Source: Turneriella sp. (GTDB taxonomy: Bacteria; Spirochaetota; Leptospiria; Turneriellales; Turneriellaceae). From it: a stretch of 36,825 nt of DNA. The notes under the pieces were generated by a model. It worked only from the letters and a program-made list of their open reading frames with translations, was not told where the DNA came from and did no database searches. Below, one piece after another: positions 1-36,825 of this stretch. The stretch covers positions 1-36,825 of the forward strand of contig JABARV010000024.1 in the NCBI GenBank assembly GCA_019186965.1, written 5' to 3'. Position 1 is the stretch's first letter; the number at the start of each line of letters is the position of its first letter. Position numbers and translations under genes: made by a program.

Positions 1-165
1 ACTATTCCCCAAAAGTGCTGGAGTGGTCAAAAATGAGGGTAAAATTTGAGGAAATGCTGGCTTTTAGGCGTGTCAGCTGCAGTTTCTTCACACCACTGAG
101 GCCGTAGCGGCAGGTGGTTTTTGAAAGATCACTACTACTTGTTTGTAGATACTCCCGTTTCTTAA

Positions 166-191
166 TTGACACGACTACCCAAAGGTAAAAT
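166..191 (+). promoter_or_regulatory. Possible promoter of the macroglobulin gene
   Basis: A perfect TTGACA lies at 166-171 and TAAAAT at 186-191. The spacer is only 14 nt, short for a sigma-70 promoter. A start 7 nt downstream of TAAAAT would fall on the ATG at 198 and give a leaderless message. AAAGG at 181-185 could instead be a distant ribosome site. Bases 1-165 show no gene I can support. Confidence 0.35.
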
Positions 192-197
192 TGCCGT

Positions 198-3100
198 ATG
201 CGATTTTTTTCTCCCTTTTTTGTCCTTTTAGTAGTTGCTCTTTTTAGCAACCTGTTTTCGCTCGAGATTTTTATCAACCGCAGCTATACGACCAAAGAGA
301 AGCCCGAGGCAATTTTTTATGCCTCGGGGGAAGGGCCAATGTTTCTGCGTGTTTATCGTATCGAAGACGTGAATGCTTACTTAACAGGGCAGGCGAACGC
401 GCATACCGCATCGCTTTTTAATGAGCGCATTATGCAGCCGGGATATTTTCTTTGGAAAAGTGTGATTGATAATTTTGAACACTCGCTCTATCGCCTTGCG
501 CGGCGCTATATGCGGTCAGATTTTCGTAATATCCTCCGCGATAAATTAGGACTCCAAAAGCACCAGTTTCCGTTTCGTGATCGTTTTCCCGAAGAAAATC
601 TCTTTGCGCCGCTTAAGTACCCCATTGTAAACTCGCAAACAATCGAAGTGCGTGCACGGTATTGGCATGCGAAAAAACACTACTTTGAAGGCTTAAAACC
701 TGGGTACTATCTGGTCGAGATTTCACAGGGGAGGCATATTGCACACGCGCCCCTTGTTATCTCGGATATCGCCATGGTAACCAAGACATCCCCCTACAAC
801 GTACTTTTTTATGCAGTAAATTTGCTCACAGGAAAAGCGCTCGAAAAAGGTGGAGTGACTGCGTACAAACGCGAGAAGGTGGGCGATAAAGAAGTACATA
901 CTGCAAAGGCAAATTTTAACGTTAAAGAAGGGATTGCGTATAGCGAGAACGTGGAATACCTTAAAGATTCGCAAGGGACACTTTACGTTCTTGCCGATGG
1001 GGATAACTATGCTTTCTCAGATATTTATACGATGGATGTAAACCGTGAACTCTACAACTCTGCAATTTATACCGAAAGGCCAGTTTACCGCATGGGTGAC
1101 ACTGTTTCGGTACGCGCAGTTTTTGTGCGTAAACATGGTTCTGCCGCTCACGGTAAAGTTGCGTATAAAATCCAAAAAGGAAACGAGGTTATTTTTTCTT
1201 CCCAAGGAAATCTTACCCAAGCGGGAACAATTGCGTTTGATTTCAAAACGGAATCCCTAAAACCAGCACGGTATATAATCCTTATAGAATTGGGCGGAGA
1301 GAAACACTACGGCAGTTTTCTTATTGAACAGTATAAAAAGCCAGAGACACGCTCTAATTTAACCATCGACAAGAATACAATTTTATCGGGAGAAACTACT
1401 GTAGCAGAACTTAGCGCAGCGTACTATTCGGGCGAAGCGCTTTCTAAGGCACAGGTTGAAGTCGTTATTGAACGCAAGCGAATTAGTTATCCTTGGTGGT
1501 ATGGATTTAGCGATGCGGATTACTACGGCGACGCGTACGATTATTCAGCGTGGGATTTTGTGCGAGAGTACGCAGTAACGCTCGATACAAAAGGGAAACT
1601 TCGTATCCCCATAGACACTACCCTTAAAGAATTTAAAATACCACAGGACGCTGATTACACATACCGTATCCGTACAACGGTTAAAGCACAAAACCGCGAA
1701 GAAACGCAAGCGGCTACCCGTTTCAAGGTATACCGAGCCCCCGTTGAGTTACGCTTAACGCAAGATTCGTGGTATTTTGCAGCGGGAAAACCGATTACCT
1801 TTACGGTAAGTGCAACTTCAATTTACAACCAAAAAGCTGTTGCGCAAGAAGTTAAAGCAGTTCTTTATTTGCGCGAATACGATTCTAAAGCGCGGGTATA
1901 TAGAAATACGCAAGTTGCAGAACAAACAATTAACCTTGGGGCAAATGGTGTAAAGGCAGTAGAGTTTTCTGGCGTAAAACGGGGAGGCCTTTACCAAATA
2001 CAAGTAAGCGCTGTGAATGCAGGGCGCATGACGGATGACACATTAGAGACGTATGTCTATGGGGATGATTCTTATTATGCCATGGATAGCACAGAAGGAA
2101 CAATTAGTGTAAGCGCAAACAAAAAAGAATATTCTTTGTATGAGACAGCAGAATTCCAAATACAAATGCCTGCAGCAAAAAAGCTCGCTGCGTTAGTCGT
2201 TATTGAAAACGAACGCATTGTTAAGTATAAATACGTTCCTGATGCCAAAAGTTTATGGATCTATAAAGAAGAGTTAAAAAATAATCTTACCCCCAATTTC
2301 GATATCAGCGTTCTCGCGTTTGGTTTCGATAAGCATCCCCGCTTTTATTCAGGACAAACACAGGTTGTTTTGCCTCCCAAGCACCGTGCGTTACGCCTTG
2401 AAGTTGTAAGCGATAGGGAGCGTTACCGTCCTGGTGAAGAAGCAAATTTTGTGGTGCGTACCTTCGATTCTTCGCAAAAACCTGTAAGCGCAGAATTTTC
2501 TTTGGGTATTGTCGATGAAGCAATTTATTCTCTCCACGAAGATTCTTTAAAATCGCTTTCGCTCAAACTAAACCCCAAACTTGCAAATGCAGTTGTTACA
2601 GTAAATTCTCTTGCGTTTAGTTTTTATGGCTACGGTGCTGAGAAAAGTTTATACGCACTTTACCGTGAGCAAATGGCGGAATCGGCTGCTTTGCGCAAGG
2701 GTGAGGCTGAGCGCGTAAAAATTCGTAAAAATTTTAAGGATACTGCATTTTTTACTGCACAGGGAAAAACAAATGCGGCTGGAGTAAGTACATTACACGT
2801 GCGCCTTCCAGATAATTTAACCGAGTGGCGCGTTACAACGCACGCTAATACAAACGCCGGTCTTTCTGGAAGCCAGCGAACCAAAATCACCGTTTCAAAA
2901 GATTTTGCTTTGCGCCTGGCGCGTCCAAGATTTTTACGCGAAAGGGACAATGCAAAGCTGCGGCTTTTAGTTTCAAACCAGCTTAAAGAAAAACAAACAG
3001 CAACTTTTGAAACAAAATTTTCTGCGCTCAAATTACTTTCCAAAATTCCAGAAAAACTTGATATTCCTGCAGGGGAAGAGCGTTATTTTGATTTCACCGT

Positions 3101-4847
3101 CGATGTGCCGGAGTTTCCTAAAGATGCTAAGGCCAGTTTGCAGTTTATTGCCCGCACCAAAGTAGATAACGATGGTTTAGAAATTGAGCTCCCTATTTAT
3201 CCTTACGGTGTAGAAAATTTTGTCGCAAGCCAAAAACTTTTCTCCGAAAACGAAAGTGCGTGGAAAACAAAGGTTGTCCTGCCGCAGGATGCACGTGTGG
3301 GTTTGGGTGTACTACAAATTAGTTACACGCCAGGGGTTCTTCCCTCTGTTTTGGAAACGCTACCGTATTTAATTATGTACCCCTACGGCTGTGTTGAGCA
3401 AACCCTGTCCACATTTTTACCTGCGCTATGGGCATCTTCTGCGGCGGAAAAACTTAAACTTCCTTTGCCCGTTAAAAAAACGGAACTTAAGGAAATTACC
3501 GATCAAGGTTTGCGTAAGCTCTACGGTTACCAACACGCCGATGGCGGTTGGGGCTGGTGGTCGGATGACCCAACAGACCTTTATATGACTGCGTACACGT
3601 TATGGGGGCTTGTGGAAGCTAAAAAAGCAGGAATTCCCATCGATAACGAAATTTTTCTAAAAGGGGTAAAATACCTTTCGCAAAAACTTACCGAAGAAGA
3701 CTTGCGTAAGGAAAAAAATAGTTATGCAGAGCACCGCCTAATTTTTGCCGAACGCGTAGCGGCAATGCTTCCTATCGATAAAAAACTTAAAGACAAGATT
3801 TATGCCGACTGGAAATGGATTTTATCTGGAAACTTTAACGAACCCTCGGCGCTCGCTCTTATCCTCGAAGGGGCTATTGCCCTTTCGTGGAAAGATATCG
3901 AAAGCTTGGCATTAAAAACTCTTAAAAAACTGGAACATACGTCTAAACAAGGAGCATATTTTGAGCGCGCGAAAAAAGACGGTTATTTTTATTGGTACAA
4001 CGACCGCGAAGAAACAACAGCGCAAGTTTTAAACGCCCTATTGCAATTAAAAAATTCAGAGAACAATGCATTAGAGGAAAAATTGGTCCAGTACTTGATT
4101 GCGCAGAAAAAAGAACAACGCTGGCGCAGTACAAAACTTTCTGCGCTTGTTACAAAGGGGCTTGCTTCTTATGCTCTTAAAACACAGGAAAAACTTACAT
4201 CTGTTAAAGTGGTAGCAGAGGTAAACGGGGTAAAGCTTACAAAAACTTATAATCCCAAAAAATCAACAGCAAAAGACCTTGAATTTAATTTTACCCCAAA
4301 CTCGAAAGAGGCAAATTTAAATATTTTGCGTACAGGAAATGGTTTCTTTCTTCTCCGCGCTGAATGGAAGCACTACCTTAACAAACCGCTTGCCTCTCCA
4401 CGCGAAGGTAAATTTCGCGCCAATCGCCAGTACTTCAGCGTAAATAAAAATGGAAATGTTTACTCTAAAGGGAAAAGCCAGTATACATTCAAAGCAGGAG
4501 ATTTGGTGATGGCGGAGGTAAGTTTAGCGGCGCCCAAAGGGAACGAATATCTTCTTTTGGAAGACATGATCCCTGCAGGGTTTGAGCCTTTAAACGATGC
4601 AGAGCTTGTGGACTTAGGTTCTTTGCGTTACGATACTTACGCAAACATGCCTTCTGCGGTAACACGTTTGGATGAACGTGTAGCTTTAGCGAAAACATAC
4701 CTTTACGAAAATAATTTTACTCCACGTGCATTTTATCGAGCGGTATTTCCGGGAAAATACCAAGCGATGCCTGCACAAGGAGGGCTTATGTACTATCCCG
4801 AAACTTTTGCGTATAGCGCAGCGGATGTTATTACGATTGAGGATTAA
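198..4847 (+). CDS. Bacterial alpha-2-macroglobulin (thioester protease trap)
   Basis: This 1549-residue exported protein belongs to the bacterial alpha-2-macroglobulin family (E. coli YfhM-like). The family traps attacking proteases through a bait region and a reactive thioester. A basic-hydrophobic signal peptide covers about residues 1-22. I see no lipobox cysteine, so it is probably periplasmic and soluble rather than a lipoprotein. An MG2-like strand pattern starts near residue 295 (YRMGDTVSVRA), and a second macroglobulin/bait-flanking domain near 743 (YRPGEEANFVV). The A2M core with PDNLTEWRVT lies near 871. The thioester motif GCVEQ has Cys1065 and Gln1068, and the helical-toroid motif GGWGWW is near 1116. 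The bait region is probably the Ala/Glu/Arg-rich stretch around residues 815-845. The usual partner, penicillin-binding protein 1C, is not adjacent. The next gene follows in the same frame after one TAA. Confidence 0.95.
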   Translation: MRFFSPFFVLLVVALFSNLFSLEIFINRSYTTKEKPEAIFYASGEGPMFLRVYRIEDVNAYLTGQANAHTASLFNERIMQPGYFLWKSVIDNFEHSLYRLARRYMRSDFRNILRDKLGLQKHQFPFRDRFPEENLFAPLKYPIVNSQTIEVRARYWHAKKHYFEGLKPGYYLVEISQGRHIAHAPLVISDIAMVTKTSPYNVLFYAVNLLTGKALEKGGVTAYKREKVGDKEVHTAKANFNVKEGIAYSENVEYLKDSQGTLYVLADGDNYAFSDIYTMDVNRELYNSAIYTERPVYRMGDTVSVRAVFVRKHGSAAHGKVAYKIQKGNEVIFSSQGNLTQAGTIAFDFKTESLKPARYIILIELGGEKHYGSFLIEQYKKPETRSNLTIDKNTILSGETTVAELSAAYYSGEALSKAQVEVVIERKRISYPWWYGFSDADYYGDAYDYSAWDFVREYAVTLDTKGKLRIPIDTTLKEFKIPQDADYTYRIRTTVKAQNREETQAATRFKVYRAPVELRLTQDSWYFAAGKPITFTVSATSIYNQKAVAQEVKAVLYLREYDSKARVYRNTQVAEQTINLGANGVKAVEFSGVKRGGLYQIQVSAVNAGRMTDDTLETYVYGDDSYYAMDSTEGTISVSANKKEYSLYETAEFQIQMPAAKKLAALVVIENERIVKYKYVPDAKSLWIYKEELKNNLTPNFDISVLAFGFDKHPRFYSGQTQVVLPPKHRALRLEVVSDRERYRPGEEANFVVRTFDSSQKPVSAEFSLGIVDEAIYSLHEDSLKSLSLKLNPKLANAVVTVNSLAFSFYGYGAEKSLYALYREQMAESAALRKGEAERVKIRKNFKDTAFFTAQGKTNAAGVSTLHVRLPDNLTEWRVTTHANTNAGLSGSQRTKITVSKDFALRLARPRFLRERDNAKLRLLVSNQLKEKQTATFETKFSALKLLSKIPEKLDIPAGEERYFDFTVDVPEFPKDAKASLQFIARTKVDNDGLEIELPIYPYGVENFVASQKLFSENESAWKTKVVLPQDARVGLGVLQISYTPGVLPSVLETLPYLIMYPYGCVEQTLSTFLPALWASSAAEKLKLPLPVKKTELKEITDQGLRKLYGYQHADGGWGWWSDDPTDLYMTAYTLWGLVEAKKAGIPIDNEIFLKGVKYLSQKLTEEDLRKEKNSYAEHRLIFAERVAAMLPIDKKLKDKIYADWKWILSGNFNEPSALALILEGAIALSWKDIESLALKTLKKLEHTSKQGAYFERAKKDGYFYWYNDREETTAQVLNALLQLKNSENNALEEKLVQYLIAQKKEQRWRSTKLSALVTKGLASYALKTQEKLTSVKVVAEVNGVKLTKTYNPKKSTAKDLEFNFTPNSKEANLNILRTGNGFFLLRAEWKHYLNKPLASPREGKFRANRQYFSVNKNGNVYSKGKSQYTFKAGDLVMAEVSLAAPKGNEYLLLEDMIPAGFEPLNDAELVDLGSLRYDTYANMPSAVTRLDERVALAKTYLYENNFTPRAFYRAVFPGKYQAMPAQGGLMYYPETFAYSAADVITIED

Positions 4848-5300
4848 TTGAAGAAGATTCTTCTACAGGAGATTGCTGCACTTTTTGGAATTATATTCCC
4901 CTTTATTGCTACAAACAAAGTTGGTGCGGCAGTACGAGAAATTAAACCTAAAGAATATTTTGTATGGATTGTAAATCCCCAAGGACGCCTTAAACAATAC
5001 GAAAAAGATTTTTTAGAAAGGCAATTAGAAAATGCCGAGGTGGCATTTATCTCAACAGGTGCGCTTTATAAAGCGCACCCCAATTTACCCACTTCTATTT
5101 GTAAAAATTCTGAGTATTTTCTTTTCTCTCCCGAAGATGCTCTTTTGCAAATAGGTTGTTTGGGAAGCCCAGACGAAAGAAGTATCCTTTTGGGTATAAA
5201 GGAAAGTATCGAAGCGCACAAAAAAAGTATGCGTGCCGGAGTAAATCTGCCTAACGAAAATTTTAAGTTTAAAATAACGTTGCCGCGCCAATATCGGTGA
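4848..5300 (+). CDS. Small exported protein of unknown function
   Basis: This 150-residue protein is not one I recognise. It begins with TTG directly after the macroglobulin stop codon and in the same reading frame. GAGGA at 4839-4843 gives a ribosome site 4 nt before the TTG, so translational coupling is likely. The N-terminus (MKKILLQ, then a hydrophobic run to about residue 22, then VGAA) looks like a signal peptide cleaved near residue 27. The mature part has two cysteines that could pair in the periplasm. Adjacency suggests a partner or regulator of the macroglobulin, but that is inference only. The last 32 bp overlap the 3' end of the opposing metallo-hydrolase gene. Confidence 0.65.
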   Translation: MKKILLQEIAALFGIIFPFIATNKVGAAVREIKPKEYFVWIVNPQGRLKQYEKDFLERQLENAEVAFISTGALYKAHPNLPTSICKNSEYFLFSPEDALLQIGCLGSPDERSILLGIKESIEAHKKSMRAGVNLPNENFKFKITLPRQYR

Positions 5301-6315
5301 TGCAAATACGTTCTAAATCGAGCTTTCGTATTTGCGCTGCTTGCAGCGTTTCACGCTTGGGTTGATCCCACTCTTCGTCGCCTAGATCGTACGTTCCCCA
5401 ATGGATTGCGAGAAGTTTTTTTGCGTTTAAATCTTCGAACGCCCGTATCGATTCGTCGGGCGAAACATGCACTTCGCGCATAAACCAACGCGGGAGGTAC
5501 GCGCCAATGGGCATAAGCGTTAAATCGATATCGGGAAAGTTATGCGCAATTTCGGTAAAGTGTGGCGAATACGCAGTATCGCCCGCGAAGTACACATTTT
5601 TACGGGGTTCGTAAAACGAAATCATCATCGAAGTCCAAAGAGTTTCGTTACGATCTGTCGCGCTTCGCCCCGAAAAATGCTTCGAGGGAAGGCAGGTTAT
5701 TTTGAATTTATCCAGCTCGACTTCTTGCCACCAGTCGAGTTCATAAGTCTCGCGAAAGCCAAAAGACTTAATAAGCGGTAAAACGCGCAGCGGTAAAAAA
5801 ACGGGAGGATTATCCCTTTCGGCAAGGTAGCGCAGTGCGCTACTTTCGGTATGGTCGTAGTGGTTGTGCGAGATAACAATTGCGTCGATGCGCGGCAAAT
5901 TTTCTAATTCTACAGCGTATCCTGTAAGACGCTTCGGTCCCACAAAGCGGACGGGGGAGACGCGCTCTCCAAAGACGGGGTCGGTGATGATGTTTAGGCC
6001 GCCTGCTTGCAAAAGTACAGTTGCATGCCCCAGCCAAAGCGCACGCGCTTCAATGGGTGAAGGTACTAATTCTTCTGCTGTTAGGTGGCGTACCCGTGCA
6101 GGTATACCCCTTTCGCGGGGCTGTATTCCTTTGCGAAGCGCCCAAGCGGCAACGTCGAGCGCTCGGTGCCGCAAATCTCCCGATTCTGTGTCGTATTTTT
6201 CCAATGCCGAATCGGGGTGTGGTCCCCAGATGTTACGAAAACGCTGTCCGTTGTGGTGTTCGGTGGTGTACTGCGGCAGGCTACGGATGATAGAGCGTGT
6301 TTTAACCATGTTCAT
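5269..6315 (-). CDS. Metallo-beta-lactamase-fold hydrolase, NAPE-PLD/RomA-like
   Basis: This 348-residue protein has the metal site of the metallo-beta-lactamase fold: His150, His152, Asp154 and His155 (SHNHYDHT), His213 (SKHFSGR), Asp246 (FAGDTAYS) and His305 (IHWGTYD). The GAYLPRWFM segment followed by EVHVSP is typical of the branch containing N-acylphosphatidylethanolamine phospholipase D and RomA-type outer-membrane regulators. Known members cleave phosphodiester or lactone bonds; the substrate here is unknown. No signal peptide is visible, so it is probably cytoplasmic. Its ATG overlaps the stop of the upstream acyl-CoA ligase in an ATGA arrangement, which argues for coupling and a shared lipid-related role. 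Confidence 0.85.
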   Translation of the reverse strand: MNMVKTRSIIRSLPQYTTEHHNGQRFRNIWGPHPDSALEKYDTESGDLRHRALDVAAWALRKGIQPRERGIPARVRHLTAEELVPSPIEARALWLGHATVLLQAGGLNIITDPVFGERVSPVRFVGPKRLTGYAVELENLPRIDAIVISHNHYDHTESSALRYLAERDNPPVFLPLRVLPLIKSFGFRETYELDWWQEVELDKFKITCLPSKHFSGRSATDRNETLWTSMMISFYEPRKNVYFAGDTAYSPHFTEIAHNFPDIDLTLMPIGAYLPRWFMREVHVSPDESIRAFEDLNAKKLLAIHWGTYDLGDEEWDQPKRETLQAAQIRKLDLERICITDIGAATLF

Positions 6316-7994
6316 CCGCTTTCTTTACGCAGCTCCTTACGCAGAATTTTTCCCACAGGACTTTTGGGAAGCTCGTTACGGAAAATATATTCTTTGGGAA
6401 TTTTATATTTGATGAGTTTATCCGCTAAAAATTCCTTAAGTTCGTTTGCGGTAGCTTGCATTCCAGGTTTAAGCGCGATAAATGCGCGTCCCACCTCTCC
6501 CAAGTGTTCATCTTTTATCCCCACAACGCATGCTTCGAGCACGGCGGGGTGTTTGTAGAGGATGTCTTCTACTTCGGCGGGGTACACGTTATAGCCCCCC
6601 GAAATAATGAGATCTTTTTTGCGGTCGACGATACTAAAATATCCGTCTTCGTCCATTTTGCCAATGTCTCCTGTATAGAGCCATCCGTCTTTTATAGTTG
6701 CACGTGTTGCTTCGTCGTTTTGCCAATAGCCAATCATGAGGTCGGGGCTTCGCAAAATAATCTCTCCCTCTTTTCCGGGAGGTAAAATCTCACCTGTTGT
6801 ATCGTCTACAATTGCCATAAGCGTGTCTGGCCATGGAAGCCCAATCGATTTTTCTTTTTTGGTACCGTGGTATGGGTTTGCACACTTTGCTGTAACAGAT
6901 TCTGTAAGCCCATAACCTTCGATAAGCACTCCGCCTGTTTTTTCTTTAAACGTAGCTTTAAGCGCTTCTGGAACAGGTGCAGCGCCGACAAAGCACCCGC
7001 GTAATTTTGCATTTTTAAGCTTTGCAAAATTTTTATGGTTGAGGATTGCGTTGTACATTGTTGGTACACCCGCAAACACGGTGATGCCATCTTTTTCAAA
7101 ATGTTTTATTGCCTGTGCTGCGTCCCAGCGCGGCATAAGCACCATTGTTCCCCCCGAACTTAAACTTAAGTTCAACCCAACGCTCATACCAAAGCCGTGG
7201 AAAAACGGTAGCACACAAAGGCCAATGTCGTTTAAGGTTAAATCTCCCCAGTTTTTGGCTTGTGTCATGTTGACTGCCATTGCGTAATGCGAGAGCACCA
7301 CGCCTTTAGAAACACCTGTTGTGCCGCCGGTATAAATGATTACCGCAGGGTCGGAGCTTGGAACCACAACAGTTTTTGGGTGTGGTTTATCTTTATACTC
7401 TTTTAATATTTTTTTATACGTTGTAGTTGCTTGGCGTTTTCCGTCGGGCAGTGGAATTTTGAGAGTCTTCTTTTTTATTTTAAATAAAAAAGATTTTATC
7501 GAAGGCAGGTAATCCGCAACGTCGCAAACAACCGCAGGCGTTGCCGTATCTTTTTTGAGTAACTCCATCATTTTATTGTGGAGTAAATCAAGGTATACAA
7601 TGAGCTTTGCGCCCGAGTTTTTAAATTTATACTCAGCTTCGCTGGGGGTATCTAAAGGGCTTGCGGGTACAACAATTGCACCACGTTTTAAAGCTGCGTA
7701 GTACGCCACGATAAAGTGTGGGCTATTGGGGAGCATTAAAAAGACGCGGTCGCCTTTTGCGATGCCTTTTTTTTCGAGGAATGCGGCAAAAGCTCCCGCT
7801 GCTTTTTCTATCTCGTGGTAGTAAATTTTTTTTCCCAAGAATTTAACGGCAAGCCTTTTGGCGTGTTCGGTTGTACTTTTTTCAAAAAGCTCGGGTAGAC
7901 TTTCTGTGGGATACGAGAGCGTTTCGGGAACGTGCGCGTCGTAGTGTTTTAACCACGGGCGCGGAATTGATCTGGGGTCGGGTTTAATAGGCAT
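6312..7994 (-). CDS. Acyl-CoA ligase (AMP-forming), FadD-like
   Basis: This 560-residue member of the ANL adenylating superfamily activates carboxylic acids, probably medium- or long-chain fatty acids, to acyl-CoA through an acyl-AMP. The phosphate-binding loop YTGGTTGVSK is at 221-230, GYGLTES at 359-365, YTGDIG with the ribose-binding Asp at about 442, DRKKD near 457, and the C-terminal catalytic Lys in PKSPVGK near 548. Length is normal for FadD-type ligases. GAGG on the minus strand precedes the ATG at a good distance. The TPP enzyme lies 39 nt upstream and the metallo-hydrolase overlaps by 4 nt downstream, so the three are probably one transcript. The exact acyl substrate cannot be read from the sequence. 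Confidence 0.92.
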   Translation of the reverse strand: MPIKPDPRSIPRPWLKHYDAHVPETLSYPTESLPELFEKSTTEHAKRLAVKFLGKKIYYHEIEKAAGAFAAFLEKKGIAKGDRVFLMLPNSPHFIVAYYAALKRGAIVVPASPLDTPSEAEYKFKNSGAKLIVYLDLLHNKMMELLKKDTATPAVVCDVADYLPSIKSFLFKIKKKTLKIPLPDGKRQATTTYKKILKEYKDKPHPKTVVVPSSDPAVIIYTGGTTGVSKGVVLSHYAMAVNMTQAKNWGDLTLNDIGLCVLPFFHGFGMSVGLNLSLSSGGTMVLMPRWDAAQAIKHFEKDGITVFAGVPTMYNAILNHKNFAKLKNAKLRGCFVGAAPVPEALKATFKEKTGGVLIEGYGLTESVTAKCANPYHGTKKEKSIGLPWPDTLMAIVDDTTGEILPPGKEGEIILRSPDLMIGYWQNDEATRATIKDGWLYTGDIGKMDEDGYFSIVDRKKDLIISGGYNVYPAEVEDILYKHPAVLEACVVGIKDEHLGEVGRAFIALKPGMQATANELKEFLADKLIKYKIPKEYIFRNELPKSPVGKILRKELRKESG

Positions 7995-8033
7995 TTTTCC
8001 TCACTTTAACTTAGTTCTTGAATACTTACGTTT

Positions 8034-9785
8034 CTAAATTGAAATGGAACCTTTGCGGAATTCACTCCTGCCAATGAGTACGTTGAGAAGGAATGGTTTT
8101 TTTGCGGCTAAACTTTTTTTGAGCGTATTCATTGCAGTTTTAATCTGCATAGGTTTAGAAATAGTTATTCCCGCGCCGCCAAAAGTTTTGGCGATTTCAT
8201 CATAATGCGAATAGTTGAGGATACAACCCACGTCGTCACCTAAAATTGTTTTTTGGTCGCGGTAAATTTGCATCCAGCAAGCGTCGTTTCCCACAATTGC
8301 GCCAATTGCCAGTTTATGCCTTACAAAGGTATCGAATTCAACAACGCTATATCCTGCTGAACCATCGCCGTATAAAATAACGACATCGTGGTCGGGACGC
8401 GCAACCTTGGCGCCTATAGCAAACCCAGCACCGACGCCCAATGTGCCAAAGACGCCTGGATCAAGCCACGTTAGTGGTGCGCCCGGTTTAAGCGTGTACG
8501 CTCCAGTTGCAACAAAATCTCCACCGTCGGCAACAAGGATTGTTTTTTTGGAAAGATAATCTTTTGCTTTTAAAAAGAAATCCACAGGGTTTATAAGTTT
8601 CATTTTTTCTGTTGCTTGTTTTTGGATTTCTGCTTCGCGGACTTTTTCGCGCCCTTCGAGGGTTTTTATCCACGGCGCAATTTTCTCTGCGTTTGCACGA
8701 ACCCCTTTTTCTGCGAGTTTTAAAAGAAGGTAGCTTGCATCTACGCATGCAGCAAGGTTGGGTCTTTTATTTTTTACTAAATTTTTTGCATCCAGGTTTA
8801 CATTGATTTGGTATGCGCCTCGGTTAATGTGCGCACCGTAGTTGAGGCGAAAATCTGCAGGAACTCCTAAAAGGATAACAAGATCTGCTTCGCGTAGCGC
8901 TTCTTTTCGTTTTTGCTTGAACTGGATTCTACTTTGTGTGCCTAAAAGACCACGCGCCATTCCCGATAAATACACGGGCGTTTTAAGGGATTCCAATGCT
9001 TTACTTATGGAAGTAACCTCTTGCGCACGTAGGACAGTCTGGCTACCCGCTAAAATAACGGGACGCTCTGCCATTTCGAGGCGGGTACGTATTTTCTCTA
9101 AAAGCGAATCGCTGGTATACTGTTCTTCAACTTTTTGTGGCTGCGGAATTTTAACTTTATCGTTACCTTTTAAAAGGCGGTAAACATGAAACTTTATGTA
9201 TGCGCGGATTAACCTTGCGGAAATGCTATTTCCTTTAGGGGCGCCTTCCTCGTGCCAGTCGCGTACAATTTTTTCGTCGTAAAGTAAGTCGACAGGAAGC
9301 TCGACAAAAACAGGTCCTGGAATCCCAGAAGCCGCTTCGTGGAAAGCAGAGGTAAGCGTTTGCGCAATGTCTTTAACGCGTGTTACACGGTATGCTTTTT
9401 TTACGTTAGAAGAAATAAGTTTAATTTGGTCGATGTCTTGGAGTGCGCCGCGCCCTTTTAAGGCGGTAGCTGTTGCGCCGCCTAAAAGTACAAGGGGGGA
9501 CTCTGCCATAAGCGCGTTTCTTAGTGCAGTAATAGTGTTGGTGACGCCAGGCCCTGCGGTAACTGCAGCAACCCCAGGTTTCCCCTTAAGGCGTGCCCAT
9601 GCGTCGGCGGCAAAAACTGCATTTACTTCGTGGCGCGTATCGACAATGCGTACCCCCAGTTTTTTGGCCTCGACCAAAATAGGGGAGATATGCCCCCCGA
9701 TAAGTGTAAAGAGGGCGTCTATTCCGTGTGCCTGAATTACTTTTGCTGCTATTTCGCCACCGTTCATGTAGGCAGAAGAGAACAT
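8034..9785 (-). CDS. TPP-dependent enzyme, 2-hydroxyacyl-CoA lyase/ILVBL-like
   Basis: This 583-residue thiamine-diphosphate enzyme has the fold of acetolactate synthase and oxalyl-CoA decarboxylase. The cofactor-activating glutamate is Glu53 ([15 protein letters not shown]), and the TPP/Mg motif runs from GDGSAGY at 473 to Asn500. The N-terminal wording ([34 protein letters not shown]) resembles the ILVBL/HACL2 group more than true biosynthetic IlvB, and no IlvN small subunit lies nearby. Human HACL enzymes cleave 2-hydroxyacyl-CoA to an aldehyde plus formyl-CoA. The acyl-CoA ligase immediately downstream fits such a role. Met7 (9767) may be the true start, since family members begin at MNGGE. 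Alternatives are another 2-keto-acid decarboxylase or an acetolactate-synthase-like enzyme. Confidence 0.85.
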
Positions 9786-9808
9786 TCTTACAGCGCGTCA
9801 ATTGGTTA

Positions 9809-9838
9809 GGGGCCTTATGCGCAACTCGCGCATCGTGT
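9809..9838 (+). repeat. Degenerate copy of dispersed hairpin repeat (copy A)
   Basis: GCCTTATGCGC followed by AACTCGCGC matches, with small differences, the reverse complement of the element at 12155-12180. It also resembles one arm of the palindrome at 23682-23725. Within it ATGCGC and GCGCAT form a 6-bp stem around AACTC. It lies in the divergent spacer 9786-9942 between the TPP enzyme and the first cyclase. Confidence 0.4.
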
Positions 9839-9942
9839 ATCAAAGAGGAGATTTTTTTGCAAATTTTTGTACGCGGTTCGCCCAAAAACGGTGGCTAAAT
9901 TTTATTCGCTTGCATACTCACATATATTGCGCAAAATATCCC

Positions 9943-12108
9943 ATGGGTCAAGAAAATAACGCAGTAGGTAATGGTAAGGTTTCCAGCCCGACGGATGCTA
10001 AAAGTCCACGTATCAATCTTTCGATGCGGTGGAGTATTGTTTCGCTACTTACGTTACTCATTCTTTTTTCGGCAGGACTCATTATCTTAGTCTCTTTTTT
10101 GGGAGGTAGGCAATCAACGCAGTTTTTGCTCGATACTCTCATGGAAGACAAGGCGTACCGTTTCATCGACAAAACCGCTCAATTTTTTGGCGAAGCCCAT
10201 ACCTTGGCGGGGGATGCTCGCGAGAGCACGGCGGCTTTGAATTTTTTTACTCAGCGTAAGCAGATAGAAAAAGACCTTTCCAGTGTTTTAGAACACCAGC
10301 CCTATTTTTCGAATGTGTACTATATCCGTGCGGGTAAAGTGTTGCTTGCACAAAACAAGGGTGTTCCAAAGGTACATACAGAAAATCTTCTGGAAGAGCT
10401 TGGTGAGAACTCTTCCGATACAGAAAAATTGGCGCTAACGCTAACATTTGAAGAGCGCACGCTTGCCCATTTAGAGAAATTCCCGTGGACTTGGCCGCAA
10501 TATAGTACGGGAAAAAAAATGACTCCCTTGCACCGTACATTCGCCGGTGGGCAACCTGGATTTACCTATTGCTCGCCATTTAACCCAGTTCAAGGTATTC
10601 TCGCGGGCGGAATTTGTATCGATATAACTCTCGGTGATTTAGCGCTTTTTGTTGGTTCTGTTAAAGTTGGCGAAACGGGAGGCGCATTTCTTTTCGATAA
10701 AAATATGAACATCCTTGCTGCTCCGCAACAGACACGCGATTCTGAACGTTATATTAAAAGCGAGAGTAGCAAGATGGAGCTTAAAAACGTAATGCAGTTT
10801 GATAGCGCCGAACTTAAGGCTGCCAATGTAGCGATGAATAAGAAATTAAAAAAACTCATGAAAAAGAAAAAATGGTTAAAAACAAAAAAGCCATTTTATT
10901 TTGACTTTAAACTTGCAGGTAATCGGTTTGTTGGGCTTTTTGCGCCGTTCCCAGCGTATACCGGGCTCGATTGGCAAACAGGAGTTATAATTCCTGAAGA
11001 CGAGTTTTTTTACTTTGTTCGCCGCAATACGCGCATTGTCATGCTTACTTCAATTTTTTTGGTGTTGTTGGCTGTTTTGATGGGATATATCTTCTCTCGA
11101 AAGCTCGCCCGCCCCTTAAACGAACTTTCAACCGAGATGGATAAAATCCAGAGCTTCGAGCTACATTCCGAAAAAACAATTGTGTCGTCGATAACCGATG
11201 TACAGAATATGGTTGTTTCTTTTTATAAGATGCGGCAAGGCTTGCGTTCTTTCGGAAAATTTGTACCTACAGATATCGTAAGGCAACTTATTGCGCAAGA
11301 AGGCGATGCGCATTTACAGGGTGAAAAGCGGACGCTCACAGTACATTTTTCTGACATAGAAGGATTTACCACGGTTTCAGAAAGTCTTAAACCCGAAGTT
11401 CTTGTCGACCTGCTTGCTGAATACTTAGGAGAGATGAGTCGCATTATTGCTGAAGAAAAGGGTACGGTTGATAAATATATCGGTGACGCTGTTATGGCTT
11501 TTTGGGGAGCTCCGCAAAACGTTCCAGACCATGCCGAACGTGCAGCAATGGCAGCTTTGCGTTGCCAAGCGCGTCTTGCCGAACTCGAGAAAAAATGGCG
11601 TTCCGAAGGGCGTCCTGTTTTTCGTGCGCGTATAGGGCTTAACACCGGAGAAATTATCGTTGGTAACATGGGGTCTGCGGAGCGTTTAAACTACACCGTA
11701 ATCGGCGATGCTGTTAACCTTGCAAGCCGCCTCGAGGGGATAAACAAATACTATGGCACGCGGATTGTCGTTGGTGAGACGACTCAGGAGCTTATACAGC
11801 ACCGTTTTATAACTCGCCTGCTCGATTTTGTGGCCGTCAAAGGCAAAAGCGAAGCGGTACGTATTTATGAACTTGTAGGCGAGAAAAGCCAGGTGGGCAA
11901 AGATGTTCTTGATTTCGTTGCATGTTTTGGAGAGGCGATTAATTTGTACCGTAAAAAAGAATGGGACAGCGCAGAATTAAAATTCCGTTTAGCGCTATCT
12001 TTGCGTGAAGATGAGGCATGCCATTTATTCTTAAAACGTATAGCCGAATACAGAGTCAATCCACCCGGCGAAAATTGGTCGGGCGAATTTGTTATGACAA
12101 GCAAATAG
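9943..12108 (+). CDS. Membrane adenylate cyclase with extracytoplasmic sensor
   Basis: This class III adenylate cyclase makes cAMP. I start it at ATG 9943 (721 residues). The frame runs on to a TTG at 9802, but that N-terminus is basic and has no ribosome site. A first membrane helix (about 27-48) is followed by a periplasmic region of about 300 residues that looks like a Cache-type sensor. A second helix lies near 365-385, then a HAMP-like linker (RKLARPLNELSTEM), then the catalytic domain. Metal-binding Asp471 (FSDIEGFT) and Asp515 (YIGDAVMAFWG) are present. So are adenine-selecting Lys511 and Asp589 (VIGDAVNLASRLE) and the transition-state residues Asn592 and Arg596, so an active, ATP-specific enzyme is expected. 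The C-terminal tail of about 80 residues looks like a single TPR-type unit. Confidence 0.9.
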   Translation: MGQENNAVGNGKVSSPTDAKSPRINLSMRWSIVSLLTLLILFSAGLIILVSFLGGRQSTQFLLDTLMEDKAYRFIDKTAQFFGEAHTLAGDARESTAALNFFTQRKQIEKDLSSVLEHQPYFSNVYYIRAGKVLLAQNKGVPKVHTENLLEELGENSSDTEKLALTLTFEERTLAHLEKFPWTWPQYSTGKKMTPLHRTFAGGQPGFTYCSPFNPVQGILAGGICIDITLGDLALFVGSVKVGETGGAFLFDKNMNILAAPQQTRDSERYIKSESSKMELKNVMQFDSAELKAANVAMNKKLKKLMKKKKWLKTKKPFYFDFKLAGNRFVGLFAPFPAYTGLDWQTGVIIPEDEFFYFVRRNTRIVMLTSIFLVLLAVLMGYIFSRKLARPLNELSTEMDKIQSFELHSEKTIVSSITDVQNMVVSFYKMRQGLRSFGKFVPTDIVRQLIAQEGDAHLQGEKRTLTVHFSDIEGFTTVSESLKPEVLVDLLAEYLGEMSRIIAEEKGTVDKYIGDAVMAFWGAPQNVPDHAERAAMAALRCQARLAELEKKWRSEGRPVFRARIGLNTGEIIVGNMGSAERLNYTVIGDAVNLASRLEGINKYYGTRIVVGETTQELIQHRFITRLLDFVAVKGKSEAVRIYELVGEKSQVGKDVLDFVACFGEAINLYRKKEWDSAELKFRLALSLREDEACHLFLKRIAEYRVNPPGENWSGEFVMTSK

Positions 12109-12141
12109 GGAGTTGTACAAATGTAACAGAGTGTATCTGGC

Positions 12142-12180
12142 CTCGAGCTTGCAGCACGAGTTGGCGCATGAGGCTCTTAG
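12142..12180 (-). repeat. Degenerate copy of dispersed hairpin repeat (copy B)
   Basis: On the minus strand this reads AAGAGCCTCATGCGCC followed by AACTCGTG, close to copy A and to the palindrome arm at 23682-23725. GCCTC at its left and GAGGC at its right could pair. It fills the 76-bp gap between the 3' ends of the two convergent cyclase genes. I see no T-tract that would make it a clear intrinsic terminator. Confidence 0.45.
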
Positions 12181-12184
12181 CAGT

Positions 12185-14764
12185 TTATGCTGGGGTTAAA
12201 ATTTTTTTAAATTTCTCATTCGGTATGCGTCCCTTGCCATCGACGGAATATTCTGGTTTTATACTGCGCAAAAAATACATTGTAATTTTACCTTTGTTTT
12301 TGGCCAAAATTTTTCCACGTGTTTCGCAAACAAAAAATTTCTTGACCTGTAAATATGTCGCTTCGGAAATATTGATTTCTCCCGCGATTCCCGCAGACTC
12401 CATACGGCTGGCAGTATTTACTGTATCGCCCCATACATCGTACGCAAACTTTTTTTCTCCCACGACGCCTGCGACCAAATTACCGGTGTTGATGCCAATG
12501 CGTAGCTGCCAGTATGGTTGATTTTGTTTCTTTTTAATAAACCGCATTTGATCCATAAAATCGCGGATTTCCATTGCGGCGAGGCAGCAATCGATGGCGT
12601 GGGTGTTGTTTGGTATAGGAATACCGCCTGCTGCCATAAAGGAATCACCGATTGTTTTGAGCTTTTCCAGTTTATACCGTTCGCAGACTTTGTCAAAGTA
12701 TGTAAAACACCTGTCTAGTTCGCCAACAAGCTTTTGAGGAGTCATCGCTTCGGCGATTTTGGTAAAACCGACAAAGTCGGTAAAAAACACAGTAGCCGAT
12801 TGAAAAAGTATTGGTTCGGTTGAACCTTTGTCTTTAAGTTCTCGAACGATATCTGCAGGTAGTATGTTAAGTAAAAGCTGGTCGGATTTATGCCGTTCGG
12901 TTTCAATTTCCGATTCCGAAAGACGCGCTTGGGCGGTTGTATAGAAAAAATACACAATAAATGTGGCAATGAGCGTTGCAAGTACAACAAAACCGAGTTG
13001 TGAAACGATAGCATTGTCCGGTAAAGGAAAAAGCGGTGAATAACGCTGTAAAAACCAGTGTGAAAAGAGGATAATAAAACTTATACTAAAAAGGCCTAAA
13101 CCTAAAATCATTTTTTCCCATGGTGTTTTTCCCGAAAGCGCAATAAAGGGTAAGGGTAAAAGCGCCAGTGCAAAAATATAGAAGAACGAATCCGCTTGCA
13201 CCGAGATACCGACATAACCGAGAAGAAGTATGCCCCATAGGTAAGCTACCGATATGGGAGTAAGTGTACGCGTAAATTTATTCGCATAAAAGCAGGCGGT
13301 TAAAAGAAGTAAAGAAAAAGATGTTGGCACAAGATAGTGAAAAATAAAACCTGTGGTGTCGTTAAAGCCTAACTTGGATAACGAAAATAAAATTTTAACT
13401 TCGTTGAAAATCATAAACGAAGTTAAAACAATAAATACCAACAATAGTTGGTTTTGCATTATACGGTATTTCTTATCAATTTCAGATTCAAAAAAATGAG
13501 TACCGCGTAAGCTCCAACGGCGCCAAAGGGCAAAAAAACGCTCTTTAAGTTCAGATTTAATCCAAATATAGATGAGTGTAACGATAAAAAGACCAATGTT
13601 GCTAAAGACGAGTATTTCTCCCGCAAAACTAGTCATGTCGGGTGGCAAGGGACGCCAACCATCTTGTAGCGTAAAAAAACATAGCGCAAAAAAAGCGGTG
13701 GGTAAAAGCGCCATCGCATACTTAAAACGCACCGAGGCAACGGAAAAAAAAGCGGGAACTAAAATGAGGGGCAAGAAAACATAGTGTAAACCAATTTCGT
13801 GTCCCTGTATAAATGAGAGGTAGAGCGTGTAGATATTGCCAGCAACAAAAATAATTGTTTCAAAACGCGTGTTGGTATTTGATTTTGCTTTGAGGCGAAA
13901 AATTTGCAAAAAAAGGGAAATGCAAATAAGCGTCGGTACAAGATAAAATAAAAAATAAAATAGGTACGTTTCAACATGGCGTATTAAGAGAATAATTACT
14001 AATACGGCTTGTACGACAGCTACAACTATAAGCGCGATGGTGAACACCATAATAATCTGGTTTGAAATAACGTGGTTACGCCGCTCTTTTTCATCTATAT
14101 ATTTTTCAGCGCCTGCTTTCGCGTAGTGCATCCATACATCGTGGATGCGTTGAAAAACTTGGGTTAAAAATCCTAAATAAAGAATTTGGATACCAAACAA
14201 TAAAATACTCAAGACAACAATAATCGCGTTAAGTTCAATTTTTATATATTCTGGTGCGGGAAAGTGTGGTTTCCATTTTAACGCAAGCGCTCGCATTGCA
14301 ACCAAGAAAGCGACGTTGAACGCAAGGACTATCGAGGCGCGAAAAATATGGTTAGGGAAAGCTAAAAAGCCTATAGGTAAAAATGCTAAAACATAATAGA
14401 AAAGGCCGGTATCAAAACCAATGAGGAGCGAAAGAAAAAATGGAAAAAGAATAAATGCGAAAGCTGCAGCGGCAATAATAAAGCTTTGCAAACGGACAAA
14501 ACGGCGCAAACTGTAGAAGATAAGGTTTGCGGCGATAAATGCGAAGCAAAGAGAAAAAAGTGGCGTGCGGTAGTGTGCATAACTTATATGTTCTTTCGCT
14601 TCCATATACCAAATAAAAATATGGATGAGCAAAAGAGCAAGGCACAAAAAAGCAAGGTTGAGCAAAAGGCCATGGCTTACAAACCGGTGGTGTCGCGCTT
14701 CAACTTCAGTGGCATTTGGTTTTGCGCCATAATTAACCAGCGCTTGGAATAATCGTTTCAGCAT
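12185..14764 (-). CDS. Adenylate cyclase with ~18 transmembrane helices in three tandem 6-helix modules
   Basis: This 859-residue protein ends in a class III cyclase domain with metal Asp663 (FTDFVGFT) and Asp707 (TIGDSFMAAGG), adenine-selecting Lys703 and Asp780 (VWGDTVNTASRME), and Asn783 and Arg787. All the residues expected of an active adenylate cyclase are therefore present. The N-terminal 640 residues hold about 18 hydrophobic helices. They look like three copies of a six-helix module starting near residues 22, 228 and 433, a period of about 205. Each starts with a basic patch and an F/I-V/M-S/Q-type helix. Each has a mid-module F/HYxxxxLLP-like helix pair and a W/Y-x-P-x-x-P segment before helix 6. 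I chose Met at 14764 because GGTGG lies 6 nt upstream; 14785 is the alternative. The spacer upstream (14765-14967) holds an inverted repeat. Confidence 0.88.
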   Translation of the reverse strand: MLKRLFQALVNYGAKPNATEVEARHHRFVSHGLLLNLAFLCLALLLIHIFIWYMEAKEHISYAHYRTPLFSLCFAFIAANLIFYSLRRFVRLQSFIIAAAAFAFILFPFFLSLLIGFDTGLFYYVLAFLPIGFLAFPNHIFRASIVLAFNVAFLVAMRALALKWKPHFPAPEYIKIELNAIIVVLSILLFGIQILYLGFLTQVFQRIHDVWMHYAKAGAEKYIDEKERRNHVISNQIIMVFTIALIVVAVVQAVLVIILLIRHVETYLFYFLFYLVPTLICISLFLQIFRLKAKSNTNTRFETIIFVAGNIYTLYLSFIQGHEIGLHYVFLPLILVPAFFSVASVRFKYAMALLPTAFFALCFFTLQDGWRPLPPDMTSFAGEILVFSNIGLFIVTLIYIWIKSELKERFFALWRRWSLRGTHFFESEIDKKYRIMQNQLLLVFIVLTSFMIFNEVKILFSLSKLGFNDTTGFIFHYLVPTSFSLLLLTACFYANKFTRTLTPISVAYLWGILLLGYVGISVQADSFFYIFALALLPLPFIALSGKTPWEKMILGLGLFSISFIILFSHWFLQRYSPLFPLPDNAIVSQLGFVVLATLIATFIVYFFYTTAQARLSESEIETERHKSDQLLLNILPADIVRELKDKGSTEPILFQSATVFFTDFVGFTKIAEAMTPQKLVGELDRCFTYFDKVCERYKLEKLKTIGDSFMAAGGIPIPNNTHAIDCCLAAMEIRDFMDQMRFIKKKQNQPYWQLRIGINTGNLVAGVVGEKKFAYDVWGDTVNTASRMESAGIAGEINISEATYLQVKKFFVCETRGKILAKNKGKITMYFLRSIKPEYSVDGKGRIPNEKFKKILTPA

Positions 14765-14841
14765 TTTGTTCCACCATAAGTTCATTTTCCATTTGTTTTT
14801 GCCAGCAAAAAATAATTTATTTCTGCTGCTATGTGGGTGGA

Positions 14842-14906
14842 CCGGAACTCGCTGAGGCAAATTTTTCGCACATTTTGAATCGCTATTTTGGCTTCGCGAG
14901 TTCCGG
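14842..14906. repeat. 11-bp inverted repeat in the cyclase upstream spacer
   Basis: CCGGAACTCGC at 14842-14852 is perfectly inverted at 14896-14906, with 43 bp between. The arm shares the AACTCGC core of the other dispersed repeats in the window. It lies between the PAP2 stop (14968) and the cyclase start. It could be a transcript hairpin between two co-directional genes, or a footprint of a small mobile repeat. Confidence 0.55.
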
Positions 14907-14967
14907 CCTATCCACTTAGCCACCCAGAAAAATATCCCGTTTGGACAATCCCAGCCTTCTTTGGTAT

Positions 14968-15960
14968 TTATTGCGGTAGATGCCTGCTGAAGTAAGGGTA
15001 CACATAGAACGTCGCAATGATTACTAAGAAGTACCGCACGACGCGTAGAAGGTCACCCCAAAATCCTTCTTTAGGAAAAATCCAAGAAAGCGACAGGAAT
15101 ATTGTAAGAACAAAAACTTCGGCCAAAATAAAATGGAGTAGTCGCCATCCCAATTTTTTTGGCATCGTATAGTTTTTTTGGGGTAAAGCGGTTGCAAAAT
15201 ACAAGCCCAAAACACAACCGATTATTGTAAGGAAAGCATCGATTGAAAAAGGCTCAAGATGGCGTACCGGTTGCTCTTTCACCATTTTAATACTTTGCTG
15301 TGCTTTTGCAGACCAATAATTCAATTCAGGTAGAGTTTGGTTTTGGGTTAATAAAATTGCACCAGAAAGAATGATGCCACAAAACACGAGGATGACAAAA
15401 GTTTGAACGATACTTTTTTGTTTTAGAAAAACTTCGTGTGCACTGTGTTCCGCTTTGATGAATAAGTACAATAATACAAATCCAATAAGTAATCCGCTTA
15501 AAATATCTTGTAAAAAGTGAACTCCCAAAACAAGCCGTGAAAGTGCGATTAAAAATACCCAGATTACGGTAAAACCAAGAGTCCATAATTTGGGTAAGTG
15601 CCGAACGGTGATAAGAAAATACGCAAGGTATCCCCATACCACCACTGCGTTTTGGCTATGGCCTGAGGGTAGTCCAAACGAGCCCTCAAAAACATACGCA
15701 GGTACTTTATTTATCCAAAAAGGACGGGGTTGCATAAAAGCAATTTTAACGAAAGAATTTACCGCATAGCTGATAAGTAATAGCCACAAAAGTGAAAGCG
15801 CCGCACGGCGTTCAAGAGTAAAGAAAACAAATGGAATTAGTATAAAGAAGAAAAGTTTTTCGCCAGTAAACGTGATGGGTAGAAAAAATTTTGCAGATGG
15901 CATAATCGACTGTAGCCAAAGGTTCACTTGGCCTGTCGAATCCCAGAAAAATGCTTCCAT
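14968..15960 (-). CDS. PAP2-family membrane phosphatase
   Basis: This 330-residue integral membrane protein carries the complete PAP2 signature. Motif 1 has Lys72 to Arg79-Pro80 (KIAFMQPRP), motif 2 is PSGH at 98-101, and motif 3 is Ser141-Arg142 with catalytic His148 and Asp152 (SRLVLGVHFLQD). Family members remove phosphate from phosphatidic acid, phosphatidylglycerol phosphate or undecaprenyl pyrophosphate on the outer face of the inner membrane; the substrate here is open. About eight hydrophobic helices are visible, with a C-terminal extension of roughly 130 residues beyond the catalytic core. It is divergent from an acyl-CoA synthetase and shares an operator-like region with it. Confidence 0.9.
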   Translation of the reverse strand: MEAFFWDSTGQVNLWLQSIMPSAKFFLPITFTGEKLFFFILIPFVFFTLERRAALSLLWLLLISYAVNSFVKIAFMQPRPFWINKVPAYVFEGSFGLPSGHSQNAVVVWGYLAYFLITVRHLPKLWTLGFTVIWVFLIALSRLVLGVHFLQDILSGLLIGFVLLYLFIKAEHSAHEVFLKQKSIVQTFVILVFCGIILSGAILLTQNQTLPELNYWSAKAQQSIKMVKEQPVRHLEPFSIDAFLTIIGCVLGLYFATALPQKNYTMPKKLGWRLLHFILAEVFVLTIFLSLSWIFPKEGFWGDLLRVVRYFLVIIATFYVYPYFSRHLPQ

Positions 15961-15965
15961 AAAGC

Positions 15966-15994
15966 ATACATTTAATATGTATTAACTATGTCAA
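15966..15994 (-). promoter_or_regulatory. PAP2 promoter with overlapping palindrome
   Basis: On the minus strand TTGACA occupies 15994-15989. With 17 bp spacing the -10 region falls on ATGTAT (15971-15966), and with 14 bp on TAAATG. The palindrome ATACAT-TTAAT-ATGTAT (15966-15982) covers this -10 region, which is where a repressor would bind. The predicted start falls on or next to the PAP2 ATG. Confidence 0.45.
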
Positions 15995-16069
15995 TGCGTA
16001 TGCGGTATAAGCTTTTGCAAATCCCAACATTACTTGACTACATCGTCACAAAAAGAGGTTAATCCTCGC

Positions 16070-17947
16070 ATGGCATTTAATAATCTGAATGAAGTATTTT
16101 ATTACGCGAACGACACTTACGGAAGTCGTGAAATGTTTTTTGGTAAAGACGCCAAAAAAGAATTTGTCGGCGTTACTTTTGGCGAGGCGCTCAAAAGCGC
16201 AGAAAATGTGGCGATTGCCCTCATGGATATGGGCGTTGTACACGGCGAGAAAATTGGTTATTTGGCGGATAACCGTGTCGAATGGATTATCGGCGACATG
16301 GCAAGTATTTTGGTGGGCGGATGTACAGTCCCACGGGGAACAGATGTTACTCTCGATGAGATTAAATACATTATGTCGCACGCGGAGTGCCGTTTTTGTT
16401 TTGTTGAAAACGACGCGACCCTCAAAAAATTAGAGTCCGTTATCAAAGACACTAAAGTTGAAAAAATCGTTGTTCTTGATCCCAAATTTAAAGGGACAAC
16501 AGAAAACATTTTTACGCTTGCACAGTTAATCGATGCTGGAGCAAAAAAACGTAAAGAAAAACTTCCAGAGCTTAAAAAGCGTGCTGCATCTGTTACTCCA
16601 GATGATCTTTTTACAATTATTTACACATCGGGTACAACGGGGCTACCTAAAGGAGTAATGCTTTCTCATGGAAACATTGTCTATAATATCAACGAAGTTC
16701 CAAAAGCAATTGGCCTTCGTCCCGACGACAGCATGCTTTCCCTTTTACCTGTATGGCATATTTTTGAACGTGCGGTAGATTATGGGGCGATCGCGAAAGG
16801 AATTCCAATTTACTACACGAACGTGCGCGACGTGCGTGACGATTTTGCGAAAGTAAAACCAACGTTTATGCCTTCTGCGCCGAGGTTATGGGAAAGCCTC
16901 TACCAAGGTATTGAGCAGCGTATCCAAAAATCTGAACCCGCACGCAAAATGCTCTTTGATGCCGCGTACGCAATCAGCAAGGCGTATAAAAAAGCAGCAG
17001 ACTACCTCGCGGGAAACGAGTTGCAAATGAAACCTGAAACCGATTTTGAACGCCTAACGCGTACAGTGCAGGCTTTATTTGTTGCGGCAAATTTGCACAT
17101 TCCCGCACGCCTTGCAGATAGAGTCGTGTTTTCAAAAATTCGCGAAGCGATGGGGGGTAGGTTTCGTGGATCTATTTCTGGTGGAGGCGCCCTCCCTGCG
17201 CACGTCGACGAATTTTTTAACGTCATTGGAATCCCTGTGTACGAAGGCTACGGCATGACAGAGTGTGCACCAATTATTTCAGTCCGTACCGAAGGACGCA
17301 TTATCCAAGGGAGCGTTGGTTTTGTTCCCAACGGAACCGAAGTTGCTATATTAAACGAAAAAGGCGAACGCGTGAAAACTGGCGAAAAAGGGGTAATCCA
17401 CGTCCGTGGCCCACAGATAATGAAGGGGTACTACAAAAATCCCGAAGCGACGGAAAAAACAATTTCTAAAGATGGCTGGCTTAATACAGGTGACATCGGA
17501 TTCTTTAGTTTTAACAATACTCTTTCTATACGTGGGCGTGCAAAAGAAACAATTGTACTTTTGGGCGGTGAAAATGTCGAGCCAGTACCAATCGAAAATA
17601 AACTTTTGGAAGATGCGCAAATAAATCAGGTTATTGTTGTGGGGCAAGATAAAAAAACATTAACAGCGCTCATTTGGCCAAACTTAGAAAAAATTAAAGA
17701 AGTTTCTGGAATTGACGCTAATTCTTCGCAAGACCTCAACAAAAACAAAGAGCTTGTTGAACACATTACCAAGATAATCAAAAAACAAGTTTCTGGTGAA
17801 ACTGGGTTTAAAGGGTTTGAACGCGTCTCCGATTTTCGTTTTCTACCCAAAGCGATGGAAGTGGGGGATGAAATTACAAACCTTTTTAAAATGAAGCGTA
17901 ATGTCATTGCAGATAAATATGCGAAGTTAATCGAAAGTATGTACTAA
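16070..17947 (+). CDS. Long-chain acyl-CoA synthetase (FAA1/COG1022 type)
   Basis: This 625-residue enzyme activates long-chain fatty acids to acyl-CoA with ATP. The P-loop YTSGTTGLPKG lies near residue 185. SGGGALPAHVDEFF is followed by EGYGMTECAPI, and the nucleotide and hinge motifs TGDIGF and GRAKETIVLLGGENVEP follow; the last is typical of the COG1022 long-chain group. The ATG at 16070 has GAGG 11 nt upstream. A TTG at 16034 would add 12 residues but has no ribosome site. It shares motif order with the second synthetase at 27017-28930, so the two are paralogues. The lipase-chaperone-like gene starts 31 nt downstream. Confidence 0.92.
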   Translation: MAFNNLNEVFYYANDTYGSREMFFGKDAKKEFVGVTFGEALKSAENVAIALMDMGVVHGEKIGYLADNRVEWIIGDMASILVGGCTVPRGTDVTLDEIKYIMSHAECRFCFVENDATLKKLESVIKDTKVEKIVVLDPKFKGTTENIFTLAQLIDAGAKKRKEKLPELKKRAASVTPDDLFTIIYTSGTTGLPKGVMLSHGNIVYNINEVPKAIGLRPDDSMLSLLPVWHIFERAVDYGAIAKGIPIYYTNVRDVRDDFAKVKPTFMPSAPRLWESLYQGIEQRIQKSEPARKMLFDAAYAISKAYKKAADYLAGNELQMKPETDFERLTRTVQALFVAANLHIPARLADRVVFSKIREAMGGRFRGSISGGGALPAHVDEFFNVIGIPVYEGYGMTECAPIISVRTEGRIIQGSVGFVPNGTEVAILNEKGERVKTGEKGVIHVRGPQIMKGYYKNPEATEKTISKDGWLNTGDIGFFSFNNTLSIRGRAKETIVLLGGENVEPVPIENKLLEDAQINQVIVVGQDKKTLTALIWPNLEKIKEVSGIDANSSQDLNKNKELVEHITKIIKKQVSGETGFKGFERVSDFRFLPKAMEVGDEITNLFKMKRNVIADKYAKLIESMY

Positions 17948-17978
17948 GTTACGGAGTTTTTCCAACTGAAATTTTCCC

Positions 17979-19040
17979 ATGGATAAGCGCACCCAACTCC
18001 TTGTTACCCTTTCGCTTGGTGTCGTTCTTCTGCTTTGGCTTTTTTGGCCAAGTAGCGCTAAAAAACATGAACGTGAACTTGCTGCACAGGCAAAACTTGC
18101 GGCGCTTAGTGCAAACCCCAATTCAGGAGAGTATCGCCTTTTTGTAGAACAAAACCGTAATCTTTTTACCGAGCCTAACATGTATTCGTTCGACAAACTC
18201 ATGGAAATGGCAAGTTCGGGAAGGCTATCTCTTGTTGCGGAGCTTTGGAAGTTGCGGAGTAAGTGCGAAGGGGGAAACATCACCACCGACGAAAACGCAC
18301 AGCCTGCCCATACAATGAATCCCGATGAGTGCAATATTCGGATCGAGAATTTTTTACGCGAGCAGTATCCCTCTTACGCTAATGAAAAATTAATTAAACT
18401 ATTCCGTACGTACTTGCAATACGAAGATGCAATGCGCCGTATGCATCTTTCTGAAAAAATGCCTCTTCCCGAAAGGCTCGAAGCATTAAAGAAAAAGCGG
18501 CGGGAGTTTTTTTCTGAAAGCGACGCTAAACTTATTTTTGGTTATGAAGAAGCTCGCGCAGAAGCGCAAAATGCGTTAAACGAGTTTTATAGAAATTCTA
18601 CCAATATGCCCGCAGACGAGCGGGTTAAAAAATATTATGAAATCCGCCGTAAAGCTTTAGGCGATTACGATAGCGCTTTTAATGAGCAAGAACCCAAGTA
18701 TACGCGCTACGAAACAGAGCTTCTTTTAAGGGAAGACGAAATGCAGCGCAAAGGAACAACCGCTACACAAACCGAAGCGTTACGCGAAGAGTATTTTGGA
18801 AAAGAAGCTGCTAAACGTATGGCGGAGGTCGACCGTGAAGTACGTGAAGAAAGAAGCCGTATTGAAAACTACGAAGCGCAGGCACAGAAATTTTTACGGG
18901 AAAACCCGTCGCTGGGCGAGAGCGAAAGAGATAAAAAACTCACCGAGTTACGCACCAATGTTTTAGGGAAAGAAGAAGCCGCCGCATACCAGAGGCGCAT
19001 GGAATACGAAAATTATCTTAAGGCGAATAATTTAAAATAG
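17979..19040 (+). CDS. Lipase chaperone-like protein (LifO family)
   Basis: This 353-residue protein resembles lipase-specific foldases (Lif/LifO). Those are anchored in the inner membrane and fold secreted lipases in the periplasm. It has an N-terminal anchor (about residues 8-23) followed by a variable stretch, then a long, highly charged helical body. RREFFSESDAKLIFGYEEA near 173 and LREEYFGKEAAKRM near 268 match the repeated R-x-x-x-F and FGxEAAxR helices of the family. MYSFDKLMEMASSG near residue 68 occupies the place of the conserved R-x-x-F-D-Y motif and is only partly matched. Chaperone genes normally sit beside their lipase; none is present in this window. It lies 31 nt after an acyl-CoA synthetase gene, consistent with a fatty-acid-release pathway. 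Confidence 0.72.
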   Translation: MDKRTQLLVTLSLGVVLLLWLFWPSSAKKHERELAAQAKLAALSANPNSGEYRLFVEQNRNLFTEPNMYSFDKLMEMASSGRLSLVAELWKLRSKCEGGNITTDENAQPAHTMNPDECNIRIENFLREQYPSYANEKLIKLFRTYLQYEDAMRRMHLSEKMPLPERLEALKKKRREFFSESDAKLIFGYEEARAEAQNALNEFYRNSTNMPADERVKKYYEIRRKALGDYDSAFNEQEPKYTRYETELLLREDEMQRKGTTATQTEALREEYFGKEAAKRMAEVDREVREERSRIENYEAQAQKFLRENPSLGESERDKKLTELRTNVLGKEEAAAYQRRMEYENYLKANNLK

Positions 19041-19081
19041 GAGCGGTGCGGTAGCTTACGTAAAAATGGTATCGCATAAAG

Positions 19082-20785
19082 TTGCGCTTTTTGTGTTGGT
19101 TTAAAAATTTTTATTTAGGGCAGGCTCTTTTAGCGATAGTTTTTGCTGTTGGTGTTTTCTTTAGCCTTAATCCATTTAATTTTTGGCCTGCTGGATTTTT
19201 AGCACTGTTTGCATTTTTCTGTGCAGCAAAACTACAAGAAAATAAAAAGATTTGGCAAATTATATTGGTAAGTTTTCTTTTTGCGCTTTCCCTTGCAATA
19301 ATTACCTTTGGTTGGATAACTCCCGCTATACACCGTTATACAGGAGAAAATTATTTTTTAACTTTGCTTCTTGTTTTCTTTTTTGCGGTGTTTTTTCAAA
19401 CAAAGCCTCTTCTTTTTTTTATCGTAAAACGTCTTTTTTTTCCTGTACTTAATTTTTCGTTTGTAGAGATTTTAGCTCTTTCGGGGCTTTTTGCCATAAC
19501 GGATGCATTTTCACTCGAGCTTTTTGCATGGTCGTGGGGAAATACCATTTCTGGAAATGCATGGCTTCGGCAATGGGCGCAGGTAGGTTCGGTTTACCTG
19601 TTAGGTTTTATCGCAAGTATCCTAACCCTTTACCTGCTTCAATTTTTTTACACGTTTAAAAAAGGGTATCGCCCTTTATTCCAAAAATCAAAGGTTGGAT
19701 GGATTTTGGCGTTCTTTTTTTTAACTGTGGGTTTTTTATTTTACCAATTCCCATTAAATACAGATAAAGGAAAACTTAAAACTCTGCTTGTGCAAACCAA
19801 TATCGGTATGGCGCACGAAGTTAAGCGGAATGATAAGGCGTTTGCCACAGAAGCAATTAACCGCCTTTTTAACCAATCGGTAGAAGGGGAGTTACTACAC
19901 ACAAACTTAGATTTAATTTTGTGGGCAGAAGGTTCAATGCCGTTCCATGCGGCACGAAATACTCCTGAGAATGCTTCTATCTATTCGCCCTCTTTTGACG
20001 GAGTTCTCGAGTATTTATCGCGGCGCACGGGAGTTACTGTTCTATACCAAGCGATGGAGTACCAGAAAGGAAAATTATTCTCTGCGCTTATGTCGCGTCC
20101 CGAGGCGGATAGAATATATTTAAAGCGGCGCCTTGTTCCTTGGGGAGAGTATTTGCCGTTTGAGAAAAATTTTCCAAGTGTGCGAAAAATTTTTCCCGAA
20201 GCAGGAAAATTCTCTCCTGCAACAAAAAAAAATGTATTAGAAATAACGCTCAGCCACGAAGGCAGTTTATTGCCCAATTCACAAATTTTAAAGAACGATT
20301 TACCACTTTTAAGTACTCCCGAAAAAATAAAAGAAAAGTATGCTGAAAAAATGCGTACGCGAAATTTAACGATAACGCCGCTTCTTTGTTATGAAGCGCT
20401 TTTCCCACAGGACGCCGTAGGCTTAGAGAGTGATTTGATCGTAAATTTGTCGAACGACACGTGGTTTATGGATGGTTTTGCGGGACTTGAGCACGCAGGC
20501 GCTGTGTCTTTACGCGCAGTCGAAAATGGAGTGCCCTTTGCACGTGCAGCGTTAAGTGGAGTAAGCTACGCTGTCGATAACCGTGGTGAATATATCGCGC
20601 CTCCTACGGGGCAGGGTACGGTAGAAACAGCATACGTAGAAATTCCGCTACAAAAAAGATTTACTCTATTCTCATGGGGGAAAATGCCGCTTTTTTATTT
20701 TCTTATGCTGTGTGCATTGGCGCCGTATTTCATAAAAAAATTACGTTCTTTGGTAACGAAGAATGTAAATAGGCGCACCTTCTAA
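19082..20785 (+). CDS. lnt: Apolipoprotein N-acyltransferase
   Basis: This 567-residue inner-membrane enzyme adds the third acyl chain to the N-terminal cysteine of lipoproteins. Six or more N-terminal helices precede a nitrilase-fold domain with the catalytic triad Glu283 (LWAEGSMPF), Lys348 (KRRLVPWGEYLP) and Cys436 (LLCYEALFP). These match E. coli Lnt Glu267, Lys335 and Cys387. It is somewhat longer than the usual length of about 510. I accept the TTG at 19082 as start because the first helix begins soon after and no ATG lies in frame. Its last 45 bp overlap the opposing trmB gene. A last helix lies just before the C-terminus. Confidence 0.93.
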   Translation: MRFLCWFKNFYLGQALLAIVFAVGVFFSLNPFNFWPAGFLALFAFFCAAKLQENKKIWQIILVSFLFALSLAIITFGWITPAIHRYTGENYFLTLLLVFFFAVFFQTKPLLFFIVKRLFFPVLNFSFVEILALSGLFAITDAFSLELFAWSWGNTISGNAWLRQWAQVGSVYLLGFIASILTLYLLQFFYTFKKGYRPLFQKSKVGWILAFFFLTVGFLFYQFPLNTDKGKLKTLLVQTNIGMAHEVKRNDKAFATEAINRLFNQSVEGELLHTNLDLILWAEGSMPFHAARNTPENASIYSPSFDGVLEYLSRRTGVTVLYQAMEYQKGKLFSALMSRPEADRIYLKRRLVPWGEYLPFEKNFPSVRKIFPEAGKFSPATKKNVLEITLSHEGSLLPNSQILKNDLPLLSTPEKIKEKYAEKMRTRNLTITPLLCYEALFPQDAVGLESDLIVNLSNDTWFMDGFAGLEHAGAVSLRAVENGVPFARAALSGVSYAVDNRGEYIAPPTGQGTVETAYVEIPLQKRFTLFSWGKMPLFYFLMLCALAPYFIKKLRSLVTKNVNRRTF

Positions 20786-21325
20786 CCTGTGGAGTTTTTC
20801 AAAAAAACTTTCTGGCCTACCTTGTATCTTATCGACGGCAACGTATGGCGCAACAAAGTTTTTCCAATGTGGACTATTTTCAAAAACGGTTACGGCTTCG
20901 CGTGCGTATGCGTAATTATCTGTTGCAAAGGTTAAAAGCGCATTTGGACGGCATATTTTATAGAGGCTTACCGCAAATTCGTGCGAAACAAAGCGGTGCT
21001 TGCGGTGGCGTGCTTTAGGCCAAGGGTCAGGAAAATTGATAGTTATTAAATCAAACGTATTTGCGGTAAACACTCCATCGAAGAACCACGCAAGGTCTAA
21101 CACCATATAACGTATATTTTGGATACCTTCAATTTCTTGCTTTTTACTCGAGGCAACAATACGTCCCAGTTTTTTTTCAAGCGCAACAAAAAGTGTGTCC
21201 GGATTTATGCATGCATAAGCGCGGGTGAATTCACCCCAACCGCAACCAATTTCGAGAGAAAAATTTTTGTACTCAGTAAAGTTTTTACGCAAATCAATCG
21301 GTAGGGAAGATACGGCAAACGGCAA
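20741..21325 (-). CDS. trmB: tRNA (guanine-N7)-methyltransferase
   Basis: This SAM-dependent enzyme makes m7G46 in tRNA. EIGCGWGEF is the SAM-binding loop, and NFPDPWPKARHRKHR is the TrmB hallmark. A C-terminal YILRYQRT completes the fold. From TTG at 21325 the protein has 194 residues, short for the family. The frame is open upstream for 26 more codons that read like protein (QKKLAAILAQKSSRGGKF) but contain no ATG, GTG or TTG. A start at an ATA (21403), 4 nt after GGAAG and overlapping the upstream TAA, is possible. The gene is therefore probably co-translated with the anti-sigma-type ATPase. Confidence 0.9.
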   Translation of the reverse strand: MPFAVSSLPIDLRKNFTEYKNFSLEIGCGWGEFTRAYACINPDTLFVALEKKLGRIVASSKKQEIEGIQNIRYMVLDLAWFFDGVFTANTFDLITINFPDPWPKARHRKHRFVSHEFAVSLYKICRPNALLTFATDNYAYAREAVTVFENSPHWKNFVAPYVAVDKIQGRPESFFEKLHRLEGAPIYILRYQRT

Positions 21326-21399
21326 AGTGAATTTACCGCCGCGAGACGACTTTTGCGCTAAAATTGCCGCAAGTTTTTTTTGTAAAGGCGTTAACGTCT

Positions 21400-22035
21400 T
21401 TATGCTGCTTCCGGTATGTATTCAATTGTTATAATCGATCCCAAAGTGTTTGGGGTCAATTCTTTAGCGTATAGACCTTTAGAGTCGTGAAAACCTACCT
21501 CGAATTTATTGACGAGATTCGAGATGATGCGTAAACCACGGCCAAAACGTAAGTGTTCGATTAACTCGCCGTTTAGTGGTATTGTTGCTTTTCGCGCCTC
21601 GCGGTATTCTTTAAGGCTGCGCAAAAATGTAGATAAATCGTGCCCCTGCGGTAATTTATCGAATACGTCGTTGAGTTTGAACCCTCCGCCGTAGTCTAAA
21701 ACAGTGAGGGTGAAAATATGGTTTTCCATTGACCATTTAAGGAGGATACTTTCTGCACCTGTTTTGGCATAGCTTGCAAGAATTGCATTGGCGACAAGTT
21801 CGTCTGCGACGAGGGTTAGTTCAAAAATGCTTTGTTCGGATAAGGAAAACGTGCTGGTTACTTTTTCAATATACGTGCGCACGTGTTGTACCGTAGATAA
21901 ATCTGACGGAACAATGCACACTCCTTTGTTGTATTTATTTTTTTCGGATGGAATAAAATTGGGCGCAGCCCATTCACAAATGAGGAGTTCCATAGCGCTT
22001 TTGGGAAGGTAGGTTTCAAAGTGCTTGATTGCCAT
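21400..22035 (-). CDS. Anti-sigma-factor-type ATP-binding protein (HATPase_c, RsbW-like)
   Basis: This 211-residue protein has the ATP-binding fold of the GHKL family without a histidine-kinase phosphorylation domain. The N-box is ELTLVADELVANAIL, the G1 box DYGGGF, and the G2 box GRGLRII near residue 168. RsbW/SpoIIAB-like proteins with this layout bind sigma factors or phosphorylate anti-anti-sigma proteins on serine. An N-terminal segment of about 45 residues is unassigned. No anti-sigma antagonist or sigma factor gene is adjacent. A strong ribosome-site-like AAGGAGG lies about 27 nt upstream of the ATG, further than usual. It sits between gltX and trmB on the same strand. Confidence 0.82.
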   Translation of the reverse strand: MAIKHFETYLPKSAMELLICEWAAPNFIPSEKNKYNKGVCIVPSDLSTVQHVRTYIEKVTSTFSLSEQSIFELTLVADELVANAILASYAKTGAESILLKWSMENHIFTLTVLDYGGGFKLNDVFDKLPQGHDLSTFLRSLKEYREARKATIPLNGELIEHLRFGRGLRIISNLVNKFEVGFHDSKGLYAKELTPNTLGSIITIEYIPEAA

Positions 22036-22084
22036 TTTTTTTGAAAGTTTTGCTTCCCTTCCTCCTTAATATTTTTGTACTGCG

Positions 22085-23638
22085 TTATTTAAGCGCAGCC
22101 ATCTTTTTTAAACGGGTAATAACCCGTTCTTTTCCAAGGAGCGATAGATACACCGGCAACTCAAGCCCTTCTAAGCGCCCCGTCGATGCTAAACGCAGGC
22201 CCATGAAAAGGGGTTTGCCTTTAATTCCCAATTCTTTTCCCACAAGGCTGATTGCCTCTTTTACTAAATCGGGCGAGAGAGTACCTGTCTTTTCCCCCTT
22301 GGACATTTGCTCTATTTGACGTTCGAAGGCTAAAGATAACGACACAAAGTTTTCTGCAAGAAAGTATTCAGATGTGGCATAATCTTTTGGATCGGGTGTA
22401 AAAGGTAGGTAGAAATCGGGCAAGTAATTCTTAATTTGTCCCAAAGTATCTAAATAAACGCGCAACGAAAGTAATATCCCGCGTAGGCGTTCATTCTTTT
22501 CGCTCAACTCTTCTTCTGGAACAACTCCCGAATTTTTTACAAAAGGCAATATTTCTTGGATAAATTGGGCATCAGGCGTTGCGCGTATATGTTGGTTTGA
22601 AAGCCAGTTGAGTTTCGATTTTGGAAAAAGGTATGCTTCGAGGTCTTGGATCGACGCTTGCGCTAAATCGACTTCAGCGGCTTTGGTTAAATCGAACACG
22701 TCGAACATCGCCGGCGACTTCGAGCAACGCGCCACGTCGAAGAGCGACTTTTGTTCGTCGATGGTCATGTACTCGCGGCCGTCGGGCGACGACCAGCCCA
22801 AGAGCGCCATATAATTATTGAAAGCGCGTGCGGTGTACCCCAAGTCGCGGAACGCAGTGATGGGGGTTGCGCCGTGCCGTTTCGAGAGCTTTTTGTGATC
22901 GGAGCCCACAATTTCGCTCACATGCGCCCAGTGGGGGCTTTGCCAACCCAACGCTTCGTAAATCATAATTTGGCGCGGTGTGTTCGACAAATGCCCCACA
23001 CCGCGAATAACGTGGGTTATGTCCATGAGGTGGTCGTCGACTACGACGGCATAATTATAAGACGCAAAGCCGTCGGATTTCACGATGATGAAGTCGCCGA
23101 TGATCGCGGTGTCAAAGCGAACACTGCCTTGCACAATGTCGTCGACGATTACCTCTTTCGCGGGGGTGCGGAAACGGATGGTGTGTTCCATGCCCGCTGC
23201 TTTTTTTTCGTGAACCTCGGCGTCGGTTAAGTTGCGGCACTTACCGTCGTACACATACGGAAGGCCCATCGCCTCGCGCTGTTTTTTTTTGCGATCGAGT
23301 TCATCAGCCGTGCAAAAGCAGGGGTATGCTTTTTTTTCGTGGATAAGTTTTTCTGCATATTCTTTATACAAATGCAGCCTTTCCGATTGGCGGTAGGGGC
23401 CATGGGGGCCGCCCACTTCGGGGCCTTCGTCCCATTCGAGGCCAAGCCATTTGAGTGAGTCCAAAACTTGGTGGTAACTTTGTTCGGTCGAGCGTACTTG
23501 GTCGGTGTCTTCAATACGTAGGATGAACTTGCCTTTTTGCGCACGGGCATAGAGGTAATTGAAAAGTGCAGTGCGCGCACCACCGACGTGAAGGTAGCCT
23601 GTGGGCGAGGGGGCAAAACGGGTACGTACTTCTTTCAC
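22085..23638 (-). CDS. gltX: Glutamyl-tRNA synthetase
   Basis: This 517-residue class I synthetase charges tRNA-Glu. RFAPSPTGYLHVGGAR at the N-terminus contains the HIGH-equivalent motif, and KKLSKRHGA is the KMSKS loop. CFC followed by YDGKC matches the zinc site of bacterial GluRS. The start is GTG at 23638; MKEVRTRFAPSPTG is the normal beginning. A TATAAT box only about 7-12 nt upstream implies a near-leaderless message. The first two thirds are clearly richer in G+C than the last third, with the change near 22650. The anti-sigma-type ATPase gene follows after 49 nt. Confidence 0.97.
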   Translation of the reverse strand: MKEVRTRFAPSPTGYLHVGGARTALFNYLYARAQKGKFILRIEDTDQVRSTEQSYHQVLDSLKWLGLEWDEGPEVGGPHGPYRQSERLHLYKEYAEKLIHEKKAYPCFCTADELDRKKKQREAMGLPYVYDGKCRNLTDAEVHEKKAAGMEHTIRFRTPAKEVIVDDIVQGSVRFDTAIIGDFIIVKSDGFASYNYAVVVDDHLMDITHVIRGVGHLSNTPRQIMIYEALGWQSPHWAHVSEIVGSDHKKLSKRHGATPITAFRDLGYTARAFNNYMALLGWSSPDGREYMTIDEQKSLFDVARCSKSPAMFDVFDLTKAAEVDLAQASIQDLEAYLFPKSKLNWLSNQHIRATPDAQFIQEILPFVKNSGVVPEEELSEKNERLRGILLSLRVYLDTLGQIKNYLPDFYLPFTPDPKDYATSEYFLAENFVSLSLAFERQIEQMSKGEKTGTLSPDLVKEAISLVGKELGIKGKPLFMGLRLASTGRLEGLELPVYLSLLGKERVITRLKKMAALK

Positions 23639-23650
23639 TTGTGTGGTGGT

Positions 23651-23676
23651 ATTATAGCAGAAAGACAGGCGGTCAA
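23651..23676 (-). promoter_or_regulatory. gltX promoter, extended -10
   Basis: On the minus strand TGCTATAAT occupies 23659-23651, a perfect extended -10 element. TTGACC lies at 23676-23671, 14 bp away. Transcription would start about 6 nt before the GTG at 23638, leaving almost no leader. The 44-bp palindrome begins 6 bp upstream of the TTGACC. Confidence 0.6.
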
Positions 23677-23681
23677 TGTGT

Positions 23682-23725
23682 TACGAGCCTGTGTGCCAAC
23701 TCGCGAGTTGGCACACAGGCTCGTA
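23682..23725. repeat. 44-bp perfect palindrome between divergent promoters
   Basis: Two 22-bp arms meet without a loop at CGCG (23702-23705). Each arm, read outward from the centre, is CGAGTTGGCACACAGG followed by CTCGTA. Every one of the 22 pairs matches. The element fills the space between the gltX promoter and the promoter of the HTH-like gene. It may be a double operator, a cruciform-forming element or the best-preserved member of the dispersed repeat family. Confidence 0.85.
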
Positions 23726-23740
23726 TGACTACAAAATACT

Positions 23741-23768
23741 TTGCAACTCACGTTAGTATCGTTATATG
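23741..23768 (+). promoter_or_regulatory. Probable promoter of the HTH-like gene
   Basis: TTGCAA at 23741-23746 and TATATG at 23763-23768 are separated by 16 bp. The expected transcript start is at or just before the ATG at 23777, so the message would be leaderless. No ribosome site is visible before that ATG. Confidence 0.4.
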
Positions 23769-23776
23769 TCCGTACT

Positions 23777-24310
23777 ATGGCACTCTTTGATGAAAAGTTA
23801 GTACAGACAATCACAGATCTTGTACGCAAGCAGCACCAGAAATTAGGTAGCGCATTGACAGCGGATAAAACAGCGAAGGCGAACGGTGTGGAACCATCTT
23901 TTATAGAAAACGTCCGTTTGCTGGTTGAGATTGCTAACGGGCGGCACATGCGCAGCGATGCGTTGCTCCAACGTGCTGAAATTGCACTCGAACAATTGCT
24001 AAATCTACTTTTTGGCAATGCCGTAGATAGCAAAGCGGTCTATCCACCCGACTTTTGGCAGAGCGATATGGGTGTTTTGGTGTCGCGTGTGCGCTGGTGG
24101 TTGTCGGTCGACGATTTGATCACGATTAGCAACGCCGCCGCGCTTGCCTTTGGCGAGAATAGCCAAGCCAACCGCATGCGTATCGCACGCGCTATCGACA
24201 ACGGCATGCTCGATTGGGTACCCGATCCGTCGGTGGCAAACCCACAACAGAACCGCCGCGTGTTACGCCCGCAGGTAGAGCGTTGGGCAGAGCTGCAATC
24301 ATTGCCCTAA
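23777..24310 (+). CDS. Small protein with a C-terminal helix-turn-helix-like domain
   Basis: I do not recognise the 177-residue protein as a named family. The C-terminal third (LITISNAAALAFGENSQ, then MRIARAIDNGMLDWVPDP, then RRVLRPQVERW) has the pattern of an excisionase/MerR-type winged helix-turn-helix: a helix with TIS-x-AA, a recognition helix, an AI-x-x-G-x-L turn and an arginine-rich wing. The N-terminal 110 residues look mainly helical and carry no recognisable motif. The ATG at 23777 is preferred; the frame is open to 23741, but that TTG coincides with the -35 box. It diverges from gltX across the 44-bp palindrome, which makes it a candidate regulator of its own promoter. Confidence 0.7.
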   Translation: MALFDEKLVQTITDLVRKQHQKLGSALTADKTAKANGVEPSFIENVRLLVEIANGRHMRSDALLQRAEIALEQLLNLLFGNAVDSKAVYPPDFWQSDMGVLVSRVRWWLSVDDLITISNAAALAFGENSQANRMRIARAIDNGMLDWVPDPSVANPQQNRRVLRPQVERWAELQSLP

Positions 24311-24313
24311 CTC

Positions 24314-24439
24314 AAACCGTACATTTAGTTTACGGCATGTTTAGTAAAAAATTAGCATGACCCGTTGCGTACGTTAAGTATCGCACACCCAAAAATTGCA
24401 ATGAGGCGCGATTTGCAAAAATTCCAAAACCGTACATTT
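24314..24439 (+). repeat. 13-bp direct repeat flanking the glpD start
   Basis: AAACCGTACATTT occurs at 24314-24326, just after the HTH-like gene, and again at 24427-24439, inside the first codons of glpD. The first copy is followed by a short CCGTA/TACGG inversion. Two identical 13-mers 113 bp apart around a start codon could be paired operator sites. Confidence 0.4.
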
Positions 24440-26050
24440 GACATCCTTGTCATTGGCGGCGGTGTAAGTGGTGCATCCATCGCATGGGATGCGGCGTTGC
24501 GTGGGCATTCGGTTGCACTCATTGAACGTAAAGATTTTGGCCACGCCACGTCGGCGGCGACTTCAAAGCTTATCCACGGCGGTTTACGTTATTTGGCGCA
24601 AGGCGATATCCCCGTTGTGCGTGAATCGCTTAGGGAGAGACGGTACCTCGAACTGAACATGCCGCACCAGGTTTTTCCGATGCCGTTCCTAATGCCCATT
24701 TACGATTTTACTCCAACAGCGCGCTGGATGCTTGGTTTAGGCTTAACGCTTTACGATATGCTTGCCTGGGATCGCAATTATATCGACGATCCAGATAAAC
24801 ACTTGGACCGTAAAAGATGGCTATCAAAAGAAAAGGCACTTATGCTCGAACCGGGGCTTAACCAGAACGGGCTTAAAGGAGCGTACTATTATTACGATGC
24901 ATTAAACCGGCATCCAAACCGCTCCAATTTGGAATATATTCTTTCAGCAGCAGCTAAAGGAGCCATTGTCGCAAATTATGTTGCGTGCGACGATTTTATT
25001 GTCGAAGAAAACGAAGCGGGTAAAAAAGTTGTCGGCGTTGTCGCCCGCGATATGCAAAGTGGACGGGCATTCCCAATACGTTCAAAAGTTACTGTGAATG
25101 CCTCTGGCCCGTGGGGCGACATTGTGTTGGGTAAGCTGCGGCAAACGTCTGCGCACAAGCTTACGCGCTCCAAGGGTATCCATTTACTTTTTCCGCGTAT
25201 CCATAAAAATACGACGATTGCGTTGGAGACGAAAAAAAAGGAGCACATGTTCCTTATACCATGGCGCGATTATACGCTTTTAGGCACAACCGATACCGAA
25301 TTTACGGGAAATCCAGACGAAGTTGGCGTGACACGCGACGATGCACAAAGTTTTATCGACACATACAACGAATACTTTCCAGAGCGAAAAACTTTGGATG
25401 ATGTTGTAAATTCATACGCGGGTTTACGCCCGTTAGTGGCTTCTTCTTCTGTAACAAGTACGTACAAAGCGTCGCGTAAACACGAAATAGTGTACCATAA
25501 AAAAGACGATAATGTCGACGGCCTTGTATCTGTTTTTGGCGGCAAATGGACAACGTCGCGTGCACTCGCAGAGGAAACCGTTAACCTCATCGAAAAAAGG
25601 TTTTCGTTTTCGCGGCATAAGTCGCTTTCGCACAAGACTCCTGTTATAGGTGGGGAAGTTGGCGGGCGCTTAGCGCACTATATCGCCGAAGCGCATAAAA
25701 AATGGGATAATATTTATCCGATTGACCTCATTGATCACCTTATTGAGATTTATGGTGCGCTTTACGAACGTGTATTAGACTACGCAATTAAAGATAAATC
25801 GCTGCTGCGCCCCATAGATAGCGAGTACGCTTTTATCCATGCAGAAATTTATTACGCTATAGAGCAAGAAATGGCGCTCACGTTGGATGATTTCCTTAGG
25901 CGCCGTTGTGGTATGGGCAATATGGGGTTTATCTCCGACTCCGCGTTATTATCAATCACAAATGTTATGGGGGACTTACTCCGCTGGGATAATACACGTC
26001 GTAAAGAAGAGGTTGCCCTTTTCAAAAAATCGCGTAGCCTTATTTTTTGA
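24401..26050 (+). CDS. glpD: Glycerol-3-phosphate dehydrogenase, FAD-dependent
   Basis: This flavoenzyme oxidises glycerol-3-phosphate to dihydroxyacetone phosphate and passes electrons to quinone at the inner membrane. DILVIGGGVSGASIAWDA is the FAD-binding Rossmann motif, and SAATSKLIHGGLRYL the conserved GlpD segment. SKGIHLLFPR, LLGTTDTEF, SYAGLRPL and GGKWTTSR follow in the usual order, then a helical DAO C-terminal domain. I start at ATG 24401 (549 residues); a TTG at 24365 would add 12 residues without a ribosome site. It would use the glycerol backbone left after lipid hydrolysis. The last 11 bp overlap an opposing hydrolase remnant. Confidence 0.95.
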   Translation: MRRDLQKFQNRTFDILVIGGGVSGASIAWDAALRGHSVALIERKDFGHATSAATSKLIHGGLRYLAQGDIPVVRESLRERRYLELNMPHQVFPMPFLMPIYDFTPTARWMLGLGLTLYDMLAWDRNYIDDPDKHLDRKRWLSKEKALMLEPGLNQNGLKGAYYYYDALNRHPNRSNLEYILSAAAKGAIVANYVACDDFIVEENEAGKKVVGVVARDMQSGRAFPIRSKVTVNASGPWGDIVLGKLRQTSAHKLTRSKGIHLLFPRIHKNTTIALETKKKEHMFLIPWRDYTLLGTTDTEFTGNPDEVGVTRDDAQSFIDTYNEYFPERKTLDDVVNSYAGLRPLVASSSVTSTYKASRKHEIVYHKKDDNVDGLVSVFGGKWTTSRALAEETVNLIEKRFSFSRHKSLSHKTPVIGGEVGGRLAHYIAEAHKKWDNIYPIDLIDHLIEIYGALYERVLDYAIKDKSLLRPIDSEYAFIHAEIYYAIEQEMALTLDDFLRRRCGMGNMGFISDSALLSITNVMGDLLRWDNTRRKEEVALFKKSRSLIF

Positions 26051-26705
26051 AAGCCTTCTGCAAGAACGCCGCTTGGCTGTTCGCGTTCTCTCTCGCCGTA
26101 TCGCCCAAGTATATATCGTAGTGCCTGCATGGAAATTCGGTAATTTTCTTATTTGGGTGTTTTACGCGATTATATGCTTCTTGGATAAACTCAGGCAAGA
26201 CTTCTTCGTCTTGGGTTGCAGAGACAAAATAGACGGGCTGCGAAATTTTATCTACCGACCCCATTGGTTCGTATTCCGCCATTTCGCTAAAGACCCGCGC
26301 GAGCATTTTATTTTTCCAACCGCCCCGCAACGGGCGTAGCGCCGCTTGCCAAAAAGGTGGTAGAGTAGTTCTCGATTTTTTGTACTTCTTAGAAATATTT
26401 TCTTTGCTCTTTGAAAAAGCAAATTCATTCGGTTTGCCAAACACGGTAACGTACACGGGTGGCAGACGAATCTTCGTTGTGCGTCTTAAAAACGAACGGA
26501 GTAAATCCAAGAGAGTCAAAAATACAAATCGTACTAATGTAAAATCTTTGGGTTCGAGATTCTTACTGTTTTTCAAATAGGGTACTTGAGCGATTACGGC
26601 TTGAATCGCATTGGGATAATCCGCCGCAAGTCTAACGACCACCCCGCCTGAAAAGCTGGAGCCCCAGAGCGCAATTCGAAGCGTGTTGACCGAAGATACG
26701 GCATG
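26040..26705 (-). pseudogene. Alpha/beta-hydrolase, C-terminal remnant
   Basis: The open frame encodes the second half of a serine alpha/beta-hydrolase. The nucleophile elbow GSSFSGG lies right at its beginning, the acid is in SATQDEEVLPEF, and the base is in CRHYDIYLGD. The N-terminal 80-110 residues that carry the first strands and the oxyanion region are missing. Upstream, the frame is closed by TGA at 26708-26706, and no good start codon precedes the nucleophile. The remaining 200 residues are intact and free of stops, so the truncation may be fairly recent. It sits directly against the truncated DUF1554 lipoprotein gene, which points to a deletion joining two genes. Confidence 0.75.
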
Positions 26706-27015
26706 TCATGTCTTCGCTCGAAGAACTCAGCCACGCAACATAACTGCCGGGTAAACTTGCCGTCTGTGCAAAATAATTGCATGCACAATCGGCGGCGGCA
26801 ATGCCAACTCCCGCGCAATTATACGGCGTATTCGTAAATTGACTAAAACTCGCGCCCACCACTTGCGTATCGGCAACGAATGCGTATAACTCACCGACTT
26901 CGTTATCGTCTCGATTATTCCAGTTTTCCGGATTCTCTAACTTATCCACCAAGCCGTAGTTGTTGCAATTAAAGAAGATGCCGAGTATCATGGCTATAAC
27001 ACAAATTCTACTCAT
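26632..27015 (-). pseudogene. DUF1554-type lipoprotein, N-terminal remnant
   Basis: The start ATG at 27015 lies 1 nt after the TGA of the acyl-CoA synthetase upstream, so it was once co-translated. MSRICVIAMILGIFFNC is a lipoprotein signal with a relaxed lipobox and a candidate lipidated Cys17. The mature part (GELYAFVADTQVVG, then AGVGIAAADCACNYFA, then GSYVAWLSSS) follows the DUF1554 pattern of leptospiral surface lipoproteins. After MTCRIFG near residue 108 the sequence stops resembling the family and runs 20 more residues in a frame antagonistic to the hydrolase frame. About half of a usual DUF1554 domain is missing. A short stable fusion product cannot be excluded. Confidence 0.65.
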
Positions 27016-27016
27016 A

Positions 27017-28930
27017 TCATTCCGCATAAATTTTTTCAATCTCGTCCGCATAGATTTCAACAATCGCATGGCGTTTCAGCGAAAGTTTTGCCGTAAGCTC
27101 GCGGTCTTTTTCCCATATGGTTTCAAGAACGGCAAAGCCGCCGATGCGCTCGAACGCTTTGAAACCGTTTTGTGCGCTAATAAGCCTTTGTATTTCAGCG
27201 CGCATCCATTTTTGCGTCTCGGCGTTCTCTGCAATCGCGCGTCGTGTATCGCCTAAATTTTTGAGAGCCTCGACGCGCGGCACGATGAGTAAGCCTAAAA
27301 ATTTTTTATCTTGCCCCACCACCATGCACTGTTCTATGTAAGGCGACTCTAAAAGCTTTGCTTCGATGGGCGTCGGTTCGACGTTCTCGCCGTTTGAAAG
27401 CACAATCGTCTCTTTGCTACGCCCGACGATTTTCAAACAATCGTTCGCCGTCATCACCACTAAATCGCCGGTATTCATAAAACCGTCGTGCAACACTTTG
27501 CGCGTCGCTTCGGGGTTCTTAAAATAGCCCGCCATCACTTGCGGCCCTTTGACGTGCAGTTCTCCTTTTTTGCCGAAATAATCTTTCCCCGGATAAATCA
27601 CCGCGCCGGTTGCTATATCGACAATGCGGATTTCAGTTTCGGCATAGAGAGGGCCGACGGTGCCGATGACGGCATTTTCAGGCAAACGAACTGCAATGAT
27701 CGGCGACGTCTCGGTCATGCCGTAGCCCTCTAAAACGGGTATGCCTATATCGTTAAAAAATTGGTCGATATGCTGCGGCAATGCACCGCCGCCCGAAATC
27801 GTCGCACGCAAACGACCGCCGGTTGCGGCGCGTATTTTCGAGAGCACGATTGCGTCTAAAACGAGCGCAGGAATAAAAGTGACGGCGAGCGTAAAGAGAG
27901 CAAGAACAATACTTACAGTACGCGCCCCCATACTTTGCGGAAAAATATACAAATTTTGCGCCTTGAGTTCGCGCAGCGCATTTCGGTACGTTGCGCTCAA
28001 ACGTACCGCCGCATGAAAAAGCCCCTTGCGTATCGGGCTACTCTCGGCGATACGCGCGGCGATGCCGTTATAGATGCTCTCCCAAAGACGGGGCGCAGAC
28101 GCCATAAATGTAGGCTTAACGTTAGACAAATCTGCCTTCAAATTTTTTACGTTGGTGTATGCCGTTTTCGCACCGCAAGCAATCGAAATAATCTCAAATG
28201 CGCGCTCAAAAATATGCCACACCGGCAGAATCGAAAGCATCACGTCGTTTTTTTCAAAACCCAACGGAAGATTGCGAATTTGCGACATAATATTCTCGTG
28301 GGTGAGCATGACGCCTTTGGGTTCGCCCGTAGTGCCTGAGGTGTAGATGAGCGTAAAGAGGTCGTTGGGATGTATCGCGTTTAGTCTTGAGAGCACTTTA
28401 GCTTTATCAAGGCTACGCCCTGCTTCAACGAGTTGCGGCAGTGAATGGATTTTCCACGGCGAATGCGACGTTTCAAATGCGGTCATGGTAACGACGTGCT
28501 TCACCTGCGGCAATTTATCCGTACACGAAACGAGTTTATCCCATACGTTGCGGTTTTCTATAATAACGATGCGGCACTCCGCATGGTTTACGATATAGCC
28601 GATTTCTTCGCGCGTCGCATCGGTACCGCGCGGTACATCCGCTGCGCCGTTCAAAATCACGGCATAGTCGCACAGCATCCATTCGAGGCGATTGTCGGCT
28701 AAAATAGCGACGTGTTCTCGCGCTTCCAGAGCGCAAAATTCGGCAAGCGCCGCCGCGAGATTCAATCCGTCTTCGTAGAGCTCGGCATACGTGGGGCCGT
28801 CGAACCCGTCTGGGGTGCGCGTTAAAAATGATTTCTCATTGGCGTACTCAGTAGCAGCGTAGTGGTAGAGCTCGCCGAGGTTTCGTAGGTTGCTATGTTG
28901 TTGCTTTTTCATGCCCAACATGTAACCCAT
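27017..28930 (-). CDS. Long-chain acyl-CoA synthetase (FAA1/COG1022 type), second copy
   Basis: This 637-residue paralogue of the enzyme at 16070-17947 activates long-chain fatty acids. Motifs in order are YTSGTTGEPKGVMLTHENI, LPVWHIFERAFE, SGGGALPQHIDQFF, EGYGMTETSPI, NTGDLV and GRSKETIVLSNGENVEP. A hydrophobic stretch (VSIVLALFTLAVTFIP) in the middle could associate with the membrane, as in related spirochaete enzymes. GGAG lies 9 nt before the ATG at 28930. The AraC-type gene ends 45 nt upstream on the same strand, and the lipoprotein remnant follows immediately downstream. G+C is visibly higher than in the 16070 copy. Confidence 0.92.
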   Translation of the reverse strand: MGYMLGMKKQQHSNLRNLGELYHYAATEYANEKSFLTRTPDGFDGPTYAELYEDGLNLAAALAEFCALEAREHVAILADNRLEWMLCDYAVILNGAADVPRGTDATREEIGYIVNHAECRIVIIENRNVWDKLVSCTDKLPQVKHVVTMTAFETSHSPWKIHSLPQLVEAGRSLDKAKVLSRLNAIHPNDLFTLIYTSGTTGEPKGVMLTHENIMSQIRNLPLGFEKNDVMLSILPVWHIFERAFEIISIACGAKTAYTNVKNLKADLSNVKPTFMASAPRLWESIYNGIAARIAESSPIRKGLFHAAVRLSATYRNALRELKAQNLYIFPQSMGARTVSIVLALFTLAVTFIPALVLDAIVLSKIRAATGGRLRATISGGGALPQHIDQFFNDIGIPVLEGYGMTETSPIIAVRLPENAVIGTVGPLYAETEIRIVDIATGAVIYPGKDYFGKKGELHVKGPQVMAGYFKNPEATRKVLHDGFMNTGDLVVMTANDCLKIVGRSKETIVLSNGENVEPTPIEAKLLESPYIEQCMVVGQDKKFLGLLIVPRVEALKNLGDTRRAIAENAETQKWMRAEIQRLISAQNGFKAFERIGGFAVLETIWEKDRELTAKLSLKRHAIVEIYADEIEKIYAE

Positions 28931-28975
28931 TTTTTGGGCTCCGTCGCCCTAAATCATGATTCTGGTCGCATTTTT

Positions 28976-30073
28976 TTATATTTTCATGGCTGTTTTTAGA
29001 TATTCGCTGGGATTAACACCCGTTTCAAGCCGAAATGCTGTATTGAATGCACTTTTTGAGTTGAACCCACACGCAAACGCAGTGCCGAGTATATTAACCT
29101 CTTTATCTTTCTCAAGACGACGACAAACTTCTTGAATACGTAGCCGATTGATAAATCGGTTAAAATTGATTTTTTCGTTGTCGTTGACGAGTTGCGACAA
29201 CTGGTCGGGGCGCAGCGAAAAATGGGATGCTATATCGACAAGACGTGCGCTGTCGTTCAAATAAAGCTTTTCTTCAATAATACGCCCGCGGATTTGCGGC
29301 CACACCCAAGAAGCTTTGGTCGTCAACCGCTGGTACCGACGGGCATCGCGTCCCAGAAGTTCTGGAAACTGCGGCGTTCGCATAAGCGCGACAAATGCAA
29401 TAGCGCACGAGAGAGAAAATAACACGATTGCAATTTCTTTGAAAAAAAACCGCTGCGACGTTAAAACCGCGCAGATCATACAAATTGCACCCAAACAAAT
29501 TAGGGAAAGAAATACGGCAAGAGCGCGAAAAAAATACAAAACCGTCGGTGCAGTAAAAAATCGACGCGCAAACCAGACCGCAAAGGTGGTATACACCAAA
29601 GGGAGTGCATATGAGAGTACAAAAATAATTCTTAACTGGAGTGGTGGATAGAGTTGAAAAAGCAGAGAGGGTTCTCCAAACAAAGTCGCTTTTGTGGCCG
29701 CGGGCAAAATATAAAAATCGCGCAACCACAACACGCAGAGGATAGCAGGTAGTGCATGTAAAAGTGACTTTCGTGTAAGAGCAAAACTTGCATCGCCCGC
29801 GCAACGTATAAATAGATACGTAAACGGCCCCAAAAGTAACGCCGCAGGTAGATGAGACAAAAACAAGTGCGGCCACGTAGCTAAAAAGCCGCCAAGATAC
29901 GCAGCCAGCATAAAAATAGCGGCAGCAAAAAGTAGAAAGAGCCCTGCACCCGTAATGCGTAAAGCACTGCGCTGCCGCCCTAAGAGTAATGCTAATGCCG
30001 TATAAAATGCAGTGAATGCGCCCCCAACACCAATGGTTGTTGTCACTGAGAGCATGAATAACCTTTTAGGCAA
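28976..30073 (-). CDS. Membrane-bound AraC-family transcriptional regulator
   Basis: This 365-residue protein has about seven N-terminal membrane helices (roughly 1-240) and a C-terminal AraC/XylS DNA-binding domain (about 265-365). LVDIASHFSLRPDQLSQLVN is the first helix-turn-helix, and ILGTAFACGFNSKSAFNTAFR with the GVNPSEY tail is the second. Such regulators presumably sense something in or across the membrane and bind DNA while anchored. It sits between the EtfD-like gene and an acyl-CoA synthetase gene on the same strand, so fatty-acid metabolism is a likely target; that is inference. AAGG lies just before its ATG. Confidence 0.88.
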   Translation of the reverse strand: MPKRLFMLSVTTTIGVGGAFTAFYTALALLLGRQRSALRITGAGLFLLFAAAIFMLAAYLGGFLATWPHLFLSHLPAALLLGPFTYLFIRCAGDASFALTRKSLLHALPAILCVLWLRDFYILPAATKATLFGEPSLLFQLYPPLQLRIIFVLSYALPLVYTTFAVWFARRFFTAPTVLYFFRALAVFLSLICLGAICMICAVLTSQRFFFKEIAIVLFSLSCAIAFVALMRTPQFPELLGRDARRYQRLTTKASWVWPQIRGRIIEEKLYLNDSARLVDIASHFSLRPDQLSQLVNDNEKINFNRFINRLRIQEVCRRLEKDKEVNILGTAFACGFNSKSAFNTAFRLETGVNPSEYLKTAMKI

Positions 30074-30102
30074 TCTAAGGACACAAGAACGTCCTTAGAT
30101 TG
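30071..30102 (-). terminator. Hairpin between the EtfD-like and AraC-type genes
   Basis: CAATCTAAGGAC at 30071-30082 is perfectly inverted at 30091-30102 around an 8-nt loop. Read on the minus strand it follows the EtfD-like stop by 9 nt and ends at the AraC-type start region. No U-tract follows, so it may stabilise the upstream message or attenuate rather than fully terminate. Confidence 0.55.
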
Positions 30103-30111
30103 GCATAATCA

Positions 30112-32184
30112 CTATTTCAAACTACGCTCTAAGATCTCTGCAATGTCAAGAGTCTTGACGCCTTCTTCTTGGCCAAGCTCCTTGACGCCATCGGTAATCA
30201 TTGTGAGGCAGAAGGGGCATGCACTTGCAACTGTTCTCGCCTCTGTGGCGACAAGTTGCTTCGTGCGCTTTACGTTAACGCGCTCGTTGCCCTTTTCTTC
30301 TTCTTTCCACATTTGTGCGCCACCAGCACCGCAGCAAAGGCCGCGCTGTTTGTGGTCGTTGGGTTCAACCACTTTAGTGCCGGTTGCTTTAGAAATAACT
30401 GCACGCGGTGCGTCGTATGTGTCGTTGTAACGGCCTAAGTAACACGAGTCGTGGTACGTAATCGAGCCCAACTCTTTGGCTTTTTCAGGGTCGAGTTCGA
30501 TTTTTTTATCGTTCACCAGTTTTTCAAAATAGGTCGAGTGGTGCTCCACCTCAAAATTGCCCCCCAATTGCGGGTATTCGTTTTTGAGCGTGTTGAAGCA
30601 GTGCGGGCAACCGGTGACGACTTTCTTTACACCGTAATTATTCATCGTTTGGATGTTCATGCCTGCGAGGGTTTGGAACAAGTATTCGTTTCCCGCGCGG
30701 CGCGCCGAGTCGCCGGTGCAGTTTTCTTCGGTACCCAAAATGCCGTATTTCACGTCGGCCTTGTTGAGGACAGTGGCAATCGAACGTGCGATTTTTTTGT
30801 TGCGGTCATCAAACGCGCCAGCGCATCCTACCCAAAAAAGAACTTCGGGTTCTTTGCCTTCTTCTTTCCACTTTGCCATTGTTTTAATATCCAAACCTTC
30901 TGTCCATTCTTCGCGCTTGTGCGCACCAACACCCCATGGGTTCGATTGGTTTTCCATGTTGGTGAGCGCGGTTTGAAGCTCACCGGGGAGATTACCTTCG
31001 GAAAGGACAAGCGCACGGCGCATACCCACGATGGCGTCGACTTGGTTGTTACCCACAGGGCAGGCCTCAACGCATGCATAGCAGGTGGTACACGCCCACA
31101 GCGCTTCTTGAGAGGTATAATTATCGATGACGCGTAGCTCGGGCATTTGCGCAATTTCTTCGTCTGTTTTGCCCGCTTTTTTTGCCGCATCGTACTTACT
31201 CATTTGCTCCATGAGCGCATGCTTTAAGTCGGTCATGATTGACTTGGGATTTAAAACTTTGCCGGTGCGGTTTGCAGGGCATTCGATGGTACAACGACCG
31301 CATTCGATACAGCTTAAACCGTTTAAGTGGTCTTTCCAGGTAAAATCTTGAACTTTTGCTGATCCCCAAGGTGTCACTCCATCTTCTAAATCAATGAATG
31401 ACAATTGCCCTTTGGGAGTTTCTTTTTCAAACCAGAAGTTTGCCGGCGCCCAGATGAGGTGCGCGTGCTTTGAATTGGGCACAAACGCCATGAACGCAAA
31501 CACCGTCATGATGTGCGTCCACCAGCCGCCGATAAACCATGAACCTGCGTTGGCTTGGTTTATACCCGCTGCAGTAAGTATGTTTACCACGGTTTGGCGG
31601 ATGGGTGAAATGTGCGAGTTTGCATGCAGGATGGCGTGTGAAGCTTCTGCAACAAGCGTTGAAAGCATGAGGAGTGAAATCATTCCGATGACAATCATCG
31701 ATTGCAAAGATGGCCGATCGAGCTCGTACGCACGGTACACCCAGCGGCGTAAGGCGAAAAATAATAGCCCCGCTAACACGAGGATTGAGAAAATATCGAG
31801 AGCATAGCCGTAGATAAAGTTAAAGTGTGGAATTACTTTTTCGATAAGTTCGGGGATAGAAAACTCGTACCCTGTTGTGCCGACAAGAGGCATCGTGTAT
31901 GGCCCAAAAAATCCGCCGATGATTTGGCTTGAAGTATGTGCACCGTAGACGATAAAGCCGTAAAAGATGAAAACGTGTGCGAGTCCACGGATGGGGCGCT
32001 TCATAAGTTTTTTTTGCAGAAGAACGTTGATAATGACGTTGTTGACCTTTTGCATAAAAGTCGACTTGATTGCATAAGGTTGAGCGAGGTGCGAAAGACG
32101 CCAAAATTTGCGCACGGTGAAGATAGCATAAGTAAAAGAAAGGACACATGCAACGGAATAAATTGCGACTTGAGCGATTTCCAT
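30112..32184 (-). CDS. Membrane Fe-S oxidoreductase, EtfD/EMO-like
   Basis: This 690-residue protein has an N-terminal membrane domain of about six helices resembling NarI/heterodisulfide reductase subunit E, then two [4Fe-4S] sites (Cys292, 295, 298, 302 and Cys365, 368, 371, 375). Two cysteine-rich CCG domains follow: Cys454, 489, 526, 529, and Cys581, 617, 618, 656, 659 with the sequence LCCGAGGAQMW. This architecture is that of EtfD/EMO, which takes electrons from electron-transfer flavoprotein during acyl-CoA dehydrogenation and reduces (mena)quinone. No etfAB lies in the window. An alternative is another Hdr-like quinone reductase. The surrounding thiolase, acyl-CoA synthetase and aconitase genes favour a beta-oxidation role. 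Confidence 0.88.
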   Translation of the reverse strand: MEIAQVAIYSVACVLSFTYAIFTVRKFWRLSHLAQPYAIKSTFMQKVNNVIINVLLQKKLMKRPIRGLAHVFIFYGFIVYGAHTSSQIIGGFFGPYTMPLVGTTGYEFSIPELIEKVIPHFNFIYGYALDIFSILVLAGLLFFALRRWVYRAYELDRPSLQSMIVIGMISLLMLSTLVAEASHAILHANSHISPIRQTVVNILTAAGINQANAGSWFIGGWWTHIMTVFAFMAFVPNSKHAHLIWAPANFWFEKETPKGQLSFIDLEDGVTPWGSAKVQDFTWKDHLNGLSCIECGRCTIECPANRTGKVLNPKSIMTDLKHALMEQMSKYDAAKKAGKTDEEIAQMPELRVIDNYTSQEALWACTTCYACVEACPVGNNQVDAIVGMRRALVLSEGNLPGELQTALTNMENQSNPWGVGAHKREEWTEGLDIKTMAKWKEEGKEPEVLFWVGCAGAFDDRNKKIARSIATVLNKADVKYGILGTEENCTGDSARRAGNEYLFQTLAGMNIQTMNNYGVKKVVTGCPHCFNTLKNEYPQLGGNFEVEHHSTYFEKLVNDKKIELDPEKAKELGSITYHDSCYLGRYNDTYDAPRAVISKATGTKVVEPNDHKQRGLCCGAGGAQMWKEEEKGNERVNVKRTKQLVATEARTVASACPFCLTMITDGVKELGQEEGVKTLDIAEILERSLK

Positions 32185-32230
32185 GAGTGCTTCTTTAAAA
32201 ATGGAATCGAGTGTAAAGGAAATTATGACA

Positions 32231-32251
32231 AGTTAATGACATGAGGCTCTT
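32231..32251 (-). repeat. Degenerate copy of dispersed repeat (copy E)
   Basis: CATGAGGCTCTT at 32240-32251 is identical to 12167-12178, and an AGTT lies at nearly the same distance upstream in both. It sits in the divergent spacer between the EtfD-like gene and aconitase. Confidence 0.3.
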
Positions 32252-32305
32252 GCTCTTTTGTGGCTTCTTTCTCGACAAGGCCAGTCGGGAAAAAAAACTT
32301 TCCGT

Positions 32306-34993
32306 ATGAATAATCCAAGTTGGTCCGATAAACACGGTACACGTAAAAAGCTTTCTACAAAAGCAGGGGATATTTTCTATTACTCTCTCCCCGAACTTGC
32401 AAAAAAGCATCCTAACATAACGCGCCTTCCGTATTCAATCCGTATTCTTTTGGAAGCTGCATTACGCCAAGAAGACGGATTCATCATCGACGATAGCCAC
32501 ATCCAAAAAATTGCGGAGTATAATCCTAAAGCCGTCAAAGAAGAAGAAATTCCTTTTAAGCCAGCACGTGTTGTTATGCAAGATTTTACCGGTGTGCCCG
32601 GTGTCGTCGATTTAGCGGCGATGCGTGACGCAATGACAGGGCTTAAAATAGATCCTAAAAAAATTAATCCTGTACTGCCGGTAGACCTTGTTATCGACCA
32701 CTCCGTACAGGTTGATTTTGCCGGTACCTCGGATGCGTTAGAAAAAAACAATAAACGCGAATTTGAACGCAATTTAGAACGCTACGAATTTTTACGTTGG
32801 GGTTCGGGCGCATTCTCTAATTTTCAAGTTGTGCCCCCCGCTACGGGAATCGTCCACCAAGTAAACTTGGAGTATTTGGCGAAGGTTGTGCAAACGCGTA
32901 CACAAAACGGTGAGCTTGTCGCGTATCCAGATTCTCTTGTGGGAACCGATTCACACACCACAATGATTAACGGCTTGGGTGTTTTGGGATGGGGAGTTGG
33001 GGGTATTGAGGCCGAAGCGGTTATGCTTGAACAACCTATATATATGCTCCTTCCCGAAGTTGTAGGTTTTGAACTCAAAGGTTTTCTTCCCGAAGGCGCA
33101 ACGGCAACCGACCTTGTCCTTACTGTTACAGAGATGCTGCGCAAGCATGGTGTTGTTGGTAAATTTGTTGAGTTTTTTGGCGAGGGACTAAAACACCTAA
33201 CCCTCGCAGACAGGGCTACAATTGGTAACATGTCTCCCGAATACGGCGCAACCATGGGGTTTTTCCCCGTAGACGACGAGACCCTTCGCTACATGCGCCT
33301 TACAGGGCGCGATGAAAAGCAAGTCGATTTAGTCGAAAAATATACTAAGGCGCAAGGACTTTTCCGTGGAGAAGGTGATGCTATTCCCGACTATAGCTCA
33401 GTGGTTAGCTTGGACCTTGCAACGGTTGTGCCTTCTATTGCAGGGCCAAAGCGTCCACAGGATCGTATTGAACTTAAAAATGCAAAAACTGCATACCGCA
33501 AAGTAATGGCGGATGTCTTTAAAGATGACCCCGAAAAAAAAGTCGAAGTATCGCTCCACGGAAAAAAAGAAACGATTGGTAATGGTTCTCTTGTCATTGC
33601 AGCGATTACCTCGTGTACAAATACATCCAACCCTTCGGTTTTGGTCGCCGCAGGTTTACTAGCAGAAAAAGCCGCAAAAGCGGGGTTAAAAGTTCCTGCA
33701 ACCGTTAAGTCGTCATTAGCTCCAGGTTCACGCGTGGTAACAAAATACCTGGAAGCAGCGGGCTTGCAAAAATCGCTCGATGCGATAGGGTTTAATACTG
33801 TCGGTTACGGTTGTACAACGTGCATCGGAAACTCAGGGCCGATTGACCCCGTTCTTTCAGAAGCAGTCAATGCAAATAACCTCACCGTGGGTGCAGTGCT
33901 TTCAGGAAACCGTAACTTTGAAGGGCGCATCCATGCAGATGTTAAGGCAAACTACCTGGCATCCCCTCCGCTTGTAGTCGCATACTCGCTTGCAGGCACA
34001 ATGGACTTTGACTTTGAAAACGAAAAAATCCAAGGTAAAGTATTCCTAAAGGATATTTGGCCCAGCCAAAAAGAAATTAGCGAAGCGCGTGCAAAAGCGG
34101 TTACCTCCGACCTTTTCCAAAAAGAGTATGCGCATGTCTTTACAGGTAACGCGATGTGGAATAATATTAAAGTAGGGACGGGAAACACCTACCAGTGGGA
34201 CAAAAATTCAACGTATATTGCAAAACCCAACTACTTTGAAAATTTCTCTCTTAAAGAACCTGGAATTCCAAACCTTAAAGGCATACGTTGTTTGGCGCTT
34301 TTTGGTGACTCTGTCACAACAGACCACATTTCTCCTGCAGGAAATATCAAAAAAGATTCTCCGGCAGGGCGCTACCTTATTTCACGTGGGGTTGAACAAA
34401 AAGATTTTAACACGTACGGAGCACGCCGTGGAAACCACGAAGTAATGGTACGTGGAACTTTTGCAAACACACGCATTAAAAATTTAATGCTTACAGAAAA
34501 CGGAGTTACTCCCGAAGGAGGAAACACCATCCATATCCCTTCGGGTGAAAAGATGAGTATTTTTGACGCAGCGATGAAGTACGCCGAAGAAAAAATTCCG
34601 CTTCTTGTTCTTGCAGGAAAAGAGTATGGTACAGGTTCTTCGCGTGACTGGGCTGCAAAAGGTCCTGCACTCCAAGGAATCAAAGTTGTAATTGCCGAAA
34701 GCTTTGAGCGTATCCACCGTTCGAACCTCATTGGTATGGGTATTTTACCACTCCAATTCAAAAACGGCCAGACTGCATCTTCTTTGGGGCTTGATGGCAG
34801 CGAAGTTTTTAACCTCGAAGGCTACGATGATAACCTAAAGCCGCGTAGCGATATTAAAGTAACAGCAAAAAAGAAAGATGGTTCGGTGGTCGAGTTTACA
34901 ACAATGAACCGTGTCGACACTCCTGTCGAAGTTGTGTATTTGAAAAACGGCGGTATTCTGCATACGGTACTGCGTAAACTGGGCGCAGCATAA
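32306..34993 (+). CDS. acnA: Aconitate hydratase
   Basis: This 895-residue enzyme interconverts citrate and isocitrate in the TCA cycle through a [4Fe-4S] cluster. Cluster ligands are Cys437 (SCTNTSNP), Cys503 and Cys506 (GCTTCIGNSGP). The swivel domain near the C-terminus contains YGTGSSRDWAAKG. Length and motif positions fit the AcnA/IRP1 type. I start at ATG 32306; the frame is open to 32258, but those residues do not resemble the family. A GGAAA/TTTCC stem (32288-32303) lies directly before the ATG and could affect translation. The thiolase gene follows after 54 nt on the same strand. Confidence 0.96.
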   Translation: MNNPSWSDKHGTRKKLSTKAGDIFYYSLPELAKKHPNITRLPYSIRILLEAALRQEDGFIIDDSHIQKIAEYNPKAVKEEEIPFKPARVVMQDFTGVPGVVDLAAMRDAMTGLKIDPKKINPVLPVDLVIDHSVQVDFAGTSDALEKNNKREFERNLERYEFLRWGSGAFSNFQVVPPATGIVHQVNLEYLAKVVQTRTQNGELVAYPDSLVGTDSHTTMINGLGVLGWGVGGIEAEAVMLEQPIYMLLPEVVGFELKGFLPEGATATDLVLTVTEMLRKHGVVGKFVEFFGEGLKHLTLADRATIGNMSPEYGATMGFFPVDDETLRYMRLTGRDEKQVDLVEKYTKAQGLFRGEGDAIPDYSSVVSLDLATVVPSIAGPKRPQDRIELKNAKTAYRKVMADVFKDDPEKKVEVSLHGKKETIGNGSLVIAAITSCTNTSNPSVLVAAGLLAEKAAKAGLKVPATVKSSLAPGSRVVTKYLEAAGLQKSLDAIGFNTVGYGCTTCIGNSGPIDPVLSEAVNANNLTVGAVLSGNRNFEGRIHADVKANYLASPPLVVAYSLAGTMDFDFENEKIQGKVFLKDIWPSQKEISEARAKAVTSDLFQKEYAHVFTGNAMWNNIKVGTGNTYQWDKNSTYIAKPNYFENFSLKEPGIPNLKGIRCLALFGDSVTTDHISPAGNIKKDSPAGRYLISRGVEQKDFNTYGARRGNHEVMVRGTFANTRIKNLMLTENGVTPEGGNTIHIPSGEKMSIFDAAMKYAEEKIPLLVLAGKEYGTGSSRDWAAKGPALQGIKVVIAESFERIHRSNLIGMGILPLQFKNGQTASSLGLDGSEVFNLEGYDDNLKPRSDIKVTAKKKDGSVVEFTTMNRVDTPVEVVYLKNGGILHTVLRKLGAA

Positions 34994-35047
34994 ATTTAGG
35001 TGCAATAAGAATAAAAAGGATAATTAAGTTAAGGAAGGTAAAAAATT

Positions 35048-36289
35048 ATGGCAGAAGCATATATTGTCGATGCAATCCGTACGCCACGCGCACGCGGGAA
35101 TAAAAGAGGTTCTTTGGCGGATGTCCATCCGCAAGAGTTGGTGGCAACGCTACTCAAAGAACTCCCCAAACGCCATCCCAAACTCGACGTTAAAAAAGTC
35201 GACGACGTTATTTTAGGCTGTGTTACCCAAATTGGCGACCAAGCGGCGTGTATCGCCCGCTACGGTGTGATGGCAGCGCACTGGCCGCAAGAAGTGCCAG
35301 GCTATACTGTGAACCGCTTTTGCGGCTCGGGACTCCAAGCGGTGAACGACGCGGCAACGTATATCCAAAGCGGCACGTTCGACCTTGTGGTCGCGGGCGG
35401 TGTGGAATCGATGAGCCGCTGCAAAATGGGTTCGGATGCGGGCGAGGTCACCGAAGAAAATATGGCCACCGCAATGTCGATTGGCAATCCCAAAATCGCT
35501 GAGCATTACAATTTAGTGCCGCAGGGCATCTCCGCCGACATCATCGCCACTAAATACAACATCAGCCGCGAAGAGGCGGATAAATTCGCCGAGTCGTCGC
35601 AGCAAAAAGCCGACGCGGCAATTAAAGATGGCCGTTTCAAAAATTCTGTTATTCCCGTTGTCAAAGACGACGGCACCGTGGTCGATAAAGACGAATACCC
35701 CAACCCCAAATGGGATTTCAAATACCTCTCGAAAATGCCGGCGATGTTCAAAGGCGTGGGCGAGAAGGTGTTCGACGCGATGGCGCTTAAAACGTATCCA
35801 GAACTGGGTTCGATTACCCACATCCACGGTGGCGGCAACGCATCGGGTGTTGTCGATGGTTCGGGGATTGTCCTTTTGGCATCCGAAAAAGCCATCCAAC
35901 AGCATGGCTTAAAAAAGCGCGCACGTATCGTTTCGATGGCAGTTTCGGGCGAAGAGCCCACCATCATGCTCACGGGGCCTCTTTCCGCGTCTAAAAAAGC
36001 GCTCGATAATGCTGGCCTTAAAGTCGAAGATATCGACCTGTGGGAAATCAACGAAGCCTTTGCTGCGGTGCCGCTCTATGTACAAAAACAATTAGGCATC
36101 CCTATGGATCGCATCAACGTCAACGGCGGTGCAATTGCGCTGGGGCATCCTTTAGGCGGCACAGGAGCCATCCTCACAGGGACTGCACTCGACGAACTCG
36201 AACGCCGTAAAGCACGCTATGCACTCATCACGCTTTGCATCGGTGGCGGCATGGGCATCGCCACGATTATCGAACGCGTTGAAGGTTAA
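35048..36289 (+). CDS. fadA: Acetyl-CoA C-acyltransferase (thiolase)
   Basis: This 413-residue thiolase carries the nucleophile Cys92 (NRFCGSGLQ), the base His367 ([12 protein letters not shown]) and the second Cys397 (LCIGGGMG). It performs the last, thiolytic step of beta-oxidation, or the reverse condensation of two acetyl-CoA. Length and the [12 protein letters not shown] segment fit degradative thiolases. A clear ribosome site (AAGGAAGG) precedes the ATG by 7-8 nt. No FadB partner is in the window. G+C and codon choice are visibly richer than in the aconitase gene upstream. Confidence 0.94.
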
Positions 36290-36312
36290 GCGGCCGTTTT
36301 AGGTGGCGCATC

Positions 36313-36357
36313 GTAGAGACGCACGGTCACTGAGCTTGTCGAAGTGTGCGTCTCTAC
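36313..36357. repeat. 12-bp inverted repeat
   Basis: GTAGAGACGCAC at 36313-36324 is perfectly inverted at 36346-36357 around 21 bp. It starts 24 bp after the thiolase stop, so it may act as a 3' hairpin for that transcript, although no T-tract follows. The loop contains TGAGCTTGTCGAAG, a self-complementary-looking motif. Confidence 0.7.
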
Positions 36358-36485
36358 AATGCTAATAGGCTGCCGCCCGTAGTTTTTGTGTCTCTAAAAA
36401 TATCTTTGACAAATTTACCTAAAACCAATATATATCCGCATGTGGAGTCCTCAACCTCGCAGCACCCTTCGATACGCCTTCGGCT

Positions 36486-36513
36486 ACTCGACACTCGACA
36501 CTCGACACTCGAC
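36486..36513 (+). repeat. Four tandem copies of a 7-bp unit
   Basis: ACTCGAC is repeated four times without interruption. Seven is not a multiple of three and the repeats lie outside genes, so copy number can vary freely by slippage. Confidence 0.9.
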
Positions 36514-36561
36514 AAAAATCGGCTCTCTTCATTAAATAGATATTGCAGCAAATATAAAGCT

Positions 36562-36589
36562 GTATCGTTTCGGCTGCGCTCAACGATAC
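36562..36589. repeat. 8-bp inverted repeat
   Basis: GTATCGTT at 36562-36569 is inverted as AACGATAC at 36582-36589 around a 12-nt loop (TCGGCTGCGCTC). The related TTCGATACG lies at 36469-36477. Confidence 0.6.
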
Positions 36590-36667
36590 GATTGCCGTGG
36601 TGCTCGGCGATACGGTCACACTGCAATCTCCTTCGCGCACTCTTACTCACTGTAATTATATCGCCGC

Positions 36668-36695
36668 GACCCGTCTTCGGGTCTCTCGCAGAGAG
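36668..36695. repeat. Two overlapping short hairpins
   Basis: GACCCG (36668-36673) pairs with CGGGTC (36678-36683) around TCTT. CTCTC (36683-36687) pairs with GAGAG (36691-36695) around GCA. They lie about 60 bp upstream of the probable transposase gene and could lie near the end of an insertion sequence. Confidence 0.5.
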
Positions 36696-36757
36696 CGCAG
36701 TGAGCCTGTTGAAAAACCCGACTTGACTTTTTTTTGAATCTATGTATTGGTAATATT

Positions 36758-36825
36758 ATGGCACGCTATAAAGAACCCGTAACAGAGCAATATCAAATGG
36801 TAACGCTTAACTTTGCCGATTTATT
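36758..36825 (+). CDS. Transposase N-terminus, probably IS1182-like (cut by window end)
   Basis: Only the first 22 codons are in the window. MARYKEPVTEQYQ followed by MVTLNFADL resembles the start of IS1182-type transposases, which open with MARYK and then a segment on the pattern of P-V-x-F/L. TTGACT at 36723-36728 may be part of its promoter. The rest of the gene and the element ends lie beyond the window, so the family is a tentative call. Confidence 0.45.
   Translation, partial: MARYKEPVTEQYQMVTLNFADL

Follow-up and report, generated by a model that had tools for sequence, protein, structure and literature searches.

The window (the whole stretch of 36,825 nucleotides that was analysed, from a host genome of 3.08 Mb) carries on its minus strand an adenylate cyclase gene whose predicted product places three six-helix membrane modules, here called M1, M2 and M3, ahead of a single catalytic domain. 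The gene and its parts are as follows.

12185..14764, minus strand: adenylate cyclase gene, open reading frame from ATG, 859 aa
14168..14764, minus strand: module M1, residues 1-199, TM helices at 33, 67, 94, 119, 143 and 178; the most diverged copy
13556..14167, minus strand: module M2, residues 200-403, TM helices at 237, 271, ~301 (weak), 326, 349 and 384
12923..13555, minus strand: module M3, residues 404-614, TM helices at 436, 477, 504, 524, 552 and 590
12815..12922, minus strand: linker from TM18 to the catalytic domain, residues 615-650, SESEIETERHKSDQLLLNILPADIVRELK, at the position of the helical domain or cyclase transducer element
12266..12805, minus strand: class III cyclase catalytic domain (PF00211), residues 654-833, 3e-51

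A second in-frame ATG, at 14785, is an equally plausible start, and a GTG start at 14923 was rejected as implausible because it falls inside a dispersed inverted-repeat element. This imperfect element (14832-14920, CCGGAACTCGC...GCGAGTTCCGG), located between the cyclase gene and a PAP2 gene, shows strong folding (z -5.0) and has 39 matches listed genome-wide, many of which are parts of one copy; a coding-frame string similar to it was found at the 5' end of ORF 9802. The PAP2 gene (14968-15960) lies immediately upstream of the three-module cyclase gene on the same strand, encodes a PAP2-superfamily membrane phosphatase and has no near homologue in the remaining genomes of the genus (best E 8e-5). 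The three-module cyclase gene is convergent with a second adenylate cyclase gene (9802-12108, with a dCache sensor and PF00211), which is kept in five genus genomes (63-71% over the N-terminal part), whereas the three-module gene is not. On the genus-genome stretches compared, the three-module cyclase and PAP2 genes were not seen beside the dCache cyclase. A bacterial alpha-2-macroglobulin gene (MG2, bait region, A2M, TED and bMG10 domains) occupies 198-4847.

Catalytic domain, linker and helix layout

The match of the catalytic domain to PF00211 reached 174 bits against a cut-off of 21.9, and only one such stretch was found in the protein. The preliminary description had reported a single cyclase domain with all catalytic residues, and D663, D707, K703, D776, N783 and R787 are indeed present. 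From the roles known in Rv1625c-type cyclases, we take D663 and D707 to be the metal aspartates and K703/D776 to be the adenine/ATP-selecting pair. Judged by this domain and these key residues, the protein is a class III adenylate cyclase, and 14 places in the host genome match the cyclase family. The closest solved relatives by sequence are adenylyl cyclases, with the single-chain Cya (7yzi) matching residues 493-833; a PDB sequence search with the modules returned chance matches only, and M3 alone retrieved no solved structure by sequence. The linker is conserved with L016/L119, a single-module cyclase of the same genus, and has no counterpart behind M1 or M2. The centre of the CTE_1 cyclase transducer element is SxL/MP (PMC9552081); the window protein has NILP at the expected position, with Asn replacing Ser, and the same is seen in L016.

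A scan on the biological hydrophobicity scale displayed 17 clear helices and one weak helix ahead of the catalytic domain, the weak one being helix 3 of M2 (residues 301-319, best dG 2.82). The family-average hydrophobicity profile presents exactly six helices, and each third of the membrane part has a segment at all six aligned positions, so that the early reading of about 18 helices, arranged as three equal blocks of six before one cyclase domain, holds. The period of about 205 residues proposed at the same time was likewise recovered, with helix-1 starts (33, 237 and 436) and domain starts in a hidden Markov model, or HMM, of the module family (1, 202 and 406) in agreement. The signs described as shared among the thirds belong to the family: WKPHFPAP, WRPLPPD and YSPLFPLP correspond to the consensus PLxPLP, the proline turn after helix 4 to PIPFF and the basic stretch before helix 1 to W..G....K..R..N. 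M1, M2 and M3 keep 10-13 of the 21 family-conserved positions (10-11 in M1 and M2), and all three have their positive loop charges on the cytosolic side, with both termini of every module placed inside. In M1 as in M2, helix 6 leads directly into the N-terminal helix of the module that follows.

Homology, distribution and origin of the modules

The module HMM was built from 21 single-module relatives, with the window protein excluded, and matched that protein three times in tandem, each time at nearly full length (residues 1-192, 202-403 and 406-612), with scores of 48.6-54.7 bits for M1, 105.1-110.5 for M2 and 98.6-105.5 for M3. When each module was shuffled 1000 times with its pattern of strongly hydrophobic, intermediate and charged residues preserved, no shuffle reached the real score, the best values being 14.5, 35.3 and 30.0 bits for M1, M2 and M3, respectively. 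A separate window-free profile of 11 relatives gave M1 34-38 bits, whereas none of 76 membrane ORFs without the module scored above 15.0; the same profile, used in a genome-wide search, listed M2 and M3, and not M1. Pairwise, M2 and M3 are significantly similar by themselves (BLAST 8e-7; hhalign 4e-5) and are the sole such pair; the values are marginal for M1-M3 (BLAST 0.002, hhalign 0.07) and lack significance for M1-M2 (BLAST 0.08, hhalign 0.035). The membership of M1 therefore rests on the family profile, and the internal repeat asserted in the preliminary description was recovered by direct pairwise comparison for M2-M3, not for M1-M2 and only marginally for M1-M3. By these profile matches M1, although the weakest of the three, belongs to the module family, and three homologous six-helix modules are predicted to precede the single catalytic domain, as had been claimed.

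The single-module homologues that the triple arrangement had led one to expect do occur in the genus and in the class, where the six-helix block is fused to a cyclase or to PAS and HATPase_c_2 domains. Two such proteins of the latter type are encoded in the same genome, L068 (G000:C2:140285-140917), with PAS and HATPase_c_2 behind the 6TM module, and L104 (G000:C2:188839-189426), the C-terminal part of which is similar to that of L068. One genome shows two kinds of output joined to the 6TM module, as is expected of a sensor. The module is without a Pfam family of its own and presents a distant profile similarity to MASE7 (PF20967) over 192 columns. The window protein itself had no match to MASE7 at E 0.1, and the best module-family member (E 0.0074) fell below the curated cut-off, which was exceeded in another single-module cyclase of the host genome.

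In a profile search of 48 class genomes and 393 phylum genomes, the window gene was the only tandem ORF of the module family. No orthologue was found in 7 genus genomes, the class, the 393 phylum genomes or plasmids, and phages gave matches to the catalytic domain only. The 18-helix part (residues 1-620) had no match in GTDB contigs in a search that covered close relatives only and may omit the own genome. A candidate second tandem case in the genome G220 was weak and not counted, since the fragment concerned, of 104 residues and 23 bits, lies at the end of a contig in a separate ORF.

With regard to origin, M3 groups in the module tree with the modules of the single-module cyclases L016 (99/86) and L116 (100/99), and resembles modules of other proteins most closely (33%, vs about 25% to M2). 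AU tests rejected a clade of all three modules (p 0.007) as well as one of M2 and M3 (p 0.002), and did not reject M1 and M2 as sisters (p 0.136); M1 has diverged strongly (end branch 3.6), and the tree is less secure on account of its long branches. The grouping of M3 and the AU rejections fit accretion better than triplication, and M1 and M2 were probably fused, cleanly at module ends, before an ordinary 6TM M3-cyclase. The word triplicated, used at the outset for the membrane domain, is for this reason not retained in the sense of an event within the gene: in-gene triplication of one six-helix block would account for the regular ~205-residue period and the colinear homology, but is made very improbable by the same AU values and by the closeness of M3 to modules of other proteins. 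A recent DNA duplication or an assembly artefact was also rejected, since there are no long direct DNA repeats in phase within the gene, the modules are only about 15-25% identical to each other, and GC and GC3 lie in the same range across M1, M2 and M3.

Stacked modules in other cyclases

The preliminary description had set the protein against known membrane cyclases with one six-helix block per catalytic domain, a statement that proved too strong. When helices were counted in 96 cyclase ORFs of the class, some had 9-15 helices ahead of a single catalytic domain, and at least 8 of these consist of two tandem homologous modules of ~265 residues, with ~7-8 helices each, before one catalytic domain. 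These tandem cyclases, all from other class genomes, are as follows.

L143, L151, L173, L145, L159, L146, L147 and L181: tandem ~7-8 TM cyclases

The two halves are homologous to each other (hhalign 97.9%, E 4.6e-13). The Pfam scan covered L143 alone, in which GAF domains precede the cyclase and the membrane part matches no Pfam family. A profile of the membrane pair, of which the cyclase domain is not part, gave 17 near-full-length matches in 14 of the 48 class genomes and none in the host genome; the profiles of the single halves (hA and hB) did not match the window protein, and by HMM the modules are unrelated to those of the window. The two-module cyclases and the 18-helix protein together suggest, at the level of sequence, that architectures with several membrane modules before one cyclase domain recur in this spirochaete class and arose at least twice, the 18-helix protein being the extreme one and separate from the others. 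In the literature searched, no description of either stacked design was found.

Several known systems share part of this architecture. The closest is L016/L119 ('Leptospiraceae bacterium MAG-291', JAEUSA010000112), which has the same module family and catalytic domain and is 46% identical over M3 and the catalytic domain, but, unlike the window protein, has one module in 456 aa and lacks M1 and M2. The 6TM-PAS-HATPase_c_2 proteins (L068, L104 and others in the genus) also carry the module N-terminally, although only once and with PAS and HATPase_c_2 as the output, whereas the window protein has three modules and a cyclase. Class IIIa cyclases of the Rv1625c/Cya type resemble it in the 6TM anchor, the linker helix, the class III domain and the catalytic residues (PMC9433096), and differ in having one 6TM block instead of three. 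Mammalian membrane adenylyl cyclases likewise have more than one 6TM block per chain; however, each of their two blocks has its own catalytic domain (PMC9552081), compared with one catalytic domain in the window protein. The tandem ~7-8 TM cyclases (L143, L146, L173 and others) similarly have several membrane modules per catalytic domain, but from a different module family and in two copies rather than three, with GAF domains in L143. Pfam MASE7 (PF20967) is a six-helix N-terminal cyclase module that occurs in these genomes, below the cut-off of which the window modules remain.

Possible roles of M1 and M2

The linker helix by which a membrane domain is coupled to the cyclase occurs behind M3 only. 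We favour, with moderate confidence, a model in which M1 and M2 are two further sensor modules placed ahead of an ordinary M3-cyclase, so that membrane signals would converge on cAMP. The enzyme would act as a homodimer, in which, by analogy with Rv1625c/Cya, the M3 modules of both chains would make up a core governing the linker coiled coil and the catalytic dimer, while M1 and M2 would lie next to M3 in the membrane and serve as additional receptors or modulators. Binding of membrane-soluble ligands (for which fatty acids in Rv1625c are a precedent) or of lipids to M1 and M2 would then change the state of M3, and several membrane signals would converge on a single cAMP output. In the structure of Cya, TM4-6 form the dimer interface of the 6TM domain, which guides the helical domain and the assembly (PMC9433096); a CqsS-Rv1625c chimera provides a precedent for a 6TM anchor as a receptor (PMC4821796), and inhibition by fatty acids requires the 6TM membrane domain (PMC12505454). 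A point against this model of stacked sensor modules is the occurrence of the gene in a single known genome, and M1, being strongly diverged, could be a decaying passenger. A stronger form, in which each chain would hold three distinct receptors, with M1 and M2 binding different membrane-soluble ligands and acting via M3, and a 36-helix homodimer would integrate the signals, is put forward tentatively and seems rather doubtful; no stacked receptor architecture for adenylate cyclases was described in the literature searched.

Two other explanations of M1 and M2 were considered. If they were inert fusion passengers that add mass only, M3 alone would regulate the enzyme, which would agree with the occurrence in a single genome without an orthologue in 7 genus genomes, the long branch of M1 and the missing output linker of M1 and M2. 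Nevertheless, both modules keep six helices, an inside-positive topology and 10-11 of 21 conserved positions despite their deep divergence, the reading frame is intact, and a stack of two membrane modules before one catalytic domain has come about independently in other cyclases of the class, all of which makes inert passengers unlikely. A structural role, in which M1 and M2 would form a pseudodimer like the mammalian TM1/TM2 and pre-assemble or cluster the enzyme instead of sensing, draws on the dimerisation of the Rv1625c 6TM domains via TM4-6, on the guidance of assembly by the TM domain (PMC9433096) and on the sisterhood of M1 and M2 not rejected by the AU test (p 0.136); as it leaves the recruitment of a divergent pair unexplained, it is regarded as distinctly improbable.

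It has long been asked whether adenylate cyclases use their six-helix domains as anchors or as receptors. Because one module suffices if the modules merely anchor, the two extra modules of the window protein, which carry the family signature, offer a natural experiment in which anchoring may be told apart from sensing.
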